Position numbers and translations under genes: made by a program. The notes under the pieces were generated by a model. The model saw nothing but the letters and a program-made list of their open reading frames with translations, was not told the origin of the DNA and made no database searches. Positions 1 through 64,000 of a DNA stretch of 64,000 nt are shown here, one piece after another. Positions within the stretch are counted from its first letter, which is position 1, and every line of letters begins with the position of its first letter. The DNA is taken from the NCBI GenBank assembly GCA_018064885.1, contig JAGHUI010000023.1, positions 62,001-126,000 of the forward strand, written 5' to 3'. This DNA is from Candidatus Minthosoma equi. GTDB taxonomy: Bacteria > Bacteroidota > Bacteroidia > Bacteroidales > Bacteroidaceae.

Positions 1-1
1 T

Positions 2-76
2 TTTCTTCTTTCTACTGCATTATTTGGAACTCAACAACAAAAAACTGCATTTAAGCGTATAAAAGCAGCTCAATAA
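2..76 (+). CDS. 3' end of an unidentified gene
   Basis: One plus frame stays open from the window edge to a TAA at 74-76 and reads about 24 residues, ending in KTAFKRIKAAQ. A terminator-like hairpin follows about 45 bp later, which fits a genuine gene end. Too little is visible to name a family. The other two frames close at similar points, so the frame choice rests on the basic helical tail and on the hairpin. Confidence 0.3.
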   Translation, partial: FLLSTALFGTQQQKTAFKRIKAAQ

Positions 77-120
77 ATACGCGTTTTGTTAATTATTCTT
101 AAAAATGTCATGTGTACATG

Positions 121-150
121 ACGACGGATGGCGATTCATCGTCGTTTTAT
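121..150 (+). terminator. Intrinsic terminator-like hairpin
   Basis: ACGACGGATG and CATCGTCGT pair as a 9-bp stem with one bulged G around a 6-nt loop, followed by TTTTATAATTTT. It sits between a gene end and the next promoter. Just upstream, CATGTGTACATG is a second small palindrome. Confidence 0.55.
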
Positions 151-165
151 AATTTTCAATCCTTA

Positions 166-173
166 TACCTTTG
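166..173 (+). promoter_or_regulatory. Bacteroidetes -7 box (TACCTTTG)
   Basis: The box matches TAnnTTTG and lies about 70 bp before the DUF4373-like gene. The -33 region is only a T-run (CGTTTTAT) rather than a clear TTTG, so strength is uncertain. Transcription would start near 180, giving a leader of about 60 nt. Confidence 0.5.
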
Positions 174-240
174 CAGTTGAAATGTTCTACAAAAGGACTA
201 AATGCTCATATTTTTTTAACACTTAAATAAAACTTTTATT

Positions 241-990
241 ATGCGCTGGATTAAACTTCACGGCAACATGCTGTCCGACAAGCGTTTGTTACGTCTTCAG
301 AAGGATCACAAACTTTCTGGAATAGGAATTTATTACACTGTGCTATCCATGGTCGAATGTCTTGGCGAAGGTAGCATTCATATCGGTCAAATTATAGGAT
401 CATTGAATCACATGACTTCACGAAAGAAAATACTGGATGTTATCACCAACTACGACCTGTTTGTGATGGACGAATACGGCATGGTGTGGTCAAATGATCC
501 CATTCCTGGGTATAGTGAATCATCTCTTAAAGATTTACGTCTTACGGACGCGCGTCAGCCGTGCGAGCGCCCTCACGCATGTATATCGCACACGAGCAAA
601 GAGAATACTAATCAAGACAAGATCAGAGAAGAGGTGCGCTTTCGTCGTCCTTCATTGTCAGAGGTCATGTCTTATTGCATTGAACGTCATAATGGCATCG
701 ATGCTGAACATTTCCTGAATTTCTACGAAGCACGTGGATGGAAGTATGGCAGTACAAAGATAACGGATTGGAAAGCATGTGTCCGCACATGGGAAAAGAA
801 GAGTTTCAAACCAGTCGAATCAATCCAGCCTACTGCAAATAATATTTTCGATGCGCCATTGGAAACAACAGATGCAGAAGGTAATCGCTATGCCGATGGA
901 CAACGGATTCCAGATGATGCTCCACCTCGTCCTTCCGCCAACGCCCTATGGGATGAATCGTCATATTCCTGGATAGAGTTTTACAATTAA
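241..990 (+). CDS. DUF4373-like (Lin1244/Lin1753 N-terminal) replication-associated protein
   Basis: 249 aa. Residues 1-85 (MRWIKLHGNMLSDKRL, then a winged-helix-like stretch ending DEYGMVWSND) resemble the DUF4373/Lin1244-Lin1753 N-terminal domain, found in phage- and element-type replisome-organiser proteins. Residues about 140-185 (EHFLNFYEARGWKYG, KITDWKACVRTWEK) match the C-terminal block often found in such proteins. The linker is Ser/Arg/His-rich and the C-terminus is acidic and proline-rich. The next gene is a primase-helicase 29 bp downstream, so the pair probably forms one replication-type operon. No DNA-binding specificity can be read. The family call is from motif memory, not a search. 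Confidence 0.6.
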   Translation: MRWIKLHGNMLSDKRLLRLQKDHKLSGIGIYYTVLSMVECLGEGSIHIGQIIGSLNHMTSRKKILDVITNYDLFVMDEYGMVWSNDPIPGYSESSLKDLRLTDARQPCERPHACISHTSKENTNQDKIREEVRFRRPSLSEVMSYCIERHNGIDAEHFLNFYEARGWKYGSTKITDWKACVRTWEKKSFKPVESIQPTANNIFDAPLETTDAEGNRYADGQRIPDDAPPRPSANALWDESSYSWIEFYN

Positions 991-1019
991 AACGATAACA
1001 CTAACTACAAACCAACAAC

Positions 1020-2843
1020 ATGAATAAAAACATTAAAACAACAAACATAAAACTTACAGAAAAAAAGCAATACAACTGTCCTTACAGATTTCCAGCAGAG
1101 TTCCTCATCAAGAACTGCATCAACCAATCTGACGCACAACCTCTCATTAATTATCTCACAGAGAATCGTAAACTCAACATCGATCTATTGCAAAAATACA
1201 GAGTCACTATACCATACGGAAGCTTTGCCGATCCGTCCTCCACATCCGATAGCAAGGCTGGCTACTCACAGCAAAGATGCATTTCGTTCAACTACTTCGA
1301 CCGAGGTGGTTACATCAACTACAAATACCGAACGATCGACAAACGCTTCTCGCTGCTGTTTAAGGGTGAGCTCATTCCATACAATATCGATTCACTCATA
1401 GGCAAGCCCGTCTGCTACATCACAGAAGGAGAATTTGATGCATTGACTCTCATACAATGTGGTTATCTGGAAACAATATCCGTGCCTAATGGCGCTCAGA
1501 AAAATCTCTCATGGCTTGATCGTTTTGTGGAAACACATTTCGAAGACAAGAAACGCATCGTGCTGGCTTTGGACTCTGACGAGAAAGGCATAATGCTTCG
1601 TAACGAGTTAATAAGAAGACTTGACTCCGAGCGCTGCCAGCTTGTGAAATGGAAAGCAGACTGTAAAGATGCCAACGAGGTACTGATGCGCTATGGCGAA
1701 GATGCTGTGCGCGAATGCATCAAGGCGGCTTGCGATATTCCTCTTATAGGCATTCAGACAGCCAACGATGTGCGTGACGAGCTGCAGCAGCTGTTTGAAC
1801 ATGGCATGCAGCGAGGAGCCTCCGTACACATGGGAGAGTTTGACAATCTCATGACCTTTGAGACTGGTCGCTATATGGTTGTCAGCGGTCGTCCAGGCGA
1901 TGGTAAATCCGAGTTTATCGATGAACTATGTCTCCGTCTATGTCTCTATCATGACTGGAAGATTGCCTATTTCTCACCAGAGAACGTGCCTATCACATAC
2001 CATCTGCGCAAACTGTGTGAGAAACTGACACGCTACCCTTTCCAAGAGTCAAAGCGCATGACCACACAACTTTTCAACGCCTGTGTTCACTGGTTATCAG
2101 AGAATGTGTGTCATATCCTGCCTGGCTATGGAGAAGATGGCATCGTATATGGAATTTCTGAATCGCAGAAATTTGGAATCTCAGAAACCCTGAACTTCAA
2201 CACCTCCGAGAATCAGAAATTCAGAAGCTCGGATATTCACCCCACAAACGACTCCAACACTCTTGACAACATTCTCGAAATTGCTCATCTTGCCGTAGCA
2301 CGTCGTGGAGTACGAATACTTGTAATCGATCCGCTCAACCGTATAGAGCAAGACATGCAGGATGGAAAGAGCGAACTCCAATGGTACTCACATGTCAACA
2401 ACACGCTATCACGATTCGCTCGTCGTCATAAATGCCTGGTGATCCTCGTTGCTCACCCTCGAAAGGTGAACAGAGCTAACCTTGATGGCAAGAAGCGACG
2501 TGTTGAGATGAACGACATCAACGGTTCAGCAGACTTCGGCAACAAAGCTGACTATTGTTTGATTGTCGATCGTGACGATGACCTGCAAGTGGTTACCATA
2601 TTTGTTGACAAAGTGAAGTTCAAGCATCTTGGCACTCGAGGAAAGTGTTATCTTCATTACGACAAAATCTCAGGGCGTTACGTTCCTTGTACGCTGCGAG
2701 AAATCAATCTGGTCTCCTCACAACTCTCCAAGCCATGCACCACCATCGTTCAAAACAATAGTGGTACCAAATTCGAGAAGACCATCGACTGGACTAATTT
2801 CCAAACAACATGGATCAATGAGGAAGGAATGAGGATTCTTTAA
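1020..2843 (+). CDS. TOPRIM primase / DnaB-type helicase (Twinkle/gp4-like)
   Basis: 607 aa. Residues about 130-215 form a TOPRIM domain (CYITEGEFDALTLIQ with the catalytic Glu, then VLALDSDEKG with the metal-binding Asp pair). Residues about 285-560 form a RecA-like DnaB/RadA motor: Walker A GRPGDGKS at about 290-297, a Walker B-like strand ILVIDPLN, LVILVAHPRK and a C-terminal DYCLIVDRDDD block. This order matches bifunctional primase-helicases of phages and mobile elements. No CHC2 zinc finger is visible at the N-terminus, so priming may be lost or need a partner. Residues about 377-403 are a low-complexity insert in which SE[S/N]QKF recurs. It lies between the Walker A and B regions and looks like a late expansion. 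Confidence 0.75.
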   Translation: MNKNIKTTNIKLTEKKQYNCPYRFPAEFLIKNCINQSDAQPLINYLTENRKLNIDLLQKYRVTIPYGSFADPSSTSDSKAGYSQQRCISFNYFDRGGYINYKYRTIDKRFSLLFKGELIPYNIDSLIGKPVCYITEGEFDALTLIQCGYLETISVPNGAQKNLSWLDRFVETHFEDKKRIVLALDSDEKGIMLRNELIRRLDSERCQLVKWKADCKDANEVLMRYGEDAVRECIKAACDIPLIGIQTANDVRDELQQLFEHGMQRGASVHMGEFDNLMTFETGRYMVVSGRPGDGKSEFIDELCLRLCLYHDWKIAYFSPENVPITYHLRKLCEKLTRYPFQESKRMTTQLFNACVHWLSENVCHILPGYGEDGIVYGISESQKFGISETLNFNTSENQKFRSSDIHPTNDSNTLDNILEIAHLAVARRGVRILVIDPLNRIEQDMQDGKSELQWYSHVNNTLSRFARRHKCLVILVAHPRKVNRANLDGKKRRVEMNDINGSADFGNKADYCLIVDRDDDLQVVTIFVDKVKFKHLGTRGKCYLHYDKISGRYVPCTLREINLVSSQLSKPCTTIVQNNSGTKFEKTIDWTNFQTTWINEEGMRIL

Positions 2844-2882
2844 CTATAAGGTGAGCAAGCATATACTAACGTTCACAGTGTG

Positions 2883-2917
2883 CGGTACGAACCGTTGCCT
2901 CGTAACGGTTCGTACCG
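2883..2917. terminator. Perfect 14-bp hairpin between convergent genes
   Basis: CGGTACGAACCGTT is exactly mirrored by AACGGTTCGTACCG across a 7-nt loop. It lies between the ends of the plus-strand helicase gene and the minus-strand capsule locus. It is symmetric and could stop transcription from both sides, although only TTTG, not a long U-run, follows on the plus strand. A protein-binding palindrome is the alternative. Confidence 0.55.
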
Positions 2918-2968
2918 TTTGCGGTGAGCATCACAACAACACAACCGCTAATCACTAACCACTAACCT

Positions 2969-4108
2969 CTAACCATACAGGCTCGCATACCCTTTTGCCA
3001 TCACACTAATATCATACATCATCGCTCTCTCCTGGCACTTCTTCCCCACCTCAGCAGCATACTCCTTATCCTCACAACATTTCTTTATCGCCTCTGCCAA
3101 CACTTCATCATCCTCGTGTGTAACGAGTATTCCATATCCATTTACAATTTCATGCAGTCCATCCACATCACTTGCAATGAAAGGCTTTCCCGATGCCATA
3201 CCTTCTATTGATGAAAGAGATAAACCTTCGTAATGCGATGACAATACTACGACATCCACAGTCTTCACTATAGAAGGTATATCATTACGAATCCCCAAGA
3301 ATTTAACTCGGTCTGCAACAGCAAGATCTTTTGCCAATTGCTTCACAATATCCTCACGCTCACATCCTCCACCAACTAACCACAACTCATATTCATCCTT
3401 TGGCAATCTCGCAATCGCTTTCACCAAAGTATCTTGATCCTTCTGTTGGCGGAACGCCGCAACCATTGCTATGATATGTTTTCCGCCCTTGTCTATATCT
3501 AAAGGCATTGCCTCAGCAAAAGCTTCAACATCCACACCATTGTATATAGTCTTTATCTTTTTACATATACTTTCATCATTACCCAAATGCTCACGCAAAT
3601 TCGCTTCCGTCTGATCCGAGATGCATATTATATCCGAGTACTGTCTATACATCCATTTGTCAATCATTTTCCAGCACCACTTCCCCCTTCTTCTATTCGA
3701 TGTATTATGCTCCGTTGTCACAATTCTTGTTCCCACAAACACATTTGCCATAGCCACAAACATCTGACAAGCAGTGTTATGCGTATGAACCACATCAAAC
3801 TGTTTCAAGTACGGAATCAACTTAAACACAAATAATGGATTATACACATTACCGTTCTCCCCAAACGAATGTATCTTCACTCCTCTCCTCTCCAATTCCT
3901 CATAGAACGGAGTCCTCACACCATCGAACACCAACAGCTCCACGGTGTTAGTTGACGAAGTTGACATAGTTGATTTAGTCGACCTCAACTCATTCAACTC
4001 ACTCAACTCATTCAACTGATTCAACTGATAAAGTCTAGGCAGCAACTCCACCATCAACTTCTCCGCTCCACCAGTACGAAGCGATGTTATCACATGAAGT
4101 ATTCTCAT
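2969..4108 (-). CDS. Family 4 glycosyltransferase with in-frame repeat insert
   Basis: 379 aa from the ATG at 4108, chosen because it forms an ATGA overlap with the stop of the upstream gene; an ATG 15 bp earlier is possible. N-terminal MRILHVITSLRTGGAEKLM is the GT4/GT-B signature. The C-terminal half has FLGIRNDIP, the E-x7-E region (SSHYEGLSLSSIEGMASGKP) and ASDVDGLHEIV, which bind the nucleotide-sugar. It acts at the inner face of the membrane, adding a sugar to the repeat unit. After residue about 27, an insert of NEL/SEL triplets followed by ST[KMS] triplets interrupts the acceptor domain; the rest of the fold looks intact. It is the last gene of the capsule operon. Substrate unknown. 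Confidence 0.85.
   Translation of the reverse strand: MRILHVITSLRTGGAEKLMVELLPRLYQLNQLNELSELNELRSTKSTMSTSSTNTVELLVFDGVRTPFYEELERRGVKIHSFGENGNVYNPLFVFKLIPYLKQFDVVHTHNTACQMFVAMANVFVGTRIVTTEHNTSNRRRGKWCWKMIDKWMYRQYSDIICISDQTEANLREHLGNDESICKKIKTIYNGVDVEAFAEAMPLDIDKGGKHIIAMVAAFRQQKDQDTLVKAIARLPKDEYELWLVGGGCEREDIVKQLAKDLAVADRVKFLGIRNDIPSIVKTVDVVVLSSHYEGLSLSSIEGMASGKPFIASDVDGLHEIVNGYGILVTHEDDEVLAEAIKKCCEDKEYAAEVGKKCQERAMMYDISVMAKGYASLYG
3951..4029 (-). repeat. Inverted 9-bp repeat array inside the GT4 gene
   Basis: On the plus strand three GTTGAnnnn 9-mers are followed by the palindrome GTCGAC and then five TCAACTnAn 9-mers. The same motif is thus present in both orientations around a central dyad. 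All units are 9 bp, so the reading frame is kept. The coding strand reads QLNQLNELSELNEL and then ST[KMS] triplets. Confidence 0.85.
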
Positions 4109-5214
4109 TTGCGATTCTTCCACATAATTAACATGAACAATAGTACAGCAACAGGAATAGACACAAAGGTCAGTGTTTTTTCAGGAGAGTTTCTCAAGAA
4201 ATCGCCATCCTTACTTAACATACAGCTACTTACATAATGAGCACATAAACGTATCTTCTTTATGAAAGAATTGCCATGAGAATTTTTCAACTCCTGAACA
4301 CGATACTTTGCATAGCTTTTAGGTGATCTCCAATACTGTTTCCATATTGCAGCAGACATTGAGTCACCTCCTGTCTGATATTCTACCCAACACAGATTTT
4401 CATTCATATACAATATGGAATATTTATCCAATACCTGCATCTGCATATAATGAGGATTAAAGTCCTTTTCACCTTCAAACCCTTCCATTGGTGCAACTTG
4501 AATCATCAGTTCAGTTCTAAAGACATATTTAGTATCACCCACATGATTCATCTCCAATGCATTCCCATCTGAACCCTCCTTAAAATATCCTCCTATTGGT
4601 TTCTTATCAACAACATTAAAATCTAGTCCAACCATTCCACAATACTTCTCTTTCTCAACTTCACTCAACTTACTCCACTTATCAACTATAAGTTCCACCG
4701 CATCATCTGGCATATAATCATCAGAATCTATGCATACACACAACTCTGTCTGAATAGTCTGATATGCTACATTGTACCCTGTATAAAGGCCACCATTTGG
4801 TTTGTAGATGTAAGTTATGGTTAGAGTTGAGGGAGTTGAGGAAGTTGAGGGAGTTGAGGAAGTTGAGGAAGTTGGATGTACGATGATTTGAAAATAATTC
4901 TGCGCATTTAATTCCACATAATCTCCATGATCGACGCCATCATCTACATTCCTATCAAAAAAGCGTCCCATCCAATCCACACATAACATTTTTGCCTCAC
5001 TCAACTCATTCAACCCATTCAACTCACTCAACCCATTCAACTCACTCAACTTCTCCCCAAGTGACTCAACCCACTCTCTCGTTCCGTCACTACTGCCATC
5101 ATCAATAATCAGCCATTCAAAATCATCACATGTCTGACGACACAGCGATTCAAATGTTCTTGGCAACGTATGCTTTCTATTATATGTTGGTGTAAATACT
5201 GTTATTGTTTTCAT
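4105..5214 (-). CDS. Family 2 glycosyltransferase with two repeat inserts
   Basis: 369 aa. MKTITVFTPTYNRKHTLPRT starts a GT-A fold; WLIIDDGSSDGT and CIDSDDYMPDD supply the nucleotide- and metal-binding Asp residues. Two insertions made of 9-bp repeats lie between these motifs: an (S/N)EL(N/S)GL-type array at about residues 55-72 and an ST[SP] array at about 112-130. Some 40 residues between them may also be extra. The C-terminus has a single hydrophobic segment (VSIPVAVLLFMLIMW), suggesting a membrane anchor. It overlaps the next GT4 gene by ATGA. Donor and acceptor are unknown. Confidence 0.85.
   Translation of the reverse strand: MKTITVFTPTYNRKHTLPRTFESLCRQTCDDFEWLIIDDGSSDGTREWVESLGEKLSELNGLSELNGLNELSEAKMLCVDWMGRFFDRNVDDGVDHGDYVELNAQNYFQIIVHPTSSTSSTPSTSSTPSTLTITYIYKPNGGLYTGYNVAYQTIQTELCVCIDSDDYMPDDAVELIVDKWSKLSEVEKEKYCGMVGLDFNVVDKKPIGGYFKEGSDGNALEMNHVGDTKYVFRTELMIQVAPMEGFEGEKDFNPHYMQMQVLDKYSILYMNENLCWVEYQTGGDSMSAAIWKQYWRSPKSYAKYRVQELKNSHGNSFIKKIRLCAHYVSSCMLSKDGDFLRNSPEKTLTFVSIPVAVLLFMLIMWKNRK
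4826..4879 (-). repeat. 9-bp array in GT2 gene, GTTGAGG(A/G)A type
   Basis: Five GTTGAGGRA 9-mers plus one decayed unit, read on the plus strand. The coding (minus) strand gives ST[SP] triplets in frame. Its orientation is opposite to that of the second array in the same gene. Confidence 0.85.
4997..5050 (-). repeat. 9-bp array in GT2 gene, (T/C)CAYTCAAC type
   Basis: Six consecutive 9-mers alternating TCACTCAAC, TCATTCAAC and CCATTCAAC on the plus strand. They encode SEL/NGL triplets on the minus strand. Together with the array 120 bp away they could pair as a long hairpin through the GTTGA/TCAAC cores. Confidence 0.85.
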
Positions 5215-5219
5215 TGTTT

Positions 5220-5645
5220 TTATTGTTTAGGGGTTGAGGAAGTTGAGAGAGTTGAGGGAGTTGAGAGAGTTGAGGAAGTTGAGGGAGTTGATAATAGAGA
5301 ATGACGCAGGGAATTTAGCATACGTGCTATTTCTTCTGACTTACTTTCTGCGGCAGTTAACTCCTCTTGCGTGATATACGCCAGATCCATGGACAATTCG
5401 AGCTGACTCATAACCTCCATCAACGATCCATAGCTTATTTCCACAAAATGAGCAAATTCTTTTTTTGAGTAACGAGACGAACCTTCAGCCAGATTAGAAC
5501 TCACAGAAACTACAGTTCTTCGCAACTGGTCACATAGAGCATACTGTTCCTCTTTAGGGAATTTCCGTAAAAGTCCATACACAAACTTCACATAATCCCT
5601 ACTCTTCTGATATACTCCTAATTTCCTATAACTAAATACGTCCAC
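5220..5645 (-). CDS. Four-helix-bundle protein (S23 / 23S rRNA IVS family) with repeat-encoded tail
   Basis: 141 aa. The core (VYQKSRDYVKFVYGLLRKFP, YALCDQLRRTVVSVSSNLAEGSSR, then two more amphipathic helices) matches the S23-like four-helix-bundle family first seen in rRNA intervening sequences and common as stand-alone genes in Bacteroidota. Cellular role unknown. The last about 23 residues are ST[PSL] triplets encoded by a 9-bp repeat array, so the natural C-terminus has been replaced or extended. A truncated relative lies at 6950-7069. The gene lies 5 bp upstream of a glycosyltransferase gene. Confidence 0.8.
   Translation of the reverse strand: MDVFSYRKLGVYQKSRDYVKFVYGLLRKFPKEEQYALCDQLRRTVVSVSSNLAEGSSRYSKKEFAHFVEISYGSLMEVMSQLELSMDLAYITQEELTAAESKSEEIARMLNSLRHSLLSTPSTSSTLSTPSTLSTSSTPKQ
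5233..5295 (-). repeat. 9-bp array forming the C-terminal tail
   Basis: Seven tandem GTTGANNNN 9-mers (mostly GTTGAGGRA/GTTGAGAGA) on the plus strand. They code for Ser-Thr-X triplets at the end of the four-helix-bundle gene. Confidence 0.85.
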
Positions 5646-5820
5646 AATTCAACATTTTAATATTTCAAATCAACTCTCTCAACTCCAACTCAACTAACCT
5701 CAACTAAGCCTCAACTCTCTCAACTAATCTCAACTCTAACCACTAACCTCAACTCAAACTCAACTAGCGAAGCCTCAACTCAAATCAACTCTAACCAACC
5801 CTAACCTCTAAACACTAACC
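5646..5820. repeat. Intergenic TCAACT/CTAACC repeat block A
   Basis: The stretch is almost wholly made of TCAACTnnn and CTAACC units with irregular spacing, and includes ACTAGCGAAGCCTCAACT. The same string occurs twice in block B (7070-7210). No gene is visible. It belongs to the same repeat family as the in-frame arrays but has lost strict 9-bp periodicity. Confidence 0.75.
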
Positions 5821-6894
5821 TCAAGCATTCTCCTCCAGAATCCACTTACGGAAAAAAGGATCTTCTATCTCATAAGTATCAGACTTTATCACATATCCCT
5901 TTTTTGCCAAACGCTGTAAAGAACTATACACAGTACTTGTTGGAACATGCCTAGAAGTATCTCTCTTGTTCTCACGTGCCAAATCCAACATCACATATCT
6001 ATCCGTCCTGTTCATTGACGCCCATAAGCGTTCAAAATCAAGATCATGTGAACGAACAATCGAAGCCACCGCTTCATCAACAACATGCTGGCAAACAGAA
6101 TGGTACCTTATCATGTCATACACCACAGAAGCCAACTGCTGTGTATAATATGGATGCACATCTGTGAATTCAAGAATCTCAGATACAATACTATCTTTTT
6201 CTTGTCCAGCTTCAACAGGCATTCTTTCGCTTAAGAAATCACGGAAATCCTCATATGGGATTTTTGCAAGAGTCATTCTTTGACCAAAATGATAGAAAGG
6301 AGACTTTTTCTTCTCAAAGATTTCTGTCATCATCGATTCTTGACTTCCAAGAAAAACGTAATTGAATCCCTTTTGCCTTTGCATTATTGCACGAAGCTGT
6401 CGATCAAAGCCTTTGCTTATCTCTGTCACTTCCTGAAACTCATCCAGCACAACAATCAAACGTTTATCAGGAGTGGAAACCTTTTCAAGCAATGCCATTG
6501 CATCCTCTAACACTACTGTATCATTCATCGATGCATTAAATGTCACCTCAACAGAATCTCCCATAGGAGTAGTGGATATCGTAGGTACAACCCTAAAATG
6601 AGTCATCAGATGACGTATCTTCTCCAAAGGATACAATTTGAATACGCCTTTCAACAACATTGCCGCAAAACCTTCAACACTGAGCACGTTCATCATATCA
6701 ATAGTCAAAGCAGGACGTCCCATCTGAACAAGAGCTTTCTGGATTAGACTGCTCTTGCCAAACCTCCTCGGTGAGATCAACACCAGGTGATTTTCACTAT
6801 TCAGCTTTTGTTTCACCTCTTCTAATTCTCTCACTCTATCTGTAAAGAAATCATTTTCAACTATCGTACCAAACTTAAACGGATTCATTTTCAA
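5821..6894 (-). CDS. AAA+ ATPase of the archaeal-ATPase/STAND-like type with winged-helix C-terminus
   Basis: 357 aa. FTDRVRELEEVKQKL precedes Walker A PRRFGKSSL (about residues 42-51). Walker B is LIVVLDEFQEV (about 143-153), followed by NYVFLGSQESMM (sensor-like) and a FYHFGQRMTLAKIPYEDF block. The C-terminal about 80 residues (SVVYDMIRYH to EIEDPFFRKW) form a winged-helix domain ending in the DPFF[R/L]KWI motif typical of this PF01637-like ATPase family. Such proteins are multi-copy in Bacteroidales and their function is not established. It has its own -7 box upstream and is bracketed by repeat blocks, so it is probably a late arrival in the capsule locus. Confidence 0.8.
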   Translation of the reverse strand: MKMNPFKFGTIVENDFFTDRVRELEEVKQKLNSENHLVLISPRRFGKSSLIQKALVQMGRPALTIDMMNVLSVEGFAAMLLKGVFKLYPLEKIRHLMTHFRVVPTISTTPMGDSVEVTFNASMNDTVVLEDAMALLEKVSTPDKRLIVVLDEFQEVTEISKGFDRQLRAIMQRQKGFNYVFLGSQESMMTEIFEKKKSPFYHFGQRMTLAKIPYEDFRDFLSERMPVEAGQEKDSIVSEILEFTDVHPYYTQQLASVVYDMIRYHSVCQHVVDEAVASIVRSHDLDFERLWASMNRTDRYVMLDLARENKRDTSRHVPTSTVYSSLQRLAKKGYVIKSDTYEIEDPFFRKWILEENA

Positions 6895-6949
6895 TACTTT
6901 TTGTATTACGATTTTTTTCGTTACGAAATTTTTCGCAACACGATTTGCG

Positions 6950-7069
6950 CTACAAAGTTAATGCATACATCTCATACTTCGGGAACTTATCAAGTAGTCC
7001 ATAAACCACTCTCACAAGTTCCTTAGACTCTTTATATACTCGTAAATCAAAAAACGAAAAATCACTCAT
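6950..7069 (-). pseudogene. Truncated four-helix-bundle gene (39 codons)
   Basis: Reading from the ATG at 7069 gives a 39-residue start that matches the intact gene at 5220-5645: VYKESKELVRVVYGLLDKFP, then EMYAL, against VYQKSRDYVKFVYGLLRKFP and EQYAL. Homology stops at YAL, where TTTG-TAG closes the frame. The break coincides with the promoter of the AAA ATPase gene. Confidence 0.75.
6953..6960 (-). promoter_or_regulatory. -7 box TAACTTTG before the AAA ATPase gene
   Basis: TAACTTTG on the minus strand fits TAnnTTTG and lies about 60 bp before the ATG. No clear TTTG is seen at -33. An imperfect palindrome (GTTGCGAAA / TTTCGTAAC, 6920-6939) sits in the leader and could be an operator or a leader hairpin. 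Confidence 0.45.
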
Positions 7070-7210
7070 TACTAAACACTAATCACTAAACGCTAAACCT
7101 CAACTAATCTCAACTCCAATCAACTAGCGAAGCCTCAACTAAACCTCAACTCTCTCAACTAATCTCAACTAATCTCAACTCCAACTCAACTAGCGAAGCC
7201 TCAACTAAAT
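7070..7210. repeat. Intergenic TCAACT/CTAACC repeat block B
   Basis: TCAACT units (TCAACTAATC, TCAACTCCAA and similar) fill the stretch, with two copies of ACTAGCGAAGCCTCAACT shared with block A. Block B plus the truncated four-helix-bundle gene mirrors block A plus the intact gene, in the same order and orientation. Confidence 0.75.
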
Positions 7211-7472
7211 CTAACCTCCCACAATCACCTTAACATACTTAATCTTTGACAAACACAAACTAATGACAGCACTGACCACAAACGTTAAGACAGCACACAC
7301 AATAATTTGAAGTATGCCATTCATGTTCTGCATCCATTCCATTTGCCATAACACATTGCTTGCCCATGACAACAAACACATTCCGCCACAGTAAGCTACT
7401 ACGCAACAGATATCTATAGATGAAATAGACTATTGGCAGGAAGAGAAGGAATTCAATGGAATTGAATTGCAT
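7211..7472 (-). pseudogene. Chimeric remnant of membrane O-acyltransferase genes
   Basis: From the ATG at 7472 the frame reads MQFNSIEFLLFLPIVYFIYR, the conserved start of MBOAT (AlgI-like) acyltransferases, then becomes Cys/Met-rich nonsense. The +1 frame from about 7400 to a TAG at 7211-7213 reads a plausible membrane tail (GILQIIVCAVLTFVVSAVI, then SKIKYVKVIVGG), which resembles the C-terminus of acyltransferase-3 proteins. So about 260 bp holds the head of one gene joined out of frame to the tail of another. Neither part can be functional. The tail assignment is less sure than the head. Confidence 0.6.
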
Positions 7473-7477
7473 AAACC

Positions 7478-8632
7478 CTAATCATTAAGAATGAGATTGA
7501 CATCAATTCTCGAGATATATTCTGGCATGAACGTTTGAAAATGTTGACGAATAGCATTCTCATGCTGCATTAGCCACTTGAAAGCATTTGTCAGCTCATT
7601 TGGCTGTGTCATTGACTGTACTGGTAAAACATAATTCTCTTCTGTACCAAAGATGTCACGGGCAATTCCTCTCGCTTTAACGCTATATCCGACTACTAAA
7701 GTCGGAACCTGCGTAGAATATGCGGCAATCGAAGCATGTGTACGAGCTGCGACCAAGAAGCGACACTTTGAAATAATATACTTCAATTCCTCAGCATTCA
7801 GTTTAGCCTCAGCATCGACCATAATGACACGACCCGTATCCTTGAACTGTTCATACAATGCAAGCAAAGGTTTGCGATCATCATTATGACTCCAAACAAC
7901 ATGCGGGATTAGTGCTATCTGCATGTCTGTTTGCTCAATGATGCATTGTATAAGACGGACGTAATTCTCCAGCGTCATACCTGCAGCCTTCTCATAGCCG
8001 ATGATCATAGGACTCACGTTGATGCCGACGGTGTTGCCTAGTATGAAACCTTCTGGGAGTTGCACCTCCTTCCGATCCATCACAAAGGCAGGATCGGGCA
8101 TCAGTACAGACTGTGTCAAGCCTTTAGCAAGCATAGCTTCATGGGTCAGGCTCTCGCGAGACCATATCTTCTGGAAGCCTCTCATATCCTCCAATAATTG
8201 CCCTTCCAAGGCGGAAGTCTCTACTGAAGCTCCCCACAGGATTCTCTGCACACCAGCTTTATCTATCATCTGATTGACAAGATAGATGAAGTTATTAGCA
8301 CCATAGCAATAATTATCGCCTCCGATAGAGAGGAATGCCTCAGACGTGCAAGCATCAGCCACAATATGTCGGTATACCTCCTCGTCAAAAGCATCCTGCT
8401 TACCGCATAACTTGCTTTTTATCAAAGCTCGCCAATACCCAATGCTAAAGCGATTTATAGGACGTTCAGCTCCAGTAAGATTACACACGGCATCAAGCCC
8501 ATAGCAGCTATCTTCCTCGCAATTGTTGGAGAAGAGATTCAACTGAGCATTTGAGAGCTTAGCAGTACTGCGAACGATAGCCTCACAACCATGATTACCA
8601 CTACCGCCATGTGGAAATAATGTAAGTCTCAT
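7478..8632 (-). CDS. Polysaccharide pyruvyl transferase family protein
   Basis: 384 aa. The start (MRLTLFPHGGSGNHGCEAIV) and the late block (CRFLVAARTHASIAAYSTQV, then PTLVVGYSVKARGIARDIFG) are the hallmarks of the PF04230 pyruvyl transferase family, which moves pyruvate from phosphoenolpyruvate to sugar hydroxyls as a ketal, giving the polymer negative charge. GT-B-like fold, cytoplasmic. The ATG overlaps the upstream glycosyltransferase stop as ATGA, so the two are translationally coupled. Some family members act on other substrates; the capsule context favours polymer decoration. Confidence 0.85.
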   Translation of the reverse strand: MRLTLFPHGGSGNHGCEAIVRSTAKLSNAQLNLFSNNCEEDSCYGLDAVCNLTGAERPINRFSIGYWRALIKSKLCGKQDAFDEEVYRHIVADACTSEAFLSIGGDNYCYGANNFIYLVNQMIDKAGVQRILWGASVETSALEGQLLEDMRGFQKIWSRESLTHEAMLAKGLTQSVLMPDPAFVMDRKEVQLPEGFILGNTVGINVSPMIIGYEKAAGMTLENYVRLIQCIIEQTDMQIALIPHVVWSHNDDRKPLLALYEQFKDTGRVIMVDAEAKLNAEELKYIISKCRFLVAARTHASIAAYSTQVPTLVVGYSVKARGIARDIFGTEENYVLPVQSMTQPNELTNAFKWLMQHENAIRQHFQTFMPEYISRIDVNLILND

Positions 8633-9591
8633 TTTTTGAATTTAAAGAAAAGGTAAAACACCCATGCCTGACGACGGAGAATTGCTTTTCGGATCCAACC
8701 TGCACAGGCAAAATCGTAGGCTTTCAGCTCCTCGATTTCTGGGATTGACAAGATTCGCTTTAGATACAAGATACCCTCACTCTTCAGCTTGGGATAAAGA
8801 AACAGCCCATCATACACCGTGCCCCACAGGCGAGTATATAGCAGATCCTTAGCAGGCGCTAACCAAAGGCAGTGACGGATATAGAAATCACGCAGCAGCT
8901 GCCATTGTTCATAGTCCTGCTCAAACTGATTTGGTCGGAGTTTGGACGACAGCGTGCCACTGCCAATAATGCGATAATGATAGTCACATTCGGCTATCTG
9001 GGCAATCTTCCTTACATGCTCCAGATAAGCATAATTAAACTGCAGATCCTCACCGTAAGTACAGTCCACAGGGAAACGGATGTCGAACTGATCAATGGTA
9101 CTTTTCCGATATAGCTTCTGAACAGGTCCATAAAGAAGAAAATCCCTGTTCAATGCTACAAAATCAAGCACCCCATCTTTATTTAGAGCAAACGATTTTG
9201 TTGTCTGGGGGACATGCATCAAGTCTTCGCCACTTGTCAAGTTCTGAACCAAACCAGAAACTGCAATATCTGCATCTCCGATATGATCATATAGGTGCTG
9301 AAGGTATTCTGGATCAACCCAATCGTCTGAATCAATAAAACAAACATATTCTCCGGTTGCTGCCTTGAGTCCATTATTTCGGGCAGCACTAACTCCTCCA
9401 TTTTTTTGATGGATTACAGAGAACCGCTCATCTTTAGTAGTCCATTGATCACAAATATCTCCAGAATTGTCAATACTTCCATCATCCACCAAAATACATT
9501 CCCAATCAATAAAAACTTGCTGAGAAATAGACTCCAAACATTTTGGCAGATAATTTGCAACATTATAAATAGGAACAATAATGGATATCAT
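8629..9591 (-). CDS. Family 2 glycosyltransferase
   Basis: 320 aa. MISIIVPIYNVANYLPKCLE opens a GT-A domain; ECILVDDGSIDNSG and CFIDSDDWVDPEYL carry the nucleotide-binding and DxD-type Asp residues, and KNGGVSAARNNGL is the conserved loop between them. The C-terminal third is variable, as expected for the acceptor side, and ends in a basic amphipathic stretch (LRRQAWVFYLFFKFKK) that may touch the membrane. ATGA overlap with the pyruvyl transferase downstream and a 4-bp overlap with the acetyltransferase upstream show one operon. Sugar specificity cannot be read. Confidence 0.88.
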   Translation of the reverse strand: MISIIVPIYNVANYLPKCLESISQQVFIDWECILVDDGSIDNSGDICDQWTTKDERFSVIHQKNGGVSAARNNGLKAATGEYVCFIDSDDWVDPEYLQHLYDHIGDADIAVSGLVQNLTSGEDLMHVPQTTKSFALNKDGVLDFVALNRDFLLYGPVQKLYRKSTIDQFDIRFPVDCTYGEDLQFNYAYLEHVRKIAQIAECDYHYRIIGSGTLSSKLRPNQFEQDYEQWQLLRDFYIRHCLWLAPAKDLLYTRLWGTVYDGLFLYPKLKSEGILYLKRILSIPEIEELKAYDFACAGWIRKAILRRQAWVFYLFFKFKK

Positions 9592-10187
9592 ATTACATAG
9601 CCATGTTTATATTCATCTATTTCTCGAATCATTTGATCTCTTTTTTCATCTGTAATATGATTTGCCGTATAACTGGAATCATAACAAGGGCATATGTTCA
9701 TCTGATTCTTTCTTTTTTCAATATACTGCGAGTATGAAGATATTACTTTGGCAGGAGAACCTACAGCAACACTATTACTAGGAATATCATGAGCAACGAC
9801 AGAACCAGCACCAATGATTACATGATCACCAATAGTAACCCCAGGAAGGACAATTGTTCTAGCTCCAATAAAGACATCTGACCCGATTTTCACACGGCCA
9901 AGAACAGTATAACCGAGTTCTCTTTTTGTAGATGCATCATGTGCCAGAAGATAAACCCGTGGAGCAAGAGTCACCCTATCCCCAATTTCAATTAGCCAAC
10001 AATGACTTACATCAACAATTACTCCGTCTTGTATACTCAAATCCTTTCCTACCTTCATGCCATTCGCCAAAGCAATCTCCCATTGACTACGATCATCGAT
10101 ATGAAAAATTTTATTCCGTATAAAAGCTCGTATAGACAAAATCCATCTTAATAACATAACCACACTTTTATTACAATTTATTTTCAA
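9588..10187 (-). CDS. Hexapeptide-repeat O-acetyltransferase
   Basis: 199 aa. Residues about 50-150 form a left-handed beta-helix: GVIVDVSHCWLIEIGDRV, then YLLAHDAST with the catalytic-type His, then VKIGSDVFIGARTIVLPGV and IGDHVIIGAGSVVAHDI. The end of the helix reads SNSVAVGSPAKVI, which contacts acetyl-CoA in the CatB/LacA/WcaF group. It would O-acetylate a sugar of the repeat unit in the cytoplasm. The basic N-terminus (LRWILSIRAFIRNKIF) resembles that of capsule-linked homologues. It sits between two glycosyltransferase genes with short overlaps on both sides. Confidence 0.87.
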   Translation of the reverse strand: MKINCNKSVVMLLRWILSIRAFIRNKIFHIDDRSQWEIALANGMKVGKDLSIQDGVIVDVSHCWLIEIGDRVTLAPRVYLLAHDASTKRELGYTVLGRVKIGSDVFIGARTIVLPGVTIGDHVIIGAGSVVAHDIPSNSVAVGSPAKVISSYSQYIEKRKNQMNICPCYDSSYTANHITDEKRDQMIREIDEYKHGYVI

Positions 10188-11307
10188 TCTCAGCCATCAA
10201 AGAATTAATCTCAAACTGCTTACCTCTATTAGAGGCCATCTTTTGATAATATAAGAATTGCTCTTGGTTATCCAATAGTTGTTTCACACCCTCAAATAAA
10301 GCTATTTCACTATTCTCAGTAATTAGACCATACTCGCAATTCTTTCCTAGTTGCTCACGGACGCCACTCACCTCCGTACTAACCACAGGCAATCCTAGTA
10401 TCAATGCTTCTGTTATAACGGTACTGAAACCCTCTGCAATAGAAGAACAAACAAATAGATCGCATGCGTTCAAATACTTGTAAGGATTTGACTGAAATCC
10501 AAGTAACGAAACATAGTCTTCCATACCATTCTCTGAAATAAATGTTTCAAGTTCACTCCGCAATATCCCATCTCCCAAGAGCCATAATTCAACTGGATAA
10601 TGTTCATCTTTCAATCGTTTCACAATTCTCAATAACCGGTCAAATGCCTTTTGATGCGTAAACCTGCCAGATGAAACTAAACGGATTGTCTCGTGAGGTT
10701 CAAAGATAACTTCTTTTGACTTCTGAATTATCTCAGCCGAATCAATAGGATTATAAAGAGTACAAGAACCTTTAATGCCAGGGAATATACGCTCATTAAC
10801 CTTTCGCACGAATTCGGAAACTGCTACCACATGGTCAAACTGCAGATAACATCGCTTCTCTTCATCAAAAGAGTGATAACAAATATCAGTCCAATGATTA
10901 CTATCTAAATCTATATGCACCCAAGCTATTTTCTTACTATCAGGGTTAGTCGAACCAGACACTATCCTCGTAGCATACCCCTCGATAAAGGCAACCTCCA
11001 CATCATATTGCCCATTAACGAACAGTCGGTAGAATAGTGATGGAGAGCAATGATCATAAATCCACAATCCAAACCTGTTACGGCATAAGGTCAATAGACG
11101 AGAAACGAAAGATTTACCTTCCGTAGAACCATAAATATACTTATAGTCTATATTTGTAGGATATTCATCGCCAGCTTTCTCTTGCAAGACTGAATAAAGC
11201 GTGACTTCAAACTTGTTATAGTCCAGAAATCGCAGCAATGTCTGAAGAACTTTTTCAGCGCCTCCTCCATACAAACCGTTCACATAGAATGCTACTTTCT
11301 TTTTCAT
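10171..11307 (-). CDS. Family 4 glycosyltransferase (paralogue of the next upstream gene)
   Basis: 378 aa. MKKKVAFYVNGLYGGGAEKV is the GT4 start. KIAWVHIDLDSNHW, RLVSSGRFTHQKAFDRLL and the donor-site block CSSIAEGFSTVITEALILG follow in order, with PVVSTEVSGVREQLG near the end. The gene upstream has the same blocks at the same spacing, so the two are tandem duplicates that have diverged, probably to add related sugars. The 16-17 bp overlap with the acetyltransferase gene and the ATGA-like overlap with the upstream paralogue indicate coupled translation. Confidence 0.88.
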   Translation of the reverse strand: MKKKVAFYVNGLYGGGAEKVLQTLLRFLDYNKFEVTLYSVLQEKAGDEYPTNIDYKYIYGSTEGKSFVSRLLTLCRNRFGLWIYDHCSPSLFYRLFVNGQYDVEVAFIEGYATRIVSGSTNPDSKKIAWVHIDLDSNHWTDICYHSFDEEKRCYLQFDHVVAVSEFVRKVNERIFPGIKGSCTLYNPIDSAEIIQKSKEVIFEPHETIRLVSSGRFTHQKAFDRLLRIVKRLKDEHYPVELWLLGDGILRSELETFISENGMEDYVSLLGFQSNPYKYLNACDLFVCSSIAEGFSTVITEALILGLPVVSTEVSGVREQLGKNCEYGLITENSEIALFEGVKQLLDNQEQFLYYQKMASNRGKQFEINSLMAEIENKL

Positions 11308-12434
11308 GACAACACGTTTTCTATTTCTTTCATCAGTGATTCAATACGGAAATCTCTGCCTCTCTCTATAGCCATCTCTCTCATCTCATTCAATCTTTCA
11401 GGATGATCCAGTACACTCTTCAGTCCTTGATGCAATGCTTCCTCATCATTCTCCGTGATAAGTCCGCACCCATTCGTCAACTGCTCTCTCACGCCACTCA
11501 CCTCTGTACTCACTACTGGCAAACCAAGGATCAATGCTTCGGTGATAGCGGTACTAAAACCTTCGGAAATTGAAGAACAAACGAAAAGATCACATTGGGC
11601 AAGATATTTGTAGGGATTGTTGTGAAAGCCCCAAAGCTTTACATCTTCAGACAAATCATTCTCCTGAATATATTGTTCAAGCATTGCACGATCTCCACCT
11701 TCACCTAACAACCAGAGCTCACAAGAAAGGCCCTCTCCCTTCAAACGTTTCAAAATACGAAGCAAACGATCGTATGCCTTCTGCTTATTCAATCTTCCCA
11801 CGGATACCAATCTGATCCGATTGCTTTGAGGCACATCAATCTGCTCCTGCGACAAACGGATTATTTCATCTGCATCAATCGGATTATAAACAGTTCGTAC
11901 TGGCACCGTAAGCCTAAACTCCTTCCTCATAGCCTCCTCAGCCGTCTTACTAACTGCCACAATTTGGTCGAAAGAATTGTATGCCTTAGTCTCTTCGGCA
12001 TCACTCTTGAATACACTCCTTGTCCAATGGAACTTATGTAAATCAATATGCACCCATGCAATCTTCTTTGATTTCTTATTTGTTGATGCAGACAACAGGC
12101 GAGTCGTAGTTCCCTCTACGAAAGCAACCTCTACATCATTATTCTGAGGAATAAAAAAATTATATACCCATGAAAATGGAAGCCACTTAAATATTAAATG
12201 ATGTTTTATAAAATACCATATCTTTAATACTCCCGTATAAGAATCATATGATTTTAATAGGAGCTTATGCTTTGCCACCTTAGAAACAATATTCTCATAA
12301 CTACCTCCGTAACAAATCGAGCAAACCGTTACATCAAATTTGGTTTTATCAAGATGCTGCACAAGCGTTGTTAGAACTTTTTCAGCGCCGCCATCTCCTA
12401 AATTCTCGATAAGAAAAAGTATTTTTCGCTTCAT
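11304..12434 (-). CDS. Family 4 glycosyltransferase
   Basis: 376 aa from the ATG at 12434. An ATG 48 bp earlier would add a hydrophobic MFGLLKSTFFYFAVLE, overlap the upstream gene and place the GT4 start motif (KRKILFLIENLGDGGAEKV) too far in. Conserved blocks are KIAWVHIDLHKFHWTRS, RLVSVGRLNKQKAYDRLLRI, CSSISEGFSTAITEALILG and PVVSTEVSGVREQL. GT-B fold, retaining mechanism expected. It is a tandem paralogue of the gene at 10171-11307. Sugar unknown. Confidence 0.86.
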   Translation of the reverse strand: MKRKILFLIENLGDGGAEKVLTTLVQHLDKTKFDVTVCSICYGGSYENIVSKVAKHKLLLKSYDSYTGVLKIWYFIKHHLIFKWLPFSWVYNFFIPQNNDVEVAFVEGTTTRLLSASTNKKSKKIAWVHIDLHKFHWTRSVFKSDAEETKAYNSFDQIVAVSKTAEEAMRKEFRLTVPVRTVYNPIDADEIIRLSQEQIDVPQSNRIRLVSVGRLNKQKAYDRLLRILKRLKGEGLSCELWLLGEGGDRAMLEQYIQENDLSEDVKLWGFHNNPYKYLAQCDLFVCSSISEGFSTAITEALILGLPVVSTEVSGVREQLTNGCGLITENDEEALHQGLKSVLDHPERLNEMREMAIERGRDFRIESLMKEIENVLS

Positions 12435-12466
12435 CTCTAAGACTGCAAAATAAAAAAATGTAGATT

Positions 12467-13609
12467 TCAACAAGCCGAACAAATTTTCTGGAATAGTTTT
12501 GCTGGCACTTTCTTAATCATAGATTTAATAATGTAATAGAATGGACGTGGATCCTTTGTGTTATAAATAAAGAACGCATCACTATGTAGCCAATCTTTGA
12601 ACCACCGCATAAAACCAATACGCCCATATCTCACATTGTATATGTCGTAATCATTCATCAAGTAAAAAGGTGTCTTACAAAATATTTGTTTTTGAGACAT
12701 AGATGATTCTCCACTCACATTTTCTATCCACATATATGGGAGGTTCGCTCCTGCGGCTGTATAAATATAGCAGCAACCATCATTGCGCAGATTTACCTCC
12801 AAAAAATAATAAATATTATCTTTACATAATAATTCTACACTAAACAAACCCTCATACCCAAGTTCAGATATAAAGCTCTTAATTTTTTCAATGTTCAGTG
12901 TAGGATAATTATTTAGACTTTCTAAATACATATACATAGATTGAAAATGTAGATAATCACGAATCTTCCTAATAGCAGCAGGCAAAATGATTTGATCTCC
13001 ATGATTCAAAGACACTCCAATCAAATTGAGTTCATAATCCTTCTCAATATACTCCTGTATCAAATAATCTTTACCAGATGACAGATGAGCCCTCAGTTCG
13101 TCTAGATTATTACAAATAATCATGTCTGTTTTGGGACCATCCACACTATTGTTGTGTTTCACAAGGCAAGGATAAGTAATATCATCTGGCAAGTGTTCTC
13201 TGTCATCAAGATGCCATGTTTTTATTGTTCGAATACCGCATTCCTCTGCCGTCTTGAACGTGTTATCCTTGTTCATGAAATGGCTAATAGCACCCTCTTT
13301 TGAGTTTATATTAAATAGAATGAAATGGTTGCTCAATTCGGAAAAATGCGAATCCAAGACACAAATTCCAGCATCAGAAGAGCATAATATAATAGGTTTC
13401 TCCTGTTCATTCCAGTAATTGTTTTTTAGGACAGGCAACACTTCTTCCTCCGTCTTTATATGATAAACCTCCGAAATATATTTGCTATGCTCAATGAAGC
13501 TATCCTCAGCAACAATAATTAAGTTCACAGGAATGCCATTCTCGCCAATACTTCTAACTAAACCTAATGTATTATGATGGCTAGACCCAAAAACAATTAT
13601 TTTATTCAT
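12467..13609 (-). CDS. ATP-grasp carboxylate-amine ligase-like protein
   Basis: 380 aa from the ATG at 13609, 4 bp after the upstream stop; an ATG at 13630 is also in frame. MNKIIVFGSSHHNTLGLVRS is a Rossmann-like pre-ATP-grasp domain. Residues about 105-300 look like an ATP-grasp fold: FMNKDNTFKTAEECGI, YPCLVKHNNS with the nucleotide-binding Lys, DYLIQEYIEKDYELNLIGV, and YYFLEVNLRNDGCCY with the metal-binding Glu/Asn. Homologues in capsule clusters attach an amino acid or similar group to a sugar carboxylate; that is inference from the family. Its partner could be the GINT1-like protein just upstream. Confidence 0.75.
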   Translation of the reverse strand: MNKIIVFGSSHHNTLGLVRSIGENGIPVNLIIVAEDSFIEHSKYISEVYHIKTEEEVLPVLKNNYWNEQEKPIILCSSDAGICVLDSHFSELSNHFILFNINSKEGAISHFMNKDNTFKTAEECGIRTIKTWHLDDREHLPDDITYPCLVKHNNSVDGPKTDMIICNNLDELRAHLSSGKDYLIQEYIEKDYELNLIGVSLNHGDQIILPAAIRKIRDYLHFQSMYMYLESLNNYPTLNIEKIKSFISELGYEGLFSVELLCKDNIYYFLEVNLRNDGCCYIYTAAGANLPYMWIENVSGESSMSQKQIFCKTPFYLMNDYDIYNVRYGRIGFMRWFKDWLHSDAFFIYNTKDPRPFYYIIKSMIKKVPAKLFQKICSAC

Positions 13610-13613
13610 AACT

Positions 13614-14516
13614 CTATTGTTTGATACCACGAATTTTTTTATATACCTTACTCAATACTGGATACTTATCGGCATATCCATCAATAACCACGAGATCTCC
13701 CATCGTATTATAGGTATGAAGTACAGCTCCATACTTTCGTTTTTCATTCGGCAATATTCTTCCTATCTCTTCTTCCTTAAAACAAACTCCGTCGAACAAT
13801 AGTTTATAGAGTATTGTTTCCCTTCCATATCTACCCTCGCAGCATTGTGCTGGACGTATAAAATCTTCGATCAGTCCTGCACCTCTTTCCTCATTCTTTG
13901 AGTTCTTAATTATCTGAATTTCTTCATAAGGTCCCATCAACTGTTTCGAACGGTAAATTTTCAGCGTCTGTGTTTCTTCCCACCATCCTTCAATATTCTC
14001 AACCGCAAAAATATAATAGTCTTCATTTATTTTCACAAGTTGAGAATCAAGCAAAGGCTTATCTATTAAAACCACAGGATTGACCAATTTTGAATGATGA
14101 GAATCGTATTCATATATTTTCAATGCTCCAGATTGAGAATTCTCTGGGTAAACGTAAATTTTATTTCCATCTCTGAAAATGGCTGGATAAGACAAATGCG
14201 TAGGCAATGATAGAATAGTCTCAACATCAATTAGTTTATTTGCATTTCTATCAATTGTCATCTTTACAAGACGTCCTTTTCCTTCACGATATACATACTC
14301 TTCTGCAAATATCATGATTCTGTCCTTATCAATCGATAAGAAGAATGGATCCGCGAACCAACCTTCAGAATCATACTTTGACGTATCAACCCAACTGACA
14401 TTATCATACCATTCTATTGTGTTGTATTTGACTTTACTTTTATCACAAAAGCCAATATGATATGCATAATCCAGTGGAGAAGGAATAAGTTGCTTGAATA
14501 TTTGTTTAATATTCAT
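13614..14516 (-). CDS. Beta-propeller protein similar to GINT1 (glucosamine-IPC transferase) N-domain
   Basis: 300 aa. WFADPFFLSIDKDRIMIFAEE, LSYPAIFRDGNKIYVYPE and LLDSQLVKINEDYYIFAVEN are repeated blade motifs of a five-bladed GH43-like propeller, closest in my memory to the N-terminal domain annotated as glucosamine inositolphosphorylceramide transferase 1 and common in bacterial polysaccharide loci. The conserved WFADPF and YPE-type residues may bind a sugar. No signal peptide is seen, so it should be cytoplasmic. In other clusters this domain is fused to or beside formyl- or acyl-transferases; here its neighbour is an ATP-grasp ligase. Enzymatic activity unproven. Confidence 0.65.
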   Translation of the reverse strand: MNIKQIFKQLIPSPLDYAYHIGFCDKSKVKYNTIEWYDNVSWVDTSKYDSEGWFADPFFLSIDKDRIMIFAEEYVYREGKGRLVKMTIDRNANKLIDVETILSLPTHLSYPAIFRDGNKIYVYPENSQSGALKIYEYDSHHSKLVNPVVLIDKPLLDSQLVKINEDYYIFAVENIEGWWEETQTLKIYRSKQLMGPYEEIQIIKNSKNEERGAGLIEDFIRPAQCCEGRYGRETILYKLLFDGVCFKEEEIGRILPNEKRKYGAVLHTYNTMGDLVVIDGYADKYPVLSKVYKKIRGIKQ

Positions 14517-14532
14517 GTTATTCTATTTTAGA

Positions 14533-15591
14533 TCAATTCTCAAGTTCTTTTGACAACAACAATACCATTCCTTGAGCGAATGGCATGGTAGAGAAAATAT
14601 GCGAATAGAATCCCGTTCCTTGTGTATCAGCCTGACAATAATCAAGAACGCCATTCCTTCGGGTTGAATGCATCAGAGAAGATTCTATGCGCTTTGCACA
14701 AATTAAGTATTCACCATTTAAGGTAATTTCAAAAGCTTTCACCATCAACAACCCTATCAATGCTGTACCAGAAGACTCCATACGATCAGCACGATTGAAT
14801 ACAAAACAAGCATAGCTGCCATCTGCTTTCTGAAGGGGTAACAAGGCATTTGCAAGTCTTACAATACGAGCATTATGATCTGCCATATCCGTGCTGAAAA
14901 TCAAACCGAGAATATACCACCCTATGCCTCGTGCCCAGTCATGCACACCAAGAGGAAGATCTGTCTCCAAATTGTAGGCATGTGAAGGGAAAACACCTCG
15001 TAACAAAGCTTTGTCATAATCAGCCACCTGACGGGCAGCAGCTGCATCCATACCTACCAGATGTAAGAAAGGGACTACCATGCCAATAGTATCTACAAAA
15101 CGGAGATTCTTGACATGCTTGCGATATGGGATTGTCACTCCTCTATCAGTATATTGCTTGAAGAAATCCATAACGACTTGCTTCTGTGACTCTGCCAAAC
15201 AATCATGCTTTGCCAAAGCGAATGCCAACAATGCCTGATCCGTTTCAAAGCCGTGCTTAAACAAATCAGGATGAGCTGCCACATACTGTTCGCAAGCCTC
15301 TTTTCCCAATCCTAGAAGCAAACCGGCATCCTGCCAGGATTGTACTGTCTTGTTACGATATTTTCCTGTCAACATATCCCACACCAGCAAACGAGTATTG
15401 TTGCTTGTGCGAACAGTTGGGGATTTCTTCAACCACTGCCAAGCTTTTTTCTCCACGGCCTGCTGCCATTCCTGACGGTCAGACCATCTGCCTATATGAA
15501 TACGGCTTTGCCATTCATTGAGATTGATATACAGATCAACCCCCAAGAACAAAAATACGATAACAAGTAAAAAAGAGAAGAGAATAATCAT
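14533..15591 (-). CDS. GH88/GH105-like alpha/alpha-barrel protein with N-terminal membrane anchor
   Basis: 352 aa. Residues 1-22 (ILFSFLLVIVFLFLGVDLYI) are one hydrophobic helix. The rest is an alpha-barrel with the GH88/105 features VHDWARGIGWYILGL, LPLQKADGSYACFVF and ESSGTALIGLLMVKAFE, which in unsaturated glucuronyl hydrolases form the active site. Having it as an anchored protein inside an exopolysaccharide operon is unusual; it may trim or edit the polymer in the periplasm. It starts with ATGA overlap on the flippase stop, so it is co-translated with export. Catalytic competence not shown. Confidence 0.7.
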   Translation of the reverse strand: MIILFSFLLVIVFLFLGVDLYINLNEWQSRIHIGRWSDRQEWQQAVEKKAWQWLKKSPTVRTSNNTRLLVWDMLTGKYRNKTVQSWQDAGLLLGLGKEACEQYVAAHPDLFKHGFETDQALLAFALAKHDCLAESQKQVVMDFFKQYTDRGVTIPYRKHVKNLRFVDTIGMVVPFLHLVGMDAAAARQVADYDKALLRGVFPSHAYNLETDLPLGVHDWARGIGWYILGLIFSTDMADHNARIVRLANALLPLQKADGSYACFVFNRADRMESSGTALIGLLMVKAFEITLNGEYLICAKRIESSLMHSTRRNGVLDYCQADTQGTGFYSHIFSTMPFAQGMVLLLSKELEN

Positions 15592-17108
15592 GTGTGTTTA
15601 AGACGAAGAACTGAAAAATAGTTACCAAGGGAAGAAAACTCTGTAGTTCGGTGAAGGGATACGAAATATACAATAGCCGTAACAGAAAGACTGATTAAGC
15701 CATTAACAATGGCCGTAATCAATGCATTATTGATGGTAATACTGCGACAAATATAATATGCAGTCAAAAGGGAAATGCACATTATTAAACAATACTTGCC
15801 CAACTTGACAAAATAAAGATAAAGAGGACGATGGAAGGTGTACTTATATACCAAACGCGGGAACTGCCAGAAGCCAATGGAACAAATAGCAACAGCAGTT
15901 GCAGCAAGCACACCTGAAATTCCCCAGATTTGAGCCCACCAGATAGATAACACGAGATTTATGCCCCCCTGCAATAATGGAGACCAACGATCCTGAGTAA
16001 AGATACCAGATTTAACCTTAAACGTAAGGGCTGCAGTGCGAATATTATTGACAAAGAAATTGAGCAGAATGATAGCTAAAACAATATATCCCATCTCATA
16101 TTCACCTCCTAACCACCAGCGGATGAATGGTTCCATCACATTGAAAAGAATAATAATAGGGACTGAGACAACCATAAAGTTGACCAAAAGAACGGTCTTG
16201 AATACTTCATATACCTTATCACTATTTTCTGAAGCTACTAAATTTCCGACACTTTCAGAGAAACTGTTCAAGACTTGTGTCACTAAACCTGTAACAACTC
16301 CAATGAGAAGAGTGTAATTTGAATACAAGCCAACAACACTAAGACCTATATAAGATGAAAGGATAATATTATCCGTAGAATGCATAAAATAGCCACCTAA
16401 ACTATGAAGGAAAAGAGCCTTCATATTAGTAATGATTTTCTTTTGTGTTTCTGATTCGACCTGATAATGTTCTTTCGTTTTAATATACGGAAACATTTGG
16501 TCTGCTTTTCTTACGATAGCATAGTTAAGCCCCAATCCAAAAAGCGCCTCGACAACAAGATACAATATGTAATTCTGAGTATAGAAAAGTATTGCAATCT
16601 TTGCAATACTTAATCCGACCTGATAGATTAAGTTAATGGTTGTCAATTTATAGTTTTTCTGACTACAATTGATTAACGACCATTTATAAGCTGTAAAATA
16701 ACGAACAAGAGAATTGAACAGGAATATGAAATAAACAAAAGCAACAAAAGGTAGATCTTTAAGATCGTCAATGAAATAATCAAGAAATGGATAAATTGCA
16801 ATGCCACAAACAGCAACACCTAATGCAATATATCTATATACCTTCTTGTACAATTGTAATAATGCTAAGATCTTTGGCTTATCATCGTCAGCTAATGGCT
16901 TATAAAGATTATATACCACACTACTCGCAAATCCGCCCTCCAACAATGCCATAACACCAAGTATATTGGACAGCAATCCATTGAGGCCGAGATACTCCAC
17001 TCCGATGGTATCAACAAATACCTTTCGGGTCAAAAATCCGACCAAGGTCATCACAAGGGTGATGCCAACGCTGGATGCCAAATTTTTAGCAGAATTTAAT
17101 GTACGCAT
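15588..17108 (-). CDS. Wzx-type polysaccharide flippase
   Basis: 506 aa with about 12-14 hydrophobic segments, matching the MOP/PST superfamily. The N-terminus (SAKNLASSVGITLVMTLVGF, then YLGLNGLLSNILGVMAL) is typical of Bacteroidales O-unit flippases. It would move undecaprenyl-linked repeat units across the inner membrane. No Wzy polymerase accompanies it here, whereas an ABC exporter is encoded 8 kb upstream in the same operon, so the locus has parts of two export routes. The 266 bp before the start contain no gene but hold the scar of an ABC permease and one copy of a direct repeat. Confidence 0.85.
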   Translation of the reverse strand: MRTLNSAKNLASSVGITLVMTLVGFLTRKVFVDTIGVEYLGLNGLLSNILGVMALLEGGFASSVVYNLYKPLADDDKPKILALLQLYKKVYRYIALGVAVCGIAIYPFLDYFIDDLKDLPFVAFVYFIFLFNSLVRYFTAYKWSLINCSQKNYKLTTINLIYQVGLSIAKIAILFYTQNYILYLVVEALFGLGLNYAIVRKADQMFPYIKTKEHYQVESETQKKIITNMKALFLHSLGGYFMHSTDNIILSSYIGLSVVGLYSNYTLLIGVVTGLVTQVLNSFSESVGNLVASENSDKVYEVFKTVLLVNFMVVSVPIIILFNVMEPFIRWWLGGEYEMGYIVLAIILLNFFVNNIRTAALTFKVKSGIFTQDRWSPLLQGGINLVLSIWWAQIWGISGVLAATAVAICSIGFWQFPRLVYKYTFHRPLYLYFVKLGKYCLIMCISLLTAYYICRSITINNALITAIVNGLISLSVTAIVYFVSLHRTTEFSSLGNYFSVLRLKHT

Positions 17109-17182
17109 ATATACAATAAACTTATAGCTAAAACCAATTTTTTATTCTTTTTTGTCATATTTATCTATGACTGAAAAGTAAA

Positions 17183-17215
17183 TCAAACTGTATCCATGAA
17201 GTCTCTTTCTGTCTT
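17183..17215 (-). pseudogene. Last codons of an ABC-2 permease (wzm) remnant
   Basis: The minus strand reads KTERDFMDTV followed by TGA, identical in protein sequence to the C-terminus of the Wzm permease at 25250. Nucleotide match extends about 34 bp; the frame closes directly upstream (TGA), where a direct repeat begins. Only a recombination scar remains. Confidence 0.65.
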
Positions 17216-17329
17216 TCAATAAAAGAGAATTGAGTAACCCCATAATAACGAAAACAATAACAATACGCTGTCTGCTAAGAAATGGTCGAACACAGATTCA
17301 AGAGATTGAACGGATATTCTGTTTTTTCT
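17214..17329. repeat. Imperfect direct repeat, copy A
   Basis: About 115 bp, starting TTTCAATAAA and including ACGCTGTCTGCTAAGAAATGG and ACGGATATTCTG. It is matched at 17934-18046 in the same orientation. The two copies flank the unknown gene at 17375-17827. Confidence 0.75.
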
Positions 17330-17374
17330 AAAATCATGAATTAGGCTCACTTCTGTCCCTTGCCACTTTTGATT

Positions 17375-17827
17375 TTACATATCTCCTGACCATCCATGAC
17401 CAAGATCCCAATGGATGTCGTAAACGAATTCGAAGTAAGGGAGTGCAAATTCGACCTCAATCATTTTTGCAAGTTCCGATTCTATAGGTTTTGCCCATTG
17501 ACCAACGAAGACAATGAACTTATTGATATTCCAGGCTACCCTACCACGAGGAATTTGTGTATAGTCGCCCATAAATTTTGTTTGTTCGCCTGTTGCCTGA
17601 GCTATAAAATACTCCTTTGCCCAAATCTGACGATGCAGATGAGGGTAGTTGATGAATGGCAGACCTTTATCTGCAGCTTCTTCAACTTGTTTCGGAGTAA
17701 GTTCTTGTTTGCGAACACCAAAGAAGGCGTGATCATTAGAATCATACCAGAAGATGCCTACCTGCGGCATTGGTTCATCAAAACTTGCCATATCGGTCAT
17801 CTGTTGTTGTATTTCTTTTTCCGACAT
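17375..17827 (-). CDS. Uncharacterised 150-aa protein
   Basis: Not recognised. 150 aa, soluble, acidic N-terminus (MSEKEIQQQMTDMASF) and aromatic-rich body: VGIFWYDSNDHAFFGVR, FINYPHLHRQIWAKEYF, RGRVAWNINKFIVFVGQW and YFEFVYDIHWDLGHGW. His/Asp/Trp at the C-terminus are notable. No signal peptide. It is flanked by about 115-bp direct repeats and breaks the otherwise tight spacing of the capsule genes, so it looks like an inserted cassette. The plus-strand frame across the same span lacks such composition and is taken as a shadow. Confidence 0.7.
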   Translation of the reverse strand: MSEKEIQQQMTDMASFDEPMPQVGIFWYDSNDHAFFGVRKQELTPKQVEEAADKGLPFINYPHLHRQIWAKEYFIAQATGEQTKFMGDYTQIPRGRVAWNINKFIVFVGQWAKPIESELAKMIEVEFALPYFEFVYDIHWDLGHGWSGDM

Positions 17828-17933
17828 ATATATATTTTGATTTAACTTTCACATTTGAGAAGAAGCTGAGGACAGACATTCTTCAACTCCTACAACTCTT
17901 TGAATATTATTTCTACCAATTCTTGTTATCTCC

Positions 17934-18046
17934 TTTCAATAAAGAAGGATTGAGGAATCCCTTCATAACGATAATAATACGCTGTCAGTTAAGAAATGGC
18001 CGAACCCAGATTCAAGAGATAGAACGGATATTCTGTTTTTCTCAAA
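17934..18046. repeat. Imperfect direct repeat, copy B
   Basis: Begins TTTCAATAAAGAAGG, continues through ATACGCTGTCAGTTAAGAAA, and ends near GGATATTCTGTTTTTC. It matches copy A (17214-17329) with scattered substitutions and short indels, in the same orientation. Confidence 0.75.
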
Positions 18047-18120
18047 TAGAGAGAATCTGTGTTCAGCGTCATGAGAATATTTCTACTAAATTTACACTCC
18101 AGTCAATTTTCATCATAAAG

Positions 18121-19185
18121 TTATGCTTTGGATGATTTATCAAAACGGCAGGACGATGACAACCATGGAATTAAATTGTCAAAAATCATTTTTAGATTAT
18201 ACTTTGATGCCCATCCGAGATGCGCGAGTTTTGCTGATGACAGACGCAGTCGAGTTTCTGGGGCATATCCATGAGATTCATCAATCTCAATGCGTAAGCT
18301 GATTGCTGGCGCATAGGTGTCACGGAAGTACTCTGCTAACTGACGGATAGAGATATATGTCGCATCATTCGCAACATTGTACGCCTCGGCATCTTTTCCT
18401 CTTAGCATGATTGTCAATATAGCGTCTATGGCATCAAGTGTATAACAGTAAGGTTTTGCAGACTCTCCTCGCGTGTGTAGAACTATGTCTTCACCAAAAG
18501 CCACCTTACGTGCAAACTGATTGACCGCTCTATCATCGTCAAACGACACTCCTACCCCTGTTGTTTGTGTCAGCCTGGCTATCTTTGCAGGAACTCCATA
18601 TTCATGCGCATATAGGCAACATAAATTCTCTGCCGCCAACTTTGCCATCGGATAAGAACTACGAGGAATCATAGGATCAATGTATCCATATATATCTTCT
18701 GTTACAGAATCTGTATCATCTGATATCTGCCCATAGACTTCCAGCGATGACAAAAAAACAAAACTCTTGACAGGATGCTGTTGAGCAAATTGCAACAATA
18801 TTTGTGTGCTATTATATATAAACGTAGATGTTTCTACTGCATGTTCCACCAAATAGCGGCTCGATGTAGGTGCAGCACAATGAATGATATAATCCACATG
18901 CTCTATAGCATCATAATCATAAGCACATAAATCACATTCTATGAAGTGAATTTGTGCCAGTTCTGTCCTATCGAACATCGCAAGAGCTTTACTCTTATTT
19001 CTGAGGGGCGCAATGATGCGGATATCCTGGCTTAAGGAAAGAAGGCTGTGTGCCAGTATGGAACCGATAAGGCCTGTGATTCCTGTGATTAGGAAAGTGC
19101 TGCCTGACAATTCTTTGCCGTACTGACAATGAGTTGTGAAATTTCGTATGTCTTTCTGGAGAAGCGGATGCATATCAGATGCCAT
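18121..19185 (-). CDS. NAD-dependent epimerase/dehydratase (extended SDR)
   Basis: 354 aa from the ATG at 19185, which overlaps the cytidylyltransferase stop by 11 bp; a GTG at 19203 and an ATG at 19173 are alternatives. ITGITGLIGSILAH is the NAD-binding GxxGxxG, FVFLSSLEVYG supplies the catalytic Ser, and SSYPMAKLAAENLC the YxxxK pair. Closest in feel to UDP-glucuronate decarboxylase/dTDP-glucose dehydratase-type enzymes. Position between an IspD-like gene and a LicD gene suggests it makes or modifies the CDP-linked alditol or sugar they use. Product unknown. Confidence 0.82.
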   Translation of the reverse strand: MASDMHPLLQKDIRNFTTHCQYGKELSGSTFLITGITGLIGSILAHSLLSLSQDIRIIAPLRNKSKALAMFDRTELAQIHFIECDLCAYDYDAIEHVDYIIHCAAPTSSRYLVEHAVETSTFIYNSTQILLQFAQQHPVKSFVFLSSLEVYGQISDDTDSVTEDIYGYIDPMIPRSSYPMAKLAAENLCCLYAHEYGVPAKIARLTQTTGVGVSFDDDRAVNQFARKVAFGEDIVLHTRGESAKPYCYTLDAIDAILTIMLRGKDAEAYNVANDATYISIRQLAEYFRDTYAPAISLRIEIDESHGYAPETRLRLSSAKLAHLGWASKYNLKMIFDNLIPWLSSSCRFDKSSKA

Positions 19186-19906
19186 AAGCCTGCTGATCTT
19201 CACGCATCTTCAAGATGGCACGGAAGATAAAGAAGTCAGTAGGCGTAGTGATTTTAATATTCTCGTATGAGCCGATGCAGGAGTAAAGACGATGACCATA
19301 ATGATGCATCAGAGTGCTGGAATCGATGTAATCATGGCGACCATCTTTTCTTGCCTGAGTTTGTGCCGCCAAAATGTCGAAAAGTCGGAAAGTCTGTGGT
19401 GCACGGGCAAGGAAAGATTCATTACGACCGGGCACATAAGGTTGTCCACCTTGTGGTGCTATGACTATAGTTTCGGTAGCAGGTACACAAGTAATACAAT
19501 TGCCATGCTCATGGGCAATCTGAAGATTGGCTGAGATAGTCTCTGGAAGTTCCAGAGGTCGCACACCATCGTGAATCAGAACAAATGCATCTGTTTCCTT
19601 ACACGCTTCTGCATATTGACGGGCTGCACAAAGGCCATTATAAATGCTATCCTGACCTGTAGGACCACCAGGAACGACTGATACAACTTTGCGGATACCG
19701 TATTTCTGGATCAATCGCTCAAGATTTGGGATCCAGGACTCGATGCAAGAAACACATATAGCATCAATCTGTGGATGATGCTCAAATATCTCGAGGGTAT
19801 AAATGATAACCGGCTTGCCATTAGCTTCAAGGAACTGCTTTGGCATACCAGGCTTCTGCATTCTGACGCCATAGCCCCCAGCAAAAATTACAGCAATATT
19901 TTTCAT
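19175..19906 (-). CDS. IspD/TarI-family cytidylyltransferase
   Basis: 243 aa. AVIFAGGYGVRMQKPGMPKQ is the CTP-binding GG-x-R-M-x(5)-PK-Q motif; VLIHDGVRPLELPE and CVPATETIVI are the substrate-site blocks. The fold makes CDP-methylerythritol (IspD) or CDP-ribitol (TarI). In a polysaccharide operon beside a LicD-type phosphotransferase, a role in making a CDP-activated alditol or polyol for the polymer is more likely than isoprenoid synthesis; this is inference. FAGGYG instead of the usual AAGxG is also common in the TarI-like branch. Confidence 0.83.
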   Translation of the reverse strand: MKNIAVIFAGGYGVRMQKPGMPKQFLEANGKPVIIYTLEIFEHHPQIDAICVSCIESWIPNLERLIQKYGIRKVVSVVPGGPTGQDSIYNGLCAARQYAEACKETDAFVLIHDGVRPLELPETISANLQIAHEHGNCITCVPATETIVIAPQGGQPYVPGRNESFLARAPQTFRLFDILAAQTQARKDGRHDYIDSSTLMHHYGHRLYSCIGSYENIKITTPTDFFIFRAILKMREDQQAYGI

Positions 19907-19953
19907 ACGGCAAACTCTGTTTATATTTACATATCGAACTATGGAATTTCTCT

Positions 19954-20799
19954 CTACAGAGATACTACTGCACTAGAAATATGTTTGCAATGCTGGTGAC
20001 GTTTATTTTCTGGCAGGGGCGTCATATAGTCACCATAAATGCCAGTAAGATAATCATGCCATCCTGATGGTACAGGCAATTCACGAGTTCCAAAACGCAT
20101 CTGTTCAAGATTGAGGAAATATGAAGACGGTTGCACTTCACCTATTCCGTAAATACCCCAAACAATGCATGCACTATATTGGGTATCCTGAACGCGGTAA
20201 CTTGCACATTGTGAACAGATCTTATTAATATATTTTTTCCGCTGAGATGGAAATAGTTTCGCAGGTACATACATAAATATGTCTATAGGGAACTCCCTCA
20301 CAAAATAGACAAGCTTTGCTTTCCAACAATCATACAATTTATTGAATGGAACTTGATTAACTATACAGTCAACAAATTTCTGCGTTTTTTTTCTGTATTT
20401 CAGAAAATATCTCTGTGCTTCATTCAAATTGTCTCCACATCCATCATACACAAAAATATCAATACTGATTTTGTTTGATGTTCTGGAGTCTTTTTTTACC
20501 ATCTTTGCAAATGGGTATAAGTATGCTTTTTTATGTTTCAAGTCATACAATTCATATCCTTCTGTGCCTTCTTGATGAAACAGGTTTATGAATCGCTCAT
20601 AATTTTCTCTTGTCATGGCAATGTCTGCATCATCATCCCAAGGGATAATACATTGATGACGCACCGCTCCAAGCAAGGTACCACCTACCAAGAAATAAGG
20701 GATGTTATGAGCTTTGCAGAAATCATCGACCATATACAGAATCTCATAAATGATCTGCTGATGCTGCTCTAAAGTTAAAGGAACAAGTGTCGAAGCCAC
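19954..20799 (-). CDS. LicD-family phosphotransferase
   Basis: 281 aa. IPYFLVGGTLLGAVRHQCII followed by PWDDDADIAMTRENYERF is the LicD signature: a nucleotidyltransferase-like fold with GG-x-LLG and a W-DDD-D metal site. LicD proteins transfer phosphocholine or another phospho-group from a CDP carrier to a sugar. With the IspD-like and SDR genes next to it, it probably adds a phospho-alditol or similar group to the capsule unit. The C-terminal third (SACIVWGIYGIGEVQPSSYF, EQMRFGTRELPVPSGWHDYL) is the conserved second LicD block. Complete. Confidence 0.86.
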   Translation of the reverse strand: MASTLVPLTLEQHQQIIYEILYMVDDFCKAHNIPYFLVGGTLLGAVRHQCIIPWDDDADIAMTRENYERFINLFHQEGTEGYELYDLKHKKAYLYPFAKMVKKDSRTSNKISIDIFVYDGCGDNLNEAQRYFLKYRKKTQKFVDCIVNQVPFNKLYDCWKAKLVYFVREFPIDIFMYVPAKLFPSQRKKYINKICSQCASYRVQDTQYSACIVWGIYGIGEVQPSSYFLNLEQMRFGTRELPVPSGWHDYLTGIYGDYMTPLPENKRHQHCKHISSAVVSL

Positions 20800-20800
20800 G

Positions 20801-21928
20801 TCAGTTTATGATTATGCGTATCTTATTCAAGACTCGATATAAAAGCGAATAGAGGAACACCCATGGACGGTAGGATAATACTATGATTCTCTGCGATATC
20901 TTATTTGCTGTTAATCTTCTATCAATAAAATCACCACTCTGAGCATTTATCCAATTCTTGCAAAAATATCGTATTAGAACGAATACTTGAGTGTAGTAGT
21001 ATTTTGTAGGATGATGATAAATTTTATCAATCCATTTCAACTCGTCTGTTTTGTTCAAATGTTCAATTCCGATTTCTGCACACTGTGAAAAGATGTCTAT
21101 AATCTCTTTGTGCGAATATGGCATACAGAGAATACGATTGAACAAAACGAGATATTTGTGCATGAAATTACTCTTTACCGCAGGACAATCTATGTATTCT
21201 ATTGAAAATTCCTTGAGTTTGTGATTCGCCACAATCAAATCGTTTATTGTCCTTTTGACATGATTAACAGCACGATTTTGTACTGAACTACTTGCATGTG
21301 TACGATATGAATATAACTTAGCGTGGCTGATAATCAGTGTACTCTCGTAGCGTAAGGAATCCCATGTAAACACATTGTCTTCTGAATAACTGATAGAAGG
21401 GAATGCTATTGCATGCTTTTGAACAAATGAGCGCTTATACCACTTAAAAGGAAGATTCACTCGCATGCCATGTGTTGCATAATAGTCTTTTGACTTGCCT
21501 TGATAGGCGATTTCTCCCCATTGATATGCATTTCCAAGGATACCATCTTTAACATAACTAAACCAGATAATGTCTGGATCTTTAGTCAATAATTCGTCTA
21601 TTATATATCGGTATGAATTATCAAACATGAAATCATCAGGATCCACGAAATGGAGATATTCTCCTTGAGCTTTGGACAATCCAGTATTCCTTGCTTCACC
21701 TGTGCCTTGATTTGCCTGATGAAAAACACTTATATTGACATACTTTGCTGCAATCTTGTCTGCGAATTCACCACCGCCGTCTGTAGAGCCATCATCTATG
21801 ATGATAATTTCAAAATCCGAGTCATCAATACCCTGACGATAGAGCGAGTCTATACAATCTTGAATGTATAAGACATTATTATATAGTGGAATTATAACAG
21901 AAAGAAGCATGATACCAAATATGTTCAA
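20801..21928 (-). CDS. Family 2 glycosyltransferase
   Basis: 375 aa; an internal ATG (21910) just before LLSVIIPLYNN is an equally good start. EIIIIDDGSTDGGGEF and YLHFVDPDDFMFDNSY hold the catalytic-site Asp residues, with VDPDD in place of the usual DSDD, a common variant. QANQGTGEARNTGLSKAQGE is the intervening loop. The C-terminal 150 residues are long and basic with hydrophobic patches (VLSYRPWVFLYSLLYRVL), suggesting membrane contact. It follows the LicD gene with 1-bp spacing. Sugar unknown. Confidence 0.86.
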   Translation of the reverse strand: MNIFGIMLLSVIIPLYNNVLYIQDCIDSLYRQGIDDSDFEIIIIDDGSTDGGGEFADKIAAKYVNISVFHQANQGTGEARNTGLSKAQGEYLHFVDPDDFMFDNSYRYIIDELLTKDPDIIWFSYVKDGILGNAYQWGEIAYQGKSKDYYATHGMRVNLPFKWYKRSFVQKHAIAFPSISYSEDNVFTWDSLRYESTLIISHAKLYSYRTHASSSVQNRAVNHVKRTINDLIVANHKLKEFSIEYIDCPAVKSNFMHKYLVLFNRILCMPYSHKEIIDIFSQCAEIGIEHLNKTDELKWIDKIYHHPTKYYYTQVFVLIRYFCKNWINAQSGDFIDRRLTANKISQRIIVLSYRPWVFLYSLLYRVLNKIRIIIN

Positions 21929-21932
21929 AATG

Positions 21933-22958
21933 TCATATCATACATCTGAAACGATTATAGAATTCATATAATCGAGGATTAAAAAAGGCTATTATATCCT
22001 TCCATGTATAATGCAAGCTGTCTCTTAAATATAAGACAAACTGCAACATACCGATTTTATATTGAACTGGAATACTATCGTACAAACCTGATTTATATGC
22101 CATATATGCAAATGAACACATCAATCGCTTCTTGCGCAATAAAGCTAACTCTTGCAAATCTTTTTCATTGTTATTGCAAAAGAAATCAGCACAGGATTCT
22201 GTTGCTTCAATACCATCATATCTCCTGATGGAGAATGGACTGTTGGTAATGCTAGTTTCATGCTTTCGATAATAGTAATGTTGTTCTGATGTTATGCATA
22301 CTGTTTCTGCCTGATAGAGCAACAAGGGAATAACAGCATCATCCTCATGGATCTTTCCAACAGGAAACCGAATGGTATCGAACAATTTGATATCAAATAA
22401 TTTCCCCCATGCTGTAATGCCAGCATCAAATGACCGATTGCATTCTTTTCGGCACAGCCTTGCATATACATCAGCTACAGATTCCTTGCCAGACAAAACG
22501 AAAGAATCATGTGGTTCAACATCAGCAATAAGCTCTTCCGAATTTGCGAATGCAATATGCTGGCAAGCTGATATTGTTGCATTTGACTTTTCTATTGCAT
22601 TATATAGAGTTTCGACATATCGCTCACCAACATAATCGTCACTATCTATGAAGGTTATATAGTTTCCCTTCGCTACATCTATACCTGTATTTCTTGCAGC
22701 ACTGAGCCCTCTGTTGTGTTCATGGTGCAGAATCAGAAAGGTTAATGGTGATTTGTCAGAGGTTAGAGTCCCATCTTCATAAGTACGATAACCTTCTCTT
22801 GTCAACATTCCTTCCACAAGCTCCATGCTGTTGTCCTGACCACAATCATCGACCAGGATGCACTCCACACCTTCGGTCATGGTCTGGTTCATGACGCTCT
22901 GGAGGCACTGCTCTACATATGGTGCAACATTATAGATTGGGATGATGATAGAGACCAT
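21933..22958 (-). CDS. Family 2 glycosyltransferase
   Basis: 341 aa. MVSIIIPIYNVAPYVEQCLQ, CILVDDCGQDNSMELVE and YITFIDSDDYVGERYVETL define the GT-A site; HNRGLSAARNTGIDVAKGN is the conserved loop. DDCGQD in place of DDGSTD is shared with the gene at 28559-29560, so these two are probably paralogues with similar donors. It overlaps the upstream glycosyltransferase gene by 29 bp. Confidence 0.87.
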   Translation of the reverse strand: MVSIIIPIYNVAPYVEQCLQSVMNQTMTEGVECILVDDCGQDNSMELVEGMLTREGYRTYEDGTLTSDKSPLTFLILHHEHNRGLSAARNTGIDVAKGNYITFIDSDDYVGERYVETLYNAIEKSNATISACQHIAFANSEELIADVEPHDSFVLSGKESVADVYARLCRKECNRSFDAGITAWGKLFDIKLFDTIRFPVGKIHEDDAVIPLLLYQAETVCITSEQHYYYRKHETSITNSPFSIRRYDGIEATESCADFFCNNNEKDLQELALLRKKRLMCSFAYMAYKSGLYDSIPVQYKIGMLQFVLYLRDSLHYTWKDIIAFFNPRLYEFYNRFRCMI

Positions 22959-23931
22959 ATAGCCATTTTTTTGCTACTAGATAGGCATTCAATGCACTGA
23001 CAAAAAGGCCGAAAACCTTTGGGCAACTTTGATATGCTTCGAGCAATGGAGGGGTAAAGAGCATACGGGCTGCATCGCCTGTGGCAACTTGGGAAAGCTG
23101 TGCGAAGAACTGAGCGGGTTGGCTGATGATGCGCTGCAAGGGTGCGGTGATGAGGCCTGTTTCTTTGATTGGGTCTAATATCCAGGGGCTGGAGAGCAAC
23201 GTCTTATTCTGACTGGGGAAATAATGGATGATGGCGGCTTTTGCCACTGCACTTCTACCCTCCTGGAACGACACCTGACAGTTGAGCCTTGGGTCTAAAG
23301 GGGAGATAACGTTATCCATCTCATGGTTTGATAGAAGCAGGGGTAGCTGATCGACCTTTACTCCAAATTGTAATTGAGACTGATAGTGGGATGCCCATCT
23401 TTCATAGAGCTCATGAGCCCGTGGGGTGTCTCTGACAAGCATCACTCCGCTATTATATTGCCAAAGTCCTTCGATGTCGGCACCGACCTTCTGCGCTTCT
23501 CGCCATATCCAACGCTCTGTTTCATGACGGCACTGAGACCGTCTGGGCAGGGGGCGCTCAACATGGCTGTCTTTTACAGCAGCAATCTCATACGGTATGT
23601 CATCAATGAAACCAAGGGAAGAACAAATGACAGTATCGGTATCGATAAATAGATAATCGTTTTGTGTGAGTGTTCGGAGATGGGTCTTGAGGTAGCGACT
23701 GCGCTGCATCTTGCTCCAATCTGCGGGAGTATCGACAGAGAGCACATTAATGTCATAGTTATAGATACCCCGTCTATTGTCATTGAGTGTGGTGTATGTG
23801 TCCACATCACATACCACTTCTACTTTGGCTTGAGGATTATGCAGACGCAAGGAATGAAGGCTGACCAGAAGCTGTTCGTAGTAATAGTCTCGATTGTCAC
23901 TTACCAGACAATATACAATCTTGGTTTTCAT
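22930..23931 (-). CDS. GT-A glycosyltransferase (nucleotide-diphospho-sugar transferase type)
   Basis: 333 aa. MKTKIVYCLVSDNRDYYYEQ starts a GT8/PF03407-like fold; DYLFIDTDTVICSSL contains the DxD metal site, LWQYNSGVMLVRDTP is the conserved asparagine-serine-glycine block, and VDQLPLLLSNH follows. KAAIIHYFPSQN near residue 235 has the His expected after the acceptor site. The C-terminus is hydrophobic and amphipathic. Its place just after the ABC ATPase gene in the operon suggests work on the polymer exported by that system. Donor unknown. Confidence 0.75.
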   Translation of the reverse strand: MKTKIVYCLVSDNRDYYYEQLLVSLHSLRLHNPQAKVEVVCDVDTYTTLNDNRRGIYNYDINVLSVDTPADWSKMQRSRYLKTHLRTLTQNDYLFIDTDTVICSSLGFIDDIPYEIAAVKDSHVERPLPRRSQCRHETERWIWREAQKVGADIEGLWQYNSGVMLVRDTPRAHELYERWASHYQSQLQFGVKVDQLPLLLSNHEMDNVISPLDPRLNCQVSFQEGRSAVAKAAIIHYFPSQNKTLLSSPWILDPIKETGLITAPLQRIISQPAQFFAQLSQVATGDAARMLFTPPLLEAYQSCPKVFGLFVSALNAYLVAKKWLYGLYHHPNL

Positions 23932-23968
23932 CTTGGAATGCTATAAGCAAGTGGAAAGTATGTGAGAC

Positions 23969-25234
23969 CTATTTCTGGGATAACATGCTGAATGCACCTT
24001 CATGGCTTAATTTCAAAGCATAGCCATGGATGCTATCAGATGGCTGCATATGAACGATGGCACAATCTTTAGCATAGAAATAATCAAGAACACTTGGCTT
24101 GTGCATGCAGATATCGATTAAATAATCTCCCTGTGCATGATACTGAGGCAGACAAATATGGCGGACAAAAGAAAAATGCCCTTCAAGATGTTCTAATATG
24201 CCTGTGCATCGGCCCTCAGCATAAGACATAATGGGAGTGCCGGAAAGGGTTTTGAATATTACCTTGGCAGCCACATCTACTGGCACGGAAGTATAGCCTT
24301 CGATGCGAAGCTCCACGGTCTGCTGATTACCCAGGATGGTGGTTTCTGATTGCTCTGTACCATTGAAGGAGATGCGGAGATCACTCAGATAGTCCATCTT
24401 CTGCAGGATGTTTTCCGTAATCAGATTCCTTTCTACAACGTTGCATTGAGCAGCATAAGTATCTACAGCATCATTGGCATAACCATTGAATATCTGTGTG
24501 CCGTTATGCAGGACAATACCTCTGGAGCATAGGCTCCTGACGGATGCCATATTATGACTGACGAACAGCACCGTACGCCCCTGCCCCTGACTAACATCCT
24601 GAATCTTGCCTAAAGCTTTCTTCTGGAACTCAGCGTCACCTACAGTAAGTACCTCATCAACCACCAGAATCTCAGGCTCAAGAAAGGCGGCAACAGCAAA
24701 ACCAAGGCGGACAGTCATGCCTGAGGAATAGCGCTTGACAGGAGTATCAAGGTAGCGCTCTACGCCTGCAAAATCTACTATTTCATCGAGCTTGCGGGTG
24801 ATCTCCTGCTTGGTCATGCCCATGATGGAACCGTTCATATAGATGTTCTCACGACCGGTGAACTCAGGATGGAAACCCGTGCCGACTTCGAGTAAGGAAG
24901 CGATGCGTCCGTTATAATGAATACAACCTGTGGTGGGGGTGGTTATATTGCTAAGTAGTTTGAGCAGGGTGCTCTTACCGGCTCCGTTCTTGCCAATAAT
25001 GCCGAGAACTTCTCCTTGCTCTACTTTAAAGGAGATGTCGCGAAGCGCCCAAACATAGTCACTCTCACCTTTTGTGGTGCGGTCATTTGTCTGACCTATT
25101 TTCAAGTATGGATCATCTTTGCCTAAAACAGAAGTTTGCCACCAACGATTCAGATCATGACTTAGAGTGCCAGTGCCAACTCGGCCAAGACGATACATCT
25201 TACCGACATTATCGAATTCTATAGCAATTGACAT
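23969..25234 (-). CDS. wzt: Wzt-like ABC transporter ATPase with C-terminal carbohydrate-binding domain
   Basis: 421 aa from the ATG at 25234; an upstream GTG would add MKHI. Nucleotide-binding domain: Walker A GIIGKNGAGKST, Q-loop region TGFHPEFTGRENIYMNG, signature RYSSGMTVRLGF, Walker B ILVVDEVLTVGD and H-loop VLFVSHNMASVRSL. Residues about 255-421 are a beta-sandwich of the Wzt-C type (SVPVDVAAKVIFKTLSGTPI, HAQGDYLIDICMHKPSVLDY), which in other bacteria recognises the finished non-reducing end of the glycan. The permease partner is directly upstream (25250-26089). A second, very similar Wzt lies at 31321-32598. Confidence 0.9.
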   Translation of the reverse strand: MSIAIEFDNVGKMYRLGRVGTGTLSHDLNRWWQTSVLGKDDPYLKIGQTNDRTTKGESDYVWALRDISFKVEQGEVLGIIGKNGAGKSTLLKLLSNITTPTTGCIHYNGRIASLLEVGTGFHPEFTGRENIYMNGSIMGMTKQEITRKLDEIVDFAGVERYLDTPVKRYSSGMTVRLGFAVAAFLEPEILVVDEVLTVGDAEFQKKALGKIQDVSQGQGRTVLFVSHNMASVRSLCSRGIVLHNGTQIFNGYANDAVDTYAAQCNVVERNLITENILQKMDYLSDLRISFNGTEQSETTILGNQQTVELRIEGYTSVPVDVAAKVIFKTLSGTPIMSYAEGRCTGILEHLEGHFSFVRHICLPQYHAQGDYLIDICMHKPSVLDYFYAKDCAIVHMQPSDSIHGYALKLSHEGAFSMLSQK

Positions 25235-25249
25235 AATATGTTTCACAAA

Positions 25250-26089
25250 TCAGACAGTATCCATGAAGTCACGTTCTGTCTTTGAAAAAACAACCACACT
25301 GATAAATAGCACAATAAGCATGAAGATAGCACTATATAGGAGTCCTGTCCAGTCGAGAGATCCACAGGAGAGTGCACTGTATTTAAATGCCTCAAAGATT
25401 GGGGTTAGAGGATTGAGGGCGATGATGTCATGGTATTTCTCTGGCGCTGCACTTAACGGATAGACAACAGGTGTGGCATACATGAAAAGCTGGATGCCAA
25501 ATTGTACGAGAATCTTCAGATCACGATACTTGGTGGAAAGACTGGTGAAGATAAGCCCCCAGCCAATGGCATGAAATGCGAGAAGAAGCACCAAGAATGG
25601 GAAAAGAAGTATGCTCCAGTTAATACTAAGAGTTCCTGCTGGGAGGGTTATAATATAATATATGTATATACAGATAAATAAGCACAGCTGGATGAACATC
25701 TTCAGGAGATTGCTTGTGGCACTGCTTAATGGAACTACGAGGCGAGGAAAATAGACTTTGCCGAAGACATGGGCATTGGCTGTGAATACATCGGAACAAA
25801 GATTGAAGGTTTCGCTGAAGTAGTTCCAAAGCAAAATACCTGCAAAATAGAAAAGCGGCTGTGGTGCTCCATCTGTGCTGATACCTGCCAACCTGCCGAA
25901 CACAAACATATACATGATTGTGGTCAGGAGTGGCTGGACAACATACCAAAGGGGGCCGAGAATGGTCTGCTTGTACTTTGTGGCTATATCGCGTTTAATG
26001 TACATAACATATAAATCACGATAACGCCAAAGTCCTTTCAGATCAATATCAAGGAGCCTGTGTCGTGGTGTTATTATATGCTCATGCAT
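25250..26089 (-). CDS. wzm: Wzm-like ABC-2 polysaccharide export permease
   Basis: 279 aa with six predicted membrane segments. Conserved features are YIKRDIATKYKQTILGPLWY near the N-terminus (the amphipathic helix with KQTxLGxxW) and ITLNPLTP-like IIALNPLTPIFEAFKYSA near the last loop. It would form the channel for lipid-linked glycan with the Wzt ATPase encoded 15 bp downstream. The C-terminus KTERDFMDTV is repeated as a scar at 17183-17215. Eleven GGTTAGR repeats lie 28-104 bp upstream of its start. Confidence 0.9.
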   Translation of the reverse strand: MHEHIITPRHRLLDIDLKGLWRYRDLYVMYIKRDIATKYKQTILGPLWYVVQPLLTTIMYMFVFGRLAGISTDGAPQPLFYFAGILLWNYFSETFNLCSDVFTANAHVFGKVYFPRLVVPLSSATSNLLKMFIQLCLFICIYIYYIITLPAGTLSINWSILLFPFLVLLLAFHAIGWGLIFTSLSTKYRDLKILVQFGIQLFMYATPVVYPLSAAPEKYHDIIALNPLTPIFEAFKYSALSCGSLDWTGLLYSAIFMLIVLFISVVVFSKTERDFMDTV

Positions 26090-26116
26090 ATCAGTTGAAG
26101 TCCCAGTGCTCAGGGA

Positions 26117-26193
26117 GGTTAGGGGTTAGAGGTTAGAGGTTAGAGGTTAGGGGTTAGAGGTTAGGGGTTAGAGGTTAGAGGTTAGGGGTTAGA
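26117..26193. repeat. Eleven perfect 7-bp repeats GGTTAGR
   Basis: 77 bp made of 11 units without gap: seven GGTTAGA and four GGTTAGG. It lies in the only sizeable gap between the outer-membrane barrel gene and wzm, in their transcription direction. Shorter degenerate CTAACC strings occur at 2950-2975 and in blocks A and B. It is a candidate for slipped-strand length change near the wzm start. Confidence 0.9.
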
Positions 26194-26243
26194 GCCATGT
26201 AACTTTCATTTAAGGATACCAGAGAATTTAGGTGAGGACTGGA

Positions 26244-26999
26244 TTAGAAGTGATAGGTCAATCCCAAAGAATATGTTACGATAGCATCATAGAATTCTTC
26301 GGATTTCACACCTTCAAGCCTGTCTCCAGTAAAAGAGCACATAACTTCTGCATTGATGCCAAAGTTAGGGTTGAACCTGTATTCGAGAGCTGTACCCATG
26401 TTGACATTCCACTGTACATGGTTGTCAAAATTCACATTATAGCCCGTTACTTGTTTCTTCCATTTCTGTACAATAGTATCATAGTTTGACACAGATGTAA
26501 CACCAGGACCAAGGAACACGCTCCAGTTCCAATGAGAATCAACAGGTCTTGATGGAAGAAGCAAGTTGGAAACATTTAATGTCACCTCTGCAGAGCTCTG
26601 GAGGACATGATACCCATAGAAACCTTTATTTGGCACCCATTCTGGATGTGTTCCAAGATAATAATCGTAAATTTCAAGATTTACACGGTTGTACATGTGC
26701 ATCAAATTTGTCTGCCATCGCAAGCCAAAGAGTCTGCTGAAATCATAGCCTACAGTAAAGCTTACATTGGAGCCACTTGCTTCTTTGAATTCATGGAACA
26801 CATTGTAGCTATCATCACCAAATGCCATACCAGAACCGACATGCAGGGAAATGTACCATTTGTTGGATGGGACATTTGTTTTAGGCGACGGAGGGGTTGG
26901 GGTGTATGTATATGATGGTGTTGTTTGGGCAAAAAGATGTGTTGACAAACACATTAAAAAAAAGAAAGAAAGGACTTTTGTAACAATTAATTTATTCAT
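26244..26999 (-). CDS. Outer-membrane beta-barrel protein
   Basis: 251 aa. Signal peptide at residues 1-25 (VLSFFFLMCLSTHLFAQ). A proline/threonine-rich linker (TYTPTPPSPKTNVPSNK) follows, then about eight amphipathic beta-strands: WYISLHVGSGMAFGD, NVSFTVGYDFSRLFGLRW, YRFNPNFGINAEVMCSF. It ends in YSLGLTYHF, the terminal aromatic needed for BAM recognition. It resembles PF13568-type porin-family barrels of Bacteroidales. An OmpA-like barrel inside the capsule locus may be a cargo gene or may assist export; no direct sign of either. Confidence 0.78.
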   Translation of the reverse strand: MNKLIVTKVLSFFFLMCLSTHLFAQTTPSYTYTPTPPSPKTNVPSNKWYISLHVGSGMAFGDDSYNVFHEFKEASGSNVSFTVGYDFSRLFGLRWQTNLMHMYNRVNLEIYDYYLGTHPEWVPNKGFYGYHVLQSSAEVTLNVSNLLLPSRPVDSHWNWSVFLGPGVTSVSNYDTIVQKWKKQVTGYNVNFDNHVQWNVNMGTALEYRFNPNFGINAEVMCSFTGDRLEGVKSEEFYDAIVTYSLGLTYHF

Positions 27000-27042
27000 G
27001 TTGTAAATGTTTAATTTTAAAGGTTAATTGATCATCTGATAT

Positions 27043-27414
27043 CTATTTCATGAAGACGAAATAGACTGCGAGGATTAGGCATACGAAGGCTGCGAAATGA
27101 TTCCAGTGGAGCTGTTCACCCTGGAATGCGAAATGGGCGATGACAGTGAAGACAGTCAGAGAAAGAACTTCTTGAATCACTTTGAGCTGCATGAGGGTGA
27201 AGGGACCGCCATTGCCAACAAAACCAATGCGGTTTGCCGGCACCTGAAGGGTGTATTCAAAAAGGGCGATTCCCCAAGAGAAAAGGATGACTCCCCAAAG
27301 AGGCCAAGAGTCGGAGATTTTCATCTCGGAGAGTTTCAAATGACCATACCATGCGAGGGTCATAAATACGTTGCTGCCAATGAGCAATAGAATTGTATAT
27401 ATCCAAGACATCAT
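27043..27414 (-). CDS. DMT-family small membrane protein (DUF486)
   Basis: 123 aa, four membrane helices: WIYTILLLIGSNVFMTLAWY, LWGVILFSWGIALFEYTL, LTVFTVIAHFAFQGE, FAAFVCLILAVYFVFMK. The block YTLQVPANRIG is the DUF486 hallmark. These proteins resemble SMR-type transporters, but their substrate is unknown. It lies between the aminotransferase gene and the barrel gene. The second Met is a possible start. Such genes are normally stand-alone, so its presence in a capsule operon is odd. Confidence 0.85.
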   Translation of the reverse strand: MMSWIYTILLLIGSNVFMTLAWYGHLKLSEMKISDSWPLWGVILFSWGIALFEYTLQVPANRIGFVGNGGPFTLMQLKVIQEVLSLTVFTVIAHFAFQGEQLHWNHFAAFVCLILAVYFVFMK

Positions 27415-27424
27415 TTGTCTGTAA

Positions 27425-28543
27425 CTATTTATTATTAAATGCGTTGATTAATAATACCACTTGTTCTGCTTCTTCCAGAGTCATTGCAGGACTGATTGGG
27501 AGAGAAAGTTCCTCACGAGCTATGCATTCTGTGATTGGAAGTGAAAGCGTTGGCGTGTTCCAAGATTCGTTAGCATAGCATTTCTGCATGTGCGGTGGAA
27601 TAGGATAATGAATCACGGTACCTACCTTGTTGTCCGACAGATATTGCTGCAATTGATCTCGCTGCTCACAAAGAACTGGAAAAATGTGATAGACATTTTC
27701 GGAATCAGGAAGACGAAAAGGAAGAGTTACAAGCGGATTGTTTATATTGTCGTAATAATAATTGGCAATCTTTTGGCGCTGAGCGTTATCCTCATCCAGA
27801 TACTTCAATTTGACATCAAGGACTGCTGCCTGGATTTCATCAAGACGGCTATTGCGTCCTTGATAATCGAACACATATTTTTTATGACTACCATAGTTTG
27901 CGAGCGTACGAATGGTATTTGCAAGAGCCTCATCGTCTGTAACAACTGCTCCACCATCGCCGAGTGCTCCGAGGTTCTTACCTGGGTAGAAGCTATATGC
28001 GGCAGAGTTGTGAGCTGGGAGTTGTGAGTTGAGAGTCTTCAGACCGTGACATTGAGCACAATCTTGTATGAGCAGCAAATTATGCTTCTGACAAAGCTCA
28101 CCGATTTTATCTGAATATGCATTACGACCATAAAGGTGGACAAGCATGATTGCACGTGTTCTGTCCGTTATGCGCTCCTCAATAAGCTCATCGTTGATCT
28201 CAAGTGTTTCGTATCGTGGCTCTACAAAAATTGGAGTCAATCCATTTTCTGTAATCGCCAAGATAGTAGCAATGAAGGTGTTGGCAGGAACAATTATCTC
28301 GTCACCATCATTGAGTATTCCAAGTTCTTTATATGCTCTGAGTATCCAGATGAGTGCATCAAGGCCATTGGCACAGCCTACACAGTATTTTGAACCTACA
28401 TACTGAGCGAAATGCTGCTCAAATCGTTTATTCTCTTCACCTTGCAGATACCAGCCGCTATCTATGACACGTTTTGCTGCATCGCGTATCTCATCAGCGT
28501 GGAGTGCTGTGACATCATGAAGGGAGAGAAAAGGAATAGACAT
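27425..28543 (-). CDS. DegT/DnrJ/EryC1/StrS sugar aminotransferase
   Basis: 372 aa from the ATG at 28543 (MSIPFLSLHDV); the longer frame would need a TTG start. CVGCANGLDALIWILRAY, DEIIVPANTFIATILAI and LIQDCAQCHGL define the PLP fold. SFYPGKNLGALGDGGAVVTD holds the Schiff-base Lys at about residue 186. NSRLDEIQAAVLDVKLKYLD is the conserved helix. The FdtB/QdtB/VioA group, which makes amino-deoxy sugars from keto-sugar nucleotides, starts in the same way (IPFLxL). It therefore provides an amino sugar for the polymer; position 3 or 4 cannot be told. Confidence 0.87.
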   Translation of the reverse strand: MSIPFLSLHDVTALHADEIRDAAKRVIDSGWYLQGEENKRFEQHFAQYVGSKYCVGCANGLDALIWILRAYKELGILNDGDEIIVPANTFIATILAITENGLTPIFVEPRYETLEINDELIEERITDRTRAIMLVHLYGRNAYSDKIGELCQKHNLLLIQDCAQCHGLKTLNSQLPAHNSAAYSFYPGKNLGALGDGGAVVTDDEALANTIRTLANYGSHKKYVFDYQGRNSRLDEIQAAVLDVKLKYLDEDNAQRQKIANYYYDNINNPLVTLPFRLPDSENVYHIFPVLCEQRDQLQQYLSDNKVGTVIHYPIPPHMQKCYANESWNTPTLSLPITECIAREELSLPISPAMTLEEAEQVVLLINAFNNK

Positions 28544-28558
28544 ACTTGAAAGTACCAA

Positions 28559-29560
28559 TTATGCTGTATGATATAAAAGCGTGTAAAGCAAATAATGCTT
28601 ACGAATGTTCTGCATTGCCAAGCGAACCCATGAACGAGTCAAAAAACGCTTGAAGCAAGGCATCTTATCTGATAAATCCAGAGAACATTCAAGAAATGAT
28701 TTGCGTTGAGTTTCGTCTTGTATATCAAAAGAATAGTGATGTATAAAATGGCGAATATACTCAATTGCAATGGAGGAACCGTTTGAACTTGTCTCCTGAA
28801 TCATCTGTCGAGCTATCTGAACAAGACTTGATGCTCGCTGCGAAAACAATACAGATGTGATACTTTCTGTCCGACGAACATAATTATATATATTCTGATG
28901 AAGTATTGCCAGAGATTTCAGATGTTTTGCTAACTGAAAATGCCAAAGCTCGTCCTCATGAATTATGCCTTCGAAGAAAAAGAGATTATGCTGAACCAAA
29001 AAATCCTTTGAAATCAACCTGTTCCAAGATGTGATTGGAAATTGCTTGCGATTTAGCATCATGCACTCCACACGACTCTGCCCTTCAACATATTCTGGAA
29101 GAAAGCTACTTTGAAGGTCGAAACATAGGTTCGACTTTGTTCCATGAACTATGCAACCGCCCTGCACCATCTCCACATTTGGATACTTGGACACCAACAA
29201 CATAACTGACGCTATACAATCAGGGCTGAGATAATCATCTGAATCAAGAAAATACAGATATCTTCCACAAGCTGCTCGTATGCCTGAATTACGAGAGGCT
29301 GATAAACCTCTATTTGTTTCGTGATATATTATATTGAAGGAACACGTTCCTTGATAATCTTGAATTATCTGCTGTGCTATGGATATGCTATCGTCTTGTC
29401 CGCAATCATCTATCAATATACACTCTAATTGTCCACAATATGTTTGAGCTATTACAGATTGTAAACATGTTGCAATATATGGTGCTACATTATATATAGG
29501 AATGATAATGGACACATCTATCGGTACACTCCTCTCAACTGATGGATTTTCTCTCGACAT
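28559..29560 (-). CDS. Family 2 glycosyltransferase
   Basis: 333 aa if started at the ATG at 29560, which overlaps the upstream gene by 43 bp. A GTG at 29515 just after the upstream stop would begin directly at VSIIIPIYN and is a realistic alternative. CILIDDCGQDDSISIA and YLYFLDSDDYLSPDCI supply the active-site Asp residues; NRGLSASRNSGIRAACG is the loop. The DDCGQD variant is shared with the gene at 21933-22958. Sugar unknown. Confidence 0.85.
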   Translation of the reverse strand: MSRENPSVERSVPIDVSIIIPIYNVAPYIATCLQSVIAQTYCGQLECILIDDCGQDDSISIAQQIIQDYQGTCSFNIIYHETNRGLSASRNSGIRAACGRYLYFLDSDDYLSPDCIASVMLLVSKYPNVEMVQGGCIVHGTKSNLCFDLQSSFLPEYVEGQSRVECMMLNRKQFPITSWNRLISKDFLVQHNLFFFEGIIHEDELWHFQLAKHLKSLAILHQNIYNYVRRTESITSVLFSQRASSLVQIARQMIQETSSNGSSIAIEYIRHFIHHYSFDIQDETQRKSFLECSLDLSDKMPCFKRFLTRSWVRLAMQNIRKHYLLYTLLYHTA

Positions 29561-30510
29561 AGGAGCAGAAGATTTGCAAGAAACCCGATGTTATTGACAG
29601 CTAACCAAGATACTAATTTCAAATAAAATGGGACTGATGTGAATTTCCAAATATATGGATGGCATTCAGGATAGATGGATAGCCACTTAGATACATTCCT
29701 TAATTTAGGATGAATCAGGAAGTACTCTTTTGACTCAAACTTCAAACGAAGAATCAGTTTTTGATATTGCTCGCTTCTGCCCAAACGCTTCAACTCATTA
29801 TCTATATATATAGGACAAGAGACGAGCTGCAAGTATTTGACTAATTCAACAGAGGTTGTTAATGAATTACTGTGAAGACAATAATGATAAATCGTTTTAG
29901 GAATATATGAAATCTTTTTTGCAACAACCTGTAAAAGCACTGACATACAAAGATCTTCTCCCCAATTGATGTTGGAAGGAAACTTTAATTGATATGCTGT
30001 GATTAATTCCCGCCGTATCAGTTTGTTGCAAAGCGTTCCATCTATTGTATTTATCTCTCCCCGTAAAACATAACTAGAAGAATATGTCACATTCTGTCCT
30101 GAAGTCTCATAATGACGAACATAATCTGCAAATACAAGATCTGAATTATCTTGACAAGCTATATTATAAAGTTCCTCTAATGCGGTCGGTTCTAACCAAT
30201 CATCGCTGTCACAATGATAAAGATATTCTCCTTTTGCCTGCTCATGTCCTTCCTGACGACTGTAGCTTGTTCCAAAATTGGAGTCATGAAAAATAATACG
30301 AACCTGTTCTTTACGATTAGGGAAAGCAAGTAACTGGCTTGCAATTATTGATTCAGTTTTAGGTGATGGACCATCTATGATAAACAGATATTCTATAGAT
30401 TGAAGGGTCTGACCAAACAGATTCTTGCAACATCGCTCAAAATAGGCTTCAGAACGATAAACAGGAACTATTACCGTCACAATAGGCTGGTTTGCATTAT
30501 TCGCCTCCAT
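29518..30510 (-). CDS. Family 2 glycosyltransferase, DGPSPK variant
   Basis: 330 aa. VTVIVPVYRSEAYFERCC opens the fold. In the place of the usual DDGSxD the sequence is FIIDGPSPKTES, a divergent donor site. YLYHCDSDDWLEPTALEEL keeps the DxD block and GTSYSRQEGHEQAKGE the loop. The C-terminus has hydrophobic helices (FYLKLVSWLAVNNIGFLANL). It overlaps the GT32 gene upstream by 14 bp. The altered motif suggests a different nucleotide-sugar from the other GT2 proteins here. Confidence 0.82.
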   Translation of the reverse strand: MEANNANQPIVTVIVPVYRSEAYFERCCKNLFGQTLQSIEYLFIIDGPSPKTESIIASQLLAFPNRKEQVRIIFHDSNFGTSYSRQEGHEQAKGEYLYHCDSDDWLEPTALEELYNIACQDNSDLVFADYVRHYETSGQNVTYSSSYVLRGEINTIDGTLCNKLIRRELITAYQLKFPSNINWGEDLCMSVLLQVVAKKISYIPKTIYHYCLHSNSLTTSVELVKYLQLVSCPIYIDNELKRLGRSEQYQKLILRLKFESKEYFLIHPKLRNVSKWLSIYPECHPYIWKFTSVPFYLKLVSWLAVNNIGFLANLLLLCREKIHQLRGVYR

Positions 30511-31318
30511 CTGGATGAATCCTTATCATCTGATAATCAAAAAGCAATGCTATGCGTTTAAGCAAAGATACTATACGCCAACGAATCTTGTAAGGAAAAG
30601 TGACCTTGAAATGCTTTGAATGCTTTTCCCAATATTCTGGTTCGCGCCAACTGCCCTGACCTATATGTTCTGCATAGAGTAATGATATGTCCGCATTATT
30701 AGTTTCTCCTTTTCCAAAATATGCTGACGGATAAACAACCATGCCGTATTTCAATTCTTGAATGTTGTCAGCATCCAACATTGGATTGTATCCATACGTC
30801 TCTGCCAATTGACTTTGAATGTAAGGCATCATGAGCATGTCATACCGCAATAATTTAGGAACATCTGGGGATGTACATGACTGGAAATGACGATCTTGAT
30901 AATAAGCAAGATTTAGTTTAAGAAATGGATGACCAGCTTCTGCACCAAAGCAATGGGATGTTAAAAAGACTTGAATGCCATCATCAAATGTAGCATAAGA
31001 AACCCCTTCCCTACCTGTGAAAAAACTGTGGCATAAAAAGATGTCAAATGGCTTATAAATCATAACATCACTGTCAAGATAAATTCCGCCTTCATGATAC
31101 ACAGCCCAAAGTCGAACAAAATCTGCAGCAAATGCCCATTTTTTATTTTCTACGCATTCTTTAAGCCATACAGAATCAATATTCTTAATTTTATCATAGT
31201 CCCATAGGACATATTCCCAATCAGGCATGTTTCTCTCCCATGAAGCTATACATTCCTGCACTTTTTCAGAAAAGGGTTCTTCGCTGAACCAGCAATAGTG
31301 TATCTTCTTGGGTATCAT
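30497..31318 (-). CDS. GT32-like glycosyltransferase (OCH1/capsular type)
   Basis: 273 aa. MIPKKIHYCWFSEEPFSEKV is the GT32 start (IPKxIHYCWFG-type), WAFAADFVRLWAVYHEGGIY and LDSDVMIYKPFD contain the R-x2-LY-x-GG-x-YLD-x-D core with the DxD at about residue 80. SHCFGAEAGHPFLK follows. Members add hexoses or GalNAc-type sugars to cell-surface glycans. It ends 14 bp into the next GT2 gene and begins 2 bp after the Wzt stop, so it is in the operon. Sugar unknown. Confidence 0.87.
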   Translation of the reverse strand: MIPKKIHYCWFSEEPFSEKVQECIASWERNMPDWEYVLWDYDKIKNIDSVWLKECVENKKWAFAADFVRLWAVYHEGGIYLDSDVMIYKPFDIFLCHSFFTGREGVSYATFDDGIQVFLTSHCFGAEAGHPFLKLNLAYYQDRHFQSCTSPDVPKLLRYDMLMMPYIQSQLAETYGYNPMLDADNIQELKYGMVVYPSAYFGKGETNNADISLLYAEHIGQGSWREPEYWEKHSKHFKVTFPYKIRWRIVSLLKRIALLFDYQMIRIHPDGGE

Positions 31319-31320
31319 TA

Positions 31321-32598
31321 TTATTCGTCAGTTGATTCAAGTCCCAGAAATCCATCTCTTTCTGATATTAGAGGCTGGCCGAACTGTGCAACGCCACCAT
31401 CCACATGTATCGATGCGCAATGGGATGCTTTCATATAGTGACATGTATTTGGATGGTGCAATAGAATGTCTATTTGATAATTACCTTCGCTAAGATACTT
31501 TGGTAATTTTATCGTCTTTTTCATCAGAAAATGCCCTACCGCCACAGAGTGTATTATGCCACGATAATGCCCTTCTGCAAGAATTGCCATAGGAGTGCCG
31601 TACACACTACGAAACTCAACACGAACATCTAACTCAGGAATAGGTTCTGACGTTTCTCCTTCCAGCAAGAAATCCAAGGTTTGCTGATTGGAGGTAATGA
31701 CACTCTCCGGAAACTCTGTTCCATTAAACTCTATTTTTGTAATAGAAAGAAATGAGGCAATCCATTCAATGTTATCAACAATTCTTTCTGAATTTGTACT
31801 TGCTGTACAGTGCATGTAACTATTGATAACATCTGATATTTTGCCATCGTGAACAAGAAGTCCATCGTTCAGAAGAATTCCTCTTGTACATAAGTTCTTC
31901 ACCGCTGCCATATTGTGACTTACAAAAAGCACAGTTCTGCCTTGTGATTGATTGACTTTTTGCATCTGTCCAAGAGCTTTCTTCTGAAATTCAGCATCAC
32001 CAACAGCTAAGACTTCATCGACAACAAGTATATCTGGTTCAAGAAATGCAGCTATTGAGAAACCTAAACGGACGGTCATACCTGTGGAGTAACGCTTGAT
32101 GGGCGTGTCCAAATAACGCTCAACACCTGCAAAATCAACTATCTCATCAAGTTTTCGGTTTATATCCGCCCTGGTCATTCCCAAAATGGAACCGTTCATA
32201 TATATGTTTTCACGACCAGTCATTTCTGGATGAAAACCTGTACCTACCTCAAGAAGGGAGGCGATGCGACCATTGTATGATATACGTCCTGTTGTTGGAC
32301 TTGTAATATGCGAGAGGAGTTTAAGCAAAGTACTTTTGCCTGCACCATTTTTCCCAATAATTCCAACAACATCTCCTGGGGCAATCTTGAAAGAAATATC
32401 TCTTAATGCCCATACGTAATCTGTGCTTCCTTTGCGAGTACGATCATTGACTTCTCCTATTTGCAAATAGGGATCAGCCCTGTGCAAAACTTGCGTTTGC
32501 CACCAACGATTCAGATCATGACGTAAAGTGCCTGTACCGACTCTGCCAAGGCGATATTGCTTTCCAACATTCTCGAATTCTATAACGACATTACTCAT
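31321..32598 (-). CDS. Second Wzt-like ABC ATPase with C-terminal binding domain
   Basis: 425 aa. The first about 240 residues are near-identical in layout to the Wzt at 23969-25234 (FENVGKQYRLGRVGTGTLRH, Walker A GIIGKNGAGKST, signature RYSTGMTVRLGF, Walker B ILVVDEVLAVGD). The C-terminal domain is much more divergent (SEPIPELDVRVEFRSVYGTP, YLSEGNYQIDILLHHPNTCH). No second permease is encoded beside it. It may share the Wzm at 25250, giving one channel two recognition subunits, or it may be a leftover from locus fusion. Confidence 0.87.
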   Translation of the reverse strand: MSNVVIEFENVGKQYRLGRVGTGTLRHDLNRWWQTQVLHRADPYLQIGEVNDRTRKGSTDYVWALRDISFKIAPGDVVGIIGKNGAGKSTLLKLLSHITSPTTGRISYNGRIASLLEVGTGFHPEMTGRENIYMNGSILGMTRADINRKLDEIVDFAGVERYLDTPIKRYSTGMTVRLGFSIAAFLEPDILVVDEVLAVGDAEFQKKALGQMQKVNQSQGRTVLFVSHNMAAVKNLCTRGILLNDGLLVHDGKISDVINSYMHCTASTNSERIVDNIEWIASFLSITKIEFNGTEFPESVITSNQQTLDFLLEGETSEPIPELDVRVEFRSVYGTPMAILAEGHYRGIIHSVAVGHFLMKKTIKLPKYLSEGNYQIDILLHHPNTCHYMKASHCASIHVDGGVAQFGQPLISERDGFLGLESTDE

Positions 32599-32746
32599 TA
32601 TCGTATATCATCTTTAATGGCGAAAGCACATCTTCACTTCCCCCAATCTACAGTTAAGATACTGAGGTTACGCAAGTTAGGTATAGTACAAAAGAATAAT
32701 ACTGCAAGAATGCTAAGATTCCTGCAGTGTGAAATGTATTGCAAAA

Positions 32747-35233
32747 TTAATCGTCGTCTTTAGTGTAGCCACCATAAGATGAAGCGCCATAATAGCCATA
32801 ACGAGAACCATAACGATGGTAGCCATAATAGCTAAATGCATCGGATGTACCGTTGAGAATTGTTGTCATCTGTGGAAGACGCTTATCATCGTAATACTTC
32901 TGGATTTCTGGCAAAAGACTGCGGTCGAGAAGGTCGGCACGAACAACGAAGAGAGTCATATCTGCAAGACGGCCTACAATTGTTGCATCTGCTACAATCT
33001 CAACAGGTGGACAGTCAAGGAAAATGTAGTCATACTTATCCTTGAGCTGTTCGATAGCCTCTGCAAGGCGATCGTCAAAAAGAAGCTCTGTTGGGTTTGG
33101 AGGAATAGTACCTACAGGAATGACATCAAGCCAATCATGTGTTGCTCCCTTTACAATGACATCATCAAGATCTTTAACCATGCCAGACAAATAATCTGAA
33201 ATACCTGTTTTGGTTTTTGTTTCAAGCATGGCAGAAAGTGATGCCTTACGGAGGTCAAGATCGATAGCAATAACCTTCTTGCGCTTGATAGCAAAGGATG
33301 TGATAAGGTTTGTTGCCACAAATGTCTTACCAGAGTTTGGATTGAAAGATGAAAGCATAATGACCTTTCCTCTCTCTTCCTTGGCAGTCATGAACTCAAT
33401 ATTTGTACGAATAACACGGAATGCCTCATTCACAACATTACGAGAACGTTCCTTGACAAGAATGTGAAGTGTCTTGTCTTCTTTTGGCTGCTTACCAAAG
33501 AATGCACCAACCTTTCCAGCAAACGCCTTCCATGGAGCAACAAATTTCTCTTTCCAAGTACGCTTGTGACGATAGTATGGGATTTCTCCAATGAATGGGA
33601 TGGAAAGCTCATTAAGGTCGCGACGTCCACGAACCTTGTTGTTAATTGTTTCTGCTACGAAAATTATAACACCAGGAATGATAATACCTGCAAGAAGTCC
33701 TATCAACCATACTTGAGTATGATTTGGGAATGTCGGAGTGTTAGATCCTGTTGCAGCTGTAATCGTTCTATAGTTATATGCTGTAAATGCCTGAGAAAGT
33801 TCGTTCTCCTCACGCTTTTCAAGCAAGTATAGGTAGAGGCTTTCCTTAACTTTCTGCTGACGTTCCTCGGAAAGGAGGTACTTTGACTGACTTGGAGAAC
33901 TTGCAATCTTGCTATTGGCAAGACCTGCGACACCATGTGCTGAACGAATGCTTGTGTTAAGAGCAGCAATATGATTGTCAATAGATGCGATAAGAGCTAT
34001 GCGCAGCTGCTCAAGCTGAACATCCTTATCCTGAACGAGAGGGTTCTGGAGCGATGATGCATTAAGCAAATTGTTGCGGGCAAGAAGAAGAGTATTATAC
34101 TCTGCAATCTGACCAGAAACATTAGCATTATCAAGACCTTGATTTGCAGGAATGAGAGTAAACTTATTTGCGTCATTAGTAAGGTAATTACGAACATAAC
34201 GTGCCATATACAACTGGTTGTTAAGTTCTGTAGCCTGAGCGCTTGCAGAAGTCGCCTGACCGACATAAATACTTGCAACATCAGAAGCACCTGCAGGGAT
34301 AAGGTTTGCAGACTTATATGATGAAATGTTGTCATCCACACTTCCGAGTTCATCTTCAATAATCTTCAAACGTTCACTAATAAACTCTGCTGTAGAGACA
34401 GACATTGCGTTGCGGTCTTTCACCCAGTTATTATTATAAACAGAGATGATTGTGGATAGGACATCCTCTGCACGCTGTGGGTTTTCATCCTCATATTTGA
34501 GAGTGATGATTGTTGACATTTCACCTGCACCTGTAACGGTGAGTTTATCCATCGTCTCGTTTATTGTGTTGTAAACAGAATTCCTCTTGATGTGCAAATC
34601 AACATTCTGGTTAAAAAAGTTCTCAGACTTCTTAACTTCAATTTTGCCAATAGGAGTTTGTACGGTACTACCGATTTTTCCCGCAAGGCTCTTTGATGCT
34701 ATTTGGTTTCCATTACGTACGAAATCCTTCATCAGGAACGTTCCATTCTCCATGATGCTTACCTTGAAGTCTGCGGTTTCATTATCACCAAGCTCCAATG
34801 GAAGAATCTTCACACTGAGACTGCTGCCATAAATACTTTCCTCATGGAAACGTCCCTGAACCATTGCACTGACTTCAAGATGAAGAGTACGAACTGTTGC
34901 TTCTGCAATAGTTGGAGACTGAAGGGTATAAAGCTCGTTGTTTACATCGACACTGGTATTGAGGAATGACATTCCATCTGTCGCACTGCTTCCTTTGCTA
35001 TCATTCTTGATGAGAATGGAAGCCTGACGAGTGTAAACAGGAGGCGTGATCAGCAAATATGAGTAACAAGCAACGGCTGCCAAAATAAGGCAGATTACGA
35101 ACCAATACCATTTGGAAAGGAATACCATAAGCATATCCAATACCTTCAGATATGCTGCATTATTCTTCTGCATTTGTGCAGTACCACCAATCTGCTGGTA
35201 GCCATGGTTTGTATTTTGATTTTCTGGTAACAT
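32747..35233 (-). CDS. wzc: Wzc-like chain-length regulator and BY-type tyrosine autokinase
   Basis: 828 aa. Residues about 30-60 (WYWFVICLILAAVACYSYLL) and about 510-535 (VWLIGLLAGIIIPGVIIFVA) are two membrane helices around a periplasmic Wzz-type coiled-coil domain. The cytoplasmic kinase has Walker A SSFNPNSGKTFVA (about 626-640), Walker A' KVIAIDLDLRKASLS and Walker B YDYIFLDCPPV (about 735). The C-terminus is a cluster of nine tyrosines (SYYGYHRYGSRYGYYG, then SSYGGY) for autophosphorylation. It controls polymer length and export with the Wza-like protein encoded just upstream. All catalytic motifs look intact. Confidence 0.92.
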   Translation of the reverse strand: MLPENQNTNHGYQQIGGTAQMQKNNAAYLKVLDMLMVFLSKWYWFVICLILAAVACYSYLLITPPVYTRQASILIKNDSKGSSATDGMSFLNTSVDVNNELYTLQSPTIAEATVRTLHLEVSAMVQGRFHEESIYGSSLSVKILPLELGDNETADFKVSIMENGTFLMKDFVRNGNQIASKSLAGKIGSTVQTPIGKIEVKKSENFFNQNVDLHIKRNSVYNTINETMDKLTVTGAGEMSTIITLKYEDENPQRAEDVLSTIISVYNNNWVKDRNAMSVSTAEFISERLKIIEDELGSVDDNISSYKSANLIPAGASDVASIYVGQATSASAQATELNNQLYMARYVRNYLTNDANKFTLIPANQGLDNANVSGQIAEYNTLLLARNNLLNASSLQNPLVQDKDVQLEQLRIALIASIDNHIAALNTSIRSAHGVAGLANSKIASSPSQSKYLLSEERQQKVKESLYLYLLEKREENELSQAFTAYNYRTITAATGSNTPTFPNHTQVWLIGLLAGIIIPGVIIFVAETINNKVRGRRDLNELSIPFIGEIPYYRHKRTWKEKFVAPWKAFAGKVGAFFGKQPKEDKTLHILVKERSRNVVNEAFRVIRTNIEFMTAKEERGKVIMLSSFNPNSGKTFVATNLITSFAIKRKKVIAIDLDLRKASLSAMLETKTKTGISDYLSGMVKDLDDVIVKGATHDWLDVIPVGTIPPNPTELLFDDRLAEAIEQLKDKYDYIFLDCPPVEIVADATIVGRLADMTLFVVRADLLDRSLLPEIQKYYDDKRLPQMTTILNGTSDAFSYYGYHRYGSRYGYYGASSYGGYTKDDD

Positions 35234-35269
35234 GCTAGCTAATAGTTTAGAAATTTAGTTAGATATTAA

Positions 35270-36043
35270 TTATTTAAACCAGCTTGTAACACCAACAAGG
35301 AATGTTGCTATTGACATCCAGAATGCTGGAGTTACTGTTGAATTTCCATTTGATGTAGAGTTACGCTTCTGCATCTTATTCTGTTCTACATATACAACAT
35401 CGTTCTGCTGCAAATAGTAAACAGGAGAGGCATAAAGGTCTTCAGCAGAACAAAGGTTAACTTCATAAACAGACTTCTTACCGTAATTCTCACGGATAAC
35501 CTTCACGTTAGTACGCTGACCTGTAATCTTCAAATCGCCAGATGCACCAATAGCATCAAGAAGAGTAAACTTATCACGATCAATCTTAACACGTCCTGCA
35601 CCAACATCACCAAGAAGGATAATATACAGATTTTCGTAATCAACAGTAACGATTGGATCACGAACAAGCTGCTTTGCCATGATCTGTTCACGAACAGTTT
35701 CCTGAAGTTCCTGACGATTAAGACCTGCAACATGAATCTTACCAAGCTGAGGGAAGCGGATGTTACCTTCTGAATCGATAGTGTAACGTGAACCGCCCAC
35801 ATTACTTGCACCTGTATTTGCAGTCAAGTTGAACATGTCAGACAGCTCTTTCTCGCGCGTACTGACAAGGATACGAATTTCATCGTCCGCCTTAAACTTG
35901 ATTTCTACTGGATTCTGAACCACGATGGACTGACCTGGATTGAAATCCTGGAAGTATGCCACATCTTTTGGCGTTGAGCAGGAACTCAACATAGCTACGA
36001 TGGTCGCCACGACCATGCTGAAGAACAAATGTCTTGTTTTCAT
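35270..36043 (-). CDS. wza: Wza-like polysaccharide export lipoprotein
   Basis: 257 aa. Lipoprotein signal MVVATIVAMLSSC gives a lipidated Cys at about residue 22. VAYFQDFNPGQ, FKADDEIRILVSTREKEL and YTIDSEGNIRFPQLGKIHVA form the polysaccharide-export (PES) domain, followed by an SLBB domain (YIILLGDVGAGRVKIDRDKF, LLDAIGASGDLKITGQRTNV). A terminal hydrophobic segment (FWMSIATFLVGVTSWF) may form the outer-membrane helix. First gene of the capsule operon, 60 nt after the predicted start of transcription. It would be the outer-membrane exit pore. Confidence 0.92.
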   Translation of the reverse strand: MKTRHLFFSMVVATIVAMLSSCSTPKDVAYFQDFNPGQSIVVQNPVEIKFKADDEIRILVSTREKELSDMFNLTANTGASNVGGSRYTIDSEGNIRFPQLGKIHVAGLNRQELQETVREQIMAKQLVRDPIVTVDYENLYIILLGDVGAGRVKIDRDKFTLLDAIGASGDLKITGQRTNVKVIRENYGKKSVYEVNLCSAEDLYASPVYYLQQNDVVYVEQNKMQKRNSTSNGNSTVTPAFWMSIATFLVGVTSWFK

Positions 36044-36108
36044 ATTTTATCAGTTTGTTTTTTCGATTAAGTTTGGTCTATACGCACACGCAATGCGCGA
36101 GCATTTTG

Positions 36109-36138
36109 CAAAGGTACAACTTTTTCGTAAAAAACAAA
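36109..36138 (-). promoter_or_regulatory. Promoter of the capsule operon
   Basis: On the minus strand TTTG (36138-36135), an 18-bp spacer, then TACCTTTG (36116-36109) closely match the Bacteroidetes consensus. Expected start near 36102 and a leader of about 60 nt before wza. No invertible-promoter inverted repeats and no UpxY-type regulator gene are seen, so control is not by the familiar Bacteroides inversion switch. Confidence 0.75.
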
Positions 36139-36151
36139 TATTTTTAACAAA

Positions 36152-37456
36152 TTAATTGCCGTCTGGCTTAATAATATCTATAAAAGGTCCATCATTCCAA
36201 TGGAATGAATGCCAATCGTCAGGATGAGAAGCGTCAAATGACGTATATTCTGGACGAAGATTCTTTACTACTGGAAGGTTGAGGGATTTCATTCCTTCGA
36301 CAATCATTTTGGAGATCTCATAAGCTCCATAAGGATTGAAATGCGTATTGTCTTCAAAGGCTTTCATCTGTCCTGGATAAGTGCCAGCAGGATAGTGAAC
36401 AAGAGCTCGTTTGGAGTTTTCTATACCAAGTGTCTCGAAGAATGTGCGAGTCATGTCATGAAGTTCAATGACAGGAACATTAAGGTCTTTTGCGACCCAT
36501 CGCATTGCGTCTGGATAGTTAGCATGAGTTTCTTGGATCTTGCCTTCTTTATCGAAAGCACGACGCTGAGTTGGAGTGACAAAAATTGGTGTCACACCTT
36601 TGGCACGAGCCTCATCCACAAACTGCTTGAGAGCATAGGCAAAGTTGTAATAAGCACCACTGCCACTACGCTTTTCTTTTTGGTCATTATGACCAAATTC
36701 CATGAAGATATAATCACCTTCCTTCATCAAAGAAACAATCTTCTTCAAGCGACCTGCGCCAATGAATGATGTTGCCGTTTCACCACTCTCTGCATAGTTG
36801 CCAACAGCCACTCCATCATCGAACCAACGAGTAATCATTTGTCCCCATGAAGCCCAAGGTTCGTAGTCTTGATCGACAACAGTGGAATTACCACAAAGCC
36901 AAAGAGTTGGAACATTATCAACAGGTTCTATTTTCAAAGAAGAAATAGCTGGAGCATCACCATTGACCTCGATAGTCAATTTATCGTCCCAATTGAGTTT
37001 TGTTTCCTCGCGTTTCTTGATTCTCACCTTATCTGTTTTGCCATCAGGAAGATTGATGATTGTGTTACGCTTGTTCACAACAAAAGAATAAGTCTTGAAC
37101 TCACCTTTTTTCGTTATGGCATTTTGTACGAAAAGACGACGCGACTCTGCACGAACGGTTGTGTTTCCTACATTTTTTTTTGAGCCAACAGTCACAGTCA
37201 CTTTATAGTTTCCATCAGGCACAGCAACAGAAAAATAGAACACACCATTGCTGAGGCGGAAAGTTTCCGTTTGAGCCTTATATGCTTCTGCAACTACATC
37301 TTGAAAATCATAGCCATAACCTTTTTCTACAGAGAACACATCAGTTGGTTTCACTTGAGTTGCAGACTTATCTCTTCCATCAAAAGAAAATGTTTGAGCA
37401 CGAAGAGCGAAGAGGGAAAAATTTAGAGTAAGTAAAATCAGTATTAAACGTTTCAT
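36152..37456 (-). CDS. SGNH/GDSL esterase, rhamnogalacturonan acetylesterase-like (CE12)
   Basis: 434 aa. Signal peptide 1-20 (LILLTLNFSLFALRAQ). Residues about 22-175 form a beta-sandwich (FSFDGRDKSATQVKPTDVFS, FYFSVAVPDGNYKVTVTVGS). The esterase follows: LWLCGNSTVVDQ with the Ser of block I, NYAESGETATSF block II, FMEFGHNDQKEK block III, and DNTHFNPYGAYEI with the Asp/His pair. It would remove acetyl groups from rhamnogalacturonan in the periplasm or at the surface. Its start overlaps the GH2 stop by 1 bp, so the two enzymes are made together. Confidence 0.85.
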   Translation of the reverse strand: MKRLILILLTLNFSLFALRAQTFSFDGRDKSATQVKPTDVFSVEKGYGYDFQDVVAEAYKAQTETFRLSNGVFYFSVAVPDGNYKVTVTVGSKKNVGNTTVRAESRRLFVQNAITKKGEFKTYSFVVNKRNTIINLPDGKTDKVRIKKREETKLNWDDKLTIEVNGDAPAISSLKIEPVDNVPTLWLCGNSTVVDQDYEPWASWGQMITRWFDDGVAVGNYAESGETATSFIGAGRLKKIVSLMKEGDYIFMEFGHNDQKEKRSGSGAYYNFAYALKQFVDEARAKGVTPIFVTPTQRRAFDKEGKIQETHANYPDAMRWVAKDLNVPVIELHDMTRTFFETLGIENSKRALVHYPAGTYPGQMKAFEDNTHFNPYGAYEISKMIVEGMKSLNLPVVKNLRPEYTSFDASHPDDWHSFHWNDGPFIDIIKPDGN

Positions 37457-40400
37457 TATTTCTTTGGTTTTATCGAGTTATCAAGTGAAGGTTTGAGCTC
37501 GTCTGGAGAATCCTTTGTAAACATGTTCACCTCTCCTGCCACCTTTGTGAACAAGTCTGCAATAAGTTGCTGATCAAGTGTCCATTGAGGCTGGAACTTA
37601 TCTGACTGCATATAGTCAAGAATAGACTTGCGCATTTGACGAGCAACAATACGATTATCAAGATTTTTTGTTATATCCATGGATGTCATAACCAATCTTC
37701 CCTTTCCAATGCGAGCTTCAAACAGCATACCTATTTTGCGAGAAACAAACCAAGTGTCAATACTCTGTACAAGAGGTTGGAAATCAGTAGGAAAATCCGT
37801 AAATTGCATTACTTGAGCACGATTGACAAGTTCCCACCATTGCATATCTGAATGGTAATCTGTTGGGAACATATCAAAGATTGGGTGAGCATTTTCAACA
37901 AAGATTCCTGTTGTGTGAGGAGGGCGCATCTTGAACCAAGAAGTGTTCCAGAAAACAGGGGTGAACTGCTGCACAACCTCCTTGCCATAAGACACCTTAC
38001 CAGCAGCACAAACAAGCACCTTTCCTCCCTTATTCAAAGTCTTTATTGCCTGTGCATCAAGAGAATCGGTAATATAAATACCATCTTCCCAAGATGTTCC
38101 AGTGCGTTTGCCAATTTTTATCTTTTTATTAGAATAGACAGTCTCTGCAGCCTTGGAAGGATAAACCCAGAAATCCCAATGATTGCGCGCTTCTGTGCCA
38201 GGAACATAAACCACAAGAGTGTATTTTGCTGGTTCTGAAATTTGAGAAAGATCAACAGAAATGCTGCCAAGCTCTATATTTGATCCAACAGGAAGATCCT
38301 TTGCAGGGAAAGAACCCTCAGCAAAAGGAGCTTCGAGATTGAGAGTCATATAAGGCTTGCGCGTATCAACTGCTTTAACAATTTCCCAGCGAGGAGTAGC
38401 ATTTGCTATTGTTGCAGACGAATGCTGATTTATTTCTACCTCACATTCAAATTTTTCGTTATTAGAATAAGTGAATTTTGGTATGCGGGCAAGCGGAACA
38501 ACAGGACCGCTGAATTCACGGAATTGCTCAGAAGTAATGTAACCCTTATTGTCAAAGAACACGTCTGTCACACCCACAAGAGCAGTTCCCTGACCACTAT
38601 AATCATTAAGTGAGAGAAGCTGATAACCAGCATATTTCGGAGTACGAAGAGTTCTCTCTATTTCTGCCTTATAGCAAAGCGCCTGAAGCTTTCCCGAAGC
38701 CATAAGGAAATTGTGAGCACGACTCTCCATTCCATTGTCTTTCAGCAAATCACGGAAGATTTCAAAGTTCTTTGCCTTATTGACACCTGTGTATTTGCTG
38801 ATTTCCTCAAAGTTAGGGAAAGCACACCACTGACCTGTCTCATGCGAAACGAAAGGCATTGTGATTGGCGTATTAGGCATGTCCTTACCATTATACATTG
38901 AGATGTTCTTCTCAAAATTCACCATTGATTCTGGAGCTTGCTTTGTCCATTCGTTCAAGCCTCTCGCACCTGCCTTGACAGCATATTCACTTCCTGGCTG
39001 CCAAGCCCAGCCGCCACCAACGGAGAAACCGCAATAAAGATGACGATTGTCATAATCCTTCAGCAGTGCTACATGTTCTGTTGACCAAGGCACCCAATTG
39101 CCAGCAGGCTCATTTCCAAAGGCAAAGAAGGTGAATGAAGGATGATTTCCATATTCATTAACAATGGCAAGCGCCTCCTCCATCAAGTAAGTGTCAATAG
39201 GTTCTCCACGACCAAGCTTCACACCATGATTTGGCCAAGATGGTCCTTCCGGCTGAATGTAGAAACCGACCAAGTCAGCAGCAAGGAATGCGGCTTCTGG
39301 CGGACAATAAGAGTGGAAGCGCATGTGGTTGAGTCCGTATGACTTACAAGTTTTGAAGAGCTTGCACCATGATTCAAGATCTGTTGGAGGATAACCCGTA
39401 TTAGGGAAATCGCAGTTTTCCACAGTACCACGCAAGATTACCTCACGACCATTCACATAGAACATCTTATCGCGAATATCAATCTTACGCATACCAAAAT
39501 TCGTCTCCGTCTTAGTTGTACCTTGTGACTTTGTAGTTACCTCGACTAACAGTTTGTACATCTGAGGGTTAAACTCATCCCACAACAGCATTTTATCTCC
39601 CATTTCCAATGTAATATCCAATGAAGTAGCATGTATGTCGGAGAGTTGAACAGTCACAGGTTTTGCCTGGATCTCATGAGCCTTTGCCTTGTCACAATTA
39701 TAAGAAACAGCAGAGACCTTGACAGTCGCTGTCTCCTTGTCCTTTGCTCCAGACAATTCAAGATGAACGCGAGCAGTTTTTGTATCTATGTCTGGGAAAA
39801 CCTGCACAAAGTCAACATTATTGAATTTCTGAAGCTCTATCTTGCCAACAAGACCATTCCAATCGCCTTGTGTTTGGTCAGATACAGAGTGAGAGTCCTG
39901 TCCCACTTTGACTGTTTCAGGGTCATTGTTCACTCGGATAACAACGTCATTATCACCAGGTTTCAAATATCCATAAAGATAATACTTATGAGGAACAGAA
40001 AGGGAGTTATGAGTGTCCTGCACCTTTTCGCCATTCACCCAAACATCAGTCGTAATGTGCGGACGTTCAAGGAAAAGAGTGTACATTGGAACCGTCTCAT
40101 TCTCATCGATATGAATGGTTCTTTTATACCAAGCAACACCAACATAATGCTTTTGTGGAGTGAGGAAGAACTGGAGTTTCATATCCTTGCCTGGATTGCG
40201 ATATTTCTTCATATAAGGATTGAAGAAATACGAAGAGTCGTAAAGGGAACCCACCCATTTAGTATCAACACTAATGTCGTTGCCTTTCATCCGCTCGGGC
40301 ATTGATGCAGGAAGATTTATCGACTCATCGAAAGACTGATTATACCATTTCTCGGCAATACCAACATCGTTCGGATCCATCTTAAATTGCCACTTTCCGG

Positions 40401-40479
40401 CAAGATTAACACTCGTCTGTGCAAAAGTCAGAATATTAGCACAAACAGCAAATAGTAAGGTAAAAAAGCGCTTTATCAT
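37456..40479 (-). CDS. Glycoside hydrolase family 2
   Basis: 1007 aa. Signal peptide 1-21 (FFTLLFAVCANILTFAQ). A sugar-binding jelly roll (SVNLAGKWQFKMDPND, TLFLERPHITTDVWVNGEKV), an Ig-like domain, then a TIM barrel with the acid/base Glu in FFAFGNEPAGN (about residue 457) and the likely nucleophile Glu in FVSHETGQW (about 547). The last 350 residues are extra beta domains. GH2 covers beta-galactosidase, glucuronidase and mannosidase; beside a CE12 esterase and a GH105 enzyme a role on rhamnogalacturonan side chains is likely. Exact substrate unknown. Complete. Confidence 0.85.
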   Translation of the reverse strand: MIKRFFTLLFAVCANILTFAQTSVNLAGKWQFKMDPNDVGIAEKWYNQSFDESINLPASMPERMKGNDISVDTKWVGSLYDSSYFFNPYMKKYRNPGKDMKLQFFLTPQKHYVGVAWYKRTIHIDENETVPMYTLFLERPHITTDVWVNGEKVQDTHNSLSVPHKYYLYGYLKPGDNDVVIRVNNDPETVKVGQDSHSVSDQTQGDWNGLVGKIELQKFNNVDFVQVFPDIDTKTARVHLELSGAKDKETATVKVSAVSYNCDKAKAHEIQAKPVTVQLSDIHATSLDITLEMGDKMLLWDEFNPQMYKLLVEVTTKSQGTTKTETNFGMRKIDIRDKMFYVNGREVILRGTVENCDFPNTGYPPTDLESWCKLFKTCKSYGLNHMRFHSYCPPEAAFLAADLVGFYIQPEGPSWPNHGVKLGRGEPIDTYLMEEALAIVNEYGNHPSFTFFAFGNEPAGNWVPWSTEHVALLKDYDNRHLYCGFSVGGGWAWQPGSEYAVKAGARGLNEWTKQAPESMVNFEKNISMYNGKDMPNTPITMPFVSHETGQWCAFPNFEEISKYTGVNKAKNFEIFRDLLKDNGMESRAHNFLMASGKLQALCYKAEIERTLRTPKYAGYQLLSLNDYSGQGTALVGVTDVFFDNKGYITSEQFREFSGPVVPLARIPKFTYSNNEKFECEVEINQHSSATIANATPRWEIVKAVDTRKPYMTLNLEAPFAEGSFPAKDLPVGSNIELGSISVDLSQISEPAKYTLVVYVPGTEARNHWDFWVYPSKAAETVYSNKKIKIGKRTGTSWEDGIYITDSLDAQAIKTLNKGGKVLVCAAGKVSYGKEVVQQFTPVFWNTSWFKMRPPHTTGIFVENAHPIFDMFPTDYHSDMQWWELVNRAQVMQFTDFPTDFQPLVQSIDTWFVSRKIGMLFEARIGKGRLVMTSMDITKNLDNRIVARQMRKSILDYMQSDKFQPQWTLDQQLIADLFTKVAGEVNMFTKDSPDELKPSLDNSIKPKK

Positions 40480-40541
40480 AATTAATTATAAGTTATTCGT
40501 CAGTATTAAGGTACAAATATAAGGAAAAAGAAATATATAAC

Positions 40542-40576
40542 AAAAAAAGAGCGACAAATCCATAAAGATTTGCCGC
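40542..40576 (-). terminator. Intrinsic terminator of the ferredoxin gene
   Basis: On the minus strand GCGGCAAATC and GATTTGTCGC pair (10 bp, one G-U) around a 6-nt loop, followed by TCTTTTTTTG. It lies just after the ferredoxin stop and before the GH2 gene, so the two are separate units. Confidence 0.8.
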
Positions 40577-40604
40577 TTTTCTTTCACAAATGTGTAATAA
40601 TTGA

Positions 40605-40778
40605 TTACTCACCTGGAGCAATTGCACCTGCTGGACAAGCATCAGCGCATGTACCGCAGTCAACGCAAGAATCTGCATCAATTACATACTTGCCATCACC
40701 TTCGTTGATAGCACCTGATGGACACTCGCCTGCGCAAGTTCCACACATTACACAATCGTCACTAATTACGTAAGCCAT
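40605..40778 (-). CDS. Small 2[4Fe-4S] ferredoxin
   Basis: 57 aa. Two CxxCxxC-x3-CP clusters: CVMCGTCAGECPSGAI and CVDCGTCADACPAGAI, separated by NEGDGKYVIDADS. This is the classic bacterial-type ferredoxin carrying electrons between cytoplasmic oxidoreductases, abundant in anaerobes. The protein is very acidic. It has its own promoter and terminator. It is monocistronic and unrelated in function to the pectin genes on both sides. Confidence 0.95.
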   Translation of the reverse strand: MAYVISDDCVMCGTCAGECPSGAINEGDGKYVIDADSCVDCGTCADACPAGAIAPGE

Positions 40779-40828
40779 AAAATGTTTCTTTTTTTAGTTA
40801 TACTTGATATTCTTTATTTTTCTGTGTG

Positions 40829-40861
40829 CAAATGTATGAAAACTTTCATATACTTACCAAA
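40829..40861 (-). promoter_or_regulatory. Promoter of the ferredoxin gene
   Basis: Minus strand TTTG (40861-40858), 21-bp spacer, TACATTTG (40836-40829). The box pair matches the Bacteroidetes consensus, about 50 bp before the ATG. Confidence 0.7.
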
Positions 40862-40920
40862 TTTTAAGTATAGAAAAGTGAAAAGATTTGCAAAAAAGAT
40901 ACCCAAAACAGAGTATTGCC

Positions 40921-41931
40921 TTATTTTTCGTCCAATTCCAACGTCTGCAAACCAGCTTCAAGCTGCCTTATCATTGCACGCTTGTCCTCCTCTGGAGCAA
41001 AGACAAACCCCTCGACAATAACTGTGCGATTCTTATCGTAGTCATTAGTAATATAACTGACGAAAGGACCGCCCATTGCATCGTTCTTCATATCCCAAAG
41101 ACCTCTAACAACCATATAAGGATGCTTATCATCGCTTTCCCACAAGTCATATGAAACCGTACGTGAATCCGTCTCCATCCACTGATCCTCACGTCCGCCA
41201 GGGATATTTATTTTCATCACAGAATCACGAATAGCCAAGAAGTCCGCCAATGTAAGACTGTCTCGCAAAGGAACCGTGTAAGCACAGACATTCGTACGAA
41301 ACTCCTTCTTGCTGTCTGAAGCCCAAAAAAAATCTTTTCCAGTCTTAATATCGTCAACATCTTGAGGAGCCCTCATCTGCAAGCCAAATTGCTTCCTCAT
41401 CTGCGAAAGCACCTGTCCGCTGTATTTTGTCTGCAAAAGAGCACGCTCACGATTAAATTCATACAAATCAAGTCTATCTAAAATCACTTTAGCATTATCG
41501 TGAAGCATAGAGATAAACTTTTCATTGTCAGGAGCATTAAGGTAAGTGACATACTGAGGCTTGCAATACATTTCCTCAAACCATTCAATGGATGTTTCCT
41601 CAACCTTCTTACTTATGTTCACAACAAGAACATTGCCATAGAAATGGAAAGTTCCTTTGAAATCAGCAGGATTTATGTACGTTATCCTGAAATGCGATTC
41701 TGGTCGAGGCAAACCTGCTATCGGTGACTCAATCACAACCTTGAACGTCTCTCCTGCTTCCGTTTTCAGCCATTCTTTATCTACAACCACAAGCAGTTCA
41801 TAAGGAGCTGACACAGGTTTTCCAAGCACTTTCTTTCCTTTATTATCACCAGAGCATTGCACCAAGCAAATGCCTAATAAGCAAATCATTATAGACAGAA
41901 CTGTCAATAGCAAGAATTTCTTATGTTTCAT
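40921..41931 (-). CDS. DUF4837 family lipoprotein
   Basis: 336 aa. Lipoprotein signal (LLTVLSIMICLLGICLVQCS) with the lipidated Cys at about residue 26. The mature protein has the DUF4837 pattern: PYELLVVVDKEWLKTEAGET, IAGLPRPESHFRITYINP, FWASDSKKEFRTNVCAYTVP, GREDQWMETDSRTVSYDLWE and GPFVSYITNDYDKNRTVIVE. Function unknown; widely conserved in Bacteroidota, expected at the periplasmic face of the outer or inner membrane. It sits about 50 bp from the GH105 gene upstream and may share its promoter. Confidence 0.85.
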   Translation of the reverse strand: MKHKKFLLLTVLSIMICLLGICLVQCSGDNKGKKVLGKPVSAPYELLVVVDKEWLKTEAGETFKVVIESPIAGLPRPESHFRITYINPADFKGTFHFYGNVLVVNISKKVEETSIEWFEEMYCKPQYVTYLNAPDNEKFISMLHDNAKVILDRLDLYEFNRERALLQTKYSGQVLSQMRKQFGLQMRAPQDVDDIKTGKDFFWASDSKKEFRTNVCAYTVPLRDSLTLADFLAIRDSVMKINIPGGREDQWMETDSRTVSYDLWESDDKHPYMVVRGLWDMKNDAMGGPFVSYITNDYDKNRTVIVEGFVFAPEEDKRAMIRQLEAGLQTLELDEK

Positions 41932-41979
41932 ACAAAAAAGATCATTAAGAACAAATTCTCATTACTAATAAACAAAAAC

Positions 41980-43155
41980 TTATTTATTCATCATCTTCAA
42001 AATTTCCGTTCCGCAAAGAAGGAAGCAGCCAAGACCATAATCATCAAAATCTGGCTGTTTATCGTATGTCACAGGCTGAGAATCCTTTGGTTCCTTACCT
42101 GTGCCTTGAACATAACCCAAGAATCCATTTGGATGCAAGCAATCCTTGACCATATTCTCCCACACATTATATATAATAGGAGCAAATTTCTTCTCAGGCA
42201 AATATCCGTGACGCACTCCCCATGCCATTCCATATATGAAGAGAGCAGTTCCTGAAAGCTCCTTACCACCATAATCCTGAGCATCAGCAAGCGAAGCATA
42301 CCAATATCCATCTGGCTGCTGGCATTTCAGCAATCCATTGGTCATCAGCTTGTAATCCTTCAGATAATCCTTGTAATGAGGATCAGAAGGCAACGATTCC
42401 ATTGCACGAACAAGCGCCGCATAAACCCATCCGTTGCCACGGCTCCAATAGCAGTTCTTGCCATTAGGAGTAGTGAAAGGAGCAACAAAATCCTTATCTC
42501 TCCACCAGAGACCTTCCTTCTTGTTGAAAAAACCGCCAGCAATGCTGTCTCGGCTTGTACGATACATCTGCCAGCCCTGCTCAGCATAACGCAGATAATC
42601 CTTGTCGCCGTTCTTCTGCATCATGGCAGACAGTTTGGTCATCACAGGAAGTCCCATCTGAATAGCGTCAATCCATGTCCAATCGCCAAAAGAACCTGTT
42701 GACGAGCCATTACCTTGTTTCTGAGGAACATTACGGCAAGCAATAAGATTGTCCATGCACTCTATTGTAGGACCGGCATGTCCCATATCCAGATAAGTCT
42801 GGCTGCAGCAATAATCGTCAGCATCACGCGTTTTCACTCCATTTCTTGGTGTCCACTTGTGAGCCGTTCCCCAATCGTAAATATATTTGTAATACTTATC
42901 ATATTTCTCGCCACCCATTTCACGCTCAATCTCCGTCAGAGCCATCAAGCCCTCAAAATACACGCCACGAGTCCACAGGTTTGACGGACGTTCCTTCTTC
43001 ACAAAAGTAGGAGCACCAGGATCAGGATATTTTGCAATGAAATAATCGTTGGCAAGCTCCAAAGAAGCAATAATATCCTGCTGTCTCAGCTGAGCAGAAA
43101 CGGACACACCAGCAATGAGGAAAAAGAATGAAAGAATAAGATGTTTCTTAATCAT
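41980..43155 (-). CDS. GH105 unsaturated rhamnogalacturonyl hydrolase-like
   Basis: 391 aa. Signal peptide 1-22 (LILSFFFLIAGVSVSAQ). An alpha/alpha barrel with LWTRGVYFEGLMALTEIE, DDYCCSQTYLDMG, WSRGNGWVYAALVRAMES and DYGGKELSGTALFIYGMAWG, all typical of the YteR/GH105 family. It cleaves the unsaturated galacturonyl residue that lyases leave on rhamnogalacturonan oligosaccharides. The WSRGNGW block holds the vinyl-ether-hydration site. Probably periplasmic. No lyase or SusC/D pair is encoded in the window, so the partner genes must be elsewhere. Confidence 0.87.
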   Translation of the reverse strand: MIKKHLILSFFFLIAGVSVSAQLRQQDIIASLELANDYFIAKYPDPGAPTFVKKERPSNLWTRGVYFEGLMALTEIEREMGGEKYDKYYKYIYDWGTAHKWTPRNGVKTRDADDYCCSQTYLDMGHAGPTIECMDNLIACRNVPQKQGNGSSTGSFGDWTWIDAIQMGLPVMTKLSAMMQKNGDKDYLRYAEQGWQMYRTSRDSIAGGFFNKKEGLWWRDKDFVAPFTTPNGKNCYWSRGNGWVYAALVRAMESLPSDPHYKDYLKDYKLMTNGLLKCQQPDGYWYASLADAQDYGGKELSGTALFIYGMAWGVRHGYLPEKKFAPIIYNVWENMVKDCLHPNGFLGYVQGTGKEPKDSQPVTYDKQPDFDDYGLGCFLLCGTEILKMMNK

Positions 43156-43218
43156 AAGCGTAAAATAGTTAGTTGTAAGAGTCTTTTTCTTATTTTGAAA
43201 TCAAATTTGTTTGTTTTC

Positions 43219-43252
43219 TTTGCAAAGATATATAAAATATAGTGTATCTTTG
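43219..43252 (+). promoter_or_regulatory. Promoter of the NCS2 permease gene
   Basis: TTTG (43219-43222), 22-bp spacer, TATCTTTG (43245-43252). Start expected near 43259, leaving a leader of about 40 nt. Its -33 box abuts a minus-strand -7 box, so the two divergent promoters overlap. Confidence 0.7.
43223..43230 (-). promoter_or_regulatory. Minus-strand -7 box TATCTTTG for the GH105 gene
   Basis: The box reads TATCTTTG on the minus strand and is part of TTTGCAAAGATA. No clear TTTG is seen at its -33. It would give a leader of about 60 nt before the GH105 start. Confidence 0.45.
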
Positions 43253-43300
43253 TAACTTATATTAACAAAAACTGTTAAAACCAACAAAATTCTCATTACT

Positions 43301-44599
43301 ATGCTTCAAAAACTTTTCGGCTTTGACGCTTCCAAGCACAAAGTAAGAACAGAGTTAATGGCAGGATTGACATCGTTCCTCACTATGGCTTATATCCTTG
43401 CCGTAAATCCTAACATCTTCTCAGCGCTTGCTGACAAGGGAATGGATACCCAAGCTGTTTTCACCGCAACAGCCATTGCCAGCATCATCGGCACACTCGT
43501 TATGGCGCTTTATGCTAAATTGCCATTCGGACTTGCACCAGGAATGGGTTTGAACGCCTTTTTCGTCTATACAGTCTGTCTCACTATGGGCTATTCGTGG
43601 CAATTCGCACTCACAGCAATCCTTATAGAAGGACTGATTTTCATCTTATTAAGCATTACAAAAGTACGAGAAAAACTTGTCAATGCCATTCCATACCAGC
43701 TGAAAGCAGCAATATCTGTCGGAATTGGTCTTTTCATTGCCAGCCTCGGTTTGAAGAATGCAGGAGTCATCGTTGCCAGCGATGCAACCCTCGTCACTCT
43801 CGGTGACATCAAAGAAGGCCCTGCACTCCTCTGCATCATTGGAGTCATCATAACTGCAGGTCTTCTTTATTTCAAGGTTAAAGGCGCATTGCTCATCGGA
43901 ATCGTCGCCACAACCCTCATCGGCATTCCTATGGGACAGACAACACTCAACGGCGTTGTCGGAATGCCGCCAGACGTTTCCCCACTCTTCTTCCAATTCG
44001 AATGGGACAAGATTTTCACTCTCGACATGCTCTTAATTGTTGTCACCTTCCTCTTCATAGACCTGTTCGACACACTCGGCACACTTGTAGGAGTAATGAC
44101 AAGCGCAGGACTGATCAAGAAGGATGGTAAGATTGAAGGGCTCAACAAAGCGCTTCTTGCCGATGCCATCGCCACAACAGCAGGTGCATGCGTAGGCGCC
44201 TCAACAACAACCACATACGTAGAGTCTGCATCAGGAGTAAGCGAAGGCGGACGCACAGGCCTCACGGCATTCTCCACAGCAGCATGCTTCGCCATAGCTC
44301 TCTTCTTCGCCCCACTCTTCCTAGCCATTCCTTCAGCAGCAACAGCGCCAACGCTCATCATCGTCGGACTTATGATGTTCCGTCAGGTTGTGCTGATTGA
44401 CTTCGAAAGCTATGAAGAGGCCATCCCTTGTTTCATCACAATTTTCACAATGACATTGACAACATCCATCAGCGATGGCATCCTTCTTGGAATCATCTCA
44501 TGGGTAATCCTCAACGCCATTGCTCGAAAGAAAGAAAACCTCAACATCACACTCATAATCCTTGCGCTTATCTTCATTGCAAGATATGCTCTTATGTAA
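43301..44599 (+). CDS. NCS2/AzgA-type nucleobase permease
   Basis: 432 aa with about 12-14 membrane segments. ELMAGLTSFLTMAYILAVNP and PFGLAPGMGLNAFFVYTVC are the AzgA-like signature, with the G-L-N-AFF substrate region. DLFDTLGTLVGVMTSAGL and GASTTTTYVESASGVSEGGR follow in the expected order. These proteins import adenine, guanine or hypoxanthine with protons. Next gene is a DUF5020 barrel, 45 bp downstream, which may be the matching outer-membrane entry. Inner membrane. Confidence 0.92.
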   Translation: MLQKLFGFDASKHKVRTELMAGLTSFLTMAYILAVNPNIFSALADKGMDTQAVFTATAIASIIGTLVMALYAKLPFGLAPGMGLNAFFVYTVCLTMGYSWQFALTAILIEGLIFILLSITKVREKLVNAIPYQLKAAISVGIGLFIASLGLKNAGVIVASDATLVTLGDIKEGPALLCIIGVIITAGLLYFKVKGALLIGIVATTLIGIPMGQTTLNGVVGMPPDVSPLFFQFEWDKIFTLDMLLIVVTFLFIDLFDTLGTLVGVMTSAGLIKKDGKIEGLNKALLADAIATTAGACVGASTTTTYVESASGVSEGGRTGLTAFSTAACFAIALFFAPLFLAIPSAATAPTLIIVGLMMFRQVVLIDFESYEEAIPCFITIFTMTLTTSISDGILLGIISWVILNAIARKKENLNITLIILALIFIARYALM

Positions 44600-44644
44600 G
44601 TTAATTCAACAATAACAATTACAGTAAATTAATTATTAAAAATT

Positions 44645-45367
44645 ATGAAGAAAATAACTCTTTTCGCGATGCTTATCATCGCTGCAATCAGCGCCAACGC
44701 ACAGGACATTCAGTTACACTACGATTTCGGTCGCAACATCTATCCAGACGAGGAGGCAGGCCGCCAGAAGGTTACACTCACCGTTGAGCAGTTCAAAGCA
44801 GACCAGTGGGGTTCATGGTACTACTTTGTCGATGTAGATCTCTCTCGCAAGTTCACAGAAGGCGCTTACACCGAGATCAGCCGTGAGTTCAACATCGGCA
44901 AGCAGGGCTTCGCAGCTCACGCTGAGTTCGATGGAGGTCTCAACCGCTTCGGAAGCTTCCAGCAGGCAGGTCTCCTCGGTGCTGCTTGGAACGGTCACAA
45001 TGCCGACTTCTCAACAACATATTCCGTCCAGCTCATGTATAAGCACTATTTCAAGAGCTATGATTACACAAACTCATACATGTCTTGCCAGCTCACAGGT
45101 GTTTGGAGCACAACATTTGCTAACAAGGCTTGCACATTCTCTGGTTTCATTGATTTCTGGAGAGGCGAGAAAGCAAACCAGCACGGACAGCTTGTCATAC
45201 TCACAGAGCCACAGCTCTGGTACAACTTCAACAGCATCAAGGGACTTGAGAAGACAAACCTCAGTATCGGTACAGAGGTGGAAATCAGCAACAACTTCAT
45301 TTACAACACATACAACGACAAGACATTCTTCATCAACCCAACTCTTGCTCTTAAGTGGAACTTCTAA
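44645..45367 (+). CDS. DUF5020 / Tsx-like outer-membrane channel
   Basis: 240 aa. Signal peptide 1-20 (ITLFAMLIIAAISANAQ). Alternating strands: IQLHYDFGRNIYP, WGSWYYFVDVDLSRKF, GAYTEISREFNIGKQ, AAHAEFDGGLNRFG; the protein ends in INPTLALKWNF with the terminal Phe of a barrel. This resembles DUF5020, which has a fold like the nucleoside channel Tsx. Coupled with the purine permease upstream, a nucleobase or nucleoside pore is plausible. It overlaps folP by 13 bp. Confidence 0.8.
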   Translation: MKKITLFAMLIIAAISANAQDIQLHYDFGRNIYPDEEAGRQKVTLTVEQFKADQWGSWYYFVDVDLSRKFTEGAYTEISREFNIGKQGFAAHAEFDGGLNRFGSFQQAGLLGAAWNGHNADFSTTYSVQLMYKHYFKSYDYTNSYMSCQLTGVWSTTFANKACTFSGFIDFWRGEKANQHGQLVILTEPQLWYNFNSIKGLEKTNLSIGTEVEISNNFIYNTYNDKTFFINPTLALKWNF

Positions 45368-46206
45368 CGAAAACATACACAATAAATGTCGGGGGCAGAC
45401 TCATGGACCTCTCTGAAACAAAGGTGATGGGCATCCTGAACGTCACCCCCGACTCTTTCTTTTCCGGCAGCAGAAAGCAATCGGAAGAGGAAATACGCCA
45501 GCGTGTCCAGCAGATTGTCAGCGAAGGAGGACAAATGATAGACATTGGCGCTTATTCCTCACGCTCAGGTGCCGATGATGTTTCCCAAAAGGAAGAAATG
45601 GAGCGCTTAGCAAAAGGCATGAAGATTGTTCGTGAAATAGCTCCCGACATTCCTGTCAGCGTTGACACCTTCCGTGCCGACGTGGCAAAGATGGCTGTTG
45701 AAGAACTTGGGGCAGACATCATAAACGATATCAGCGGAGGTGAGCTTGACAAAGAAATGTTCCCTACCGTAGCAAAGCTTGGAGTGCCATACATCCTTAT
45801 GCACATGAAAGGCAATCCGCAGACAATGCAGCAAAGCACCCAATACGATGATTTCCTCAAAGAAGTGCTCCTCTACTTTGCAGAAAAGATTCAGCAGCTT
45901 CGCGACCTCGGTCAGAAAGACATAATCCTTGACCCTGGCTATGGCTTTGCAAAGACTCTGGAGCAGAACTATGAACTGCTCTATCATCAAGACGCCCTCA
46001 GCATATTTGAGCTTCCAATACTTGCAGGCATTTCACGCAAAAGCATGATTTACCGCCTTCTCGGAACGACACCAGAAGAAGCTCTCAACGGGACCTCCGT
46101 GCTCAATACCATCGCCATGCAGAAAGGAGCAAACATTCTCCGCGTTCACGACATCCGCGAATGTGTTGAAGTTGTAAAGATTGTCTCACAACTGTATTTA
46201 TCATGA
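45355..46206 (+). CDS. folP: Dihydropteroate synthase
   Basis: 283 aa. KVMGILNVTPDSFFSGSRK (pterin site) at about 23-41, IDIGAYSSRSGADDVS (the usual GGESTRPG loop is here GAYSSRSG), PVSVDTFRADVAK, DIINDISGG, YILMHMKGNP and DIILDPGYGFAKT, then ISRKSMIYRLLG near the C-terminus with the Lys and Arg that hold phosphate. It joins 6-hydroxymethyl-dihydropterin pyrophosphate and p-aminobenzoate in folate synthesis. The start overlaps the barrel gene; its stop overlaps cdaA by 4 bp, so folP-cdaA-murF read as one operon. Confidence 0.95.
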   Translation: MELLTKTYTINVGGRLMDLSETKVMGILNVTPDSFFSGSRKQSEEEIRQRVQQIVSEGGQMIDIGAYSSRSGADDVSQKEEMERLAKGMKIVREIAPDIPVSVDTFRADVAKMAVEELGADIINDISGGELDKEMFPTVAKLGVPYILMHMKGNPQTMQQSTQYDDFLKEVLLYFAEKIQQLRDLGQKDIILDPGYGFAKTLEQNYELLYHQDALSIFELPILAGISRKSMIYRLLGTTPEEALNGTSVLNTIAMQKGANILRVHDIRECVEVVKIVSQLYLS

Positions 46207-46976
46207 TCGATTTCGGAATAAAAGACGCCATAGACATTCTCCTTGTAGCAATACTTCTCTACTACATCTGGAGACTTATGAAAGCATCAGGTTCTCTGAA
46301 TGTTTTCTACGGAATCCTTGTCTTTGTTGCCGTGTGGGTTCTCGTGGCGCAAGTGCTGGAAATGAAACTGATGGGAAGCCTTTTCGACAACTTCCGCTCC
46401 GTAGGTGTCATTGCCATCATTATCCTCTTCCAAGAAGAGATTCGCCGCTTCTTCCTCACACTTGGCTCCCAGCGTCGTCTCAGCAAGATTGCACAATTGT
46501 TCAAACAGAAGATGACAGAGAAAACAGAAGGGCAGGTCAACGAAAACATCATGAAGATTGTCTTCGCCTGCAACTACATGAGTAAAAACTTCTGCGGAGC
46601 ACTCATCATCATTGAACGCGAAATAGCCCTTACAGACATCGTCACTAAGGGAGAGAAGATTGACGCAAACATAAGCACAGAACTCATCAAGAACATTTTC
46701 TTCAAGAACTCCCCGCTCCACGACGGAGCCATGATCATCAACCGCGACAAGATAGCCGCCGTAGGATGCATCCTTCCCGTGAGCCACAACCTCAATATTC
46801 CTAAAGAACTCGGACTTCGCCATCGCGCAGCACTCGGAATCACCCAGCAAAGCGATGCCATAGCCATTATCGTCAGCGAAGAAACTGGCGCTATCAGCGT
46901 TGCCAGCGGGGGAGAATTCATACTCAGGATGCAGGGAAATGAACTTGAAAACTATCTCATCAAAGCATTGAAATAA
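46203..46976 (+). CDS. cdaA: Diadenylate cyclase (c-di-AMP synthase) CdaA
   Basis: 257 aa. Three N-terminal membrane helices (IDILLVAILLYYIWRLM, LNVFYGILVFVAVWVLVAQV, SVGVIAIIILFQE) precede a DAC domain with HDGAMIINRDKIAA (DGA at about 174) and LRHRAALGITQQSDA (RHR at about 204), the residues binding ATP and metal. It makes c-di-AMP from two ATP at the inner membrane. It is followed by murF 12 bp downstream, linking the messenger to wall synthesis as in many bacteria where cdaA sits near glmM. No CdaR gene is seen. Confidence 0.95.
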   Translation: MIDFGIKDAIDILLVAILLYYIWRLMKASGSLNVFYGILVFVAVWVLVAQVLEMKLMGSLFDNFRSVGVIAIIILFQEEIRRFFLTLGSQRRLSKIAQLFKQKMTEKTEGQVNENIMKIVFACNYMSKNFCGALIIIEREIALTDIVTKGEKIDANISTELIKNIFFKNSPLHDGAMIINRDKIAAVGCILPVSHNLNIPKELGLRHRAALGITQQSDAIAIIVSEETGAISVASGGEFILRMQGNELENYLIKALK

Positions 46977-46988
46977 AACAAAAACAAC

Positions 46989-48293
46989 ATGGAAATCAAA
47001 GAACTATACAGCATATTCCTTCAGCACCCAACTATCACAACCGACAGCCGCGACGTGCCAGAAGGATCCATCTTCTTTGCCCTCAAAGGCGAAAGCTTTG
47101 ACGGCAATCAATACGCCATTTCAGCTCTCGAAAAAGGAGCAGCATGCGCTGTCATCGACGATGCTGTCATCTATGACAATACAACCGACAACGCTCGTTC
47201 ACAACTCATACTTGTTGACGATGTTCTGCTCACTCTCCAGCAGCTTGCCAACTACCACCGCCGCCAAATCGGCACAACAATCATCGGTGTCACAGGCACA
47301 AACGGCAAGACAACAACTAAAGAACTCATCGCTGCTGTCCTGAAAAAGAAATACAACGTCCTCTACACTCAGGGCAACTTCAACAACCACATCGGAGTGC
47401 CAAAGACACTTCTCCAACTCACTTCCGAACATCAGATTGCTGTTATCGAGATGGGTGCCAACCATCCAGGAGAAATCAAGACACTTGTCAATATCGTAAT
47501 GCCCGACTACGGCATCATCACCAACGTAGGCAAAGCACACCTCCTCGGCTTTGGCTCCTTCGAAGGCGTAATCCGTACAAAGGGCGAGCTTTACGACTTC
47601 CTCCGTGCTGATGAAGGCACAGTATTTCTCAACAACGACAATCCTCACCTTCGCGGCATAAGCGCAGGACTTCGTCTCATCCGCTACGGTCAGCAGGATG
47701 CAGAAGGATTGCTCGTCAAAGGAGAATTTGTGGAATGCAACCCATTCCTCAAGTTTAAGTGGAACACCGTCCCATCACCCTACTCTCCTTTCGAAGTACA
47801 GACAAAACTCATTGGTTCTTACAACCTTGACAACGCCCTCGCAGCAGCATGCATCGGCACAACATTCGCTGTTCCTGCCGACGACATCTGCGCAGCTCTT
47901 GAGGAATACACTCCAAGCAACAACCGTTCGCAGCTCACCGTCACAGCCGACAACCAGCTCGTTGTTGACGCCTACAATGCCAACCCAACCAGCATGGCAG
48001 CAGCCCTCAACAATTTCCGCGTCATCAAAGCAGATCACAAGATGGCAATCCTCGGCGCAATGCGCGAACTCGGCGAAGCATCCGACGAAGAGCATCAGAA
48101 GATTGTCAATCTCGTCAATGAATGCGGCATAGAAACCGTATGGTACGTTGGTGAAGAATGGAAAGAAGCAATGACCTACAAAAACATTGATGAAGTCAAG
48201 GCAGCCATTGCAGCAAACAAGCCAAAAGGACACATTATATTAATAAAAGGCTCCAACAGCACAAAACTCATTCAGGCAGTAGAGCTTCTTTAA
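46989..48293 (+). CDS. murF: UDP-MurNAc-tripeptide--D-Ala-D-Ala ligase
   Basis: 434 aa. TTDSRDVPEGSIFFALKGES is the N-terminal UMA-binding domain; IGVTGTNGKTTTKELIAAVL is the ATP-binding loop (about 98-117); YTQGNFNNHIGVP and EMGANHPGEI are the Mur-ligase middle motifs; VVDAYNANPTSMAAAL and GAMRELGEASDEEHQ belong to the C-terminal domain. It adds D-Ala-D-Ala to the UDP-muramyl tripeptide in the cytoplasm. Last gene of the folP-cdaA-murF group. Confidence 0.95.
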   Translation: MEIKELYSIFLQHPTITTDSRDVPEGSIFFALKGESFDGNQYAISALEKGAACAVIDDAVIYDNTTDNARSQLILVDDVLLTLQQLANYHRRQIGTTIIGVTGTNGKTTTKELIAAVLKKKYNVLYTQGNFNNHIGVPKTLLQLTSEHQIAVIEMGANHPGEIKTLVNIVMPDYGIITNVGKAHLLGFGSFEGVIRTKGELYDFLRADEGTVFLNNDNPHLRGISAGLRLIRYGQQDAEGLLVKGEFVECNPFLKFKWNTVPSPYSPFEVQTKLIGSYNLDNALAAACIGTTFAVPADDICAALEEYTPSNNRSQLTVTADNQLVVDAYNANPTSMAAALNNFRVIKADHKMAILGAMRELGEASDEEHQKIVNLVNECGIETVWYVGEEWKEAMTYKNIDEVKAAIAANKPKGHIILIKGSNSTKLIQAVELL

Positions 48294-48362
48294 TTCTTCC
48301 GTAAAACAACAACAACCTTTTCCGTTAAACTACATTCACTTCTCCTTTTGTCTCGTGTTGCT

Positions 48363-48429
48363 CTACGTTTCATTGTTTGAAACGTACATTCCAAACAAGG
48401 AAACGTATATTTCAAACAATGAAACGTAG
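48363..48429. repeat. 67-bp inverted repeat after murF
   Basis: Arms of 20 bp (48363-48382 and 48410-48429, beginning CTACGTTTCATTG) are exact reverse complements. The 27-bp centre holds further GTTTGAAACGT-like copies (ATTCCAAACAAGGAAACGTA). It may be a terminator, a binding site or a miniature repeat. No U-run follows. Confidence 0.8.
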
Positions 48430-48539
48430 ATAAAACCGAGGTGTTTTGCCAAATAAACACGAAGAAAGAGAAATAGGATGTCCCCCGATTGGGATAACGA
48501 ACTGAAAGTTTGAATGATAAGACTGAAACAAAGAAATTA

Positions 48540-48590
48540 GCACCGACAAGCAACTTTTTTGCCTGTCGGTGCTTTTGTTTGTTTCTTTTT
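48540..48590 (+). terminator. Strong intrinsic terminator
   Basis: GCACCGACAAGCAA pairs with TTGCCTGTCGGTGC (14 positions, one A-C mismatch) around five T; the run TTTTGTTTGTTTCTTTTT follows. It would end transcripts coming from murF. The T-rich tail merges with the promoter of the next unit. Confidence 0.85.
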
Positions 48591-48593
48591 GAT

Positions 48594-48601
48594 TATCTTT
48601 G
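48594..48601 (+). promoter_or_regulatory. -7 box TATCTTTG for the ncRNA candidate
   Basis: TATCTTTG fits TAnnTTTG and lies directly after the terminator. TTTG at 48574-48577 gives a 16-bp spacer, shorter than the usual 18-22. No CDS begins within 290 bp, so the transcript would be non-coding at first. Confidence 0.6.
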
Positions 48602-48607
48602 CAATGT

Positions 48608-48840
48608 CATTGGGATTTATGCCCTTTGGCAGACATTTTTACTAACATTAGCGTTGCTAATTTATTCGTACTTCCTGTAAAATTTGGTCGTTTGAAAGAA
48701 GTAAAACGAATAAGGATGAATTCAACGCCTGCGCCTTAGGTGCGGGCATTGGACTTATCTTCGTTTTACGGGTTTGACCAAATACCCACAGGAAGAGATA
48801 AGGAAGAGCTCAGCACCTTTTTCTTATCTCTTCCTTTCGT
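48608..48840 (+). ncRNA. Candidate structured non-coding RNA (6S-like architecture?)
   Basis: No coding potential is visible, but the sequence folds strongly. A small hairpin ATTAGC-GTT-GCTAAT (about 48647-48661) is followed by one long rod: CTTCCTGT (48671) with ACAGGAAG (48788), ATTTGGTC (48682) with GACCAAAT (48776), an asymmetric internal loop, GTAAAACGAA (48701) with TTCGTTTTAC (48760), TAAG with CTTA, another internal loop, and an apical GCCTGCGCC-TTA-GGTGCGGGC hairpin with two G-U pairs. A terminator hairpin ends it. A rod with an open internal loop is how 6S RNAs look; no match to a known family could be tested. Boundaries follow the -7 box and the terminator. Confidence 0.6.
48791..48837 (+). 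terminator. Terminator hairpin of the ncRNA
   Basis: GGAAGAGATAAG (48791-48802) is exactly complementary to CTTATCTCTTCC (48823-48834); TTTCGTATTT follows. The 5' arm overlaps ACAGGAAG, the closing strand of the long rod, so the two structures exclude each other in part. Confidence 0.6.
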
Positions 48841-48898
48841 ATTTGACCTTCTGGCCCGTAGCTACGAAATTAGTTCAGCGCCTTAAATCTATCGCGCC

Positions 48899-49045
48899 AT
48901 GTCAAAGATTTATGACAATATTGGTGATGGCAAGAAGTTCAAGGACATACTTGACAATGTGATTACCGAACCAGGGGTTGAGCGTATGGACTTCTGCGTG
49001 GGTTACTTCAACCTGCGTGGATGGGACTCATTGCTATCTGAATAA
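48899..49045 (+). pseudogene. Truncated N-terminus of a PLD/helicase-type protein
   Basis: A 48-aa frame: MSKIYDNIGDGKKF, then MDFCVGYFNLRGWDSL and a stop. This is the start seen in PLD-domain helicases (restriction/defence-associated, NgoFVII/SNF2-like), where DFCVGYFNLRGW begins the first PLD strand. Everything after the first strand is missing, so the gene is a stub left at the edge of an insertion or deletion. It is too short for the usual 900-1100 aa family. Confidence 0.6.
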
Positions 49046-49097
49046 AAGAACAAATATCAACAAGTGTTTCATTTATAGTATTAATCATTTATTTATT

Positions 49098-49220
49098 ATG
49101 GGTGATATTCATGCTGGATTTAGCGACATTGAAAATGGAGGAAGATGCTCAAGTTGTGGGTGTATTATCTTGTTCATCATTATTCTGCTTTGCTTGTCTT
49201 CTTTTTGCTTTATAAATTAA
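49098..49220 (+). CDS. Small single-pass membrane protein
   Basis: 40 aa from the ATG at 49098. N-terminal soluble part MGDIHAGFSDIENGGR, then a Cys-rich CSSCGC and one hydrophobic helix (IILFIIILLCLSSFCFI). Not recognised. No clear ribosome site, though an A/T-rich leader is usual here. It is 38 bp before the next gene. Whether it is translated is uncertain. Confidence 0.45.
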   Translation: MGDIHAGFSDIENGGRCSSCGCIILFIIILLCLSSFCFIN

Positions 49221-49258
49221 AACGTTTTTGGTAAAAATTGTAATTAAAAACAATTATT

Positions 49259-49963
49259 ATGTTGTATTCGAAAAATGGTAAAAGTTTCGATGAATTGGTA
49301 TCAGGGAATATCAATTGGACGAAGTTTACTTCGTACTTAATTAAGTTACGAAAACGTGGTTTTAAAGATAGTGATGTTATGGATATATTACCTCCGGAAG
49401 TCAGAGCGGTCGTTGAGGACTTGTTGGAGATAATAGATGATAGTCTTACACAAAGCAAACTAAATGAATTGCTGAGTTCTTCTGTAGAATGGTACGAAGG
49501 AGCTTGTGCATTGTTTGCCATGTGTTATTGTAATTATGATAGAGAACAATACAGCTATACAATAGCGGATTTGGCTTTTTATCAAATAAGCATGCAAATT
49601 GATTATGAAAATGAATACGAGGAAGATTCGGAAGCATCACATATAATACGTCTTCATATTCTTAATTATGCAACCGAATGGTATCAAATTTTAGTTAGAG
49701 AAGCTTATGATAATCATGCTCCAAAATGTTATGAGCCCCTTACCTTTGGAAGAGATGATGCATTTAATTTTTTGATGATGTCAGAATGCTACCTTTTAGA
49801 GGATAGTGAATGTGAAGAAGAATGGTTAATTGCTCTTCGGAATAGGTGCTATGACTTTGAAGAAGATTATCCAGATTTTGATCGTGAAGAAATTATTGAA
49901 AAAGGACAGTGGGTTGCTGGATGGCTTCAAGATGAAATTTGGGAAATGTATAAGAATATGTAA
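49259..49963 (+). CDS. Uncharacterised acidic 234-aa protein
   Basis: Not recognised. 234 aa, strongly acidic (runs such as DYENEYEEDSEASH and DSECEEEWLIALRNRC). Mostly helical by appearance: WTKFTSYLIKLRKRGF, VVEDLLEIIDDSLTQ, WYEGACALFAMCYCNYD, FNFLMMSECYLLED. No signal peptide or membrane helix. Acidic, compact, helical proteins in rows of small genes are often immunity proteins or phage-defence accessories; that is only an analogy. The base use (AT-rich) differs from the core genes on both sides, pointing to transfer. Confidence 0.65.
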   Translation: MLYSKNGKSFDELVSGNINWTKFTSYLIKLRKRGFKDSDVMDILPPEVRAVVEDLLEIIDDSLTQSKLNELLSSSVEWYEGACALFAMCYCNYDREQYSYTIADLAFYQISMQIDYENEYEEDSEASHIIRLHILNYATEWYQILVREAYDNHAPKCYEPLTFGRDDAFNFLMMSECYLLEDSECEEEWLIALRNRCYDFEEDYPDFDREEIIEKGQWVAGWLQDEIWEMYKNM

Positions 49964-49996
49964 TAGATATACTTGTTAAACTATTTAATTTGTTTT

Positions 49997-50350
49997 ATGG
50001 AAATCAATCCAACTTGGCAAAATGCTTTTAGAGGAGAATTGGTGCAAAATCTCCGTAGAGTCTCTAATGACTTCACTCGACAGTTGTTAATTATTGATAT
50101 CGCAAAAGAATGTATCATGTATTCATGTGATATGTGTCTTGAATATAATCGTCAAGGGGCATATATTGGTATTTCAAACTCTGTCGTTGACAATATTACC
50201 TACAATGTTTGTATTGCGATGAATGGCTTAGTTCATGAATTTGGTGAATCTCAGAGAAACGAAGTCATGTCGAGAGTTAGAGAACTGATGAAAGATCCTC
50301 GTACTTATTCTGTGTTACAAGAAGAAATAGATAAGTATTACGGAAGATAG
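49997..50350 (+). CDS. Uncharacterised 117-aa protein
   Basis: Start set at the ATG at 49997 (MEINPTWQNAFRGELVQNLR); an upstream ATG at 49973 would add MLNYLICF. Not recognised. Helical and soluble, with a Cys-containing centre (ECIMYSCDMCLEYNRQG) and GISNSVVDNITYNVCIAMNG. The C-terminal helices are amphipathic. The gene follows the 234-aa gene by 33 bp and is probably co-transcribed. The 183 bp after it hold no gene that I can support. Confidence 0.6.
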   Translation: MEINPTWQNAFRGELVQNLRRVSNDFTRQLLIIDIAKECIMYSCDMCLEYNRQGAYIGISNSVVDNITYNVCIAMNGLVHEFGESQRNEVMSRVRELMKDPRTYSVLQEEIDKYYGR

Positions 50351-50533
50351 AATGCGTTTCTCTTTTACTATTATGGTGGCAATGAATGCTGTATGGAGTA
50401 TGAACTTACCGTAATGAATGTATTATTTACTATAATAGTAAACAAAAACAGATGGCAGTTTTTAGAATAAATAAAAGTAAAGAGTATATTGCATTTTTGT
50501 GTTATTCATTAATTATTAATATCAACTTAAATT

Positions 50534-50857
50534 ATGACGAAAACTCAACAATTAGCGTTTGTTCGTTGTCTTTATGAAATGGCAAATGCAGACGGACAAG
50601 TTGTTAGATCTGAATCTAACATTATTATGGAAGTGTTAAAGTGGTGGAACTTTACGACTGATGACTTGAATAGAGCTCTATCAATCGACATACAAAGTGC
50701 CGCAACACAGTTAAAAACATTAAACGAGAGTGAGAAAATCCAACTTGGTATGCTGTTAGGCAAAATTTCAGTTGCAGATGGCAGAATATGTAACAATGAA
50801 AATCAGTTCTTTAATTGGCTTGATAGCCAACTGGGATTAAGTAAATTGATGGATTAG
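50534..50857 (+). CDS. TerB-like domain protein
   Basis: 107 aa. Two acidic loops spaced as in TerB: MANADGQVVRSESNIIMEVL and ISVADGRICNNENQFFNWL, each with the ADG-x(4)-E pattern that binds metal in TerB-like folds, which occur in tellurite-resistance and phage-defence contexts. All helical, cytoplasmic. The same frame continues open for 43 codons after its TAG stop. Stand-alone TerB domains act with partner proteins; candidates are its neighbours in this island. Role unknown. Confidence 0.7.
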   Translation: MTKTQQLAFVRCLYEMANADGQVVRSESNIIMEVLKWWNFTTDDLNRALSIDIQSAATQLKTLNESEKIQLGMLLGKISVADGRICNNENQFFNWLDSQLGLSKLMD

Positions 50858-50989
50858 TTCGCTCTCTCTAAACACTACAGTTTCATAGGGGAAGAACTTA
50901 TCTTCATCATAAACTATGACATCAAATATCGTATGGGTGATGAACTTGTTAAGAAGAGTAAAGATTTGTCATTAACTAAAAAACAATAA
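50858..50989 (+). other. In-frame open stretch after the TerB-like stop
   Basis: Directly after the TAG, 43 codons stay open in the same frame and read FALSKHYSFIGEELIFIINY, then DIKYRMGDELVKKSKD before TAA. It has no start of its own near the front. It could be a lost C-terminal extension (nonsense mutation) or the tail of another vanished gene. Chance cannot be excluded in AT-rich DNA. Confidence 0.3.
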
Positions 50990-50992
50990 ACA

Positions 50993-51283
50993 ATGGATCA
51001 AATTTCAACAACAACAGAGACCATCATTGCTTATGGTAATGATACTTGGGAGAATCTAGGGGATGTTACACTCTATTATAAAAGCAGTAATGGATGCAAA
51101 GAGGCCTCAGGTACTTCTGCTACACTGCTATTCAAAATGGTTCCTGGTCTTGGTAAGCGATTTAAAATTGTATATAAAGAAAAGGTGTATTCAATCGAAA
51201 AGAACAAGACTTGTAGATTATCTGATTGCAATGCCTATATTGGCGCAATAGATCGTTATCTAAATGTAGAAGGATACGAATAA
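50993..51283 (+). CDS. Uncharacterised 96-aa protein
   Basis: Not recognised. 96 aa with a beta-rich look: TETIIAYGNDTWENLGDVTL, YYKSSNGCKEASGTSA, FKMVPGLGKRFKIVYKEKVY and CRLSDCNAYIGAIDRYL. No signal peptide, no membrane helix; three Cys. The gene ends 3 bp before the DprA-like gene, suggesting joint translation. Confidence 0.55.
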   Translation: MDQISTTTETIIAYGNDTWENLGDVTLYYKSSNGCKEASGTSATLLFKMVPGLGKRFKIVYKEKVYSIEKNKTCRLSDCNAYIGAIDRYLNVEGYE

Positions 51284-51286
51284 ACT

Positions 51287-51751
51287 ATGACATCAATAGG
51301 CAATACCGAACTACTGACCTCATCAATCTCTGGTTTCCTTTGTTCACGCACCATAGCGAGCAAAGCAATCTTGCCATGTCTTGATTGGGCAGTGGAAATT
51401 GCCAAAGATGAAAATGCAACCGTCATGAGCATCTTCCATTCTCCCATTGAAAGGGAGGTGCTCACCTTTCTCCTTCAAGGCAAGTGCAAAATCATCATAG
51501 TTCTTGCCCGCACCCTCTACAAAACAATTCCTTCCGAACTGAAGCCTGCCCTCGAAGCCAACAGGCTTCTGATTCTTTCCATTAGCAACCAACCTCGTAT
51601 CTCCAAACAGTCGGCTCTCGCCAGCAACAAATACATCTGCGAAAACTGCCACTCCCTAAACTTTGGTTTCATATCGAAGGATAGCTCACTATTCCCTTTA
51701 TATAACGAGGCAATAAAAACAGGAAAGAGCGTAAATGTGCTTCACTTCTGA
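51287..51751 (+). CDS. DprA-like Rossmann-fold protein
   Basis: 154 aa. IGNTELLTSSISGFLCSRTI, LDWAVEIAKDENATVMSIFH, SPIEREVLTFLLQGKCKIII and VLARTLYKTIPSELKPALEA match the short DprA/Smf-related family (S-F-x-S-x-x-E-x-x-x-L in other members) that is common near defence genes in Bacteroidota. It lacks the extra domains of true DprA (about 370 aa), so a role in transformation is unlikely. It may bind nucleotide or single-stranded DNA. Base use is closer to the core genes than to the small genes upstream. Confidence 0.7.
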   Translation: MTSIGNTELLTSSISGFLCSRTIASKAILPCLDWAVEIAKDENATVMSIFHSPIEREVLTFLLQGKCKIIIVLARTLYKTIPSELKPALEANRLLILSISNQPRISKQSALASNKYICENCHSLNFGFISKDSSLFPLYNEAIKTGKSVNVLHF

Positions 51752-52073
51752 AAAAAACTCTGCTAAACTCACTTTTTTGCAAAGATATTGAAAATTTCTT
51801 TAAGATGTCCCATGCTATGGTACAGGTGTATGCTTAACTTTGTACCGAGATAACAAAAAAGTATTAACTCTTTAAATGAAGATGAGGATGGCAATTATTC
51901 AGATGATTGGTGACATTGGGAAGTGTTTAACTCGCAGGTTTTTGTACAAATAAGTTAAAATGCTTTTATACAACGCATTTTTTTGTTGCAAATATGTTGC
52001 TTGTTTGAAAATAAAGTTGTTAATTTGCATTCAGAAAAGAATGACATATTATATGACATCATAATTTGACAAT
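51752..52073 (+). other. 322-bp gap before the MNT/HEPN pair
   Basis: No gene is seen. TAACTTTG at 51835-51842 fits a -7 box but lacks a TTTG at -33, and would give a leader of about 225 nt. A TTTTTTGCAAAG string lies at 51772-51784. The remainder is AT-rich without a clear hairpin. Confidence 0.4.
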
Positions 52074-52391
52074 ATGAGCAATGCAATAATACTCGACAAC
52101 ATTAAAGACCGATTAAAGAGTACACTTCCTAAAGATGGGATGGCGATACTTTTCGGTTCTCAGGCAAGAGGGGATGCTAAGGCTGACTCTGACTGGGATG
52201 TGCTGGTAATCGTTGATAAGGAAAGTCTTGCTCCACAGGATTATGATGATTTTACTTATCCTTTAACTACTTTGGGATGGGATATGAACGTGGATATAAA
52301 TCCGATTTTATATACTAAGAAGGAGTGGGAGGCAAGTCGCATTTCTCCTTTTTACCACAATGTAACGAAAGATGGCATCAGAATAGCATGA
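52074..52391 (+). CDS. Minimal nucleotidyltransferase (MNT, MntA-like antitoxin type)
   Basis: 105 aa. AILFGSQARGDAKADSDWDV with GSxARG and SDxD is the core nucleotidyltransferase site. The second metal Asp is in WDMNVDINPILY. The short length (about 100 aa) is typical of MNT partners of HEPN proteins. In known MntA/HepT pairs the MNT protein AMPylates and silences the HEPN RNase. Start and stop are coupled to the HEPN gene by ATGA. Confidence 0.85.
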   Translation: MSNAIILDNIKDRLKSTLPKDGMAILFGSQARGDAKADSDWDVLVIVDKESLAPQDYDDFTYPLTTLGWDMNVDINPILYTKKEWEASRISPFYHNVTKDGIRIA

Positions 52392-52789
52392 GTTTGAACG
52401 AAGTAGATAGAGTAACATTAGTGAAACTTGAGTATGATAAGGCGCTTAGGTTTCTGAAGCAGGCAGACAAGAACTTTGCGGAATGTGAATGGGAAATTGC
52501 TGCTAATAGATACTATTACGCATGTTTCCATGCTGTGCAAGCATTGTTTGTGAAGAATGGGATTGAAAGCCACAAGCATGCAGGGTTGTTGAGATTGTTC
52601 GGTCAGCATTTTATTCAGACGGGGATAATTGATAAGCCGCTTGGCTCATTTCTGAACAGAATGGAGCAGTTGCGCACAAAGGCGGATTATAATGTTATCT
52701 TTACAGTGACAAAGGAGGAACTTGAAACTATGGTTGAACCATCTCATACGTTGATAGATAGTATTGCTGATTTGTTGAATGACAATTGA
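52388..52789 (+). CDS. HEPN-domain protein (HepT-like toxin candidate)
   Basis: 133 aa from the ATG at 52388, which overlaps the MNT stop as ATGA; the longer frame from 52325 reads through the MNT gene and is rejected. AANRYYYACFHAVQALFVKN contains the R-x6-H motif of the HEPN RNase-type site. DKALRFLKQADKNFAECEWE precedes it and HAGLLRLFGQHFIQTGIIDK follows. It may act as a toxin or defence RNase kept in check by the MNT protein. This subfamily (PF05168-like) also has members without proven RNase activity. Confidence 0.82.
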   Translation: MSLNEVDRVTLVKLEYDKALRFLKQADKNFAECEWEIAANRYYYACFHAVQALFVKNGIESHKHAGLLRLFGQHFIQTGIIDKPLGSFLNRMEQLRTKADYNVIFTVTKEELETMVEPSHTLIDSIADLLNDN

Positions 52790-52825
52790 GACATAGCTTA
52801 GATTAAATTTCCAATAATATAAATA

Positions 52826-52863
52826 AGCGGTAATTCCAGTAACAATGGAGTTGCCGCTTTTTG
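52826..52863 (+). terminator. Intrinsic terminator after the MNT/HEPN pair
   Basis: AGCGGTAA pairs with TTGCCGCT (one T-G) and TTCCA with TGGAG inside; TTTTTGTGTG follows. It lies 37 bp after the HEPN stop. Confidence 0.8.
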
Positions 52864-52980
52864 TGTGTGAAAATAAAAGAAAAAGAAACAATAAAAGATA
52901 AAAGAAGATGACAGAACTGAAACCAAACATGCTGATAAACCTAACGATAGGTTTGGCAAGCGAAAGTGATAAAAAGAACC

Positions 52981-53037
52981 AGCCGCATCTCGCTTTTTTA
53001 CCATAATGTGTAGAAAGATGGCATTAGAATTGCATGA
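52981..53037 (+). pseudogene. 3' remnant of a second MNT gene
   Basis: Nineteen codons read SRISLFYHNV*KDGIRIA and a stop, against SRISPFYHNVTKDGIRIA at the end of the intact MNT gene, with an in-frame TAG. The next ATG (53034) starts MSLLSDC, where the intact HEPN starts MSLNEVD. This is the junction of a former MNT/HEPN pair, otherwise deleted. Confidence 0.75.
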
Positions 53038-53086
53038 GTCTGTTGAGTGATTGTTGACTGTTGATGATAAAAATTTCACGTTTTGT

Positions 53087-53117
53087 TTTGTCATTTCCAT
53101 TTTTCTCCTTACCTTTG
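53087..53117 (+). promoter_or_regulatory. Promoter of tRNA-Leu
   Basis: TTTG (53087-53090), 19-bp spacer, TACCTTTG (53110-53117). Consensus match; transcription would start about 27 bp before the tRNA. Confidence 0.8.
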
Positions 53118-53150
53118 TACCGCTTTTCAGCAACACAACAAAAGAAATTG

Positions 53151-53232
53151 GCGCTTGTGGCGGAATTGGCAGACGCGCTAGACTTAGGATCTAGTTCCAA
53201 CCGGAGTGCAGGTTCGACCCCTGTCAGGCGCA
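53151..53232 (+). tRNA. tRNA-Leu (anticodon TAG)
   Basis: 82 nt. Acceptor GCGCTTG pairs with CAGGCGC, D-loop GGCGGAATTGGCAGACGC, anticodon stem CTAGA/TCTAG with loop CTTAGGA giving TAG, a class II variable arm, and GCAGGTTCGACCCCTGT as the T-arm. Discriminator A; CCA is not encoded, as usual in this phylum. It borders the variable zone on its left and could have served as an integration site, although no attachment-site duplication is seen. Confidence 0.95.
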
Positions 53233-53311
53233 CAATAAAAATGGTCTCAATGATTGAAAAATGCAAACTCTTGTTTTCAGGGCTTGCATTTTTTTGTTAA
53301 AAGATAATGCC

Positions 53312-55243
53312 ATGATTAAGAACTGCAATAACATCATTACCTGCACAAGGCTTCTTTCTGTTTTCATACTGCTTTGTGCTTGTGCGCTCTTTGTGCCAGT
53401 GAAAAGCAACGCTCAGGCTTTTGATGTTGATTTTGACCTTAAGGTAATCCACACCGATTCTCTCAATCTGCCAAACAACACAATTTCCAAATACGTCATC
53501 TCGCTGCTGCCTGAACTTCTTGAGCGTCCTGGAGATGCGCTTATCAATGAGTATGACATCATGATTGACGGCTTGTCTGTAGGAGCCGCCGTAGATGGCG
53601 TTCTCACTCAGCTGAGAGTGAGCGAGATTGAGAAAATTGAGATTAACGAATCGCCTATTTCCAGCTATTACAACAATGGACAAAGCGGTTCCATCAATTT
53701 CATTCTTCGCAAGAAAACTAATCCTGACAAATCCATTTGGGGAGGTGTTTCTACCGATGTTTCCATGCCTTTTGACATTCTTTCCAAGTTCACCATAGGG
53801 TATGAAAAGCCAAAATTCATGGCACGAACGTTAGCATTCTGCGACATTTCCAACAGTACAAGCAAGCGTGACTTCAGCAGTTACTCAAACGGCGAGCTTT
53901 TGTATAATGATCATTCTGAGACAAATGAAAAGCGGTTCAGCGATTTGGCTCGTCTCTACATGACCTACAAACCTACAGATAAGAATGAATGGCAGTTGAA
54001 CTTCTCGCAGGTGACATTGCGAGACAATGCAACCATTACTAATAATCATGATGTTGCGACGGAACAGACAACCAACAACAAGAACACCATCCTTCGCACA
54101 CATTTAAAATATATTCACAACTTCACTCCACGCTCAAAATTTACAGGTGAGTTGCAGTATGTGTACAATCCATCTTCATTGATTTATGAGAAATTCAGCA
54201 TCCGCGAAAAGACCAACGAGCACAACCTTGCCGGAATGATGGAATATGAGCTGAAAATGCTGCCTCTAACAAGTAAAAACACCGCCAACATCACGTTTGG
54301 CATGAAATTCAACAATCAGTTCCGCAATGAGGATATACAATATGGCATAGATAAGCATTACGACCGCAGCTTCAATCCATACATAATTTCCAAGAACAGA
54401 TTCGGACGTTTCGGCATCAAAGCTCAAGCTGACATCCAACTTTATCATTATGATTTCAGTCTTCATAACAATGTGGCTTACAACAAGTTTGTCACTGCCA
54501 TCACAGGCAAAATCATGACAGAGTATCATCTCACAAAGAGCCAAAGTCTGCGCCTAATCCTTGACCGCAAAATTTCACGTCCTTCATACATGGAGATTTG
54601 TCCTGAAAATACTGCCGACGAACCAGCTATGCCAATGTATGGAGATCCAAACCTTAACAACATGCAGACTCACGAAGTGTGCCTCGACTATCTGGCAAGC
54701 CACCGCTGGGACTCTCAAGCGCTGTTCTTCAATGCTGGAGCGAGCTACATAAATATCAGCGATATCATACGAATCAAGAGTGTAGATGGCAACATGCCTT
54801 ACAGCACATTCTACAACAACGGAAAGAACAACATTATCAATTTCAATTTGATGACTCACTATTCCTATAAGCGTTTCTCGCTTTCTGCTACAGCCAATAT
54901 TTTCCACAACCACATGAAGTTGGAGAACAAGCTCGACCATCACTACTATCATAATCTTTCCATCATTTCTGCTTTCACTACAGCCAATGGCTGGAAGCCT
55001 GCTGTACGTCTGCTCTACAACAGCAAAGTGAAAACCGCGAACACTACGGAAGGTAGTAACTGCACTCTTAGCTTCAACCTTGGAAAGACTTGGGGCAACC
55101 TCAACATTCACACTTTTGGCATTGTTTCGCTCACAGGCAAATCGTATAATGTAGTTTACAGCAACAATAGGCAAGATCGAAGTGAATCGGATTATTTCCT
55201 CAGACATAATGCCATTGGCGTAGGCTTTGACTACAAATTTTAA
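53312..55243 (+). CDS. Outer-membrane beta-barrel receptor with reduced plug (TonB-dependent-like)
   Basis: 643 aa from the ATG at 53312; the longer frame begins inside the tRNA-downstream leader. Signal peptide about 1-35 (LLSVFILLCACALFVPVKSNAQ). Residues about 45-135 are a plug-like part: LNLPNNTISKYVISLLPELL, IMIDGLSVGAAVDGVL, VSEIEKIEINESPISSYYNN and GQSGSINFILRKK. The rest is an OMP_b-brl_3-like barrel (NISRPSYMEICPENTADE-like RKISRPSYMEICPEN, then YGDPNLNNMQTHEVCLDY) ending GVGFDYKF. No carboxypeptidase-like N-domain or TonB box is obvious. Substrate unknown. Confidence 0.75.
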   Translation: MIKNCNNIITCTRLLSVFILLCACALFVPVKSNAQAFDVDFDLKVIHTDSLNLPNNTISKYVISLLPELLERPGDALINEYDIMIDGLSVGAAVDGVLTQLRVSEIEKIEINESPISSYYNNGQSGSINFILRKKTNPDKSIWGGVSTDVSMPFDILSKFTIGYEKPKFMARTLAFCDISNSTSKRDFSSYSNGELLYNDHSETNEKRFSDLARLYMTYKPTDKNEWQLNFSQVTLRDNATITNNHDVATEQTTNNKNTILRTHLKYIHNFTPRSKFTGELQYVYNPSSLIYEKFSIREKTNEHNLAGMMEYELKMLPLTSKNTANITFGMKFNNQFRNEDIQYGIDKHYDRSFNPYIISKNRFGRFGIKAQADIQLYHYDFSLHNNVAYNKFVTAITGKIMTEYHLTKSQSLRLILDRKISRPSYMEICPENTADEPAMPMYGDPNLNNMQTHEVCLDYLASHRWDSQALFFNAGASYINISDIIRIKSVDGNMPYSTFYNNGKNNIINFNLMTHYSYKRFSLSATANIFHNHMKLENKLDHHYYHNLSIISAFTTANGWKPAVRLLYNSKVKTANTTEGSNCTLSFNLGKTWGNLNIHTFGIVSLTGKSYNVVYSNNRQDRSESDYFLRHNAIGVGFDYKF

Positions 55244-55274
55244 CATACATGCGTATCAATACACGGATTTTGCG

Positions 55275-55282
55275 TAACTTTG
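55275..55282 (+). promoter_or_regulatory. -7 box TAACTTTG before the DUF4421-like gene
   Basis: TAACTTTG lies about 45 bp upstream of the preferred ATG at 55327; no TTTG at the -33 distance. It supports the shorter start, since the longer frame begins upstream of the box. Confidence 0.5.
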
Positions 55283-55326
55283 CACCCGAAAACAATAGCA
55301 AACAATTGAAAACTTTTAGAAAAAAC

Positions 55327-56595
55327 ATGAAGATCAAGACAATACTTGCAACTGCCTTTCTTTTAGTTTCTTGTGTCGCATTTGCTCAGACGAACAACGA
55401 AACTATCAACAAAGCAATCGATTGGAGCAAGAACAAAGCTGACAAAATCACACAAGGAAGCTATGACCCAGACTATGTTTCTGCTCCAAAAAACAAATGG
55501 ATGGTTTTTGTGAGCGGCAATGGAGGCTACAACAAATTCAACATGGATGTTCCAATGAACTTCTATGAGGATTTCACAGAAGAGGACATGAAAAGATTCC
55601 CAGAAATGTCTAAGCTGTATAAATACAAATTCCGTCTTCATCAAGGCACGCAGGGCGCATCTGTAGGTTTGGGATATGGAAGCATCCGCGCCAAATACAC
55701 GTTCAACATTGGCAACAAGAACGAGAGCCAGTTCAACCTCGAAGCACTCGGAAGCCGCATGGGACTTTTGGTTGACTACCGCCACAGCAAGAAGATGAAG
55801 GGAACAGCATACGATGCTCTTGGTTCTCTCGATTATATGCTTGATCCTTCCACTCCTGTTAGCGAAATTCTCGACATGTACACAAAGGACATTCCGAGCA
55901 GCAGAAACGACTTCAAGTCGCTCCATATTCAGGGACATTATGTGTTCAACCATCGTCACTTCTCTTACTCTGCCGCACGTACAGCAACTCGCATTCAGAA
56001 GAGAAGTGCAGGAAGTCCTATCGTTCTTCTTGACTACTACAGAAGCAAGGCGAAGTTCCAAGAGAGCCTTCTTCTCGGTGAAGATGAATCATATACAACA
56101 TGGAAAGGATCAATCGGCGCAGGTTACGCATACAACTACACCCCTAATCAGGGCAAGGTGCTTATTCACGCATCGGTCATCCCTTCTATCTCGCTCATCA
56201 GCGACTCTGACTACGACACTCATCCTGTCAACTTTGAATATTACGCACAAACAATGGTATGGGTAAATCACCCTGAGAATGAAAAGATTAAAAACATGAA
56301 CTTAACAGAATTGGAGAAACAGTTTCCTGTAGAATTTGCAGAAGTAAAAGAAAGGTACAAAAGCACAGTGAAGAATAATGCCGCAACTGAAAAGAAATAC
56401 AACGAAACTATTGGTGCAACTGGAAAGATCACTCTCAACTGCACCGCTCGCCTTTCGGCTTCATGGAACATAAACGAGCATTACGTTCTCGGTGCTTACG
56501 GAGCATACCAGTACAGCAACTATGCGAACAAGAAACACTACAGCCTCAAAGAGCAAAAATTCAGCGGACAGATATTTTTAGGATATAGATTTTAA
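55327..56595 (+). CDS. DUF4421-like outer-membrane protein
   Basis: 422 aa from the ATG at 55327 (MKIKTILATAFLLVSCVAFA signal peptide); an upstream ATG would put 26 polar residues before the signal and is rejected. Amphipathic strands fill the protein: KNKWMVFVSGNGGYNKFNMD, TQGASVGLGYGSIRAKYTFN, FSYSAARTATRIQKRSAGSP (the conserved Q-K-R-S-A-G-S motif of DUF4421). It ends in FSGQIFLGYRF with the barrel-type terminal Phe. A charged helical insert at about 320-360 is noteworthy. Function unknown. Confidence 0.78.
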   Translation: MKIKTILATAFLLVSCVAFAQTNNETINKAIDWSKNKADKITQGSYDPDYVSAPKNKWMVFVSGNGGYNKFNMDVPMNFYEDFTEEDMKRFPEMSKLYKYKFRLHQGTQGASVGLGYGSIRAKYTFNIGNKNESQFNLEALGSRMGLLVDYRHSKKMKGTAYDALGSLDYMLDPSTPVSEILDMYTKDIPSSRNDFKSLHIQGHYVFNHRHFSYSAARTATRIQKRSAGSPIVLLDYYRSKAKFQESLLLGEDESYTTWKGSIGAGYAYNYTPNQGKVLIHASVIPSISLISDSDYDTHPVNFEYYAQTMVWVNHPENEKIKNMNLTELEKQFPVEFAEVKERYKSTVKNNAATEKKYNETIGATGKITLNCTARLSASWNINEHYVLGAYGAYQYSNYANKKHYSLKEQKFSGQIFLGYRF

Positions 56596-56663
56596 TGCCC
56601 ATCTAACTTTCTCAAATGGGGAGAGGTCATTTCCTTGGGATTTAACCAAAAACTGCACAACCA

Positions 56664-58388
56664 GTGAACAAATTCTTATTACTTGCAATTTCATTTACAA
56701 TTCCATTTGTTTTCCCTCTCAACGCATCTGCACAAGATGATGATGAATTTAGCAGAATAGCAACGAGGATAATGAACAGCTATCAGGACGAAAATACTGA
56801 TTCTTTGAAGGATGCATCTCTTGGATGGCACGGTGGTGCTTATATGGGAGCAAGCACTCAGGGACGCACAATTCCGAGTGCATCGTTCACCTACAAATCT
56901 AACGAGAAGTTCCTTTTCACCGGCGACATAGCAGGAAACATAACAGAAAAGACAACGGGCAAGAGTGTTGCCACATTCTACAACAACGGCACTGGCAAAA
57001 GGGCGAATACAGATATCCTGACAAATGGGCAGAACATTCATGCAAAGGTTAGGTTTGACTATGCCGCATGGAAGGGATCAATACTGACTTTTGGCATTTT
57101 GGAAAGCTACAACAACACGAAGGAAAAGAACAGCTCTGCTGTGGCTTTTCTTGACGGACAAGGAGTTGAATACTGTGCAAAGTATGAGAACCGTACTCGC
57201 TCTATTCACGATTTGAAAATGGGCTATCTGCTGCAATATATCCAGAAGTTCGAAAGCGGCGATAAACTCACTACGCGCGTGAACATTAAACATAATCATT
57301 TGTCAGCAAATGTGGACAAGTCAACGTGGGCAATGTCTGCCAGCGACTACAATGCAAGCCGTGAGCATCACAAGATGAACAACTTTGATCCTTATGGCAT
57401 GATGAAGTTTCAATCAAGATCGTACGGTGCTTTCTCTTGGGGACTTTCCGAAAAATACACCATCAACAGGATTCGCACCGAGCATGCCGCAGATCGCTTC
57501 AACTTCAACACATGCTCCTCTCTTTCTTCTCTTAACATGCAAATTGCTGCTGGATGTTTCTCCTTCGCCGCAAGCGGAGATTATGAGTATTTCGACCACC
57601 GTTCAAACGATTTCACACACTCTGAAATTCTGAAATATTACAACAACTGGATGGCTAATGCCAAAGCAAGTTTTGCTATCACAGGCAATCATTCTATTGT
57701 GTTCAACTTCAACAGAAGCGTGACTCATCCGGAGTATGAGGAATTGGATCCATACGAAAACATTGGTAGTGATATCACGTTGATTTATATGGGTAATAGC
57801 GATTTGGAACCTTCAAAATCCTGGCTTTACGGGGGCAGATATCATTACAAAGACAATCACCTGAAAGGAAGCATAAGTGCAAGTTTTGAGCACATCAAGG
57901 ACGACATCGCTCCTGTGGCTTCTCATCACCCTGTAACGAACCTGACAATAAAGACTTGGAAGAACGATGTTTCGTTCGGCAAATTCATGTTCGATGCTCG
58001 CGGCGAGGTTTCTTCGGGTGCTTTCAACATGACTTTCGGTGCAAGGGCGCAAAGACTGAGCTATGGAAGTGATTATAAGTCGGATGGAAAATTGTGGTCA
58101 TACAGTTTTAAAGTGCGTCCACAAGTAGAGCTTCCTGGCAAATGGACACTTGCAACATCTTTGCTGTATCAAGGACGCGAGAACCATCTCACTTACTACA
58201 ATCGTGGTTACACCTACCTTTCTGTCCGAGCAGTTAAGCAGATGGGGCCTTGGGCAATCTATGGATTCGTTCAGGACATTCTGGAACGCGACCGTGTGCA
58301 GGTGCTTCATGATGTGGACAACACGGTTTACACATACAAAGACCTCAATGCAAGGGCGTTGATTTTGGGAGCATCATACAAGTTCTAA
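56664..58388 (+). CDS. Outer-membrane barrel protein without plug (OMP_b-brl-like)
   Basis: 574 aa from a GTG. Signal peptide 1-24 (LLLAISFTIPFVFPLNASAQ). FSRIATRIMNSYQDENTDSL precedes a barrel of about 20 strands with NFNRSVTHPEYEELDPYENI and YMGNSDLEPSKSWLYGGRYH, both of which occur in the barrel part of TonB-dependent receptors. It ends in ALILGASYKF. No plug or carboxypeptidase-like domain is visible. So it is either a plug-less relative of the receptor gene at 53312 or a barrel that needs another plug. Substrate unknown. Confidence 0.7.
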   Translation: MNKFLLLAISFTIPFVFPLNASAQDDDEFSRIATRIMNSYQDENTDSLKDASLGWHGGAYMGASTQGRTIPSASFTYKSNEKFLFTGDIAGNITEKTTGKSVATFYNNGTGKRANTDILTNGQNIHAKVRFDYAAWKGSILTFGILESYNNTKEKNSSAVAFLDGQGVEYCAKYENRTRSIHDLKMGYLLQYIQKFESGDKLTTRVNIKHNHLSANVDKSTWAMSASDYNASREHHKMNNFDPYGMMKFQSRSYGAFSWGLSEKYTINRIRTEHAADRFNFNTCSSLSSLNMQIAAGCFSFAASGDYEYFDHRSNDFTHSEILKYYNNWMANAKASFAITGNHSIVFNFNRSVTHPEYEELDPYENIGSDITLIYMGNSDLEPSKSWLYGGRYHYKDNHLKGSISASFEHIKDDIAPVASHHPVTNLTIKTWKNDVSFGKFMFDARGEVSSGAFNMTFGARAQRLSYGSDYKSDGKLWSYSFKVRPQVELPGKWTLATSLLYQGRENHLTYYNRGYTYLSVRAVKQMGPWAIYGFVQDILERDRVQVLHDVDNTVYTYKDLNARALILGASYKF

Positions 58389-58453
58389 AGCACATTTTAT
58401 AACATTTTTCCATATTTTCACCTAAAGGTGCCGATTGTTAGGTTATTTTTTCT

Positions 58454-58461
58454 TATCTTTG
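58454..58461 (+). promoter_or_regulatory. -7 box TATCTTTG before pta
   Basis: TATCTTTG lies about 40 bp before pta. A TTG at about 58436 and a T-run precede it; no complete TTTG at -33. Confidence 0.6.
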
Positions 58462-58501
58462 CACAAATACTGCAAACATAAACTAATAACATAAAATACA
58501 A

Positions 58502-59509
58502 ATGGCATTAATCGAAAGTATTATTGCGCGTGCTAAAGCAAACAAGCAGCGCATTGTGCTCCCAGAGTCTCTTGAGGAGCGCACACTTACTGCCGCCGAC
58601 AAGTCCCTTGCTGACGACATAGCCGATATCATTCTCATCGGCAACCCACAGGAAATTTTTGCTCTTGCTGACAAGCTTGGATTGAAGAACATTGGCAAGG
58701 CTACAATTATCGACCCTGCTACAAGCGAGAAGACAGAAGAGTACGCTCAGCTCCTCTTCCAACTCCGTCAGAAGAAGGGCATGACAATCGAGAAGGCTCG
58801 CCAGCAGGTGCTTGATCCTCTTTATTTCGGTTGTCTTATCATCAAGAGCGGTGATGCTGACGGACAGATTTCTGGTGCGCTCTCAACTACAGGCGACACT
58901 CTCCGTCCTGCTCTTCAGATTATCAAGTGCGCTCCAGGAATCACTTGCGTTTCTGGTGCAATGCTCATGATCACTCAGACTCCTCAGTACGGCGAAGAAG
59001 GTGTGCTTGTAATGGGCGACGTTGCTGTTACTCCTATGCCAGATGCATCGCAGCTTGCTCAGATCGCTGTCTGCACAGCTCAGACTGCTAAGTCGGTAGC
59101 TGGTTTCGCTGACCCACGTGTGGCTATGCTCTCGTTCTCAACTAAGGGTTCGGCAAAGCACGAGGTTGTTGACAAGGTAGTTGAGGCTACTAAGCTCGCC
59201 AAGGAACTCGATCCTGCTCTCAAGATTGACGGTGAACTCCAAGCTGATGCTGCTCTCGTTCCATCAGTAGGTCAGAAGAAGGCTCCAGGTTCGGAGATTG
59301 CAGGCAACGCCAACGTACTCGTATTCCCATGCCTCGAAGTAGGCAACATCGGCTACAAGCTCGTTCAGCGTCTCGGCAACGCCGACGCTATCGGCCCAAT
59401 CCTTCAGGGTATCGCTCGCCCAGTGAACGACCTCAGCCGCGGCTGCTCAGTTGACGACATCTATAAGATGGTGGCAATCACTGCTTGCCAGGCAATGGAT
59501 GCGAAGTAA
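58502..59509 (+). CDS. pta: Phosphate acetyltransferase
   Basis: 335 aa. QRIVLPESLEERTLTAADKS opens the short Pta form (without the N-terminal BioD-like and DRTGG domains). SGDADGQISGALSTTGDTLR, FADPRVAMLSFSTKGSAKHE, KIDGELQADAALVPSVGQKK and GNANVLVFPCLEVGNIGYKL give the CoA and acetyl-phosphate sites. It interconverts acetyl-CoA and acetyl phosphate. The partner ackA begins 33 bp downstream, as expected for the ATP-forming acetate branch of fermentation. Confidence 0.95.
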   Translation: MALIESIIARAKANKQRIVLPESLEERTLTAADKSLADDIADIILIGNPQEIFALADKLGLKNIGKATIIDPATSEKTEEYAQLLFQLRQKKGMTIEKARQQVLDPLYFGCLIIKSGDADGQISGALSTTGDTLRPALQIIKCAPGITCVSGAMLMITQTPQYGEEGVLVMGDVAVTPMPDASQLAQIAVCTAQTAKSVAGFADPRVAMLSFSTKGSAKHEVVDKVVEATKLAKELDPALKIDGELQADAALVPSVGQKKAPGSEIAGNANVLVFPCLEVGNIGYKLVQRLGNADAIGPILQGIARPVNDLSRGCSVDDIYKMVAITACQAMDAK

Positions 59510-59542
59510 GTTAAACGAAAAATTAAACGATAAAAATAAAAA

Positions 59543-60736
59543 ATGAAGATTCTTGTATTGAACTGCGGTTCATCTTCTATCAAATATGCGCTCTACAACA
59601 TGGATGACCAGAGCGTGATCACTTCTGGTGGTATTGAAAAGATTGGTCTTCCTGATTCTTTCATCAATGTAAAACTCAACGGTGAAAAGCATAAAATTGA
59701 GAAGCCTATTGAGGAACATACTGCTGGTGTACAGCTCATCTTTGACGTGCTCACTAAGGGCGAATATGCTGTTCTCAAAGACCTTAACGAACTCGATGCT
59801 GTGGGCCATCGCATGGTGCATGGTGGTGAGAAATTCAACAAATCTGTACTTCTCACTCCTGAGGTTATGGAGGCATTCACGGCTTGCAACGACCTCGCTC
59901 CACTCCACAACCCTGCAAACATCAAAGGTGTGAATGCTGTAAGTGCTCTTATGCCAAACATTCCACAGGTTGGTGTGTTCGATACTGCATTCCATCAGAC
60001 AATGCCTGACTACGCTTACATGTACGCTCTTCCTTACGAGCTTTACAGCAAATATGGTGTTCGCCGTTACGGTTTCCACGGAACAAGCCATCGTTATGTA
60101 AGCCAGCGTGTTTGCGAATTCCTTGGCGTTAATCCAGAGGGCAAAAAGATTATCACTTGTCACATCGGCAATGGCGCTTCTATCGCTGCTGTCAAGGATG
60201 GCAAGTGCGTAGATACATCTATGGGACTCACTCCACTTGAGGGTCTTATCATGGGAACTCGTTCTGGCGACATTGATGCAGGTGCTGTAACATTCCTCAT
60301 GGACAAACTCAACCTTGACACAAAGGGTATCAGCAATTTGCTCAACAAGCAGTCTGGTCTTGCTGGCGTTAGCGAAGGTTCAAGCGACTTCCGTGACATC
60401 CTTGCTGGTATTGCTAACGGCAACGACAAGGCTCGTCTTGCAAAGGAAATGTACTGCTACCGCATCAAGAAATACATTGGTGAATATGCTGCCGCTATGG
60501 GTGGTGTTGACATCATCCTCTTCACAGGTGGCGCTGGCGAGAACCAATGGGAAGTACGCGAAGGTGCTACTGCTGGACTTGAGTTCATGGGTGTCAAGAT
60601 GGATGAGGCAAAGAATCGCTCTTGCCGTGCAACAGAGGCTATCCTCTCTGCTGACGACAGCAAGGTTACTGTTTGCTGCATTCCAACTGATGAGGAACTT
60701 ATGATTGCACTCGACACTCTTGCTCTTGCAAAGTAA
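59543..60736 (+). CDS. ackA: Acetate kinase
   Basis: 397 aa. KILVLNCGSSSIKYALYNM (phosphate-binding start), VGHRMVHGGEKFNKS, GVFDTAFHQTMPDYAYMYAL, RRYGFHGTSHRYVSQRVCEF with the catalytic His/Arg, CHIGNGASIAAVKDGKCVDT and LFTGGAGENQWEVREG all match. It makes ATP and acetate from acetyl phosphate in the cytoplasm. Co-transcribed with pta. Confidence 0.96.
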   Translation: MKILVLNCGSSSIKYALYNMDDQSVITSGGIEKIGLPDSFINVKLNGEKHKIEKPIEEHTAGVQLIFDVLTKGEYAVLKDLNELDAVGHRMVHGGEKFNKSVLLTPEVMEAFTACNDLAPLHNPANIKGVNAVSALMPNIPQVGVFDTAFHQTMPDYAYMYALPYELYSKYGVRRYGFHGTSHRYVSQRVCEFLGVNPEGKKIITCHIGNGASIAAVKDGKCVDTSMGLTPLEGLIMGTRSGDIDAGAVTFLMDKLNLDTKGISNLLNKQSGLAGVSEGSSDFRDILAGIANGNDKARLAKEMYCYRIKKYIGEYAAAMGGVDIILFTGGAGENQWEVREGATAGLEFMGVKMDEAKNRSCRATEAILSADDSKVTVCCIPTDEELMIALDTLALAK

Positions 60737-60752
60737 AGACCCTTCCCCCTTG

Positions 60753-60777
60753 CCCCCTCCCGTTAGAAGGGAGGGGG
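60753..60777. terminator. GC-rich 9-bp hairpin after ackA
   Basis: CCCCCTCCC and GGGAGGGGG form a perfect stem around GTTAGAA, 16 bp after the ackA stop. A GTAGCTAC palindrome follows. It probably ends the pta-ackA transcript, but no U-run is present. The element also resembles short dispersed palindromes of Bacteroidota, whose copy number needs the full genome. Confidence 0.55.
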
Positions 60778-60864
60778 AGTAGCTACTCTACTGATTAGGG
60801 TGAAACAATATGTTCAAAGCAGTGCGTCTGCTTTGCCCCCAATTAAAACAATCAAAAAACCTAA

Positions 60865-63657
60865 ATGAGCGAATACAACGACGACGAAATTCTCAACGAG
60901 GGAACGGAAAACCTCGATGAGATGAACAATAACGAGGAAGGCGGAGTGCTTGAAGAAAGCGCTTCACCTTCTTCTGGCTTACCTCCAAAGTCGGATTATG
61001 ATCCTACGAAGACAAAGGACAGCATCACCCACCACCTTTCTGGCATGTACCAGAACTGGTTTCTGGACTATGCCTCCTACGTTATTCTCGAACGTGCTGT
61101 GCCATACATCATGGATGGTTTGAAGCCTGTGCAGCGACGTATTCTCCATTCCATGAAACGAATGGACGACGGACGCTATTGCAAGGTGGCAAACATTGTG
61201 GGACACACTATGCAGTTCCATCCTCATGGCGACGCTTCCATCAAGGATGCTCTCGTGCAGATGGGACAGAAGAACCTGCTCATCGATTGCCAGGGTAACT
61301 GGGGAAACATCCTTACTGGTGACGACGCAGCGGCTGCACGTTACATTGAGGCACGACTCTCTAAGTTTGCACTTGATGTAGTGTTCAATCCAAAGACTAC
61401 AGAATGGAAAATGTCCTACGACGGACGCAACAAGGAACCAATCTCCTTGCCAGTCAAGTTCCCGCTCCTCCTCGCTCAGGGAGTGGAAGGCATTGCTGTT
61501 GGATTGAACTCCAAGATTCTCCCTCATAATTTCAATGAACTATGCGATGCTGCCATTCATTATCTGCACGATGAACCGTTCCAGATCTATCCTGATTTCC
61601 AGACAGGAGGCAGCATTGATGTTTCTAAGTATAATGATGGTCAGCGAGGCGGTTCTGTGCGTGTTCGTGCCAAGATCGAGAAGCGCGACAGCAAGACACT
61701 CGCTATTACTGAGATTCCTTTCGGCAAGACAACAGGCTCGCCTTCTCATCCAAGCCAATTCATAGACTCTATTCTCAAGGCTATTGAAAAAGGAAAGATT
61801 AAAGCTCGCAAGGTGGAGGACATGACTGCAGCTGGTGTGGAAATCATCGTTCATCTCATGCCTGGAGCTTCCTCAGACAAGACCATCGATGCTCTCTATG
61901 CATTTACAGATTGTGAAATAAGCATATCCCCAAACTGCTGCGTTATTGACGACAGAACGCCTAAGTTCCTAACTGTTAGTGATGTGCTTCGCAAATCTGT
62001 TGATAATACAAAATATCTTATCCGTCGCGAATTGGAGATCCGCCGTGATGAACTGCTTGAACAACTGCACTTTGCTTCTCTTGAAAAAATCTTCATTGAG
62101 GAGCGCATATATAAGGGCAAGGAATTCGAGAACGCTCCAAACATGGATGCTGCCATTGCTTATGTTGACAAGCGTTTGGAACCTTTCAAGAAAGATTTTG
62201 TTCGTGAAGTTACTCGTGATGACATCCTTCGACTGATGGAAATCAAGATGGCTCGCATCCTTAAGTTCAACAAGGATAAGGCTGACGAGAATATGGCAAA
62301 GATCAAGGCTGAACTTGAGCAGATTGCCCGCGATCTTAACAACCTCATTGAAGTTACTGCCGACTGGTTCCGATTCCTCCAGAAGAAATACGGTGCAGAC
62401 CACCCTCGTCTCACTGAGATTCGCAACTTTGACACCATTCAGGCTGCCACCGTTGCCGAAGCAAACCAGAAACTTTACATCAACCGTGCTGAAGGTTTCA
62501 TCGGCACAAGTCTTAAAAAGGACGAATTCATATGCAACTGCTCCGACATTGACGACATTATCATCTTCTACAAAGATGGAACATACAAAGTCATCAAGGT
62601 TGCAGAAAAGGTGTTCATTGGCGAAACGGAGCGAAGCAAAGCAGAGAAACGCAAGGTTGAAGTCATCCATGTAGCTGTATTTAAGAAAAATGACACACGC
62701 ACCATATACAATGCAACTTACAAGGACGGTGCAACAGGTGTAACCTACATAAAGCGTTTCAATGTGCCAAGTGTCACTCGCGATCGTGAATATGACGTAA
62801 CTCTTGGTACTCCAAAATCAAAGATAACTTGGTTCTCTGCCAACAGCAACGGCGAAGCAGAAATAATCAAAGTAACTCTCAAGCCACAGGAGAAACTGAA
62901 GAAGCTTGTATTTGAAAAGGATTTCAGCGAAGTAGATATCAAGGGAAGAACAGCCCGCGGTAACCAATTGACCAAAAACGAAATTTTCCGTATCCAGCTC
63001 AAAGCACACGGAGGCAGCACTCTTGGCGGTCGCAAGGTTTGGTGGGATCCAGATGTTCAGCGCATCAACTACGATGAACATGGAGAATATCTTGGCGAGT
63101 TCCACAATGGTGATCAGATTCTCGTAATCCTTCCAAATGGAGACTATTACCTCACCAATTTCGACACGAACAACCACTACGAGCAGAACATACTGCGCAT
63201 TGAGAAGTTCAAGCCAAAGAAGGTGTGGACTGCCGTTCTCTGGGATGCAGACAATCAGAACCAGCCATACATCAAGCGTTTCCTCATGGAGGAAGCAAAA
63301 AAAACTCAAAACTTCCTTGGCGACAATACAGACAGTAAACTCATCCTTCTTACCGACACGCCATTCCCACGCTTGCAACTCACATTCCTCGAACCAGACA
63401 CGTTCCGCGGTCCTTTAGAATTGGATGCAGAGGAATACATTGCAATAAAAGGTTTCAAGGCAAAAGGCAAGCGACTCACTACATACGCTCTTGATCAAGT
63501 TACAGAACTTGAGCCAACACGTTTCCCTGAGAACGAAAATGAGAATGATGACGACAACGGAAGCGGCGAAGAGGTTCCTGAAGTCATCGATCCTGATGAG
63601 GGAAAGAGTGATAGTGACATCCGTGATGAAATAACAGGTCAGTTAAGATTGTTCTAA
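60865..63657 (+). CDS. parC: Type IIA topoisomerase subunit A (ParC/GyrA-type)
   Basis: 930 aa. Acidic N-terminus, then YASYVILERAVPYIMDGLKP and QRRILHSMKRMDDGRYCKVA. The breakage-reunion site follows: DDAAAARYIEARLSK with the catalytic Tyr at residue 160. LAQGVEGIAVGLNSKILPHN and a coiled tower region precede a short, divergent C-terminal beta-propeller ending in an acidic tail (NENENDDDNGSGEEVPE). Length and propeller look like ParC of Bacteroidetes rather than GyrA, since the repeated GQRGVKG-type boxes are absent. It cuts and passes DNA with ParE. The next gene overlaps its stop by 1 bp. Confidence 0.88.
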   Translation: MSEYNDDEILNEGTENLDEMNNNEEGGVLEESASPSSGLPPKSDYDPTKTKDSITHHLSGMYQNWFLDYASYVILERAVPYIMDGLKPVQRRILHSMKRMDDGRYCKVANIVGHTMQFHPHGDASIKDALVQMGQKNLLIDCQGNWGNILTGDDAAAARYIEARLSKFALDVVFNPKTTEWKMSYDGRNKEPISLPVKFPLLLAQGVEGIAVGLNSKILPHNFNELCDAAIHYLHDEPFQIYPDFQTGGSIDVSKYNDGQRGGSVRVRAKIEKRDSKTLAITEIPFGKTTGSPSHPSQFIDSILKAIEKGKIKARKVEDMTAAGVEIIVHLMPGASSDKTIDALYAFTDCEISISPNCCVIDDRTPKFLTVSDVLRKSVDNTKYLIRRELEIRRDELLEQLHFASLEKIFIEERIYKGKEFENAPNMDAAIAYVDKRLEPFKKDFVREVTRDDILRLMEIKMARILKFNKDKADENMAKIKAELEQIARDLNNLIEVTADWFRFLQKKYGADHPRLTEIRNFDTIQAATVAEANQKLYINRAEGFIGTSLKKDEFICNCSDIDDIIIFYKDGTYKVIKVAEKVFIGETERSKAEKRKVEVIHVAVFKKNDTRTIYNATYKDGATGVTYIKRFNVPSVTRDREYDVTLGTPKSKITWFSANSNGEAEIIKVTLKPQEKLKKLVFEKDFSEVDIKGRTARGNQLTKNEIFRIQLKAHGGSTLGGRKVWWDPDVQRINYDEHGEYLGEFHNGDQILVILPNGDYYLTNFDTNNHYEQNILRIEKFKPKKVWTAVLWDADNQNQPYIKRFLMEEAKKTQNFLGDNTDSKLILLTDTPFPRLQLTFLEPDTFRGPLELDAEEYIAIKGFKAKGKRLTTYALDQVTELEPTRFPENENENDDDNGSGEEVPEVIDPDEGKSDSDIRDEITGQLRLF

Positions 63658-64000
63658 TGACACTACCTATAAATAATATAATATGTAAAGGCTTAGCAAC
63701 GGCAGCAGTGCTGTTGCTAAGTCTTTGTGCTTTTGGGCAGAAAGGTATTGGGGAGAGAACAACAAGCACAGATTCAATTGGCAATGCAAATCGCGAAGTG
63801 ATGCATTCCACCACCTTCGGGCTCATGGGCGTGGCAGCAGTCTATGATTCGTATCTCAGACCTTACATATATGCTGATGGTGTTGATTTCCGCATACAGC
63901 GAGAGACGGCACGAATGACAAACTTGATGGACGGCAGAATATCTAATCAGACATTCCTTGATGTCAACATTGCTGCCGACCTCATGACCGACGGCGGTCC
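63657..64000 (+). CDS. DUF3316-like exported protein, 5' part
   Basis: The ATG at 63657 overlaps the parC stop (TAATGA). 114 codons are visible before the window ends. Signal peptide: LATAAVLLLSLCAFGQ. The mature part reads MHSTTFGLMGVAAVYDSYLR, PYIYADGVDFRIQRETARMT and MDGRISNQTFLDVNIAADLM, similar to the start of DUF3316 proteins of Prevotella. Probably an outer-membrane or periplasmic protein; rest is outside the window. Confidence 0.65.
   Translation, partial: MTLPINNIICKGLATAAVLLLSLCAFGQKGIGERTTSTDSIGNANREVMHSTTFGLMGVAAVYDSYLRPYIYADGVDFRIQRETARMTNLMDGRISNQTFLDVNIAADLMTDGG

Follow-up and report, generated by a model that had tools for sequence, protein, structure and literature searches.

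A structured RNA that lies behind murF in Candidatus Minthosoma equi is quite probably a cis-acting 5' leader that works as a riboswitch-like transcription attenuator, as judged from sequence comparison and predicted folds. It has been found in a 64,000-nt stretch of DNA (hereafter the window, to which all coordinates without a locus name refer), and appears to be one copy of a family of leaders that probably decide whether restriction and some cell-surface genes in Bacteroidales are read.

The structured RNA and the operon remnant behind it

The RNA extends over 48605-48835 on the plus strand, as do its parts and the genes behind it, and brings together a promoter box, four helices and a 3' hairpin with a U-run. 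The −7 box named in the original prediction has been found as TATCTTTG (48594-48601) and is of the TAnnTTTG type, which we take to be the Bacteroidetes −7 consensus. It had been said to follow directly after a terminator; a hairpin at 48539-48573 does precede it, but the scanner recognises this as a terminator for the minus strand alone. By eye, this hairpin (GCACCGACAAGC..., just 5' of the promoter) has a close counterpart before another copy of the RNA in the same genome (C87; L015 ~4396-4425, minus strand), and the window and C87 leaders have the upstream hairpin, the promoter and the first RNA hairpin, H1, in common, while their rods differ. A strong AT-rich inverted repeat (CTACGTTTCATTGTTTGAAA...TTTCAAACAATGAAACGTAG, 48362-48430) lies 3' of murF and has given weak matches to miRNA models only. 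No convincing ORF has been seen inside the RNA, in line with the earlier claim, and the mechanical ORFs that overlap it have 46-62 aa.

The segment 48668-48795 folds at −55.6 kcal/mol versus −27.4 ± 3.7 kcal/mol for its shuffles (z −7.56; 0/200 shuffles as good), and a z of −7.02 has been obtained for the wider stretch 48609-48845. Selection on structure, as originally suggested, is supported by these scores and by the family covariation described below. On the 5' side lie two small hairpins, H1 (TGTCA..TGGCA, 48605-48631) and H2 (ATTAGC-GTT-GCTAAT, 48647-48661, followed by TTATTCG). By eye, the pairs of H1 are kept despite base changes in L014 and one is broken in the C87 copy, and GCATTAGC..TTATTTCG is the probable counterpart of H2 in compact family members. 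The rod itself is present, with four helices of exactly the sizes foreseen (8, 8, 14 and 9 bp): P0 (48671-48678/48788-48795), whose 3' strand overlaps the start of the terminator hairpin; P1 (48682-48689/48776-48783, 5' strand ATTTGGTC); P3 (48701-48714/48754-48769, with a 2-nt bulge); and the apical hairpin P4, CGCCTGCGCC-TTA-GGTGCGGGC (48726-48747, pairs 48727-48735/48739-48747), the last two being backed by the fold and by family covariation. Its length is 125 nt and not 118 nt as given before, and a fifth helix, P5, is indicated by covariation, a GGGT...ACCC hairpin (48770-48787, pairs 48770-48773/48784-48787) whose loop contains the 3' strand of P1. As P1 crosses P5 by homology, the rod of the window is probably a pseudoknot, and the predicted core of the RNA is likewise probably pseudoknotted by P1 across P5. 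The G-U pairs noticed in the apical stem are present and recur at the same positions across the family; the TTTG strings pointed out in the internal loop are, by eye, not characteristic of the aligned family.

The terminator of the original prediction corresponds to a terminator-like end, the 19-pair hairpin T with its U-run (48790-48835, U-run at 48818-48822), and part of the U-run is able to pair inside T. A segment of the T loop (GCTCAGCACC, 48808-48817) is complementary to the 3' strand of P4, and the resulting helix (P4-3':T, hereafter PT) excludes P4; the window copy has 5 uninterrupted PT pairs, and more only with a bulged A.

A gap of 64 nt separates T from the ATG of the gene that had been described as truncated. 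Truncated it is: what remains are the 48 opening codons of a PLD-SNF2 helicase gene, of which a relative has the full version (48899-49045; 91.7% identical to the 1126-aa L048 protein over its residues 1-48). Behind it follow an unrelated replacement (49046-50863) with, among others, 234-aa, 125-aa and TerB-like 107-aa ORFs, a remnant of 28 residues from near the end of the Eco57I/IIG-type methyltransferase that belongs to the same operon (50864-50947; 78.6% over residues 1052-1079) and the operon's intact third gene of 154 aa, weakly DprA/PsyrA-like (51287-51751). At a different locus in G033, the leader precedes an intact gene of 1126 aa that encodes PLD and SNF2 helicase domains; the genes for an Eco57I/IIG-type methyltransferase and a 154-aa protein come next, and complete three-gene versions are present in several other Bacteroidales loci. 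A helicase 100% identical over 1069 query residues is encoded by contig JAKSLL010000015.1 (a horse-faeces Bacteroidaceae MAG). By this comparison, the stretch 48899-51751 is a decayed operon, whose leader survives and whose middle has been replaced by unrelated genes. The third protein, encoded also at L048 10654-11118 and L050 10689-11153, has relatives in 19/393 genomes sampled from the order, own included; a PsyrA match of E ~1e-5 has been obtained in 2/3 members scanned, L110 gives a DprA match that stays under the curated cut-off, and several loci carry 1-4 kb of extra DNA between the methyltransferase and the third gene.

Family members and the genes behind them

The RNA had been regarded as an orphan, which is not supported: at least four copies with differing sequences are present in the genome of the window (C98, C87, C31 and C78), and the family consists of 5' leaders in front of genes. 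When 48600-48845 has been searched by blastn in 200 genomes (own included), matches have been found in 9, among which G033 (87% identical) is the sole full-length match besides the window, the rest being short. The C87 copy has the promoter and first hairpin in common with the window (92% identical over bases 1-48 of the query), and its rod differs in sequence and by eye has the same layout. Two leaders of the same design (L050 and L051) have been found via close helicase relatives, and a covariance model made from these two (R2) matches 10/299 genomes; L049 carries a third such leader by eye only, as a further model, built from nine aligned members (R3), gives no match there. Among 399 genomes of the same bacterial family, 100 matches of R3 in 78 genomes are listed at E<=0.01, and 62/399 genomes remain at E<=0.001, as counted from the list. 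At this latter threshold, a class-wide sample has yielded 2/247 genomes, one of which is the window's own. The matches in the own genome were C78 and C31 in the 399-genome search, the window copy not being listed.

On the window, R3 matches 48698-48839 with 22.5 bits (E 0.0078 in 298 kb), a marginal score like those of C87 (23.8 bits) and of G033 C57 (22.3 bits), and the matches fall exactly on the elements. L112, which has been judged a chance match because it sits right behind a stop codon, outscores the window copy (27.7 vs 22.5 bits). As the score is so low, membership rests on synteny with G033 and on the order of the parts, and by these the window copy is taken to be a divergent family member. 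Like L112, L111 and L109 had come from the R2 search; L111 looks like chance as judged from its fold. L109 from another family of the order (G498) had initially been set aside from its fold as well; its RNA may belong to the family, given 31.1 bits with R3 and a 414-aa ORF 44 nt downstream. By eye, that ORF is metallo-beta-lactamase-fold-like.

The homologues have a common architecture and little sequence in common, and a non-autonomous mobile repeat has been rejected because the copies share structure and not sequence. A sequence pattern around the −7 box has given mostly scattered matches in the 399 genomes. In viral contigs, a pattern of the P4 3' strand has matched five stretches, none of them family-like when folded, and a second pattern zero; no match to phage and plasmid records has been obtained by blastn with the L051 and L163 leaders.

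The position of the members has been followed in the flanks of 69 of them, namely the best 64 of the 100 R3 matches and five members known earlier. Under a strict definition, in which an ORF has 80 aa or more and begins at the first start codon after a stop, 53/69 members have an ORF start no further than 120 nt downstream, 42 of them at 20-80 nt, compared with 5/69 in the opposite direction and 94/1320 random points. Under a looser rule, 56/69 members have such a start, and so have 663/1320 random points, for which reason it was replaced by the strict one. The gene begins 59 nt past the end of the model in G033, and in the C87 copy, with a C5-methyltransferase downstream, it starts 321 nt after the RNA, compared with ~50 nt typically. 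On the same strand, a −7 box precedes the core by ~95-260 nt in 61/72 members; the other strand of that upstream stretch has one in 10/72, and the 75 nt that follow the RNA have one in 1/72 (16/270 control stretches), so that for most members the only recognised promoter box precedes the RNA. A U-run of at least 3 is found in 72/72 members, and one of at least 4 in 50/72 and missing in 22/72; none of these counts are independent, owing to near-identical members such as L167 and L173. By position, the family would thus consist of same-strand 5' leaders of downstream genes, the gene in the window being the 48-codon remnant.

Which genes are served has been examined with Pfam for 56 first proteins from members under the looser rule. 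EcoRI_methylase has been found in 17 of them, SNF2 in 8, N6_N4_Mtase in 4, MmeI in 2, and N6_Mtase (HsdM, L105), a C5 methylase and D12 in 1 each, so that restriction-modification (R-M) families sum to 34/56 if no protein is counted twice. The operon types headed by the leader are I, II, IIG/MmeI, III and PLD-SNF2. PADLOC agrees with Pfam for the R-M part (type II methyltransferase 17, HKD+Snf2 7, type III methyltransferase 3 and IIG 2, among the families listed). The first proteins of L147, L151, L155 and L177, ~770 aa long and alike at the N-terminus by eye, are possibly an unknown restriction-type protein; those of L147 and L177, scanned singly, have no Pfam match. Later genes include GmrSD-N/HNH as the second in L141 and an AlwI nuclease as the third in L148, and no Pfam match has been obtained for the second of L140 or the third of L153. 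About 18/56 first genes are not R-M, with classes assigned to the loci by eye, and these include acyltransferase-3 (4), MBOAT (1) and a sulfatase-type protein (1) as well as BspA-type LRR, BACON, transglutaminase and radical-SAM proteins. With such a share, the signal may be a more general one. The gene spectrum, in which R-M comes first and surface and secreted proteins follow, suggests a regulon linked to exposure to phage or DNA.

Covariation and mutually exclusive helices

The paired positions covary among the Bacteroidales members, as would be expected from the original prediction. In the alignment of nine rows, 95.9% of the cells are paired and 29 are double-change cells vs 6.5 when shuffled, and in that of 72 rows the values are 92.4% and 469 vs 127, both alignments being fitted by a covariance model, which favours its own structure, and holding several near relatives. 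Because of this fit, three helices outside the model have been tested by comparing each strand's own partner with swapped ones. For PT, the own partner scores 1491.5 vs 1088 ± 29 (72 members), for P1 (the P5 loop with the 5' region) 1818.5 vs 1145 ± 29 and for P0 (the pre-T strand with the 5' region) 1613.5 vs 1054.7 ± 27.9 (71 members each), with 0/2000 permutations in every case, where the permutation takes members as independent, which relatives are not. When the P5-loop and pre-T strands are set against sequence lying further upstream, no signal is obtained (1660 and 740 of 2000).

Aligned with plain MAFFT, 27 compact leaders have 95.3% of their cells paired, with 87 double-change cells vs 26.2 shuffled, and slid versions of the alignment have 38-51% paired. 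P0 (99.2% of cells paired) and P1 (98.3%) show many compensatory changes there, PT is paired in 88.1%, and further pair types are not above shuffles (369/500).

P4 and PT use the same 3' strand of P4 and are thus mutually exclusive. The mean energies are −9.6 kcal/mol for the P4 hairpin, −16.4 kcal/mol for the PT duplex and −7.1 kcal/mol for the local T hairpin. PT is therefore more stable than P4 as a bare duplex, with the loop cost uncounted, and P4 is rich in G-U pairs in the 72-row alignment, both of which fit a hairpin made for displacement. Two exclusive helices with one of them at a U-run, as looked for in an attenuator, have been found for the family and are weak in the window copy. 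A conserved structured core is likewise found for the family, which has conserved stretches outside the helices as well.

Proposed switch and competing readings

According to the proposed mechanism, RNA polymerase would start at the promoter before the leader, make the pseudoknotted domain (H1, H2, P0, P1/P5 and P3-P4) and reach the terminator segment T ~60 nt before the start codon. The 3' strand of P4 would then have two possible partners, the 5' strand of P4 and the T loop beside the U-run, and since the two pairings exclude each other, the leader could be read through or terminated. With P0, P1, P3 and P4 intact, T would be a weak local hairpin and transcription would enter the operon; with P4 given up, its 3' strand would form a GC-rich helix with T and transcription would stop. 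The choice would be set by a signal, be it a small molecule, a protein or an RNA, acting on the conserved core. The structure, its covariation, the place ahead of ORFs and the lack of a second promoter box can be read from the sequences, and from these we infer termination at T, P4 as the read-through state and the direction of the switch. Like transcription-attenuating riboswitches and other attenuator leaders, the RNA would be a 5' leader with a conserved pseudoknotted core and a strand that takes part in two helices, which exclude each other and of which one lies beside a U-run; unlike these, it heads many R-M types and has no Rfam match in the stretch or in the member loci scanned.

Among other readings, processive antitermination comes closest, in which the RNA would bind polymerase or a NusG paralogue and cause read-through of T and of later terminators in horizontally acquired operons. 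EAR, put and ops/JUMPstart are antitermination elements that stand as leaders before accessory operons. The RNA resembles them in this position, the genes behind it (R-M, acyltransferases, one enzyme of sulfatase type, BspA-like proteins) look accessory and transferred, and the conserved stretches outside helices speak for such a reading; nevertheless, the RNA has, unlike these elements, a terminator-like end of its own whose switch strand covaries, and the mutually exclusive helix PT suggests that the switching takes place at T, which makes antitermination rather unlikely. A trans-acting small RNA merely adjoining R-M genes would account for a complete unit from promoter to terminator with a U-run of at least 3 in every member. 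We hold it to be still less probable, as an ORF starts close behind in 53/69 vs 5/69 in the opposite direction, a second promoter box is present in only 1/72 and one genome has several divergent copies. That the RNA is a component or guide of the PLD-SNF2/IIG/third-gene defence system, in the manner of omega-RNA or retrons, is suggested by its place beside the operon in the window, L048, L050, L051 and L110 (in L049 by eye only), and is improbable in the extreme given that this RNA also stands before unrelated systems and before genes outside defence, and that six related operons (L072, L073, L079, L080, L082 and L083) are without upstream RNA, as judged by eye and by R3 at E<=1.

The original prediction had put forward the 6S RNA of this lineage as one option, for which the rod with an open internal loop, the promoter box and the terminator-like end speak. 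We consider this practically excluded, as the RNA shares the rod with internal loop with 6S RNA (RF00013) and 6S-Flavo but differs in its leader position, which is not that of a free-standing gene, in its several copies per genome and in the lack of any model match: the 6S, 6S-Flavo and Bacteroidales-1 models are absent at E<=10 from 48294-48960 (cmscan), and a search of the whole genome of the window with RF00013 gives nothing at E<=10. GcvB and miRNA matches in the same E<=10 scan of 48294-48960 were below gathering scores and have been set aside as chance. Rfam 15 at gathering scores has detected only a tRNA elsewhere in the window and no family on the RNA stretch, only a tRNA in 20 member loci, and nothing at E<=0.1 in three short member loci. 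The other option of the original prediction, something undescribed, fits this missing Rfam match.

Regarding the literature, the attenuator reading has a counterpart at the RNA level in Eco29kI, whose R-M genes are described as being under antisense-RNA control (PMC12707154); here a sense-strand structured leader across R-M types takes the place of an antisense transcript. Two reviews on R-M control name C proteins, methyltransferase repressors, antisense RNA and hairpins at translation starts (PMC12707154, PMC3874152). The words riboswitch, attenuat-, leader and untranslated are absent from the 2025 review PMC12707154, and such a leader is not described in the available portions of PMC8040213, PMC2864571, PMC12707154 and PMC3874152. 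No report of such a leader has been met in the literature searched, which consisted mainly of open-licence papers, so that novelty is not proven; the leader family is apparently undescribed.

The most far-reaching interpretation, that in Bacteroidales one new riboswitch-like class governs, as master control, a phage-exposure regulon, in which one intracellular signal (e.g., SAM/SAH or infection) would switch all R-M types together with surface-modifying and secreted proteins, is offered as a speculative and on balance unlikely one. The timing of R-M systems is delicate in that the host must be methylated before cutting. A leader common to unrelated R-M operons and surface genes would constitute a new layer of control, and one RNA model would make the whole regulon visible.
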